In this document: piece after piece, positions 1-36,915 of the stretch
Layout of the letters: the number at the start of each line of letters is the position of its first letter
How positions within the stretch are numbered: position 1 is the stretch's first letter
Origin: a virus
Strand: one strand, 5' to 3'
DNA: 36,915 nt
Virus record (IMG/VR): IMGVR_UViG_3300025093_001722
Coordinates: 1-36,915 of that record
Program-made: the position numbers and the translations under genes
The notes under the pieces: model-generated
Database searches by the model: none
Seen by the model: the letters and a program-made list of their open reading frames with translations, nothing else
What the model was told of the DNA's origin: nothing

Positions 1-333
1 TCAAACCAATTCTTTGAAAAAACGGCCGCTGATTCGTATTTGATGACTGGGCTGTCCTTCCACAGAACCTTCCAGGTTAAAGCTTTCCTGATCCGTCGTT
101 CCTTTTAACATCAGGTTAAAGTTACTCGCAGGGCCGAATACTGACTCGGCGCTGTGATTGAAACGGGTCACCTCAATGGTTGCTGTGGCATTATTGCCAC
201 TCTGAGGCGTGATTTGGCCCTGGTAAACATAGCCAAAATCACCACCGTTAACGGCACCACTTTTTACGGTGACGACACCTGCGCCTTCAGACATAGGTGA
301 GCGGAATGTTACTACGTACAAGCCATCTTTCAT
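1..333 (-). CDS. GrlR-family regulatory-like protein
   Basis: A protein of about 110 residues. An upstream in-frame ATG exists at 393, but the ATG at 333 has an AAGGAG ribosome site 8 nt before it and opens with MKDGLYVVTF, which matches the usual start of GrlR-like proteins. The Gly-rich beta pattern (GAGVVTV, NGGDFGYVYQGQI) and the closing IRISGRFF are typical of this small beta-barrel family. GrlR of enteropathogenic E. coli sequesters a transcription activator; phage-borne homologues have no established role. The gene follows the integrase gene in the same direction after a gap of about 70 bp and may be a lysogenic-conversion gene. The stop codon sits at the first bases of the window, so the gene is complete. 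Family assignment is from memory of the sequence pattern. Confidence 0.7.
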   Translation of the reverse strand: MKDGLYVVTFRSPMSEGAGVVTVKSGAVNGGDFGYVYQGQITPQSGNNATATIEVTRFNHSAESVFGPASNFNLMLKGTTDQESFNLEGSVEGQPSHQIRISGRFFKELV

Positions 334-404
334 TGTTAAAGCTCCTTTGAGAGTTACCATATGAGCTTTAACATCGATAAAAATTAAATTCAATTCACTT
401 TTGC

Positions 405-1553
405 TTACGCTTCGCCAGGATGATTAACCACCGGCACGCTCAGGTCGTAAGTGTCCATCATTGATGCCGAACGGTGCCCGCTAGCTTCCTGCTTTTCGTG
501 GCGTGTGCCTTTAGTGTCGGTGATGCCGCGCCGTTTTAGGTCGTGCAGGCCGAAGCGCTCTTCCTCTGTAATGATTTCCTCTTCGATGGCCAGCTTGATC
601 AACCGCTGCCAGGCAGTGTCTAGGCTCGATTTGCGTAGCTCGCTGCCGTCGGCCGCCACGATGAGTGGGCGGTTTTCTGGGTGCATCGGTACCGGTCTGC
701 CTTTGGCTTTCCAGATTCCAGCGCGGCGCTCTGTGGCGGCGGTCCAGGCGGCGGATAGTCTTGGGTACCAGCGAACGACGTTATCCCGGGAGCCTTTGCG
801 GCGGTTAGTCATCACGCCATCGGCGGTGCTGTTGGCATCGGTCAGTGTAACGACCTCGATCCCGCGTAAGCGGCAAATGTAGGCAAGCTCCATCACGACC
901 CAAAGGTAAGGCGCGCACGCGCCTTTTTCACCGCGTGTGCGTTGGCCACGTTTCTGAGCAAATTCGGTTAGTCGAGCGATGGTGGCCAGATCCGGCAAGC
1001 GGCGTTGCTTTCGCTCTTTGGCAGACTCCACGCCTTGAGCGGGGTTGCTATCACAATAGCCCCGGTTGATCCCCCAGCGAAACAGTCGCCGTAGGTATCG
1101 TAAAAGGTGGTTAGCTTTTGATGGTGTGCCTTCGGCTGCGATCTTGTCGACCAGGCGCTGCACCAGTGCTGGTGAGAATTGCGAAGCGGGCAGATCCCCC
1201 AGCGGTTTGCCCAGCTTGGTGGGCATTTCCAGCAGCGCGGCCCGGCAGTATTCGTAATCCTGCTGAGTCTTGATGGCCAGCTCTTTTAGCTGCGCTGATT
1301 CGTGGAACTGTTTAGCTAGGTAGCGCAGGGTGCGGCGATCTATGCCACTGCGTTGCTCCATGATTCGGTGAAGCTCTGACAGTGTGGCATCGGCACCGGC
1401 GATGCGCTCGGTTTTTAACTTGCCCGCTTCATCACGGTATTGAACATACCAGCGGCCCCGGCCGCGCTTATCAAAATAGACTCCGTTAGGGAGCTTTGAC
1501 TGGTTGATATGAGCGGGTATGTCGGGGCTATGTTTACGCGGGCGTGTCTTCAT
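405..1553 (-). CDS. int: Prophage integrase (tyrosine recombinase)
   Basis: 382 residues, full length for a phage tyrosine recombinase. The N-terminal part (about 20-70) carries an AP2-like/arm-binding pattern (GRWYVQYRDEAGK), then a SAM-like core-binding region (80-180) and the catalytic domain. Visible catalytic elements are the Arg of LAYICRLRG near 228, H337 in HDLKRRG, H360 in SGHRS and the nucleophile Y369 in MMDTYDLS. It should integrate and excise the prophage at the tRNA-Thr site whose 3' half lies at 36103-36147. The start ATG overlaps the stop of the DUF4224 gene (ATGA), so integrase is the distal gene of the early leftward operon rather than an independent unit as in P2. The class resembles phiCTX-type integrases more than P2 Int. 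Confidence 0.93.
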   Translation of the reverse strand: MKTRPRKHSPDIPAHINQSKLPNGVYFDKRGRGRWYVQYRDEAGKLKTERIAGADATLSELHRIMEQRSGIDRRTLRYLAKQFHESAQLKELAIKTQQDYEYCRAALLEMPTKLGKPLGDLPASQFSPALVQRLVDKIAAEGTPSKANHLLRYLRRLFRWGINRGYCDSNPAQGVESAKERKQRRLPDLATIARLTEFAQKRGQRTRGEKGACAPYLWVVMELAYICRLRGIEVVTLTDANSTADGVMTNRRKGSRDNVVRWYPRLSAAWTAATERRAGIWKAKGRPVPMHPENRPLIVAADGSELRKSSLDTAWQRLIKLAIEEEIITEEERFGLHDLKRRGITDTKGTRHEKQEASGHRSASMMDTYDLSVPVVNHPGEA

Positions 1554-1759
1554 AGTATGTCGCTAGGGCTCAGCTCTCTCGGCTGGGCGGCTTCAATACC
1601 GCCCGCTTTGTTAATCAGATCTATGGTTGTCCAGGGGCCACGGCGGCCGTTAAACACAACGACGCCTTGCTCTCTCAAACAGCGCGCGGCATCTGCCGGG
1701 CGCTGGTATCCAGTTATCTTCTTGATTTCCTCGCAGTCTAGTACGTTTTGTAGGCTCAT
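1550..1759 (-). CDS. DUF4224 domain protein, possible excisionase-like factor
   Basis: 69 residues. The N-terminal half (CEEIKKITGYQRPADAARCL followed by REQG) is the DUF4224 pattern, found in small phage proteins encoded next to integrases. Its start overlaps the stop of the gene before it and its stop overlaps the integrase ATG, so the three are translationally coupled. Known neighbours of this family suggest a small DNA-binding or directionality role in recombination, but no function has been read directly here. It is the best candidate in the window for a recombination directionality factor. Confidence 0.72.
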   Translation of the reverse strand: MSLQNVLDCEEIKKITGYQRPADAARCLREQGVVVFNGRRGPWTTIDLINKAGGIEAAQPRELSPSDIL

Positions 1760-2079
1760 GACTTATTCCTTGCCCGCCAGCGGTTGAAGCGGTTGCGAAT
1801 CATGCGGAACGTTTGGCACGCGGCTGGGTTGCTATCCAGCTCGGCGCGGCTGTTAATTTTGCAGGCAGCACACAGCCAATCGCGCGCATCTTCGGCGGTA
1901 TGGGTGCCGTCGGGTAACTGGCTTTCGTTTAGTTGGTGCTTGTACCGGCGGCGGCGATCCAGGTAGAGCAGGAACGCTTTGTCTTGGCACAGCATTGCTG
2001 CCTGGCGTGCGTAGGCACCGCCTTTTGGCGGCGGCGGCGTTCTCGCCGGCGGAGTGTGGTTGTGTTTTGTATCTATCAT
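1756..2079 (-). CDS. Phage hypothetical protein, basic
   Basis: 107 residues, Pro-rich N terminus (residues 9-18) and a basic body with LYLDRRRRYK near 40-48 and RNRFNRWRARNKS at the C terminus. A CxxC-type pair (LCAACK) is present near 70. The pattern LDRR...DGTHTAEDARDWL...SRAEL is one I associate with small phage proteins of unknown function. Its ATG overlaps the TGA of the alternative-frame methyltransferase-locus ORF (ATGA) and lies 10 nt after the stop of the methyltransferase frame. It is clearly coding by context (operon, overlaps) but its function is unknown; a nucleic-acid-binding role is only a guess from its charge. Confidence 0.7.
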   Translation of the reverse strand: MIDTKHNHTPPARTPPPPKGGAYARQAAMLCQDKAFLLYLDRRRRYKHQLNESQLPDGTHTAEDARDWLCAACKINSRAELDSNPAACQTFRMIRNRFNRWRARNKS

Positions 2080-2882
2080 GCTGCTACCTCACTCTTTACT
2101 GAGCAGGGCGAATGCTGCTGCCGCCACTCTCGGAACTTGTCCATTTCCAAGGGCTTTAATTCTGTCCACCCGGTTGGCCACCCCATTAGCCACTCGACCC
2201 ACGTTGGGTTCAACTGGCCACCGATCACATTCACTAAGTGCTCTCCCTGCTTTCCCCCTGTTCTTTCTGCTCGGCTTCTGCCCGGAGATCGGTAGTCCCG
2301 CGCACATGGTGTCGGGTACTTTTTTACTGCTGTTGCTAGTCCGTCCCCGCTTTTCGCACTTACCCCTTTCCGGTTGTTGTTCCCGCAGACTGTGGGAGTA
2401 GGCCACAATCCAGATTCTTTCCCTTTCATGGTGTGCACCAAGGTCGGCAGCGGATACGCAGCCCCATGGTGCATCAAACCCCATTTCGGCCAGGTCTCCG
2501 AGAACCCTTCCGAGTCCGCGAGAAGTGAGCACTGGGCTGTTTTCCACGAAGACGTAGCTGGGCTGTACTTCGCGAATGATCCGCGCCATTTGCTCCCATA
2601 ATCCTGACCGCTGCCCCTCGATGCCGGCACCTTTTCCAGCAGCGGAGATGTCTTGGCAGGGAAAGCCGCCAGAAACGACGTCAACACGGCCTCGCCATGG
2701 CTTTCCGTCAAAACTGCACACGTCAGACCAAATAGGGAAAGGCGCGAGGGCTCGATCGTTTTGTCGTTGCGCCAGAACTTGTGCTGCGTAGGCATCACGC
2801 TCAACGGCGCAGACGGTTCTCCACCCGAGTAAGTGTCCGCCGAGTATTCCGCCACCAGCGCCCGCGAAAAGAGCCAGCTCAT
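2076..2882 (-). CDS. Alternative-frame protein overlapping the methyltransferase gene
   Basis: 268 residues, read one base out of phase with the cytosine methyltransferase over almost its whole length. The start is an ATG overlapping the stop of the upstream gene (ATGA), and its own TGA overlaps the ATG of the next gene (ATGA). The product contains SRLSLFGLTCAV, PAKTSPLLEKVP, a block rich in Trp and Ser (SSWKTAQCS, FSETWPKWG), WPTPTVCGN, YPTPCARD and, at about 217-252, GGQLNPTWVEWLMGWPTGW. I recognise these as recurring segments of phage proteins often found beside or annotated as part of cytosine methyltransferases. This suggests that both frames are expressed. The function is unknown. The alternative is that the frame is kept open by composition alone, which the family-like segments argue against. 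Confidence 0.55.
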   Translation of the reverse strand: MSWLFSRALVAEYSADTYSGGEPSAPLSVMPTQHKFWRNDKTIEPSRLSLFGLTCAVLTESHGEAVLTSFLAAFPAKTSPLLEKVPASRGSGQDYGSKWRGSFAKYSPATSSWKTAQCSLLADSEGFSETWPKWGLMHHGAAYPLPTLVHTMKGKESGLWPTPTVCGNNNRKGVSAKSGDGLATAVKKYPTPCARDYRSPGRSRAERTGGKQGEHLVNVIGGQLNPTWVEWLMGWPTGWTELKPLEMDKFREWRQQHSPCSVKSEVAA

Positions 2883-2886
2883 TCAC
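2089..2886 (-). CDS. dcm-like: DNA cytosine-5 methyltransferase
   Basis: 265 residues, short for a C5 methyltransferase. Motif I is FAGAGGG (7-13, SAM binding), motif IV is GGFPCQD with catalytic C77, motif VI is present as VENS (114-117; the usual ENV has become ENS), motif VIII is ERERIWIVA near 154-162, and motif X-like KALGNGQVP is near the C terminus. The target-recognition region between VIII and IX is small. It begins with GTG preceded by AAGGGGG, and overlaps the upstream stop by 8 nt. It would methylate phage DNA, probably as protection from restriction. A second frame is open across the same DNA and has its own family-like motifs (see the overlapping entry). Confidence 0.9.
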   Translation of the reverse strand: MNELALFAGAGGGILGGHLLGWRTVCAVERDAYAAQVLAQRQNDRALAPFPIWSDVCSFDGKPWRGRVDVVSGGFPCQDISAAGKGAGIEGQRSGLWEQMARIIREVQPSYVFVENSPVLTSRGLGRVLGDLAEMGFDAPWGCVSAADLGAHHERERIWIVAYSHSLREQQPERGKCEKRGRTSNSSKKVPDTMCAGLPISGQKPSRKNRGKAGRALSECDRWPVEPNVGRVANGVANRVDRIKALGNGQVPRVAAAAFALLSKE

Positions 2887-3217
2887 TGATACCCCCTTCG
2901 ACTTTTCGGCGTAGCTTATCGCCTCTGTTCCAACACTGATTGGCGGCTATGGGTTGATCGTAAGCATCCAACCGCTCTGACATATCAAAAAGCGCCTGGG
3001 CTTTTATAAGCTCATCACGGCGGGCTGTGTCGCGTAGGTAACGCCCAGCTTCCTCGACTTGGCATGCCAGCTCTTCAACGCGCTTTTGCATTTCCTGACG
3101 CTGCAGAATATGCACCTCTACGAGTGTGCGATTCAGGTTGCCCGCTATTGTCAGCAACTCGATTTGCCGGGCGGCTTCTTCGGGGTTCTCGCGAACCCAG
3201 TTCGGATCGATGGCCAT
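2879..3217 (-). CDS. Phage hypothetical protein, coiled-coil-like
   Basis: 112 residues, mostly charged and helical, with a likely coiled coil at about 35-70 (LVEVHILQRQEMQKRVEELA). No recognised domain. It opens after a TAAGGGGGAAGC ribosome site, 9 nt after the stop of the small membrane protein gene, and its own stop overlaps the starts of both methyltransferase-locus frames. It is part of the compact early operon between gpA and integrase, where P2-type phages carry variable small genes. The function is unknown. Confidence 0.65.
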   Translation of the reverse strand: MAIDPNWVRENPEEAARQIELLTIAGNLNRTLVEVHILQRQEMQKRVEELACQVEEAGRYLRDTARRDELIKAQALFDMSERLDAYDQPIAANQCWNRGDKLRRKVEGGISE

Positions 3218-3226
3218 GCTTCCCCC

Positions 3227-3415
3227 TTAAAGCTCAACGCGATGAGCAATGCCCTTGGCGCTGGGCTTTGCTTCGGTTCGGATCTCGATTACTTCAACTC
3301 GCGGCTTGAAGTGACTCACGGCGCTGATGCCCAGCTGGAAAGCGCTACCCAGGCAAAACCCAAACACAATCATCTTGATGGCAAAGCGCTGTTGAACTGG
3401 TATTGGGTTACGCAT
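3227..3415 (-). CDS. Small single-pass membrane protein
   Basis: About 62 residues from the ATG at 3415, which has GAGG 9 nt upstream and overlaps the stop of the preceding gene by 8 nt; an earlier in-frame ATG at 3445 is possible. There is one hydrophobic segment (KMIVFGFCLGSAFQLGISAV), preceded by Arg/Lys and followed by a polar, basic tail, so an N-in topology is likely. Such proteins in early phage operons sometimes act in superinfection exclusion, but nothing in the sequence identifies this one. Confidence 0.5.
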   Translation of the reverse strand: MRNPIPVQQRFAIKMIVFGFCLGSAFQLGISAVSHFKPRVEVIEIRTEAKPSAKGIAHRVEL

Positions 3416-3656
3416 CGCGGGCACCTCTACGGCTGGCCACTTCATCCCATACCGCGTTCACTTTTTCGCGGGTAACGTGGGTGAACTTCTGTTTCCACTG
3501 CTCAAAGACCGCGTTACGGTTTGGCTCAGGGGCTAGCAGCATTTGTAATGCCACGAACTTCACCTCTTGCTCTCTTGCCCACTCGAACCATTCCGGCGGG
3601 TAGCCGTTTACTCCACCTAGCGGGCGGCCGTCTGGCCATTGCGTTGGGCGATCCAT
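3408..3656 (-). CDS. Phage hypothetical protein, small
   Basis: 82 residues from the ATG at 3656, which has AAGGAG 7 nt before it; a TTG further upstream (3677) is open but less likely. The product has aromatic N-terminal motifs (WPDGRPLGG, YPPEWFEWA) and a helical C-terminal half. No family is recognised with certainty. The gene sits directly after gpA with a short gap and is followed by the overlapping small membrane protein gene. The function is unknown. Confidence 0.6.
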   Translation of the reverse strand: MDRPTQWPDGRPLGGVNGYPPEWFEWAREQEVKFVALQMLLAPEPNRNAVFEQWKQKFTHVTREKVNAVWDEVASRRGARDA

Positions 3657-3670
3657 TGCATGCTCCTTTT

Positions 3671-5974
3671 TCAACAAAGCTCGGGCGGGAAGTATTCGTC
3701 TTCCTCGCGTTGGGTGTGCTTGGGTACCGGCGCGAAGAGTTTTCGCGCAGCTTCTATGGCTGCCTTACCTTCTCGGTAGGCACTTTCCGACTCGGCCCGG
3801 TAAATTTCTGAGCGCTTCCACTCTTCGAGACGTTCGCGCTGGGCTTTTATCTCTTCGGGTGATGGCTCGCGGGGCTGGATATCTGGCCCCTGCGTACAGT
3901 TAGTGACACGAGTCCAAGGGCTTTCGGCTTCGCCTACAGCCTGAAAATCAACCCCTAACCCCGCGCCTTTCGCGCGAACGTGCCACTTATAAACGCGGGT
4001 CACGTACTCGCTAGAAAAGCCAGGGCGGCCGGTGGCCACCAGCCCGAACGTCACTTTCTGCTCTTCGCCATAGCGGCCTTTGGCCACCACCGCTTCGGCT
4101 CCGTAGTATTCGCCGGTTGCGTGGCTGAACTGCTCGACGTTGGGGCCGGTGTTCATCTTGGTTTCTACCCACGGCTTGATCGGCTGGTCTTTGCGTTTGG
4201 TCATTGGGCCGCCCATGAGCCTCAGAAACTGATCCCATTGCCCAGCATTGGCCGCCTTTCGGATCTGGGCGAAACGCATCGCTGCGCACGGATGTGGGCG
4301 GGTAGCCGCTTCCCAGTCCTTGAGCATTTGGTCTTGTTTCTCAGTGAGGCGGCGCACTTCACGCCAGACAGTGACGGAAGGCAGGCCGATAAACTGAAAC
4401 TGACGGATACCCCATACGCTGGCCCACGCTTCAATACGTGGAGCGCTCTCGGTCATGGAGTGATCGTATTTGTCGGCGTCCATGAACTGTTCGCCGTTAA
4501 TGTTCTTGCTGATGTATTTAGCGACGTAACCGGCGGCGGTGCCCTTGCTGTAGTCGATGCGTTTAGCATCAAAGCGAGCGTTGGTTTTTCGGCCACGGCT
4601 AAACAGCTCTTCTTGCTGTGACTCTTCGGCGTAGTCGCGAAGAGTGCTGGTTACCCGTTTTTCATCTTCGGGCTTCATCCAAAGCAACAAGTGCCAGTGT
4701 GGTGTGCCGTCATGGTGGGGTTCTACGACTCGGATGCCATAAACGCCGATATTGTCGCGTGCCAGCTTCGCGCGAACCTTCGACCACAAGCCTTGCAAAT
4801 ACTGTTGCGCCTGGCGTGGTGTGTCGCCTTGGTATTTGCGGTTGCGCACGCAGTTATTAGCGATCACCGCGTGAAACTTTGACGGCGTGGTCATGGTGTA
4901 AAACATGCCCGTATGCCCCAGGCGGCGGGCTTCGGCTTCGGTATCGCTGATACGCAGCATGAGCTCAGCGCGCCGATGATCGGGATTGGCCAACCCCTTT
5001 TCTGCCAGCTCCGCCAGCGTGAAAACCTGCCCCTCTTGATTGATAGCCTCTAGGGTTTCAAGCAAGGCGTTATTGCGGAATTTCTGGGAGCGGCGGCGCT
5101 CCACCGTGAAGTCACTGCAGTAAATGCCCGCCTGCTTGTGCACGCGGTGAGCTTCACGCATAACCTGCTCAACCGCGCGGCCACACTGGCGACGTAGCTT
5201 ACGACGCCACCAGAGTGAGCAGCTCAGACGCGCTAACTGGGTTTTGCTCGCCAACTTATCGCTAGGGGGCGCGATACCATGGAGCTTGCACTTAGTGCGC
5301 CCAAACTCAATGGCTGCAGCTTGAACGACAGAAAGGCACAGCGGGCGCATGTAATGCCACTTTTGGAAGCGGAAGTTGCCAATAAAGGGCGGTGGAGTGA
5401 ATTGGTTTCGAGTGCGGGCACAAGCGTCTTGATAGTCGCGGAACTGCTCAGACAAAGGCTTATTACCTGCCGCCATGCGAGGCCTTCCGGCAGGTGGCAA
5501 CAGCCCCAACCGCTGCAAGCGGTTTACCTTTGCAATATCGCCTATCAAGAGGCTCGCTTTTTTATCGATGGCTGCCGCTTGGGCTTGGGCGTGATTCACC
5601 AGCGCATCGTCGTCGTGTGTAGCGTTCAGGCTGCCAATGATCAAGCGCTTTTCGATGCTCTTTAACCACTTGTCAGCCGCATGTAACCCTTCAATGGTCG
5701 TGGAGCCACGATGCACGATGGAGTTCATCGCGCGCGTAAGCTCGGGCCGGATCGGTAGGAACCGGTCAATGATGAACGACGGCTCGGTAAGATCCTGCGC
5801 GTTGCGGCGTAGCCAGCGGTTAGCCGCGGCGTGACCATGTCGCTTTGAAACATGGACATAGCCATCGGCTAACTGACTGGCCAACGACGGCAAGCGCTCG
5901 AAGTGCGCCTGCAGGAAGGTGTAGCAATCCTGGGTGCCAGAGCTGTGCTGAAAGGCTAGGGCTAACGCGCTCAC
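3671..5974 (-). CDS. A: gpA-type rolling-circle replication initiation endonuclease
   Basis: About 767 residues from GTG 5974, which overlaps the upstream stop (GTGA) and has AGAGGT 7 nt before it; a GTG at 6001 would add nine residues. Counting from the latter, the HUH metal motif is GTPHWHLLLW (H435, H437) and the paired active tyrosines are Y492 and Y496 in GYVAKYISKN. These are the marks of P2 gpA (Phage_GPA family), which nicks the replication origin and stays bound to the 5' end to start rolling-circle replication. The region around 205-380 carries the usual basic, Arg-rich gpA body (WWRRKLRRQ). Length matches P2 gpA (761). P2 has its origin inside the A gene; the same is expected here but I could not locate the nick site. 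Confidence 0.94.
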   Translation of the reverse strand: MSALALAFQHSSGTQDCYTFLQAHFERLPSLASQLADGYVHVSKRHGHAAANRWLRRNAQDLTEPSFIIDRFLPIRPELTRAMNSIVHRGSTTIEGLHAADKWLKSIEKRLIIGSLNATHDDDALVNHAQAQAAAIDKKASLLIGDIAKVNRLQRLGLLPPAGRPRMAAGNKPLSEQFRDYQDACARTRNQFTPPPFIGNFRFQKWHYMRPLCLSVVQAAAIEFGRTKCKLHGIAPPSDKLASKTQLARLSCSLWWRRKLRRQCGRAVEQVMREAHRVHKQAGIYCSDFTVERRRSQKFRNNALLETLEAINQEGQVFTLAELAEKGLANPDHRRAELMLRISDTEAEARRLGHTGMFYTMTTPSKFHAVIANNCVRNRKYQGDTPRQAQQYLQGLWSKVRAKLARDNIGVYGIRVVEPHHDGTPHWHLLLWMKPEDEKRVTSTLRDYAEESQQEELFSRGRKTNARFDAKRIDYSKGTAAGYVAKYISKNINGEQFMDADKYDHSMTESAPRIEAWASVWGIRQFQFIGLPSVTVWREVRRLTEKQDQMLKDWEAATRPHPCAAMRFAQIRKAANAGQWDQFLRLMGGPMTKRKDQPIKPWVETKMNTGPNVEQFSHATGEYYGAEAVVAKGRYGEEQKVTFGLVATGRPGFSSEYVTRVYKWHVRAKGAGLGVDFQAVGEAESPWTRVTNCTQGPDIQPREPSPEEIKAQRERLEEWKRSEIYRAESESAYREGKAAIEAARKLFAPVPKHTQREEDEYFPPELC

Positions 5975-6252
5975 GCTGTTACCTCTTGAACTGCTGTGCA
6001 CTCCCAGCCCACGGCCGCCATATCCACGCCGACAAAGCGCGGTAATTCAGGGGGAAGCTGAACGGCAGCAATATCGAGGCGGTAGTCCTCCAGCACACTT
6101 TCGATTTGCGTGAGCTGGCAGCCGAAGTGGTGGGCTTCGCGCTTGAGTTCCTCGGCGGCCATGCGGTGACCTGCTTGCTCCAGCTGTTTGGCGAGGTAGT
6201 CAAAACGCGCCTTGATGACGTACAGCCCGTGCATGGTGGTGGGTAGGTTCAT
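5971..6252 (-). CDS. Phage hypothetical protein, helical
   Basis: 93 residues. The first two thirds are predicted helical (ARFDYLAKQLEQAGH, AAEELKREAHHF), the C-terminal part contains LPPELPRFVGVDMAAVGW. No recognised domain. Start and stop overlap the neighbours (ATG over the preceding TGA; GTGA with gpA), indicating translational coupling to replication. The function is unknown. Confidence 0.6.
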   Translation of the reverse strand: MNLPTTMHGLYVIKARFDYLAKQLEQAGHRMAAEELKREAHHFGCQLTQIESVLEDYRLDIAAVQLPPELPRFVGVDMAAVGWECTAVQEVTA

Positions 6253-6656
6253 GCGACCCCCTTTTCGATGAGGCTGAGCCAGTGAAGCGCCGCTTTGGTG
6301 TTGCCCTCGGCGATGGCTTGGCGGGCGTGGCTGGCCAGCTCTGCGCTGGGGTGCTTGCGGTTGCGGATTTGGTCTTTCAGGCCGCTGGCGTACTCGCTCA
6401 TACGGTGAATAGCCGCACGCACGGCGGCACGCTCGGGCTTGGTGAGCTGGCTGATTTGCTGAGTGGCATCGACAGAAAGGCCGGCACTTTTCAGCACTAG
6501 GCGACGCTCAGCAAAGGGGAGATCTGCCCACACGCTGACAAGGTCTTGATCGGCGGCGCGCTGGTGTAGCTCGGCGCGCAGTGCGCCGAAGCCTGCGCGA
6601 TCCTGTTGGACGCGCGGCGGGGTCTGGCGGGCGGGTAATGGGGTCACGGTGGCCAT
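6249..6656 (-). CDS. Phage hypothetical protein
   Basis: 135 residues, Pro-rich start then an all-helical body (FGALRAELHQRAADQ; LPFAERRLVLKSAGL; ELASHARQAIAEGNTKAAL). The last stretch resembles a TPR-like helix pair (EGNTKAALHWLSLIEKG), which may be coincidental. It lies 9 nt after the stop of the gene before it and overlaps the gene after it by 4 nt, within the early operon upstream of gpA. No function recognised. Confidence 0.65.
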   Translation of the reverse strand: MATVTPLPARQTPPRVQQDRAGFGALRAELHQRAADQDLVSVWADLPFAERRLVLKSAGLSVDATQQISQLTKPERAAVRAAIHRMSEYASGLKDQIRNRKHPSAELASHARQAIAEGNTKAALHWLSLIEKGVA

Positions 6657-6665
6657 GGGCGAACC

Positions 6666-7043
6666 TCAGTGTTCCAGAACGATGGGGCGGCGGGTGTCAG
6701 CATCCACTACGCGGGCGAGGCCAGCGTCGCGGGCTTGCTGAATCATGCGGCTGAGGTCGCGGGCGGTGAGCATCACCGGACGGCCGCTGTCGTCGCGGAA
6801 AATCACGACGTGGGAGGTGGTGGCGTCTACGTCAATGCGTGCTGATTCATTGGTGCTGTCGAGGTCGGCATAGGCTTGAATGGCCGCTACTTCGGCGGTG
6901 GCTTCGCTGATTCCGTAGTCGCTTACCATCCATCCAATGGTGTTGCGCAGCGCCTCGGCGCGGCTTCTCCAGCGGTGACGCCATAGAATTTCGGTGGCGA
7001 GATCGAACGGAGATTTTGCTGAATTGATTGGTAGTACGTTCAT
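6666..7043 (-). CDS. Phage hypothetical protein in early operon
   Basis: 125 residues from the ATG at 7043, which overlaps the stop of the Ogr-like gene (ATGA) and has AAGGAAGAG upstream; a longer frame to 7124 would run into the Ogr-like gene. N-terminal half helical with conserved-looking WRHRWRSRAEALRNTIGWM; the C-terminal half has a short beta pattern (HVVIFRDDSGRPVML) and a helix. No family recognised. It is probably a small regulatory or replication-associated phage protein, by position only. Confidence 0.6.
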   Translation of the reverse strand: MNVLPINSAKSPFDLATEILWRHRWRSRAEALRNTIGWMVSDYGISEATAEVAAIQAYADLDSTNESARIDVDATTSHVVIFRDDSGRPVMLTARDLSRMIQQARDAGLARVVDADTRRPIVLEH

Positions 7044-7369
7044 TTGGGCTCTTCCTTCTTGGTGATTGCCTCTCCTAGCCGTATTTGCCCTTGCGCCTCC
7101 AAGGCCAGCTTCTGCATGAGCCAATTGGAGGGCCGGATATTGACGGCTGGGTTAGGGCAGTAGCTGGGGGCCAGCGTTTCGGTCAGCGTCAGCTCTGATT
7201 TGCAGCGGTATCCACACTTGAACTCGTTCGTGCAATGCAGATACAGCGCTCGGTACTCAGGATGATGCGTCTTCGAAGTTCGCACCTTCATGTAGCTACC
7301 GCAGTGCGGGCAGTTAAACCGCAGCCGACTGACCTCCTGCATATCGTTCTCTTCGTGTTTCTCAGTCAC
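7040..7369 (-). CDS. ogr: Ogr/Delta-like late transcription activator
   Basis: 109 residues. The N-terminal part holds the family zinc-binding pattern: CPHCG near 20-24 and C-x5-C in HCTNEFKCGY near 46-54, separated by the conserved KVRTS region. A PNPAVNIRPS element follows, which is common in Ogr proteins. P2 Ogr and 186 B bind upstream of late promoters and recruit RNA polymerase through its alpha subunit; the three repeated dyads before the late operons are the likely targets. The GTG start at 7369 has AAGGGGG 5 nt upstream; an ATG at 7342 is an alternative. Unlike P2, where ogr follows D, it is inside the early operon upstream of gpA, so late activation follows early transcription. Confidence 0.88.
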   Translation of the reverse strand: MTEKHEENDMQEVSRLRFNCPHCGSYMKVRTSKTHHPEYRALYLHCTNEFKCGYRCKSELTLTETLAPSYCPNPAVNIRPSNWLMQKLALEAQGQIRLGEAITKKEEPK

Positions 7370-7550
7370 TTCGCCCCCTTATGTCGTACAGGGCGCGGCC
7401 TCGACCAGTGAGGCTGCCCACGCCCTTGCGCATTCGACGGCGCAACAACCATTCGGCGGCTTGATCAGTCGTTTCAAGCCCCTGTTGCTGTCGCACTGCC
7501 TCCAGCTGGCGTTCTAGCTCTTCATCCAGCACTAGGTGGTGTTGAGGCAT
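7362..7550 (-). CDS. Small phage protein, DNA-binding-like
   Basis: 62 residues from ATG 7550, which has AAAAGGAG 9 nt before it; a longer open frame to 7610 lacks such a site. It is helical and basic: LEEL-type N-terminal helix (DEELERQLEAVRQQQG), TDQAAEWLLRRRMRK, then a Gly/Arg tail. The arrangement strand-helix-helix (HHLVLDEELERQL ... TTDQAAEWLLRR) is compatible with a ribbon-helix-helix fold. The stop overlaps the Ogr-like start by 8 nt. Function unknown. Confidence 0.55.
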   Translation of the reverse strand: MPQHHLVLDEELERQLEAVRQQQGLETTDQAAEWLLRRRMRKGVGSLTGRGRALYDIRGRSD

Positions 7551-7587
7551 TCCGGGTGCTCCTTTTGGGCCTTTTTGGTGTCTGCCT

Positions 7588-7791
7588 TCACGACGCACGC
7601 TGGCCCACACTGGGGGTGAGGATGTCGCTAACGCCCAACGTCTCTAATGCCTCTTTCAGAATGAGCTGGCGTAGCAAGGTGGCTTTCGACATCCCGGTGT
7701 AATCCACCAGAGCATCGATTAGCTTGGCTTCGTAGTCGTCCAGGTTGACGGCGGCGTAGCGTGAACGGATGCGACGAACGTCTTGGTGCAT
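7588..7791 (-). CDS. Ribbon-helix-helix-like small regulator
   Basis: 67 residues starting at ATG 7791 with AAGGAA 8 nt upstream. AAVNLDDYEAKLIDALVDYTG followed by MSKATLLRQLILKEA has the strand, helix A, turn, helix B arrangement of Arc/MetJ repressors. Second gene of the early leftward operon. Likely a DNA-binding early regulator; the target is unknown. The fold call rests on pattern only. Confidence 0.6.
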   Translation of the reverse strand: MHQDVRRIRSRYAAVNLDDYEAKLIDALVDYTGMSKATLLRQLILKEALETLGVSDILTPSVGQRAS

Positions 7792-7824
7792 GGCTAGGTT
7801 CCTTATGCAGCGTCACAAACGGGG

Positions 7825-8037
7825 TTAGTCGGCGATGAGTGAGTCGGATTTGTACTGGTCAATACCGCGCTCGATCATGATTCGAGTTGCCGCAGATAAA
7901 GAGCGCTGCTCAATTTCAGCGATGCTTTCTAGCTCGGCGCGAACTTTCGGGGTGACACGTACAAGCACCTGAGTGGTTTTGTTATTGGAAGGCGATGGAC
8001 TCGCATGAGTGGCCTTCGTGGCGTTCACTAGCGTCAT
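7825..8037 (-). CDS. Arc-type ribbon-helix-helix DNA-binding protein
   Basis: 70 residues. After a polar leader, TQVLVRVTPKVRAELESIA forms the strand and first helix and RSLSAATRIMIERGIDQY the second helix of an Arc-like domain. It is the first gene of the leftward early operon and is divergent from the repressor gene, the place taken by Cox or Apl/Cro in P2 and 186. It therefore probably regulates the lysis-lysogeny switch region at 8038-8132; a role in excision is possible but not shown. Confidence 0.72.
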   Translation of the reverse strand: MTLVNATKATHASPSPSNNKTTQVLVRVTPKVRAELESIAEIEQRSLSAATRIMIERGIDQYKSDSLIAD

Positions 8038-8069
8038 GGGTTAGGCTTCCTCTATAGGTCTTATCGGTC

Positions 8070-8107
8070 TGTATACATACGAGAATGGTGATTCACAAAA
8101 GTGAATT
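8070..8107. promoter_or_regulatory. Switch region: early promoter with operator dyad
   Basis: A perfect inverted repeat, ATTCAC-AAAA-GTGAAT, lies at 8091-8106. On the minus strand it overlaps a possible -35 TTGTGA (8098-8093), followed after exactly 17 nt by TATACA (8075-8070), the likely early promoter. The -10 is part of the 8-bp palindrome TGTATACA (8070-8077), which recurs once at 11778-11785 upstream of the ImmA-like gene. The dyad is the best candidate for the repressor operator: occupancy would block the -35. The promoter for the rightward repressor gene is not obvious. Confidence 0.55.
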
Positions 8108-8132
8108 CGTCAACTCCTAAAAGGATCTTTAC

Positions 8133-8876
8133 GTGAATAGCTTCGGCAGTCGACTGAAAGAAGAAAGGGTTAGGCTTGGGATGTCTCAGGAGGCATTCGG
8201 GGAGGCTGGCGGCGTCAAAAAAGTGGCTCAATACAACTATGAAACCGATAAGAGAGCGCCTGACGCCTACTATCTTCAAAAATTGAGAGCGCTTGGTGTA
8301 GACGTTAATTACCTTTTTTCAGGTTCACGCTCGAATGGCTTTCATTCGAGTAATTCGTTTTCAGATGGAAGTTCTGAGCAATTTAATTCAAGTGAAAATA
8401 ACCTGGCTTCAAGCCTAGAAGACCCGTTGAGCTACCGTGATCAGCGTTTAAATGATCCTACCGTCGCCTCAATCCCGATGTATGACGTGGAGTGTGCAGC
8501 GGGTAGCGGGCGGGATTTCGCCGATGAAAAGGTGCTGGGCTACTTCCATATGGATCGTGCCGTTTTGGCAGAGCTAAAACTGCCAGCGGATACGGGGGCA
8601 TGGGTAAGAGCGCGCGGTGATTCGATGATCGGCACGATAGACGACGGCGATTACGTGTTCGTGGACTTCACACAGCGTGACCCCAGCCGTGAAGGCGTCT
8701 ACCTGATTTTGATGGATGGCGAGCGCCGTATTAAGCGTATGCAGCGCGTTGCTGGCGGTGGCTGGCTGTTGATCAGCGATAACCCGCGCTATGACAAAGA
8801 GTTGATAGCACCAGAACAGAAGCAGTTTGTGGAGATTTTGGGCCGGTGCTTGGTGAACCTGGGGCAGGTGCTCTAG
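8133..8876 (+). CDS. cI-like: S24/LexA-type prophage repressor
   Basis: 247 residues from a GTG with AAGGA 9 nt upstream. Residues 4-62 form a helix-turn-helix of the Xre type (RLKEERVRLGMSQEAFGEAGG), then a Ser/Asn-rich linker (66-100) and an S24 peptidase domain. The self-cleavage site is A123-G124 in ECAAGSG, the nucleophile S164 in RGDSMIG and the base K201 in RRIKRMQ. All catalytic parts are intact, so the repressor should be inactivated by RecA-stimulated self-cleavage and the prophage should be SOS-inducible, unlike P2, whose C repressor is not cleaved. It is transcribed divergently from the early operon. Confidence 0.93.
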   Translation: MNSFGSRLKEERVRLGMSQEAFGEAGGVKKVAQYNYETDKRAPDAYYLQKLRALGVDVNYLFSGSRSNGFHSSNSFSDGSSEQFNSSENNLASSLEDPLSYRDQRLNDPTVASIPMYDVECAAGSGRDFADEKVLGYFHMDRAVLAELKLPADTGAWVRARGDSMIGTIDDGDYVFVDFTQRDPSREGVYLILMDGERRIKRMQRVAGGGWLLISDNPRYDKELIAPEQKQFVEILGRCLVNLGQVL

Positions 8877-8907
8877 GGGTATTAAAAAAACGACAGGGAG
8901 TAAGGGA

Positions 8908-9435
8908 ATGAAGTTATTACGTAGCATGGCAGTAGCAGGATTGATGACCCTTTCATCATTCACGTTTGCAAACGACATTGAAAACGGCCCTGACTTTGGC
9001 TTCACACCAGACGAATATGCCGAGCGCTTTAATGGCCACCTTGATCAATTGGGCTTGCCGCTGGAATTAGACCCTACGATCAACGAAGAGGATATCGGTG
9101 CCCAGGCTGTTTTCAGCTCCGTATTTTTTGACACTGTAGGCATCACTGGCACCGCCAAGCCGGAGTCCCGTTTGGTGAACGGCTTTATTCTCAACGGCAC
9201 TGGCAATGGCACCGCCGAATCAGGCCAGCTCATCATGGTGATGTTTGCGACCGCCATTGCGTCCATTGATCCCGATAGCTACCCCGACGAGCATATCCCC
9301 ACCGTTTTGAGTCTGCTCGAAGATATGCAGAACAGTCCTGAGACCACCGCTAGCACAGTCATTGATGGTGTCTCCTATAACATTTCCAACTCTTCTTATA
9401 CCGGCGTCATGCTTGGCATTAGCCCGGCGGAGTGA
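8908..9435 (+). CDS. Secreted protein of unknown function
   Basis: 175 residues with a clear Sec signal peptide (MKLLRSMAVAGLMTLSSFTFA, cleavage near residue 21). The mature part is acidic with no cysteine. It has LNGTGNGTAESGQLIMVMFATAIASIDP-like hydrophobic centre and an Asn/Ser-rich end. No family is recognised. A ribosome site (AGGGAGTAAGGG) precedes the ATG. It lies between the repressor and a secreted nuclease gene on the same strand, so it may be expressed in the lysogen and be a conversion gene. Confidence 0.65.
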   Translation: MKLLRSMAVAGLMTLSSFTFANDIENGPDFGFTPDEYAERFNGHLDQLGLPLELDPTINEEDIGAQAVFSSVFFDTVGITGTAKPESRLVNGFILNGTGNGTAESGQLIMVMFATAIASIDPDSYPDEHIPTVLSLLEDMQNSPETTASTVIDGVSYNISNSSYTGVMLGISPAE

Positions 9436-9461
9436 GCTGCGATCTGCATAGGTAGATTCAC

Positions 9462-10118
9462 ATGATCAAATTTTCCAAAGTCTGCGTTTGTGCAGTTTTA
9501 CTGCTACTACCTGCTTCTTACGTATTGGCAGAGACATTGAGCGGTAGGGTTATCTCTGTGACCGATGGCGATACGGTCGTTTTTATGACCGGGGGCAATG
9601 AACTGCGCGTTCGCTTGACCGAGATCGATGCACCTGAGAACGACCAACCGTTTGGCGATGAGTCCACCAGCATGCTGGCCGATATGGTGTCTCAGGATCT
9701 GGTCACGCTGGAGTCGGAAGGCACCGACCGCTATGGCCGCACGCTGGGACGCTTTTACGTGGACGATCTAGATGTGAACCGTGAAATGGTGGCTCGCGGC
9801 GGGGCATGGGTTTATCGCGATTACATGACCGATTCGAGCTTCTTGGAGAACGAAACAGCAGCGCGTGAAGCAGGGCGGGGGCTTTGGGCATTTGATGACC
9901 CCATCGAGCCGTGGAACTGGCGGCGAGGGGAGCGGTTACCTGCTCCGGCCATCACGCCTGTTTCTTCCGTAAGCGACTCGCCTTGGAGCTGCAGCGATAA
10001 GCCGTATTGCGGCGACATGACGAGCTGCGCGCAAGCCTACTTTCATCTTGAACAGTGCGGCCTTCAACGCCTCGACCGCGATAACGACGGCGTGCCGTGT
10101 GAAAGCATTTGCCGGTGA
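9462..10118 (+). CDS. Secreted thermonuclease with Excalibur domain
   Basis: 218 residues. A signal peptide ends near A23 (SYVLA-ET). Residues 26-148 are a staphylococcal-nuclease domain: VTDGDTV (33-39, metal Asp), RVRLTEIDAPEN (49-60, catalytic Arg), and DRYGRTLGR (89-97, second catalytic Arg). The C-terminal 40 residues have four or more Cys and end with DRDNDGVPCESIC, the Excalibur calcium-binding motif. It should be an extracellular or periplasmic Ca-dependent nuclease acting on DNA or RNA. Its place behind the repressor suggests expression by the lysogen; degradation of incoming DNA or of extracellular DNA are possible benefits, both inferred. Confidence 0.88.
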   Translation: MIKFSKVCVCAVLLLLPASYVLAETLSGRVISVTDGDTVVFMTGGNELRVRLTEIDAPENDQPFGDESTSMLADMVSQDLVTLESEGTDRYGRTLGRFYVDDLDVNREMVARGGAWVYRDYMTDSSFLENETAAREAGRGLWAFDDPIEPWNWRRGERLPAPAITPVSSVSDSPWSCSDKPYCGDMTSCAQAYFHLEQCGLQRLDRDNDGVPCESICR

Positions 10119-10121
10119 CCC

Positions 10122-10481
10122 ATGCGATTGACGTATTTAGGGCCGTTGGCCATGGGAATTGACCACCCCGCGTTAGTTGGTGTCGATTGTGACGGCTATT
10201 CGCCTAACTGCTTTGCGGTTGAGGTCGGGCCAGAGGCAGGCGTTCATGGCGCCGTGATCGAGGGCGATGTGCTGGTGGTGGATGAATCACACAGCCTTGG
10301 TCATGACGACTTAGTCGTGGTGGAAATGGACGACGCGCTCCACCTCTACAAGACGTTTCGCGTGGGGTCGCGTTATCGGCTGCTACCGCCTAACGGGGGC
10401 AACGGGCTGATGGCCACGGCGCGGATGGTGCGCGGTGTGGTGGTGCATCAAGCGCGGTGTCAGTTGGATGAGGCGCTGTAA
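10122..10481 (+). CDS. UmuD/S24-like protein lacking the catalytic serine
   Basis: 119 residues. The pattern IDHPAL ... CFAVEV ... VIEGDVLVVDESHSLGHDDLVVVEMDD ... LYKTFR ... YRLLPPN ... RGVVVHQAR follows UmuD and the S24 C-terminal fold nearly end to end. At the place of the GDSM nucleophile the sequence reads GPEAG (36-40), so the Ser is missing, while the Lys equivalent may be K77. It may be a non-cleavable UmuD-prime-like protein able to pair with S24 proteins such as the prophage repressor or with the host polymerase V subunits; this is inference. It begins 3 nt after the nuclease stop (10116-10118) and ends before a hairpin. Confidence 0.68.
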   Translation: MRLTYLGPLAMGIDHPALVGVDCDGYSPNCFAVEVGPEAGVHGAVIEGDVLVVDESHSLGHDDLVVVEMDDALHLYKTFRVGSRYRLLPPNGGNGLMATARMVRGVVVHQARCQLDEAL

Positions 10482-10510
10482 CTCTATAGGACTGACCTAT
10501 AAGTGATAAA

Positions 10511-10532
10511 AAGCCCCGCAGGAGCGGGGCTT
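10511..10532 (-). terminator. Rho-independent terminator between convergent units
   Basis: The stem AAGCCCCG/CGGGGCTT with a short loop is followed on the minus strand by a T run (10510-10506). It ends the leftward membrane-protein/ImmA-like cassette and may also act on the rightward repressor-nuclease unit, where the T run is weaker. Confidence 0.8.
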
Positions 10533-10548
10533 GATAATTTATCTTGAT

Positions 10549-11121
10549 CTAGTCACTACCACCTGATTTGAAATTTTTGGCTGCCTTTGCAATTTCGCTA
10601 ATAATTTTCTCAATGATGAAAATTCCATCGTTCCTCTCATCAAGAGCATTAACGTAAGCATTTACAAAACGCATAGCCGTTACCATCGTTGCAACTCCTA
10701 GCGCTGCGAAAAGAGTGGCGGGCATGAAAGGCATTAAGAAAGGGATGATCGACTTTTCACCTTGTATTTTATTGTAAGCGTGAATGTGATCGGACAAAAT
10801 ATTTAAAAAACCATGTGCAAAAATTATGGTGTAAACAAAAAAGCATACTGTGAAAAATAGCAATACTCCCGCAGCTATAATAGTCATCCACTTGCTAATT
10901 ATATGCTTTAAAAGTATTTCTCTATCTAGGTCACGTTGGTTGCTTTTTGCTTGGTCATAAGCCGGGTTGTCAGCGGCATCCTCACCTGTAGCTCCAGGCG
11001 AGGGCTTCCGTGGTTTCGGATCGTACCTTGGCGGCGTCTTGTTGGCATTTTCAGAATTAGAGCCTTCACTTGAAGGCTCTTTATCCGGTTTTTTATCGGG
11101 GGAGGAGACGCTATCAGTCAC
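10549..11121 (-). CDS. Membrane protein of ImmA-linked accessory cassette
   Basis: 190 residues. The first 75 are hydrophilic, rich in Pro, Ser, Lys and Asp and probably disordered. Two or three membrane segments follow: MTIIAAGVLLFFTVCFFVYT (near 83-105) and IIPFLMPFMPATLFAALGVATMV (near 124-146), then a charged C-terminal helix. The start is a GTG directly after the TAA of the ImmA-like gene, so the two are co-transcribed. The coding region is clearly AT-richer than the phage structural genes, suggesting a separate origin. No family is recognised. A role in phage exclusion with its protease partner is a hypothesis only. Confidence 0.68.
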   Translation of the reverse strand: MTDSVSSPDKKPDKEPSSEGSNSENANKTPPRYDPKPRKPSPGATGEDAADNPAYDQAKSNQRDLDREILLKHIISKWMTIIAAGVLLFFTVCFFVYTIIFAHGFLNILSDHIHAYNKIQGEKSIIPFLMPFMPATLFAALGVATMVTAMRFVNAYVNALDERNDGIFIIEKIISEIAKAAKNFKSGGSD

Positions 11122-11643
11122 TTATAAGATTCCCAGCCTTTCTAACCGAATTTTTACTGCCCAAGGAGACACGCCAAAGAAGCGAGCTAACGTGTTGATG
11201 TCAGTGATACGGCTAGCTTGATGGCGTACATATTTTTCAGGCATAAGAAGCTCAGCCGAAAAAATGTTGGCATCTCTTTCTTTATAATCGATGCTCCCAT
11301 CAAAGCGTGCATCTCGTCTTGGGGAGCTTCCTTCATAAACGTGCCCTAGCATCACGTGCCCTAATTCATGCGCCTGTGTGAAGCGCTGCCGGGTTGCCGC
11401 CTCATGTATGTTATACACGCACCGGAAGTGATCGCCGAAGGCCTCATCACCATACACGAATTCTGCGTACCCACTTTCAAGGTCTAGGCTTTCAGCTTCC
11501 ATAATGATGGGCAACTCTTCGCCATCATCACGGCTAACCATGAGGATCTCACTGGCAACAGCAACCGGGTCGATTGGGAAATTGCCATCCCAACCGATAT
11601 CCAAGGCCATTTTTGCCTTGTCGATAGCTTCAGTGATTGCCAT
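11122..11643 (-). CDS. ImmA/IrrE-family metallopeptidase
   Basis: 173 residues. The zinc motif HELGH lies in RFTQAHELGHVMLGH near 92-96, and the third ligand region is ERDANIFSAELLMPEKYV (IrrE/ImmA consensus ExxAnxFAaeLLmP). ImmA cleaves the ImmR repressor of ICEBs1 and IrrE-type proteases cleave DdrO; such proteases usually have a helix-turn-helix partner gene, which is not adjacent here. The start ATG has GGAG 8 nt upstream, and a 7-bp dyad lies just before it. It heads a two-gene leftward unit with the membrane protein. The substrate could be the prophage repressor or an unlinked regulator; not shown. Confidence 0.87.
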   Translation of the reverse strand: MAITEAIDKAKMALDIGWDGNFPIDPVAVASEILMVSRDDGEELPIIMEAESLDLESGYAEFVYGDEAFGDHFRCVYNIHEAATRQRFTQAHELGHVMLGHVYEGSSPRRDARFDGSIDYKERDANIFSAELLMPEKYVRHQASRITDINTLARFFGVSPWAVKIRLERLGIL

Positions 11644-11658
11644 GATCTTTCTCCATAT

Positions 11659-11675
11659 ACCTAATTTTATTAGGT
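11659..11675. promoter_or_regulatory. Dyad upstream of ImmA-like gene
   Basis: Perfect inverted repeat ACCTAAT-TTT-ATTAGGT ending about 15 nt before the start codon, overlapping the leader. It is AT-rich and not followed by a T run on the minus strand, so an operator is likelier than a terminator. Confidence 0.45.
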
Positions 11676-11685
11676 TTTATCGAAC

Positions 11686-11714
11686 AAAAACCGCCACAGC
11701 GTCAGCTTGGCGGT
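11686..11714 (-). terminator. Probable terminator of the late tail operon
   Basis: On the minus strand ACCGCCA, an 11-nt loop and TGGCGGT are followed by TTTTT. It lies about 290 nt after the end of gene D and immediately before the ImmA-like unit, insulating that unit from late transcription. Confidence 0.7.
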
Positions 11715-12007
11715 CATCTACCTAGCGTCTGACGCAAGGTGTTGTCCTTTGTTACTTACATCATTGCAGTGTACGGCTGTATACACAAGGTAGTTTAGTC
11801 GTAATCGTATCGTGCTCTTACTAGCTTCACTGCGTAACTTAGTGTTTTGCGTACATTATCGCTTGGTTAGCTGCTCAATACGTAGATAAGCTATACATTG
11901 TACCACCATTTCATCGTTTAGTTCCCGATGCGCGTAGCTTAGGCGGACGTGTTAGCTACCCATCCTTCAGTGTATGCCGTAGCGTAACTTTCTAATTTTT
12001 CTAGTAA
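11715..12007. other. Non-coding stretch between gene D and ImmA-like unit
   Basis: About 290 bases, AT-richer than the phage genes, with no convincing reading frame on either strand. It holds the palindrome TGTATACA at 11778-11785 (also present in the switch region) and several recurring GCGTA words (for example GCGTAACTT twice, at about 11834 and 11981). It may contain the promoter for the ImmA-like unit or an untranslated tail of the late transcript. I see no tRNA or other known RNA. Confidence 0.4.
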
Positions 12008-12988
12008 TTAGCTTCTTCTTTCCAGCTGCAGCGCTGTCGTGTAGCTGCTTTCCGTGAGGCTGTGCGTCACTTCGGTGATGATCCAGGGCGTGGCGTCGAT
12101 CTGGGGTTTCCAGCCGATGCACCACGCGGGTGTTTCGGGGAATAGTTCTGGGTCGCCGATGGCTTGGGTGATGCTGAAATAAGCGGTGCCCCGCTGGATG
12201 CGCTGCCATTCGGCTTGGGCGGCCTCTAACGCTTCTTCCTCGCTGGCGTAGGTGTGGCGTAGCTGCTGGGCGTTGGAGGCGTCGCCCACGGTGACGGCTT
12301 CGCGGCGGGCGTGAGCGGTGTTATTCCATAGCGCTGTGACGCCGGTGTAGGCGTCCCGCTCTGCCTTTAGGTAGCGGTGCTGATCGCCGCTTTGGCGGCG
12401 TAGCTGAATGGGCGGGATCTCTAGCCCGGTGGCTGTTGTGGCTTGGCCTGCGGGTACAAAAATCAGGTGGCCGGTTTTGACGGTGGCCACCGCATCGAAT
12501 CTCTCTGCCAAGCGTGTGAGGAAGTGGAGGTCTGATTCGTCGGTTTGGTCGATGTGGGTGATGCGTACGCCTGCCAGCGTTGCGCCCACGCTGGCCACGA
12601 GGTCATGCCGTGCGGCGATGGTTTCGATAATGTCCCGCACCGTCACCCTATCCCAGCTTTGTGTGCGTTTACCCGGCAGCCCCTGGCGCATGTTGGCACT
12701 GGAGGCGCGGATGTTGAGCGTATCCGGTGCGCCGGTGTGCTCGACCTCATCGACGATGAACGTGCCGCGCTCGGTGAGCGCTTGACCTTTCCAGCCGATG
12801 GCTAATGTCAGCTCTGCGCCGGTGGGCGGTATGTCCAGCATGCCGTCATCGTCGGTGAGGGTGATATCGAGCTGATCGGCTTGCATGCCGCGCCGGTCAT
12901 GCAGCGTGAGCAATGCCAGGCGCGCGCGGAACTCGGGGCTGATGAGTTGGCCCTGTAGGCTGATGCGGTAGTCGGGTTGCATGGTCAT
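12008..12988 (-). CDS. D: Late control protein gpD (tail hub)
   Basis: 326 residues, close to P2 gpD (387) and typical of the shorter members of the gpD/phage late control family. QPDYRISLQGQLISPEF at the start, RRGMQADQLDITLTDDDGMLDIPPTGAEL and the central DLHFLTRLAERFDAVATVKTGHLIFVP are conserved family segments. It is the baseplate hub equivalent of T4 gp27, binding the spike gpV. Last gene of the FI-FII-E-T-U-D operon; ATGA overlap with U. Confidence 0.93.
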   Translation of the reverse strand: MTMQPDYRISLQGQLISPEFRARLALLTLHDRRGMQADQLDITLTDDDGMLDIPPTGAELTLAIGWKGQALTERGTFIVDEVEHTGAPDTLNIRASSANMRQGLPGKRTQSWDRVTVRDIIETIAARHDLVASVGATLAGVRITHIDQTDESDLHFLTRLAERFDAVATVKTGHLIFVPAGQATTATGLEIPPIQLRRQSGDQHRYLKAERDAYTGVTALWNNTAHARREAVTVGDASNAQQLRHTYASEEEALEAAQAEWQRIQRGTAYFSITQAIGDPELFPETPAWCIGWKPQIDATPWIITEVTHSLTESSYTTALQLERRS

Positions 12989-13428
12989 GCCAACGCTCCG
13001 GTAATCGCGCGTAGGGCGCTGCTTTCCAGGATGCCGAGCAGCTCGGTTCGCCCTTCATCAATCCGTGTGAGTTTGATATCGAACTCGATTTGCTTGGCGG
13101 CACCATCGCGGAAAAACTCGCTTTTGCGCTCGGTGAGGCTTTCGATGGTGTACATGCCGTAGTAAGTGCCGGTGCCCTCGATGAGTGGCCATGCGCGGCC
13201 TTCATCGGCCAGGGCGCGGAGCATATCGAGATTCTGCTGGCCGCCGGTGAACATGGGCAGCAGGGTGCCGGTGAGGTTGATGGTGTCGTCACCGGGGCCA
13301 AGGAACTGATGCACCGGGCGGGCGTTGATGCGTGAGGTGCTGGCGTGCCGCCAGTTGGTTTGCCGCTGTAGTTCCTGATAGGCGGCGGAGCTGAGGCCGA
13401 ACACAAACAGGCCATAGGTCATCATCAT
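12985..13428 (-). CDS. U: Tail terminator-like protein gpU
   Basis: About 147 residues from the first of three consecutive ATG codons at 13428, with GAGGG upstream; an ORF extending to 13521 would overlap T. MMTYGLFVFGLSSAAYQELQRQTNWRHASTSRI, GPGDDTINLTGTLLP, GPL-type WPLIEGTG-YYGMYTIESLTE are the phage P2 GpU family pattern. It acts in tail assembly in concert with T and D. Its stop overlaps the ATG of D. Confidence 0.92.
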   Translation of the reverse strand: MMMTYGLFVFGLSSAAYQELQRQTNWRHASTSRINARPVHQFLGPGDDTINLTGTLLPMFTGGQQNLDMLRALADEGRAWPLIEGTGTYYGMYTIESLTERKSEFFRDGAAKQIEFDIKLTRIDEGRTELLGILESSALRAITGALA

Positions 13429-13438
13429 GGGTTTGCCC

Positions 13439-16400
13439 TCAATCGTTATCGTAGAAGTTGCGGCGGCTGGCAGCGGCGGCGCGGCGCTCGGCGTCTTGTA
13501 GTGCGCGCTGTACTTGCTCATTCACCAGGCGTGCCAGGGCTTGCTCATCCATTCCCGGTGCGGCGTGTACTTCGATGTTGATGCCACCGTGAATCACTAG
13601 CCCGCCGCTTGGCGCTGCGCTGGCGTGGCTTTGCAGTGGTGGGCGCGCGTCGATTTGTATCGCGCTGGTGTCGATGCGTAGCGGGTCGAATTGCGGTAGT
13701 TCTGGCCACTGGAACGCCAGCGCTTCCAGAGTGGGTAGTTCGGGCCGCTCGATGTGGGCATAAAGCCCTGGCATGGCTGGCAGTTCTGGGCGCTGGATGG
13801 TGAGCGCGCCGAGTTCTGGCAGCGTGGGGCGTTCTACCTGCAGTGCTTCCAGTGTGGGTAGCTCGGGCCGCTCGATGTGGGCATAAAGCCCTGGCACTGG
13901 GGGCTGTTCTGGCGGCTGAACGTCTATCGCCATGGCTGGTGAGGTGACACCAGCGCTGAGCATCAAGCCTGTGGCGACGTCGCGCATACGGCTGGCGAGG
14001 CTGCGTACTTGCTTGATGGGGCGGTCTGCGTCGGCTTCGATGCCGTTGGCCAGGCCTTGTGAGACGAAGTTGCCGATGGTGGCAAACACGCGGCTGGGGG
14101 AGTTGATGTCTAGCCAGTTGCGCACGGTGCCGGTGACCTCATTGGCGAGGTTGGCAGCGCTTTCGGTGGCACGATTGGCACCGTCGCGGATGCCTTGGCC
14201 CATTCCGGCGGCTGTCTCCCGGCCCCATTGCATGGCTTGGGTAGCGCCATCGCCGATGGCATCCCATGCGCTGGTCATGGCTTCTTGCACCCACCCGGCG
14301 ATGTTGCCCGCCATGCCCATCACTTGGTCGCGGAGTGCCCCGGCCATGCTGGCGATCCCGTTGATCATGCCTTCCACGATGTTGATGCCGAAGCCTTCGA
14401 ACACACGGCTCGGGGAGTTGATGCCAAGCACGTCTTTGAACCACGTAGCCACGCTGCTGGCCATGCCGGTGATCCACTCGCGCAACGCAGCGAGCTTTGC
14501 CCCCAGCCCGCTCAGCAGGCCGTCGATCACAAAGCCGCCGAGCGTGCGGAACCCTTCGGGCACCGAGACGCCCAGCCGTTCCAAGGTGCTGGTGAACGCG
14601 TTGTAGATCAGCCCAAGGGGTGACCAGTTGATGAGCAGCCGAGCAACGCCGCCCACGCCTTCATCGAACGCGGCTTTGACCTGCTGCCAGAGCCCCGTGA
14701 AAAACGCCTTGATGGGCTCCCAGTATTGGTAGATCAGGAACGCGGCACCGGCGATGGCGGCAATGCCCCAGCCGATGGGCCCCATAGCGACCAGCAAGCC
14801 TTTCAGTGCACCGGCCACCCAGGGGATGGCGGTTTTAGCGATCCAGCCTAATGCGGTGCCTAGGCCGCCGACCTTAATGCCCAACGTGGTCATGGCAAAG
14901 CGGGTGAACAGCAGCGGGGAGAGGATGCTGGCAAACGTCATGGTGACGGCACCGCCCACCGTGGCAAGCGCGATCATGCCCGCCGCCACCTTGGCGATGG
15001 TGCCTGCTAGCTCTGGGTTGGCCTCTATCCATGCGCTCACACTGCGCGTCACTCTGGTGATGTTTTGGATTAAGTCGCGGATGGGACCTTTGTTGGTTTC
15101 AGTGATACTGATGCCCACGTCTTCCCAAGCGCTACGCAGGCCTTTTAGGTCGCCGCCAATGTTATCTGCGCGCACTCTGGCGACTTGAGCGGCTTCGCCC
15201 ATAGAGTTGGACAGCACTTCCACAAATGCCTCAATGCCTGCGGTGCCTTGCTGGGCGATAAGTTCGGCCATCCCCGCGCCTGGCTCTTCGCCGAAGATGG
15301 CTTTTAGAAAGCCTGCGCGATCTGCGTTACCCATCGTCTCTGTGGCGCGCGCAACGTCTGCGAGAATATTGGGGACGTCTCTTAGGTTGCCCTGAGCGTC
15401 TTTGGCGCTAACTCCTAGCGTCTCCATTGCCGCTGCCGCTGCTGGCACAGGAGCCGCCAGACGAGTCACCATTGCCCTAAGAGTGGTACCCGCTTGGCTA
15501 GCTTGAATGCCCACATTGCCGAGCAATCCCGCCATCGCAGCTGACTGCTCTAGCGACATATTCATCGCTCTGGCCTGGGGTGCCACAAACTTCATCGACT
15601 CCCCCAGCATGCTGAGATCAACGTTTGCACGGGTAGTGGTGGCTGTTAATACATCACTGACACGCTGCATCTCGCTCGGATCAAGGCCAAACCCTGAAAG
15701 AATGTTGGAGGAGATGTCTGCTGTTCTAGCGAGGTCGGCATTATTGGCTAGTGCCAAGTTGAGCATTGAGGGCATGGCCGCTTGGATCGCGTCCGAATCA
15801 AAGCCCGCCATGGCTAAAAAACCTTGGGCATCGGCGGCTTGGGTAGCACTGAATGCCGTTGAGGAGCCTAGCTCTCTAGCCTGCTGTTGTAATGCTAGGA
15901 AGCGCTCATCATCCGCCTCTAGGCGTGTGAGTGCTTGTACCCCAGACATCGATTCGCCGAAGGCAACGCCTAGTGCTAGCAAACGGCTGGCAGCATAACC
16001 TTGTGCAAGGCCGGTACCGAACATGCCCATGCCCACACCTTGGGCGCGGGCGACGTGGGCCATGCCGTTTTGGTAGCGGTCGCGTGCCTCTGTTAATCGG
16101 CGCTGACGTTGGGCGACTTCCGATAAGTGGCGCTTCTGTTCCTGCAGGGCGGTGTTGAGCCGTTCCTCTTTGGTGCGCAGCTCTCGGGCGCTTCGGCCCA
16201 GGTTGTCGGTGCTGATGCCCGCTTCATCCAGGCGCGTTTTTAGGCCACGGATGCGCTCGGTTTGCGTGGCGTGGTTTTGGGTGAGCCGTTTGACCTCTTC
16301 GCCTGCGTGGCGGGTTCGGTTGCGGTATTCCCGCAGGGCGCGGGCGGAGCGATCGAACTCGGTTTGCTGGCCATGCAAGCGCACGCGGGCGCGCTCGAGC

Positions 16401-16771
16401 GAGGCAGTAAGCTGGTCGCTGGGCTGTTTGGTGCGTAGTAGCTCTTTGGCGAGGCGGTCGTATTCCCGGCGGGCAACGGTGAGCCCTGACTTTACGTTGG
16501 CGTGGGCTTCGCGCTGCTGTTCCAGCGCTTGGGTGTACTGGTGGTTGCGTGCGCGGGCGTCGCGCATCGCGCGGGTGTTCTGCCGTTGAGCGGCGTTGGC
16601 TTTGCGGTAGCTGGTGAGGTCGCTTTGGGTGCGTTGTAGCTCTTTGAGCTGGTCGCGGGTTTCGCGCATGGCCTGGCCGGTTTGCCCAGCGCCTTGGCGC
16701 ATGCGTTTGAGTGGGCCGGTGACACGGTCCACGGCGTTGAGCATCACTTGCAGTCGTAGATTCCGTGCCAT
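13439..16771 (-). CDS. T: Tail tape-measure protein gpT
   Basis: 1110 residues, longer than P2 gpT (815). Residues 1-240 are a long coiled-coil-like region rich in Arg, Gln and Glu. A phage-related minor tail domain follows (SGVQALTRLEADDERFLALQQQ; SSTAFSATQAADAQGFLAMAG, about 275-620). Hydrophobic segments lie at about 590-690. Residues about 945-1040 are a Pro/Glu-rich repeat region in which PGLYAHIERPELPTLEAL occurs twice. A long helical C terminus ends in AERRAAAASRRNFYDND. It sets tail length by its own length and probably forms a channel for DNA ejection. ATG 16771 with AAGGAA upstream. Confidence 0.94.
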   Translation of the reverse strand: MARNLRLQVMLNAVDRVTGPLKRMRQGAGQTGQAMRETRDQLKELQRTQSDLTSYRKANAAQRQNTRAMRDARARNHQYTQALEQQREAHANVKSGLTVARREYDRLAKELLRTKQPSDQLTASLERARVRLHGQQTEFDRSARALREYRNRTRHAGEEVKRLTQNHATQTERIRGLKTRLDEAGISTDNLGRSARELRTKEERLNTALQEQKRHLSEVAQRQRRLTEARDRYQNGMAHVARAQGVGMGMFGTGLAQGYAASRLLALGVAFGESMSGVQALTRLEADDERFLALQQQARELGSSTAFSATQAADAQGFLAMAGFDSDAIQAAMPSMLNLALANNADLARTADISSNILSGFGLDPSEMQRVSDVLTATTTRANVDLSMLGESMKFVAPQARAMNMSLEQSAAMAGLLGNVGIQASQAGTTLRAMVTRLAAPVPAAAAAMETLGVSAKDAQGNLRDVPNILADVARATETMGNADRAGFLKAIFGEEPGAGMAELIAQQGTAGIEAFVEVLSNSMGEAAQVARVRADNIGGDLKGLRSAWEDVGISITETNKGPIRDLIQNITRVTRSVSAWIEANPELAGTIAKVAAGMIALATVGGAVTMTFASILSPLLFTRFAMTTLGIKVGGLGTALGWIAKTAIPWVAGALKGLLVAMGPIGWGIAAIAGAAFLIYQYWEPIKAFFTGLWQQVKAAFDEGVGGVARLLINWSPLGLIYNAFTSTLERLGVSVPEGFRTLGGFVIDGLLSGLGAKLAALREWITGMASSVATWFKDVLGINSPSRVFEGFGINIVEGMINGIASMAGALRDQVMGMAGNIAGWVQEAMTSAWDAIGDGATQAMQWGRETAAGMGQGIRDGANRATESAANLANEVTGTVRNWLDINSPSRVFATIGNFVSQGLANGIEADADRPIKQVRSLASRMRDVATGLMLSAGVTSPAMAIDVQPPEQPPVPGLYAHIERPELPTLEALQVERPTLPELGALTIQRPELPAMPGLYAHIERPELPTLEALAFQWPELPQFDPLRIDTSAIQIDARPPLQSHASAAPSGGLVIHGGINIEVHAAPGMDEQALARLVNEQVQRALQDAERRAAAASRRNFYDND
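13729..13910 (-). repeat. Direct repeat within tape-measure gene
   Basis: A block of about 50 bp encoding LPGLYAHIERPELPTLEAL-like residues occurs at about 13729-13775 and again at about 13852-13895, nearly identical, with similar ERPTLPEL/RPELPAM units between. This is an in-frame internal duplication in the Pro-rich segment. Confidence 0.75.
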
Positions 16772-16792
16772 CGGTTTTCCTTATTTGCTGCC

Positions 16793-17310
16793 TTACTTTT
16801 TGCCTTGCTTGCTACCTTTGGGCTTGCTGCCTTCGTGGCGTTTGCGGGCGCGTTCGCGCCATTCCATTAGTTCGTCGAGTTCCATGCCGTCCATGGCTTG
16901 CGGCTCCCAGTGGAACACCATGGCGAGATCCGCCATGGCGTCTTCGACGAACTCGGGGAGGGCTAGGCTTCGATTTCCTTGAACTTCTTTGGTGTTAAAA
17001 AACCGTTCAGCGCCGTGCCGAGTTGCACTAGATCGACGATATCCATGGTTTTCAGCTCGGCTTCGGTGAGTGCGGGCGTGGTGATGCGCGGCATCACTTT
17101 GGTGAGGGCGGCTACGTCTAGGTTCATGATGTCGACCAGGGAGACGCCGCGCATGCCGCCGCTCATGGGCTTGCGCACGGTGATTTCGGTGACGGTGGTT
17201 TTGCCACGCTGCAGCGGGGTTTCCAGTTCGACCACTTCGGTGGGGACGCCGGGGGCGGCGGGCTGGGCGCTGGTTTGCTCTTCGGTTTGGGCTTCGGTCT
17301 TATCGGTCAT
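16793..17310 (-). CDS. E+E': gpE+E' tail protein by -1 frameshift
   Basis: Slipping back one base after codon 105 of E at the TTTTTTA site adds 67 codons in the -1 frame, ending at 16793-16795, for a 172-residue product. The extension contains FVEDAMADLAMVFHWEP and DELMEWRERARKR, which match the GpE' family (small protein with FHW and WRERA motifs) encoded at this position in P2. In P2 the same E/E' pair is made by a programmed -1 shift on T6G and is the equivalent of lambda G/GT, a tape-measure chaperone. The extension is too short to be found as a separate long frame, and has its own possible internal ATG (MADLAMVF). Confidence 0.85.
16963..17310 (-). CDS. E: Tail assembly chaperone gpE
   Basis: 115 residues. 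A disordered N terminus (Gln, Ala, Pro, Glu-rich, about 1-30) precedes ETPLQRGKTTVTEITVRKPMSGGMRGVSLVDIM and LVQLGTALNGFLTPKK, the phage tail E family pattern. It is thought to keep gpT competent for tail assembly. It follows FII by about 60 nt and precedes T. The end contains the slippery heptamer for E+E'. Confidence 0.9.
   Translation of the reverse strand: MTDKTEAQTEEQTSAQPAAPGVPTEVVELETPLQRGKTTVTEITVRKPMSGGMRGVSLVDIMNLDVAALTKVMPRITTPALTEAELKTMDIVDLVQLGTALNGFLTPKKFKEIEA
16996..17002 (-). promoter_or_regulatory. Slippery heptamer T-TTT-TTA for -1 frameshift
   Basis: In the E frame the codons read GGT TTT TTA, that is T TTT TTA in register for a tandem -1 slip (X XXY YYZ). The -1 frame from here is open for 67 codons and encodes the conserved E' segment, which strongly supports use. 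P2 uses T6G at the same point. Confidence 0.88.
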
Positions 17311-17369
17311 TGCTGTGGCTTCCTATGGATTGGGTTTGGCCGCCGGGGCGGCCGTGTCGTTTGGTTGGA

Positions 17370-17882
17370 TTACAGGCCGAGGGCTTGGCGGCGTTCGGCA
17401 AGGCGGTCTTCGCCGCGTACGTTGAACACGTAGCCGGGCACGTCGCGCTCGATCACGTCTTCACCGTCTACCGTGAGCTTGAAGTAGCTCAGCGTGGTGG
17501 TGACGCTGATTTGGTTGTTGTCGCCTTTGCTGGCATCGCCCATCGAGATGGTTTTGTGTCGGCCGCGCATGACGATCTCAACGGGGATGATGCCGCCGTC
17601 TTCGTCGGATTCATAAGAGCCGGTGAAGCGCAGCAGGGCGGCGTCGTGGACAGGGCTGCCGTAGGTATCGAACAGGCCGTCAACGGTCATGCCGCCAAGC
17701 ACCCATTCAAACTCCTGCAGTTCGTTGCCGTGGTCGACTTCGATGGGGCCGTCCATGCCGCCGCCTTCGTACTCGACCATGCGGCGGGCGAGTTCGGGCA
17801 GCGTGAGTTCGGGGATCTGGCCTTGCCAGTTGTTGCCATCGCCGAACAAGTTAAAGTCTTTGAGGATGTGAGGTAGTGCCAT
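17370..17882 (-). CDS. FII: Major tail tube protein gpFII
   Basis: 170 residues, equal to P2 FII in length. MALPHILKDFNLFGDGNNWQ, the GGMDGPIEVDHGNELQEFEW region and the C-terminal YFKLTVDGEDVIERDVPGYVFNVRGEDRL are hallmark segments of the P2 tail tube family. It forms the inner tube of the contractile tail. It follows FI with a gap of about 36 nt that holds a ribosome site. Confidence 0.95.
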   Translation of the reverse strand: MALPHILKDFNLFGDGNNWQGQIPELTLPELARRMVEYEGGGMDGPIEVDHGNELQEFEWVLGGMTVDGLFDTYGSPVHDAALLRFTGSYESDEDGGIIPVEIVMRGRHKTISMGDASKGDNNQISVTTTLSYFKLTVDGEDVIERDVPGYVFNVRGEDRLAERRQALGL

Positions 17883-17918
17883 TGGGATTGCTCCTGTTAG
17901 CGCCTATCGCTGGGCGGC

Positions 17919-19427
17919 TTATTCGGTGATGCGTGCGGCGAAGTCGACTAGGTAGCGGTCGGTGATGCGCTGCTGGAACATGAGGTTTTCTAGCGGCGGT
18001 ACCGGCGTGTAGTCGTAGTCGATGTAGAGTTTGCCGCTCTTGAGCACCTCTGGCGTATTCAGCTCTTCGTCGAACCATGCGGAGCCGCCGAGAATGTAGC
18101 CCTTGCGGGTTAGCTCGCGGAATTTGGCGTTGACGCCTTCGATGATGTCGCGCACTAGGCTGGGGTGCATGGGCTTATCGACTGCCCAGAAATGCGCTTC
18201 TGCGATTGTGTCGGCGAGCACCTGGGCGGTGCGGGTGTATGACTCGAACGCGAAGAGCGGATCGGCGCTGCAGGTGCGAGAGCCCCAGAAGCGGAAGCCT
18301 TCTTTGCGGATGAGCGTGGTCACGTCGGCTTCGTTGAGGTAGCCCGCGTCGGTTGCCGGGTCTTGCAGATCCCAGGACAGCTCTTTGGTAATGCCAGTCA
18401 CGCCGTTAACCGGCATGTTTGAAAGCGTTTTATGCCAGCCAATTTCGTTATCCAGGCGGGCGCGGTGGCCAAGCGCCTTGGCGACGGCAGGCAGCGGGCG
18501 GGTTTCTTCAGCATCAACGTCGAACGCCTGCCAGTTGGGCCAAATGATCATGATTTCGCGGTCGCCAAAATTCTCGCGATACATACGCGCTTCTTCTTTG
18601 GTTTCGCAGCCGTGAGCGAAGGCGTAGAGGAATCCGCGCAGCTGGCGGGCGATACCACCGAAGGCAGCAGTGACCGCCTGGGTGTCGAGATCCGGTGCGC
18701 CGAAGATGCGCGGCTTCACGCCGAACTTGGTTTCCGCTGCCGTGAACGCTTGAATGCCGGTCTTTTTGCCGGTGACCTGATCCACGCCGCCGATGACGTT
18801 GGCCGTGGTTTCTTCGGCATCTTGCCCTTCTTCTACGCGAACGATGACGATCATCGCCTTGGTTTCTTCGACGATGGAGCTTAGCGCGCGGCGCAACGTG
18901 CCACCGGCACCGGCTTGGCCGATGGCGGTGTAAATGTTGGTGACTAGCACCGGTTCGTTTAGCGGGAATGGTTCGTCGGTGCCGCCGGTGAGGCTTACCC
19001 GCGAGGCAGTGGCCGCCACTCCTTGGCCGTCGCCTTCGGTGGCTACCGTGACCAGAGCGGCGGCGGCAGTATCTGCGGCAATCGCGGTGGCGACTTCATC
19101 GGCGGTACTGAGCAGTGCGCCTTGGGCGTCAGTGGCTAGCGCGACAGTGATGTGCTTTTGATCCACCGATACGCCGATGGGCGAAGAGGGCGCGCCCGGG
19201 TCTGCGTGGGTGATGCGGATACTATTGCCTGCTATACCGGCGGCTTTGGCGGTGTAGGTGAGATTGCCGTTGGTTTCACTGCCGTTCACGGTGATGCTGG
19301 CCGCTGTGCCAGGACTGGCATTGGGCGCGGTGGCGATCAGGCCGATAACGGCGGTGGAGACGGTGCGGATAGGGCGCGTGCCTTCGTTGATTTCGACGAC
19401 GCGGACGCCGTGATGATAATCAGCCAT
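17919..19427 (-). CDS. FI: Tail sheath protein gpFI
   Basis: About 502 residues from ATG 19427, which has AGGAG 9 nt before it; nine more codons upstream are open but unlikely. [35 protein letters not shown] is a P2-type sheath start. An inserted domain at about 45-160 has Ala/Thr-rich beta repeats ([30 protein letters not shown]) not found in P2 FI (396 residues). The C-terminal part ([35 protein letters not shown]) is the conserved sheath core. First gene of the F operon, behind a TGT-N14-ACA element. Confidence 0.94.
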
Positions 19428-19493
19428 GTGTGCTTGTCTCCTGCGCAGGTTCAAGCGGGGTTAGTGGGTGTGCCTTGTGGTGCCATGGTGTGG

Positions 19494-19544
19494 GGCTTAC
19501 GCGCGAAGGGGTAGCGGTGGGCGTTGTGCGGAGTGGGCAGGACA
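19494..19544 (-). promoter_or_regulatory. Candidate Ogr-type late promoter element before FI
   Basis: On the minus strand TGT (19544-19542), 14 nt, then ACAACGC (19527-19521). The adjoining 19494-19530 matches 26723-26759 before gene V at 34 of 37 positions. The dyad centre is about 107 nt upstream of the FI ATG, which leaves room for an untranslated leader. P2 late promoters carry TGT-N12-ACA near -55; the spacing here is two longer. Confidence 0.6.
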
Positions 19545-19549
19545 CTTTC

Positions 19550-20602
19550 TTAAGCGTTTCTTTTGAACACCACGCTCCCTAGTAGCTCTTTTCTTAGATT
19601 TTGACTATCTGCGTGCGATGCGTGACCAATCCAGCTGGCGACGACTTGGCGCACTTCGTCTAGCTCAATGGCCCCTACGGCATATTGGCGCTGTAGGTGG
19701 CGCAGCTTTTTGCGCATGCGTAGCACCGAGTCTTTGCGTACCCGGCGGGCATGGGGCCAGATTTTGTAACCGAGAAAATCCAGGCCTCTACCTCTGGCCT
19801 TGCTGACTGGAAACACTTGGGTTTTGTGGTTGGTCTTTAGGCGCAGCTGATCCCACAGGAAGTGCTCTATTTGCGCGCGTATCTGGTGCAGGCGTGCTTT
19901 ATCGTGGTGGATAACGCAAAAATCATCCATGTATCTGATATAGCGCCGCTCGCGCAGGCCGTGCTTTACGTAGTCGTCTAGCTCGTGAAGATAAACATTG
20001 GCGGCTAGCTGGCTGGTTAGGTTTCCGATCGGCAAGCCCTTGGGCGCTAGGTCGCCTTCGACGGCGCTGGAATCAATGATCTCATCCAGCATAGCGATGG
20101 TTTGCGGGCAGCCGATGCGGCGGCGGAATAGGCGCTTTAAAACACCGTGGTCGATGCTGGCGAAGTATTTGCTTATGTCGGCCTTTAGCACGTAAACGCG
20201 CCCATGGCCGCGCTCTACTTGGCGTAGGAACTGCTGTGCTTTGTCTGCCCCGGCGTGCATTCCTTTGCCTGGGCGGCAGGCGTAGCTATCGCTGTGAAAG
20301 GTGCGCTCGAATATGGGCTCGATAGTGCCTATTAGTGCGTGCTGTGCGACGCGGTCACGGTAGGGCAGGGCGGCGACGGTGCGCTCTTTTGGCTCGAACA
20401 CGCGAAAGTAGCGATATTCGCCAGTGCGGTAGGTGCCTTCGGTGATTTCGCGTTGAAGCTGGAACAGGTTTCCCTCTAAGTCTTGGCTGAAGCGCAGCAC
20501 TTCGGCGCGATCTTGCTTGCCTCGGCGGGCCTGCAGGTGGGCGCGGTACAGGCTTTCAAAGTCTGTGATTTGAGGCATTAGCCCGTAGTGCCTTTTGGCC
20601 AT
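19550..20602 (-). CDS. DGR reverse transcriptase
   Basis: 350 residues, typical for a diversity-generating-retroelement RT. Motifs: RT1/2 DRVAQHAL (83-90) and KADISKYFASIDH (140-152, catalytic Asp), RT4 GLPIGNLTSQLAANVYL with the DGR-type IGxxxSQ (192-198), RT5 YIRYMDDF with catalytic YMDD (224-227) and RT7 LDFLGYKIW (274-282). There is no RNase H or maturase domain. It copies the TR RNA with errors at adenines and so supplies cDNA for replacement of the VR. ATG 20602 has AAGGAA 6 nt before it. It is last in the unit VP-Avd-TR-RT, all minus strand. A cellular group II intron RT is excluded by the IGxxxSQ motif and by the TR/VR pair. Confidence 0.97.
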   Translation of the reverse strand: MAKRHYGLMPQITDFESLYRAHLQARRGKQDRAEVLRFSQDLEGNLFQLQREITEGTYRTGEYRYFRVFEPKERTVAALPYRDRVAQHALIGTIEPIFERTFHSDSYACRPGKGMHAGADKAQQFLRQVERGHGRVYVLKADISKYFASIDHGVLKRLFRRRIGCPQTIAMLDEIIDSSAVEGDLAPKGLPIGNLTSQLAANVYLHELDDYVKHGLRERRYIRYMDDFCVIHHDKARLHQIRAQIEHFLWDQLRLKTNHKTQVFPVSKARGRGLDFLGYKIWPHARRVRKDSVLRMRKKLRHLQRQYAVGAIELDEVRQVVASWIGHASHADSQNLRKELLGSVVFKRNA

Positions 20603-20632
20603 CGTTCTTCCTTGGCGACTTGTTGATGAGTG

Positions 20633-20668
20633 GGCGCGGCGGCTTTCCTAAATACTTGCCGCCGCGCC
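20633..20668 (-). ncRNA. GC-rich hairpin in DGR template RNA spacer
   Basis: An 11-bp perfect stem (20633-20643 with 20658-20668, GGCGCGGCGGC/GCCGCCGCGCC) with a 14-nt loop lies between TR and the RT start. In known DGRs the spacer between TR and RT is part of the structured template RNA needed for priming. It could also act as an attenuator before RT. Which role applies is not known from sequence alone. Confidence 0.55.
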
Positions 20669-20766
20669 GATTCCGTTTTTCGGCTTTCGCCGGGGGCTGG
20701 GCGTCCTTTTGAATGGCTCGGGATGCACGCCCTTGAGCGGGCACCTTCTGGCCGGGGTAGTCCAAG

Positions 20767-20882
20767 AGCGGGGCGGAACCCGATGTTCGTGTTCGTGTTC
20801 GTGCGCGGGTTGTTCAAGTTCAGCGCGCCGAGGCCAGCATTGCTGCCGTTGTTCCAGTTGCCTCCACGATACGGGAACCGCT
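20767..20882 (-). repeat. DGR template repeat (TR)
   Basis: 116 bp aligned without gaps to 21312-21427 (constant offset 545). 100 positions are identical and 16 differ; at each of the 16 the TR base on the coding strand is A. In the VR reading frame the TR holds ten Asn codons (AAC or AAT) and one ATC at the varied positions, the classic template design that gives wide amino-acid choice without stop codons. 28 adenines are present in the TR. It lies 24 nt after the Avd stop. The non-coding TR is transcribed together with spacer to serve as RT template. Confidence 0.98.
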
Positions 20883-20906
20883 AATAACTCCCAGCCCGTT
20901 TACTGC

Positions 20907-21239
20907 TTAGCGCATGGACTTGATCCATCCGCCTGTCATTCTACCGATTTCATCGACCTTCCTTGACCAGGCTTCATAGCGCTTTAGCGGCAAAAACGTT
21001 AACTGATGCGCCATGCGGATTAGTGAGCGGAGCGTGTCTAGCTCGGCGTCTAATTCCTGCAAGGTGGTTTTCTTGTGGTACCGCTTGTTGCAAATAATGA
21101 TCAGGCGCAGCAGTTTCCAACAGCTGCCGCGTATCTCTGCGCTTAATACGTGCCGCTCTGATTTGGGGAACTGCCGCAACGCCACGTAGGCGTAGGCGAT
21201 CATCTCTTCTGTTCGTCGCCTGATTTTAAGGTCTTCCAT
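20907..21239 (-). CDS. avd: DGR accessory protein Avd-like (four-helix bundle)
   Basis: 110 residues, helical and basic: MEDLKIRRRTEEMIAYAYVALRQFPKSERHVLSAEI, then GSCWKLLRLIIICNKRYHKKTTLQELDAEL and LRSLIRMAHQLTFLPLKRYEAWSRKVDEIGRMTGGWIK. This matches the Avd/23S-rRNA-intervening-sequence-protein family (S23), which forms a pentameric barrel that binds the RT and nucleic acid in mutagenic retrohoming. The ATG at 21239 has AAGGA 9 nt upstream, just behind the GATA-loop hairpin. The position between VP and TR is canonical. Confidence 0.93.
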   Translation of the reverse strand: MEDLKIRRRTEEMIAYAYVALRQFPKSERHVLSAEIRGSCWKLLRLIIICNKRYHKKTTLQELDAELDTLRSLIRMAHQLTFLPLKRYEAWSRKVDEIGRMTGGWIKSMR

Positions 21240-21255
21240 TACGCTACGTCCTTAA

Positions 21256-21273
21256 GCCCGGCTATCGCCGGGC
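21256..21273 (-). other. DGR target-site hairpin/cruciform
   Basis: A perfect 7-bp stem GCCCGGC/GCCGGGC with tetraloop GATA on the coding strand, 38 nt past the VR end and 27 nt past the VP stop. In the Bordetella phage BPP-1 DGR a GC-rich hairpin with a GRNA tetraloop downstream of VR raises homing efficiency; GATA fits GRNA. Confidence 0.8.
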
Positions 21274-21299
21274 CGTTCAGATACTCAGGGTTTCAGATG

Positions 21300-28937: not shown

Positions 28938-29153
28938 TCAGTTCCAAAGCTGGATGCGTGGCTGTTTGGTTTCGCGGGTGTCCGGTGGTGGCGGCAGCGT
29001 GACCGGCGTTCCCTCTTTGAGCACCGGGCCTTGTTCTGCCAGATGCGGGTTGAGCGTGAGCGTTTGCTCGGTGATGGCGGCGGTTCTGCCGTACACGCGG
29101 TAGAGCAGAGCGTCTAACGTTTCGCCCTGGTGAGCGCGCACGACGCGGTTCAT
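28938..29153 (-). CDS. X: Tail protein gpX (LysM-like)
   Basis: 71 residues, equal to P2 gpX (67). RVVRAHQGETLDALLYRVYGRT, LTLNPHLAEQGPVLKEGTPVTLPP is the X family pattern with LysM-like arrangement. Its ATG overlaps the stop of L. Confidence 0.95.
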   Translation of the reverse strand: MNRVVRAHQGETLDALLYRVYGRTAAITEQTLTLNPHLAEQGPVLKEGTPVTLPPPPDTRETKQPRIQLWN

Positions 29154-29620
29154 ATCAGCTCGACCGTGGTGTGCGTGCGGCCGACGAGTTCAGCGATGGC
29201 CCAGCGGGCATCGGCGCGGTAGTCGTCTGCCGCGAGGTCTTTGGCTTCGCCGCGTTCGTCGCCTTTACCGGTGGCGGAGGCGTCGCGGTAGCGTTCTAGG
29301 AGATCCGCCTGTGCTTGTGCGTAGACGGCGCGGCGGTAGAGCAGCTGGAGATCGCCGGGGGTCTGCCAGTTTTCGACCGGTACTTCGTCAATCGTGGCGC
29401 GGCCGCTTTCCTGCTGTTCGGCTTGGTAGTCGGCCAACTGGCGGTTTACATCAGCCATGGCGGCGCGCAGCGATTGTGTTAGTCGCTTGGGCGTGACGCT
29501 GTGCACACGCTCTTCTTCACGGAAGTCGTTGGGGTTTATTTCTGGCCAAAAGCCGTTGTTGGCGATGGGCTCTAGCGTTGGGCTAGGTGGGTTAGTGCCG
29601 TGGGCGATCATGCTGGCCAC
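29150..29620 (-). CDS. L: Head completion protein gpL
   Basis: 156 residues. ANNGFWPEINPNDFREEERVHSVTPKRLTQSL, WQTPGDLQLLYRRAVYAQAQADLLERYRD and ADDYRADARWAIAELVGRTHTTVELI match P2 gpL (169). It completes DNA-filled heads and joins them to tails. There is a gap of about 95 nt between M and L, unusual for this tight operon, with no gene seen in it. Confidence 0.94.
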   Translation of the reverse strand: MASMIAHGTNPPSPTLEPIANNGFWPEINPNDFREEERVHSVTPKRLTQSLRAAMADVNRQLADYQAEQQESGRATIDEVPVENWQTPGDLQLLYRRAVYAQAQADLLERYRDASATGKGDERGEAKDLAADDYRADARWAIAELVGRTHTTVELI

Positions 29621-29716
29621 CTGTTAAGAAAGAAGGGGGTGGATCACTTCGCGCGAGGCTAAAAGCCCTTGCTTGGCGATGCCCCCTTGCCGTCGGGGTG
29701 CGACTCGGTTGGGTAG

Positions 29717-30397
29717 CTAGGCGCCTGCCTTGCCACCGGCGTTCTTGATTTGGCGTTCGAGCTGCTGAATGTCCTGCTTGACGCCAATTCGTTCATTGAG
29801 CGACAGCGCTTGCTTGAGCTGCTCGAGCGCGCCTTCGGGATCTTCTGCGGCGCGCAAGGCGTAGCCGTAGCTCTTGTGGAGCTTGGCCTTGATCTGGTCG
29901 TGCATGTCGTGGTCGCCGACCGTGGCGACGGTGCGCGCCATGACGTTGGCCAGGGCGTCGGCGTCTGCTTCCTCTTTTTCAAGCGATGCGCGGACGCCTT
30001 CGGCGATTTCTTCGGCGAGGATGCTGACGGTATCGCGCTCGTACTGGTCGGGCGTATCAATGCTGTGCTTCACGGCGTAGGCTCCAATTTCCAGCGCTTT
30101 TTCGAAGTCGCCCACGTCGATACACCAGACCATCATGGTCATGAGTACGTCGTCTTTTGCGCCGTTGCCTTCGCTCAGCACGCCGTTGATGTAGGGCATG
30201 AATTCGGGCAGCAATTCCCGCTTTTTCTCGATCTTTGCCTGGATCGACTTGATGGTTTTGAGGGTGCGGCGGGCCTCATACAGGGCGTGCGCGTGGAGTT
30301 CGTATTGCTCGCCTTGTTGCTGCTCGCCTGGCGTGGCAGCGCCCGCCGCTTTCGCGGCGGTCACTTGCTCGTAGTGTTTACGGGCTGGGCTTTTCAT
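29717..30397 (-). CDS. M: Terminase endonuclease subunit gpM
   Basis: 226 residues. SPARKHYEQVTAAKAAG, EQQQGEQYELHAHALYEARRTLKTIKSIQAKIEKKRELLPEF and VLMTMMVWCIDVGDFEKALEIG are the P2 gpM pattern. It is the small terminase subunit that cuts cos DNA with gpP. Confidence 0.95.
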   Translation of the reverse strand: MKSPARKHYEQVTAAKAAGAATPGEQQQGEQYELHAHALYEARRTLKTIKSIQAKIEKKRELLPEFMPYINGVLSEGNGAKDDVLMTMMVWCIDVGDFEKALEIGAYAVKHSIDTPDQYERDTVSILAEEIAEGVRASLEKEEADADALANVMARTVATVGDHDMHDQIKAKLHKSYGYALRAAEDPEGALEQLKQALSLNERIGVKQDIQQLERQIKNAGGKAGA

Positions 30398-30433
30398 CTA
30401 TTTCCCTTTTCAGCTAGCGGGTGGCTTTGCCGC

Positions 30434-31474
30434 TTATTCAGCGAATGTGATGTTTTCGACCAGGCAGCCGAAGCCGTAATCCTCGACAACATACGCGTCG
30501 TTTGAGGATTCGTAGTTTTCGATGCGCTTACGCTTGGGGTTGTCCATGACGTAGCGGCGGCGGCTGCCGCGTTGCCAGTAAAGCGACAGGTTGGCCAACG
30601 ATGTGATCAAGATAGAGCCGTCGGGAACGAACGGGGCACGTGCCGCTTGCAGACCGCCGACCCGCTTTTGACTGACGATCAGGTCTAGGGCGCGATTTTC
30701 CGTGGGGGTCTCGGCGTGCTGCTGGATCATGGGGAAATACTTATCCGCCAGCAGCTTGCGGCCCATGATGGCCACCAGCGCGGTGTCTTCGCGGTACCAG
30801 GGCTCGATCATTTCGTTGACGGCATCGAATACCAGGGCGTCGAGGTTGGCGTAGTCGCCGACAATCTTGTTGGGCTGCGTATCGTCAGCAGTACCATCGA
30901 TAACGATGGTGCCTGCTGTCTTCCCGCCTGTAAGCACTCGAGCCGGGGCGTTATCACGGTACTGCTGAAGCCAGCCCTTATTGACATCTTGCAACAACGG
31001 GTTGGCTGTGCGGTCGGTTTCGACGGCGGCACTGGTGCCGTTGAAGCCGATCATGATGCGGTCGAGCGCTTGGCGTTGGATGATTGCGTTGCGCACGCGG
31101 GCTTGAAAGTCGGGGAAGCGCGACCAGGCGTCCAGCTGGGCCCATCCGATGTGGGTGTCGAACTCAGTGCTTTCACATTCGTAGCTGTTATCGCTCAGCT
31201 CGGTGACGTTGCGTGTGGCACGGTCTTTATCTTCTACGTTTGTGCGCCCGGCGATGGGGCCGGAAATGCCGAGGCCAACCTTTTGGCCTTTGATTTCGTC
31301 AACGCCGACCATGTTGATCTGGCTCAGGAACTCGCTGGATTCCTGCATTTTGGTTTCGAGCGTTTGCTGAACGCTGGGCTCGACGTTGAACTGCTCGCTT
31401 GTGTTCTCGACGCCGTTTAGCTGGGCTAACCGTGCTTTGAACTGGTTTAAGGCTTTGCGGGTATCGTTGCGCAT
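30434..31474 (-). CDS. N: Major capsid protein gpN
   Basis: 346 residues, close to P2 gpN (357). MRNDTRKALNQFKARLAQLNGVE, SEFLSQINMVGVDEIKGQKVGLGISGPIAGRT, WAQLDAWSRFPDFQARVRNAI and a conserved GNLSLYWQRGSRRRYVMDNPKR-like end are P2 capsid family segments (HK97 fold). The mature N terminus is removed by gpO in P2; a matching cleavage site was not sought. Confidence 0.96.
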   Translation of the reverse strand: MRNDTRKALNQFKARLAQLNGVENTSEQFNVEPSVQQTLETKMQESSEFLSQINMVGVDEIKGQKVGLGISGPIAGRTNVEDKDRATRNVTELSDNSYECESTEFDTHIGWAQLDAWSRFPDFQARVRNAIIQRQALDRIMIGFNGTSAAVETDRTANPLLQDVNKGWLQQYRDNAPARVLTGGKTAGTIVIDGTADDTQPNKIVGDYANLDALVFDAVNEMIEPWYREDTALVAIMGRKLLADKYFPMIQQHAETPTENRALDLIVSQKRVGGLQAARAPFVPDGSILITSLANLSLYWQRGSRRRYVMDNPKRKRIENYESSNDAYVVEDYGFGCLVENITFAE

Positions 31475-31530
31475 TGTGTATCCCTTGAATTTAGTGGCGG
31501 TGGCCCTGGTGGCTACTGGTTGTCTAGCGT

Positions 31531-32343
31531 TTAGCAGTCGGTTAGCTGTTCGGCGTTACCGGTGGCCGGTGTGCGCGGCGGCGTATCTGGGGTGCTGTCG
31601 AGCTTGGCGTAAAGCTCATCGAAGCGTTTTTGCAGTGCCGAATGATCGGCTTGCAGTTGGCTGAATTGATCGGCAGTAGGGCGGTTTTCCAGTTCATCGG
31701 CCAGGGCGTTGTAGTGCTCGGCGACCACTTCCAGCGTGCCTTCTAGCTCTGCGCGGAAGGCTTCGAAACCTTTAGTGGTTTTGGTGTCGTGGCGTTTGAA
31801 CAGGCTGGCGATCTTGGCTTTCAGGCCCTCGGCGGCCGGTGGCTTCTCTTCGCTGAAATCCAGCACGACTTCGACCGCTTCGCTGAACAGGTTGCCTTCG
31901 TGCTGCTTGCGGCTGGCCAGCGGGGAGCCTTTGCCCGCTTCGCGGCTGAACTTGATCATCTCGGTGCCGAGCGATGCGGGGGAGTCGGTGACGGCTAGGC
32001 CTTCCAGGTACGCTTCGCCGGTGTCGCCAAACGATGGGTTGACCTCGATGGAGCTGTAGACCTTTTGGCGCTTTTTGTTCATCGCCTTGAGTTCGTCGGT
32101 GGGGTCGATCTCGGCGAACAGGGCCAGCTTGCCGTCTTCTACTTCGCGGGCTTCTACCGAGAGCACATCGCCGAGGGCGTTGAAGACGCTGTCGGCGGTC
32201 AGGCCGCGAATGTGCTCCATCCACACGCGGGCACCGTACTTTTTCGGGTCATAGTTGGCGGCCATTTGTTCGATCCATTCGCGCTGGATCTCGCGGCCGT
32301 CGGTGGTTGCGCCTTCGGTGGCGACGCGGAATGACTTGGGCAT
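31531..32343 (-). CDS. O: Capsid scaffold/protease gpO
   Basis: 270 residues (P2 gpO 284). SFRVATEGATTDGREIQREWIEQMAANYDPKKYGARVWMEHIRG is the start of the serine protease part, with D, H and S residues in the usual areas (H43-type MEHIRG; AVTDSPASLG near 114). The C-terminal third is a helical scaffolding region (ALADELENRPTADQFSQLQADHSALQKRFDELYAKL). It directs capsid assembly and cleaves gpN and gpO. It is divergent from P. Confidence 0.95.
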   Translation of the reverse strand: MPKSFRVATEGATTDGREIQREWIEQMAANYDPKKYGARVWMEHIRGLTADSVFNALGDVLSVEAREVEDGKLALFAEIDPTDELKAMNKKRQKVYSSIEVNPSFGDTGEAYLEGLAVTDSPASLGTEMIKFSREAGKGSPLASRKQHEGNLFSEAVEVVLDFSEEKPPAAEGLKAKIASLFKRHDTKTTKGFEAFRAELEGTLEVVAEHYNALADELENRPTADQFSQLQADHSALQKRFDELYAKLDSTPDTPPRTPATGNAEQLTDC

Positions 32344-32417
32344 GTTGGGCTTCCTGAGCGGGTGGCTGTTCGTGTGGGCTCAGGTTCCGCGTGTAGCGCG
32401 TTTGGCTCAACGCTTTG

Positions 32418-32441
32418 GCGTTGTGCGGGGTTGGTAAGACA
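32418..32441. promoter_or_regulatory. Candidate Ogr-type element between O and P
   Basis: The same GCGTTGTGCG-N11-ACA unit (minus-strand reading TGT-N14-ACAACGC) lies between the divergent O and P genes: TGT at 32441-32439, ACA at 32424-32422. The centre is 88 nt from the O ATG and 56 nt from the P ATG. One dyad may serve both promoters. Confidence 0.55.
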
Positions 32442-32487
32442 AGCCACGGCAGGCGTGGGCTTCGCGCGCGGCGGGTACGCTGGCGGC

Positions 32488-34278
32488 ATGACGACGACAG
32501 CCCCCACTCCGATATTGAGCGCCGAGGAATCGCCGCGTATGACCGCCCGCCATCTCTACTGGCAGGGGTGGCGAGTCGCGCGTATTGCTGAGGTGATTAA
32601 CGAAAAAGCCGCGACGGTGCATAGCTGGAAGGCGCGCGACCGTTGGGAAGATGCCACGCCCATCGAGCGAGTAGAACACTCGCTGGAGGCGCGAATGGTT
32701 CAATTGGTGGCCAAACCGAAAAAAGAGCCGGGCGACTTTAAAGAGATTGATTTGCTTGGTCGCCAACTGGAGCGCCTGGCTAGGATTCGGAAGTATGACG
32801 AAACCGGGCGCGAAGGAGACTTAAACCCCAACATCGAGGCGCGCAACGCTGGGCCGAAGAAGAAGCCACGTCGAAACTCTTTGACTGAGGAGCTAATGGA
32901 GGCGTTGGAAGTCGCCTTCTTGGATTCACTGTTCGAGTATCAAAAGGTGTGGTTAGAGGCGGGGCATAAGCACCGCATTCGTAACATCCTCAAAAGCCGC
33001 CAGATTGGCGCAACGTGGTTTTTTGCGCGTGAAGCCATCGTGGATGCGTTCAAAACCGGGCGTAACAAGATCTTTCTTTCTGCCAGCCGTGCCCAGGCTC
33101 ATATCTTCCGTAACTACATCGTTCAGTTCGTCAAAGAGGTGTGCGATGTCGAGCTGAAGGGCGACCCGATTGTTTTGGATAACGGCGCCGAGCTGCACTT
33201 CCTGGGCACCAACAGCAAAACCGCCCAGGGCTATCACGGTGACGTTTATCTGGATGAGTATTTCTGGATTCATCGCTTTGCTGAGTTCCGCAAAGTCACC
33301 AGCGGCATGGCCATGCACAAGAAGTGGCGGCAGACGTATTTTTCGACACCTTCCAGCGTTGGCCACGAGGGATACCCGTTCTGGAATGGGGATCTGTTCA
33401 ACAAGCGCCGCAAGAAGAGCGAGCGCGCCGAGTTCGATGTCAGCCACGAAACATTGAAAAACGGCAAGCTGTGCCCGGATGGGCACTGGCGGCAGATCGT
33501 GACCGTGCTGGATGCGATGGAAGGCGGCTGTGATCTGTTCGACCTCGATCAGCTGCGCATGGAGTATTCGCCGGAGGAGTTCGACAACCTGCTGATGTGC
33601 GGGTTTGTCGATGACTCACAAAGTGCGTTCCCGCTGGCCACGATGAAAGCGTGCATGGTGGATAGTTGGGAAGTGTGGGACGACTACCGGCCATTTGCGC
33701 CGCGCCCGGTGGGTGATCGGGAGGTGTGGATTGGTTACGACCCGACCGGGCAGGGCGAGGATGGCGACGGCGCGGGGCTGGTGGTGGTTCTTCCCGCGCG
33801 TACTCGTGAGGAAAAGCACCGGGTATTGGAGCGGCACCGGCTCAAAGGTCAGGACTACGAAGATCAAGCCGCGTTCATCGAGTCGTTCCGCGACAAATAC
33901 ACGATTGGCCATATCGGCATCGATACCACCGGCATTGGCGGCGCGGTGGCTGAGCATGTTGAGAAGTGGTTCCCGACCGTGGTTCGCTACCGTTACGACG
34001 TCGCGCTCAAAACCTCAATGGTGCTCCAGGCTCAGCAGATCATGCGCAAAGACCGCTTGGAGTTCGATGCCGGTTGGTCGGATCTCGCCGCGTCGTTCAT
34101 GTGTATCAAAAAGGAGCTGACCGGCTCTGGCCGCCAATTCACCTATGTATCGGGTCGCAACAAGGCGACCGGCCACGCGGATCTCGCGTGGGCAACGATG
34201 CACGCCTTACATTTTGAGCCTATCGACGGCCCGGCCAACGAAGGCGCTGGGCAATCCCTAATGGAGATGTACGAATGA
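32488..34278 (+). CDS. P: Terminase ATPase subunit gpP
   Basis: 596 residues from ATG 32488, matching P2 gpP (590); a longer frame upstream to 32362 would cover the divergent promoter region. RHLYWQGWRVARIAEVINEKAATVHSWK (quoted in part: YWQGWRVARIAEVINEK) is an N-terminal helix-turn-helix. The ATPase has a Walker A-like KSRQIGATW (169-177) and Walker B VYLDEYFW (253-260). The nuclease-like C-terminal part has WIGYDPTGQGEDGDGAGLVVV (D residues) and HIGIDTTGIGG. It packages DNA from cos with gpM. The stop overlaps the Q start (ATGA). Confidence 0.96.
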   Translation: MTTTAPTPILSAEESPRMTARHLYWQGWRVARIAEVINEKAATVHSWKARDRWEDATPIERVEHSLEARMVQLVAKPKKEPGDFKEIDLLGRQLERLARIRKYDETGREGDLNPNIEARNAGPKKKPRRNSLTEELMEALEVAFLDSLFEYQKVWLEAGHKHRIRNILKSRQIGATWFFAREAIVDAFKTGRNKIFLSASRAQAHIFRNYIVQFVKEVCDVELKGDPIVLDNGAELHFLGTNSKTAQGYHGDVYLDEYFWIHRFAEFRKVTSGMAMHKKWRQTYFSTPSSVGHEGYPFWNGDLFNKRRKKSERAEFDVSHETLKNGKLCPDGHWRQIVTVLDAMEGGCDLFDLDQLRMEYSPEEFDNLLMCGFVDDSQSAFPLATMKACMVDSWEVWDDYRPFAPRPVGDREVWIGYDPTGQGEDGDGAGLVVVLPARTREEKHRVLERHRLKGQDYEDQAAFIESFRDKYTIGHIGIDTTGIGGAVAEHVEKWFPTVVRYRYDVALKTSMVLQAQQIMRKDRLEFDAGWSDLAASFMCIKKELTGSGRQFTYVSGRNKATGHADLAWATMHALHFEPIDGPANEGAGQSLMEMYE

Positions 34279-35336
34279 CAACGACCGCTGCGGCTAAGCC
34301 GCGTATTCGCGTGCCCGCCTATCAGACTGAAACGGCCGCCCCAGCGGTGGCCACTGACAATGGGCGGATGGAGGCGTTCACCTTTGGCGACCCTGAGCCG
34401 GTCACCAGCATGCGTGACGTTTGGTATGAAGGCGTCTGGTTGACGCCGGATGAGTGGTACGAGCCGCCGATCCCTTTGAGCATTCTAGCCAAGAGCTATC
34501 GTGCGACCCCACACCACGGCAGCGCCATGCAAGTGAAGCGGAACATCTTGCTAAAAACGTTTGTGCCTCACCCGCTGCTAAGCCGTCGTGCGTTTAGCGC
34601 GCTCGCTCTTGATTACCTGGTGTTCGGCAACGGGTACCTGGAGGAGGTGAGAGGGCGGCTAGGGCGCTTGCTAGGGTTACAGCACCGCTCGGCCAAGTAC
34701 ATGCGGCGCGGTGATGAGGATCGGTACTGGTGGAATCCCAACTATATGGAGCGCGTGGAACTGCCAAAAGGGCGGACCATCCACCTGTTGGAGCCCGATA
34801 TCGACCAGACCATCTATGGGGTGCCGGACTATATCGGCAGCCTGCAAAGCGCCTGGTTGAATGAGAGCGCGACACTGTTCCGGCGCCGGTACTATCTGAA
34901 CGGTTCTCACGCGGGATTCATCATGTACGTGAACGACCCCGCCCACGATCAGAAAGACATCGACGCGATGCGTAAAGCGCTGAAAGAGAGCAAGGGGCCG
35001 GGCAACTTCCGGAACCTGTTTCTTTACTCCCCCAGGGGCAAGAAGGACGGCGTTCAGATCATCCCAGTATCGGAAGTGGCCGCCAAAGATGAGTTCTACA
35101 ACATCAAGAACATCACCCGCGACGATCAGTTGGCAGGCCATCGCATCCCGCCCCAGTTGATGGGCATCATTCCGCAAAACACCGGGGGGTTTGGCGACAT
35201 CGAAAAGGCAGCGCGGGTGTTCGTAGCCAATGAACTGGAACCGCTGCAGGCGACGATGAGAGAGATCAACGAGCACGTTGGTGAAGAGGTAGTGAAGTTC
35301 GACCCCTACCGACTGGATGACCCTAACGCAGAGTGA
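34275..35336 (+). CDS. Q: Portal protein gpQ
   Basis: 353 residues (P2 gpQ 344). EAFTFGDPEPVTSMRDVWYEGVWLTPDEWYEPPIPLS, HHGSAMQVKRNIL, FRRRYYLNGSHAGFIMY and DQLAGHRIPPQLMGI are portal-family segments. It forms the dodecameric portal. Last gene of the P-Q rightward unit and followed by a strong terminator. Confidence 0.96.
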   Translation: MTTTAAAKPRIRVPAYQTETAAPAVATDNGRMEAFTFGDPEPVTSMRDVWYEGVWLTPDEWYEPPIPLSILAKSYRATPHHGSAMQVKRNILLKTFVPHPLLSRRAFSALALDYLVFGNGYLEEVRGRLGRLLGLQHRSAKYMRRGDEDRYWWNPNYMERVELPKGRTIHLLEPDIDQTIYGVPDYIGSLQSAWLNESATLFRRRYYLNGSHAGFIMYVNDPAHDQKDIDAMRKALKESKGPGNFRNLFLYSPRGKKDGVQIIPVSEVAAKDEFYNIKNITRDDQLAGHRIPPQLMGIIPQNTGGFGDIEKAARVFVANELEPLQATMREINEHVGEEVVKFDPYRLDDPNAE

Positions 35337-35353
35337 AACAAGCCACTGAACGC

Positions 35354-35378
35354 AGCCGCCCACTGGGGCGGCTTTTTT
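35354..35378 (+). terminator. Rho-independent terminator after Q
   Basis: Stem AGCCGCCC/GGGCGGCT with loop ACTG followed by six T residues, 18 nt after the Q stop. Confidence 0.9.
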
Positions 35379-35379
35379 G

Positions 35380-35711
35380 TGCGCGCATACGTGAAGCAGG
35401 TTTTTGAGTGAGTCGTATTAGTCTTATGATTAGCTCTATTATTCGCTACAAGCGACGCAATTCTAAGCCTGTCCCGACCACACGAAAGCCTAGAACGTTC
35501 CTTGTGAGGGCTGTACGGCCCGCCTGCCCACCCACGGCGACGACCCACGCCGCGCCATCGTCACCCCGCCCCGCCCGCGCGCTAAATGTGGTGGTTTTTA
35601 TGCACCCTTGCAGCAGCTGCTCAGGCCGCGTCACTACTGGGCGGCAAGGAGGTTTTAAAGGACTATTTTTTCATGCGTTTTCATGCGCGTTTATGCACTT
35701 TTTGGCAGCGA
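35380..35711. other. Non-coding region between Q and the right-end gene
   Basis: About 330 bases without a convincing gene. It contains a T7-promoter-like 14-mer (35407-35420, minus strand), the candidate cos site (35557-35575) and, near 35650-35720, short repeats of CATGCG. Some frames are open but the predicted peptides look like translated non-coding DNA. Confidence 0.5.
35557..35575 (-). other. Candidate cos site
   Basis: On the minus strand GGCGGGGCGGGGTGACGAT. As I recall it, the P2 19-nt cohesive end is GGCGAGGCGGGGAAAGCAC; 13 of 19 positions match, 11 of the first 12. It lies in the stretch past the end of Q, the place of cos in P2, and near att, as in phiCTX. No direct evidence of cutting. 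Confidence 0.45.
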
Positions 35712-35978
35712 TTAGCGAGGTGGTGGGGTGAAGTGCGAAGCGAGCAGATTCAAGATGGCTTTGCGGTGAGCTTCCCAGGTGCGTTCATCCATCAAGTGGT
35801 CAATGACGTGTGGCATTTCAGCGTAGGTCAGCCAGAGTTCGACTGTATCGGAGGGAGTGAGGCCGATCTTAGCGCCTTGGAATTGATGGCGTATCTCAAA
35901 GACGATGGTCGGTTCGCCGGTCGGTGTTTGCCGTATTGAGTAACGAAACCGCTTTATCTTTTGATTAGCAGATGCCAT
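35712..35978 (-). CDS. Right-end phage hypothetical protein
   Basis: 88 residues from ATG 35978, with AAGG upstream; an earlier ATG at 36044 is in frame. The product has a beta-rich first part (KIKRFRYSIRQTPTGEPTIVFEIRHQFQGAKIGLTPSD) and a helical end (ERTWEAHRKAILNLLASHF). No known family. It lies alone between cos and att, where P2-type phages carry lysogenic conversion or exclusion genes (for example the phiCTX cytotoxin gene is near att). Antisense frames are also open but look less protein-like. Confidence 0.55.
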   Translation of the reverse strand: MASANQKIKRFRYSIRQTPTGEPTIVFEIRHQFQGAKIGLTPSDTVELWLTYAEMPHVIDHLMDERTWEAHRKAILNLLASHFTPPPR

Positions 35979-36102
35979 AAATAATGCCTTAAATGCTGCG
36001 TAGTTCCTTTCTATAAACCATTGTTTTACATTGGACGGTATCACCAGTTTTGCATAGTTCTTTTTTTAATAAATCTCTGTTTGCTATATAAAATTGAGTT
36101 AT

Positions 36103-36147
36103 CTTGTAATCAGTAGGTCCCGGGTTCGACTCCTGGTGTCGGCACCA
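36103..36147 (+). other. attR: att site: 3' half of tRNA-Thr(TGT)
   Basis: The 45 nt from the anticodon loop to CCA: TTGTAATC with anticodon TGT, variable region, T stem CCGGG/CCTGG around TTCGACT, acceptor strand TGTCGGC, discriminator A and CCA. The preceding DNA is AT-rich with no D arm or 5' acceptor strand, so this is a partial copy. Phages that integrate in tRNA genes leave such copies, with the intact gene at the other end. No second copy lies in the window; the other att must be left of base 1. Confidence 0.88.
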
Positions 36148-36186
36148 CTTAAGTGGTTGATAAGCAAAGCATTTGAGACAGTGACT

Positions 36187-36211
36187 AAGCCGCCTTTCGA
36201 GGCGGCTTTTT
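36187..36211 (+). terminator. Terminator following the tRNA-Thr remnant
   Basis: Stem AAGCCGCC/GGCGGCTT with loop TTTCGA and a T run, 40 nt after the CCA. Probably the original terminator of the host tRNA operon. Confidence 0.85.
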
Positions 36212-36224
36212 CGTATGTGTCCAT

Positions 36225-36249
36225 AAAGTGTCCAACGGTTGGACACTTT
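36225..36249. promoter_or_regulatory. Perfect inverted repeat, possible integrase arm sites
   Basis: AAAGTGTCCAA-CGG-TTGGACACTTT, an 11-bp arm, with a further TGTCCA at 36218-36223. It sits between the tRNA end and the integrase remnant. TGTCCA/TGGACA words resemble the arm-type Int sites of P2, as I recall them. A terminator for the remnant is an alternative. Confidence 0.5.
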
Positions 36250-36262
36250 TACCCGGTAGCTT

Positions 36263-36592
36263 TCATCCCTGCATGGCGAGGGGGTTGAGCTTGGCCGCTT
36301 CCTCTAGGTGGTCTGGTGCAAAGTGCGCATAGCGCATGGTCATGGTGATCGACTGATGACCGAGTATCTGTTGTAGCACCAGGATGTTTCCCCCGTTCAT
36401 CATAAAGTGACTCGCGAACGTGTGACGTAGTACGTGGGTTAACTGTCCTTCCGGTAGTTCTATCTTGAGTTTCTTTATGCCTCTATCCCCCTCGGACAGC
36501 GAGCAAGGCGTGTGGGGTCTGCACAAAATAAAATATAGAAAGCTATGACAAGCGCGGTTTGTAATAAAGAGTGATGAATACTCCCACTTCAC
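36263..36592 (-). pseudogene. C-terminal fragment of a second P2-type integrase
   Basis: The open frame from GTG 36592 encodes 109 residues, but only the last 80 or so belong to a P2-type integrase: ELPEGQLTHVLRHTFASHFMMNGG (box II HxLRHTF, quoted in part) and LGHQSITMTMRYAHFAPDHLEEA with the nucleophile Tyr in MRYAHF. The first 25 residues are unlike integrases, so the first three quarters of the gene are lost. It is a different integrase from that at 405-1553. It marks the remnant of another element at the same tRNA-Thr, now in the DNA flanking the prophage. Confidence 0.85.
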
Positions 36593-36915
36593 CAGCCACG
36601 TCTCAACGGGTAGCGAGCACGCGTCTTAACTCGACTATTACGAAGTTCCAGAGCCGTTTGATGTTGATTTCTGTACGGCACAGCAATGCGTGGGAAGGCG
36701 GGAGCATTTGCGGATAGGGAAGCCGCAGGGCGAGACGATACCGCAGGCACGGAAATAATTGTGAGGTTGTTGGTATTCACCGTTTCAGAGTTGCCGCCCG
36801 CACAGGGGGAGTCCTGAAAGGTGGTGTGGCCGTTGTCGACGCATTTATAAATTTCAGCGTGGGCCGCCAATGGCATCAGTACCAACAGAGCAATCAGCGC
36901 GGGTGTTTTCATCAT
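36589..36915 (-). CDS. Secreted DUF4124-domain protein
   Basis: 108 residues. A signal peptide (MMKTPALIALLVLMPLAAHA) is followed by AEIYKCVDNGHTTFQDSPC, the DUF4124 motif, and a basic C-terminal part ending RYPLRRGW. DUF4124 proteins are periplasmic proteins of unknown function common in gammaproteobacteria. The two ATG codons lie at the last bases of the window, so the promoter is not visible. It overlaps the integrase remnant by 4 nt. It is bacterial or remnant-element DNA rather than part of this prophage. Confidence 0.75.
   Translation of the reverse strand: MMKTPALIALLVLMPLAAHAEIYKCVDNGHTTFQDSPCAGGNSETVNTNNLTIISVPAVSSRPAASLSANAPAFPRIAVPYRNQHQTALELRNSRVKTRARYPLRRGW

Follow-up and report, generated by a model that had tools for sequence, protein, structure and literature searches.

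Can almost the whole of a methyltransferase gene also encode a second conserved protein in another frame of the same strand, and what would this second protein do? The question is raised by a locus in a 36,915 nucleotide stretch of viral DNA (here called the window), a P2-like prophage contig with a replication gene A at 3671-6001 and an integrase gene at 405-1553. An earlier note, made from the letters alone, had described a cytosine methyltransferase gene of the window as overlapped by a second frame coding for another conserved protein. Cellular and phage genomes rarely have two conserved proteins encoded over a long distance by overlapping frames of one strand. The two proteins are here apparently halves of one enzyme, which makes the function of the hidden gene directly testable, and the shared bases are a natural case for studying how recognition regions can diversify in DNA that has to code for another protein as well.

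Gene arrangement, selection and distribution

The m5C methyltransferase gene (alpha) is located at 2089-2886 on the minus strand, starts with GTG and encodes 265 amino acids. The second gene (ORF2, the proposed beta chain) is encoded at 2076-2882 on the same strand in frame +1 of alpha; it starts with ATG, 4 nt inside alpha (GTGAATGAG), and codes for 268 amino acids. Coordinates and frames were confirmed, and both frames are open together for about 790 bp, as had been described. The ATGA overlaps reported to join ORF2 to both neighbours were also found: at 2879-2882 (minus strand) the stop codon of the upstream gene (2879-3217, minus strand) shares ATGA with the ORF2 start, and at 2076-2079 (minus strand) the ATG of the next gene (1756-2079, minus strand) shares ATGA with the ORF2 stop. 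A Shine-Dalgarno-like GGGGG (2892-2896, minus strand) precedes both starts, the alpha GTG at a distance of 5 nt and the ORF2 ATG at 9 nt. Comparison of 77 loci showed that a Shine-Dalgarno sequence GGRGG is conserved at positions −9 to −5, most often separated by 4-5 nt from the start codon of alpha; its distance from the ORF2 ATG is 8-9 nt. The ORF2 ATG is kept in 76-77 of the 77 loci at each base, the alpha start varies (ATG, GTG, TTG).

Selection was analysed in 118 independent close pairs of homologues. The nonsynonymous/synonymous rate ratio of ORF2 was 0.34 for changes that are silent in alpha and 0.55 for changes that alter alpha; a control with neighbouring genes read in a fake +1 frame (48 pairs) gave 0.94 and 0.86, respectively. 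Since the ORF2 ratios are low compared to this control, purifying selection acts on each of the two overlapping frames. The balance is different in the 3′ part: for alpha, the ratio at changes that alter ORF2 is 0.68 there instead of 0.23, and for ORF2, the ratio at alpha-silent changes is 0.25 instead of 0.38. The third positions of conserved fourfold alpha codons have an identity of 0.61 versus 0.25 expected (2862 pairs, 77 loci). Identity reaches 0.99 (0.25 expected) over alpha residues 229-240, the bases of which are shared with ORF2 WVEWLMGWPTGW, and is 0.34-0.37 over alpha residues 73-96, where alpha is highly conserved. The constraint on synonymous changes that the earlier note had proposed to examine is thus present.

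The open +1 frame is not chance. Codon shuffles that preserve the methyltransferase put 426 stops into the +1 frame of 104 loci, about 4 in each, and for the window locus the probability of an open frame was 0.001; the count of zero observed +1 stops is partly given by construction, because shuffling was restricted to the part of the overlap that is open. Dual coding would be contradicted if close relatives had stops in the second frame, or if its homologues were spurious annotations only; neither was found.

Homologues were fetched with ORF2, with alpha alone and with distant ORF2 queries, and bacterial genomes were added. All 80 loci fetched by the alpha protein alone, which share contigs in part with the ORF2-fetched set, carry ORF2 in +1, and in each the overlap is open over 450 bases or more. 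In 372 of the 402 distinct loci, which are not independent events because many are related by descent or share contigs, motifs I-VIII and X are encoded in one frame and an ORF2 with motif IX in +1. An ORF2 clearly without an overlapping methyltransferase was not found among the 402 distinct loci; four of these are without a scored N-terminal part, three of them being cut at the contig end. Altogether, hundreds of loci were found in phages and in genomes of many phyla, and the hosts of phages carrying the pair include Mycobacterium, Streptomyces, Paenibacillus, Lacticaseibacillus, Porphyromonas, Synechococcus, Vibrio, Acinetobacter and others. A DNA search of an E. coli collection identified only four genomes, in which the match is annotated as an ordinary DNA cytosine methyltransferase.

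One gene of the pair is often missed by annotation. In phage N15 (locus L483), gp58 (1541-2266) is annotated as 'possible cytosine-specific modification methylase', and an unannotated ORF2 homologue is present in its +1 frame (E 2.8e-26) with an internal ATG at 1625 and a GGGAGG 8 nt before it. Only alpha is annotated in E. coli PT62 (L482) and only beta, as 'hypothetical protein', in mycobacteriophage XFactor (L084); phage Bloom (L100) has both, as overlapping 'DNA cytosine methyltransferase' genes. Due to such half-annotation, cloned single genes may look inactive, and it may explain some phage methyltransferases without an assigned specificity.

Methyltransferase motifs in the two chains

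Alpha carries the cytosine methyltransferase motifs that had been listed for it, I, IV (GGFPCQ), VI (ENS), VIII and X (GNGQVP); in all, motifs I-VIII and X are present and motif IX is absent. Residues 4-174 match Pfam DNA_methylase (E=2.4e-32), and alpha also matches phrog_363 and, by HMM, M.HhaI (1.4e-37). Motif IV with the predicted catalytic Cys77 is encoded at 2653-2670 (minus strand; G74, P76, C77 and Q78 are invariant in 82 sequences). Motif X, LGNGQVP, is encoded at 2131-2151 (minus strand; N248 is invariant), and the overlapping bases encode LEMDKFR in ORF2. The AlphaFold model of alpha has pLDDT values mostly of 91-98 over residues 1-160 (one block 82) and of about 95 over 251-260; residues 191-240 are disordered (pLDDT <50). 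The model aligns with M.HhaI (VIA-align Z 22.7, rmsd 2.5 over 191 residues, of M.HhaI 327) and with M.HaeIII (Z 20.4). As modelled, alpha is a catalytic large domain without motif IX or a folded small domain.

ORF2 matches phrog_1008 ('DNA methyltransferase') at 7e-31, and its C-terminus also matches a few smaller unnamed PHROGs; Pfam, NCBIfam, PDB and PADLOC gave no significant match. Residues 104-223 (2214-2573, minus strand) contain the conserved segments 'YSPATSSWKT', 'TWPKWG', 'WPTPT' and 'YPTP' and are proposed to be the target recognition region. They are followed by residues 224-240 (LNPTWVEWLMGWPTGWT; 2163-2213, minus strand), in which P226, W231 and M233 are invariant in 107 sequences. 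The pattern LNPxWVEWLMGxPxGWT, with most positions invariant or nearly so, is found in ORF2 and not in alpha, and it precedes motif X. The canonical motif IX is about L-[TS]-P-R-E-x-x-R-L-x-G-F-P. The ORF2 pattern has this layout and we call it motif IX-like, on the basis of the pattern, of its position before motif X and of profile support that comes through phrog_116 and locus L466 only.

Comparison of the two frames showed that conservation is higher in alpha for motifs I-VIII and X, and higher in ORF2 for a large part of the recognition region and for motif IX. Identity in the ORF2 frame versus the alpha frame is 0.52 versus 0.21 over ORF2 residues 181-195, 0.39 versus 0.27 over 211-225 and 0.89 versus 0.72 over 226-240. 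The AlphaFold prediction for ORF2 alone was poor (mean pLDDT 61, pTM 0.28) and the structural search gave no match; therefore no claim is made about its fold, and a small-domain fold for ORF2 stays a proposal. There is no sign that ORF2 is a duplicated methyltransferase, and comparison of the alpha and ORF2 profiles gives no relation, a result that is expected yet is not counted as support. The N-terminal part of ORF2 (residues 1-60, window positions 2703-2882; up to 70-100 residues) is more conserved in the proteobacterial group than alpha can account for; in distant relatives it is absent or different and the ORF2 match begins later.

Motif X is not always encoded in alpha. At nine loci (L355, L359, L387, L401, L406, L410, L443, L444 and L459; type B) it is located together with motif IX in the ORF2 (+1) chain. 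In most of them alpha ends soon after motif VIII, and the +1 chain runs past the alpha end and carries motif X; in L355, for instance, alpha ends with ...RIWILAYAKHSGSN and beta with ...LNPDWVEWLMGWPIGW...RLKAIGNGQVPQVVAIAFSILSEGI. The alpha-family profile phrog_363 matches the C-termini of type-B beta chains with the end that carries motif X. With Pfam DNA_methylase one member of the ORF2 set was matched and none of the type-B beta chains, which carry IX and X. The genes gp32 and gp33 of Streptomyces phage Vash are divided as in the nine loci. At L466, a frame change joins motifs I-VIII and the ORF2 recognition and IX region in one open frame, and this fused frame is matched along its length by one profile, phrog_116 (residues 5-309). 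Loci L401 and L410 have identical alpha chains, and their beta chains differ mainly by an inserted 'WPTP' module of about 40 residues. Such a difference in beta only is expected if the recognition region sits on beta, and the insertion hints at a modular change of specificity.

Simple repeats were observed inside the overlap of some loci: (AG)13 at 2052-2077 of L302, (AC)10.5 at 2021-2041 of L218 and poly-G/C tracts of 9-12 in about 20 others, for example at 1446 and 1703 of L466 and at 2180 of L044. They are about three times denser in the overlap (26 in 458 kb, compared to 35 in 1.76 Mb of flanking sequence; the loci are partly redundant). In L302, L218 and L466 the repeats are close to the frame-change point, which suggests slippage or phase variation of a split enzyme, or sequencing error. 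The frame-broken loci L190, L218, L302, L420 and L466 may be assembly or sequencing errors.

Readings of the second frame and the proposed enzyme

We propose, with a probability of roughly 85%, that alpha and ORF2 are the two polypeptides of a single split m5C DNA methyltransferase, ORF2 being the half that alpha is missing. Four observations argue for this: alpha is without motif IX and a folded small domain, ORF2 is largely the better conserved frame there, motif X has moved between the chains, and L466 joins both parts in a frame that matches phrog_116. Three other readings were weighed. ORF2 might be a non-coding shadow, kept open by the conserved methyltransferase frame with its biased codon use. 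Over alpha residues 73-96 the conservation of ORF2 is indeed explained by alpha alone, the third positions there being near baseline. This reading is already contradicted by the second-frame selection, for which the neighbouring genes served as control, and by the about 4 stops per locus expected from the shuffles; moreover, ORF2 exceeds the methyltransferase frame in conservation over much of the recognition region and, in type B, the +1 chain extends beyond the alpha end with motif X. We give it next to no weight.

The earlier note had named a modulator of the methylase and an anti-restriction protein as possible roles of ORF2, a suggestion that is most likely wrong. Its own start codon, the coupling to the neighbours and the N-terminal region, which is separate and conserved among the proteobacterial loci, would suit an independent regulator, but throughout the 402 distinct loci ORF2 is found on an m5C methyltransferase gene, it is without a PADLOC match, and it contains a recognition-like region and the IX-like segment that alpha is lacking together with a folded small domain. 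In nine loci it also contains motif X, which a regulator or anti-restriction protein would have no reason to acquire; such a role is disfavoured and seems very improbable to us. The same low standing is given to the reading that ORF2 is no protein of its own and that programmed frameshifting or transcriptional slippage yields one long methyltransferase, with a passage from frame 0 into +1 to take in the recognition region and motif IX and a return to frame 0 for motif X. L466 has motifs I-VIII and the recognition and IX region in one frame, some loci have slippable homopolymer or dinucleotide tracts in the overlap, and the overlap order of gp32 and gp33 in phage Vash suits a single shift. The common layout, however, needs two opposite shifts, ORF2 has a conserved ATG with a well-placed Shine-Dalgarno sequence and is already conserved ahead of any place where a shift is likely, and the window is not among the loci with such tracts in the overlap.

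For the split enzyme, the sequences suggest the following division of labour. Alpha would bind SAM and carry out catalysis via motifs I-VIII and would contribute the motif X helix. Beta (ORF2) would form the small domain with a recognition region of 'PTP' modules followed by motif IX (LNPTWVEWLMGWPTGWT), and it would set the specificity, as judged from the position of the conserved 'PTP' modules. A ribosome on the one Shine-Dalgarno sequence could begin at either of the tandem starts 4 nt apart, so that both chains would be made from one mRNA and the shared initiation region might keep alpha and beta in step; ORF2 would additionally be coupled to its neighbours via the ATGA overlaps. We infer that ORF2 is translated and that alpha and beta bind each other. 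The assembled enzyme would methylate phage and/or host DNA at the site set by beta. It has been reported that separately made fragments of several m5C methyltransferases assemble (PMC3404938). In the stretch beside the pair, which was inspected without a systematic search, no restriction enzyme partner was seen among the neighbours, and for this reason the role is probably that of an orphan phage methylase protecting its DNA. A more general proposal, which we regard as doubtful, is an ancient rule valid across phages: catalytic and specificity halves would be kept in coextensive frames, motif X would be mobile and the tracts would act as switches between split, fused and broken states, allowing phase variation of the methylome.

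Comparison with known systems

Lee, Kam and Shaw reportedly described in 1995 that the gene for the small chain of M.EcoHK31I is located inside the gene for the large chain in the other frame. The second gene of the pair described here is likewise in another frame (+1 in 372 of the 402 loci). In M.EcoHK31I (recognition sequence YGGCCR), a small polypeptide contributes motif IX and the large chain all the others (I-VIII and X); the recognition domain is predicted to be on the large chain as well (PMC3404938). By motif layout the window pair is alike, alpha having I-VIII and X and ORF2 the IX-like segment; the statement that the second product has no known function accordingly needs qualifying, because split m5C methyltransferases with IX on the small chain are known. 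In contrast to M.EcoHK31I, the second chain here equals the first in length and its start lies 4 nt further on, so that the genes are coextensive. The recognition region is here apparently on the second chain, a difference that counts against the split reading. In M.AquI, alpha contains I-VIII and beta the distal variable region and motifs IX-X (PMC3404938). A catalytic half and a half with recognition region and motif IX are on two polypeptides there as here, and the nine type-B relatives match its motif split; the window differs in that motif X is kept on alpha, so that IX and X are not together on the second chain, and in that the genes overlap completely. M.HhaI and M.HaeIII, whose large domain is matched by alpha, are single chains, and their small domain between VIII and X is without a folded counterpart in the alpha model.

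Another protein hidden in a different frame of phage methylase genes is the out-of-frame HNH endonuclease with the ShiLan domain, which is an inserted homing element with patchy distribution (PMC11855218). The second frame described here, in contrast, belongs to the enzyme gene itself and occurs in the whole family. No report of such an overlap in phages was found in the open-access literature, and the paper on frame transitions identified with GeneTack concerns other methyltransferases only. The PHROG families phrog_1008 (ORF2), phrog_363 (alpha) and phrog_116 (the fused frame of L466) are all 'DNA methyltransferase' families; the phrog_1008 and phrog_363 entries do not mention that the two are overlapping frames of one locus. 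Split m5C methyltransferases of two polypeptides are already known; what appears to be new is the coextensive overlap with tandem starts, its breadth and the annotation that misses one half.
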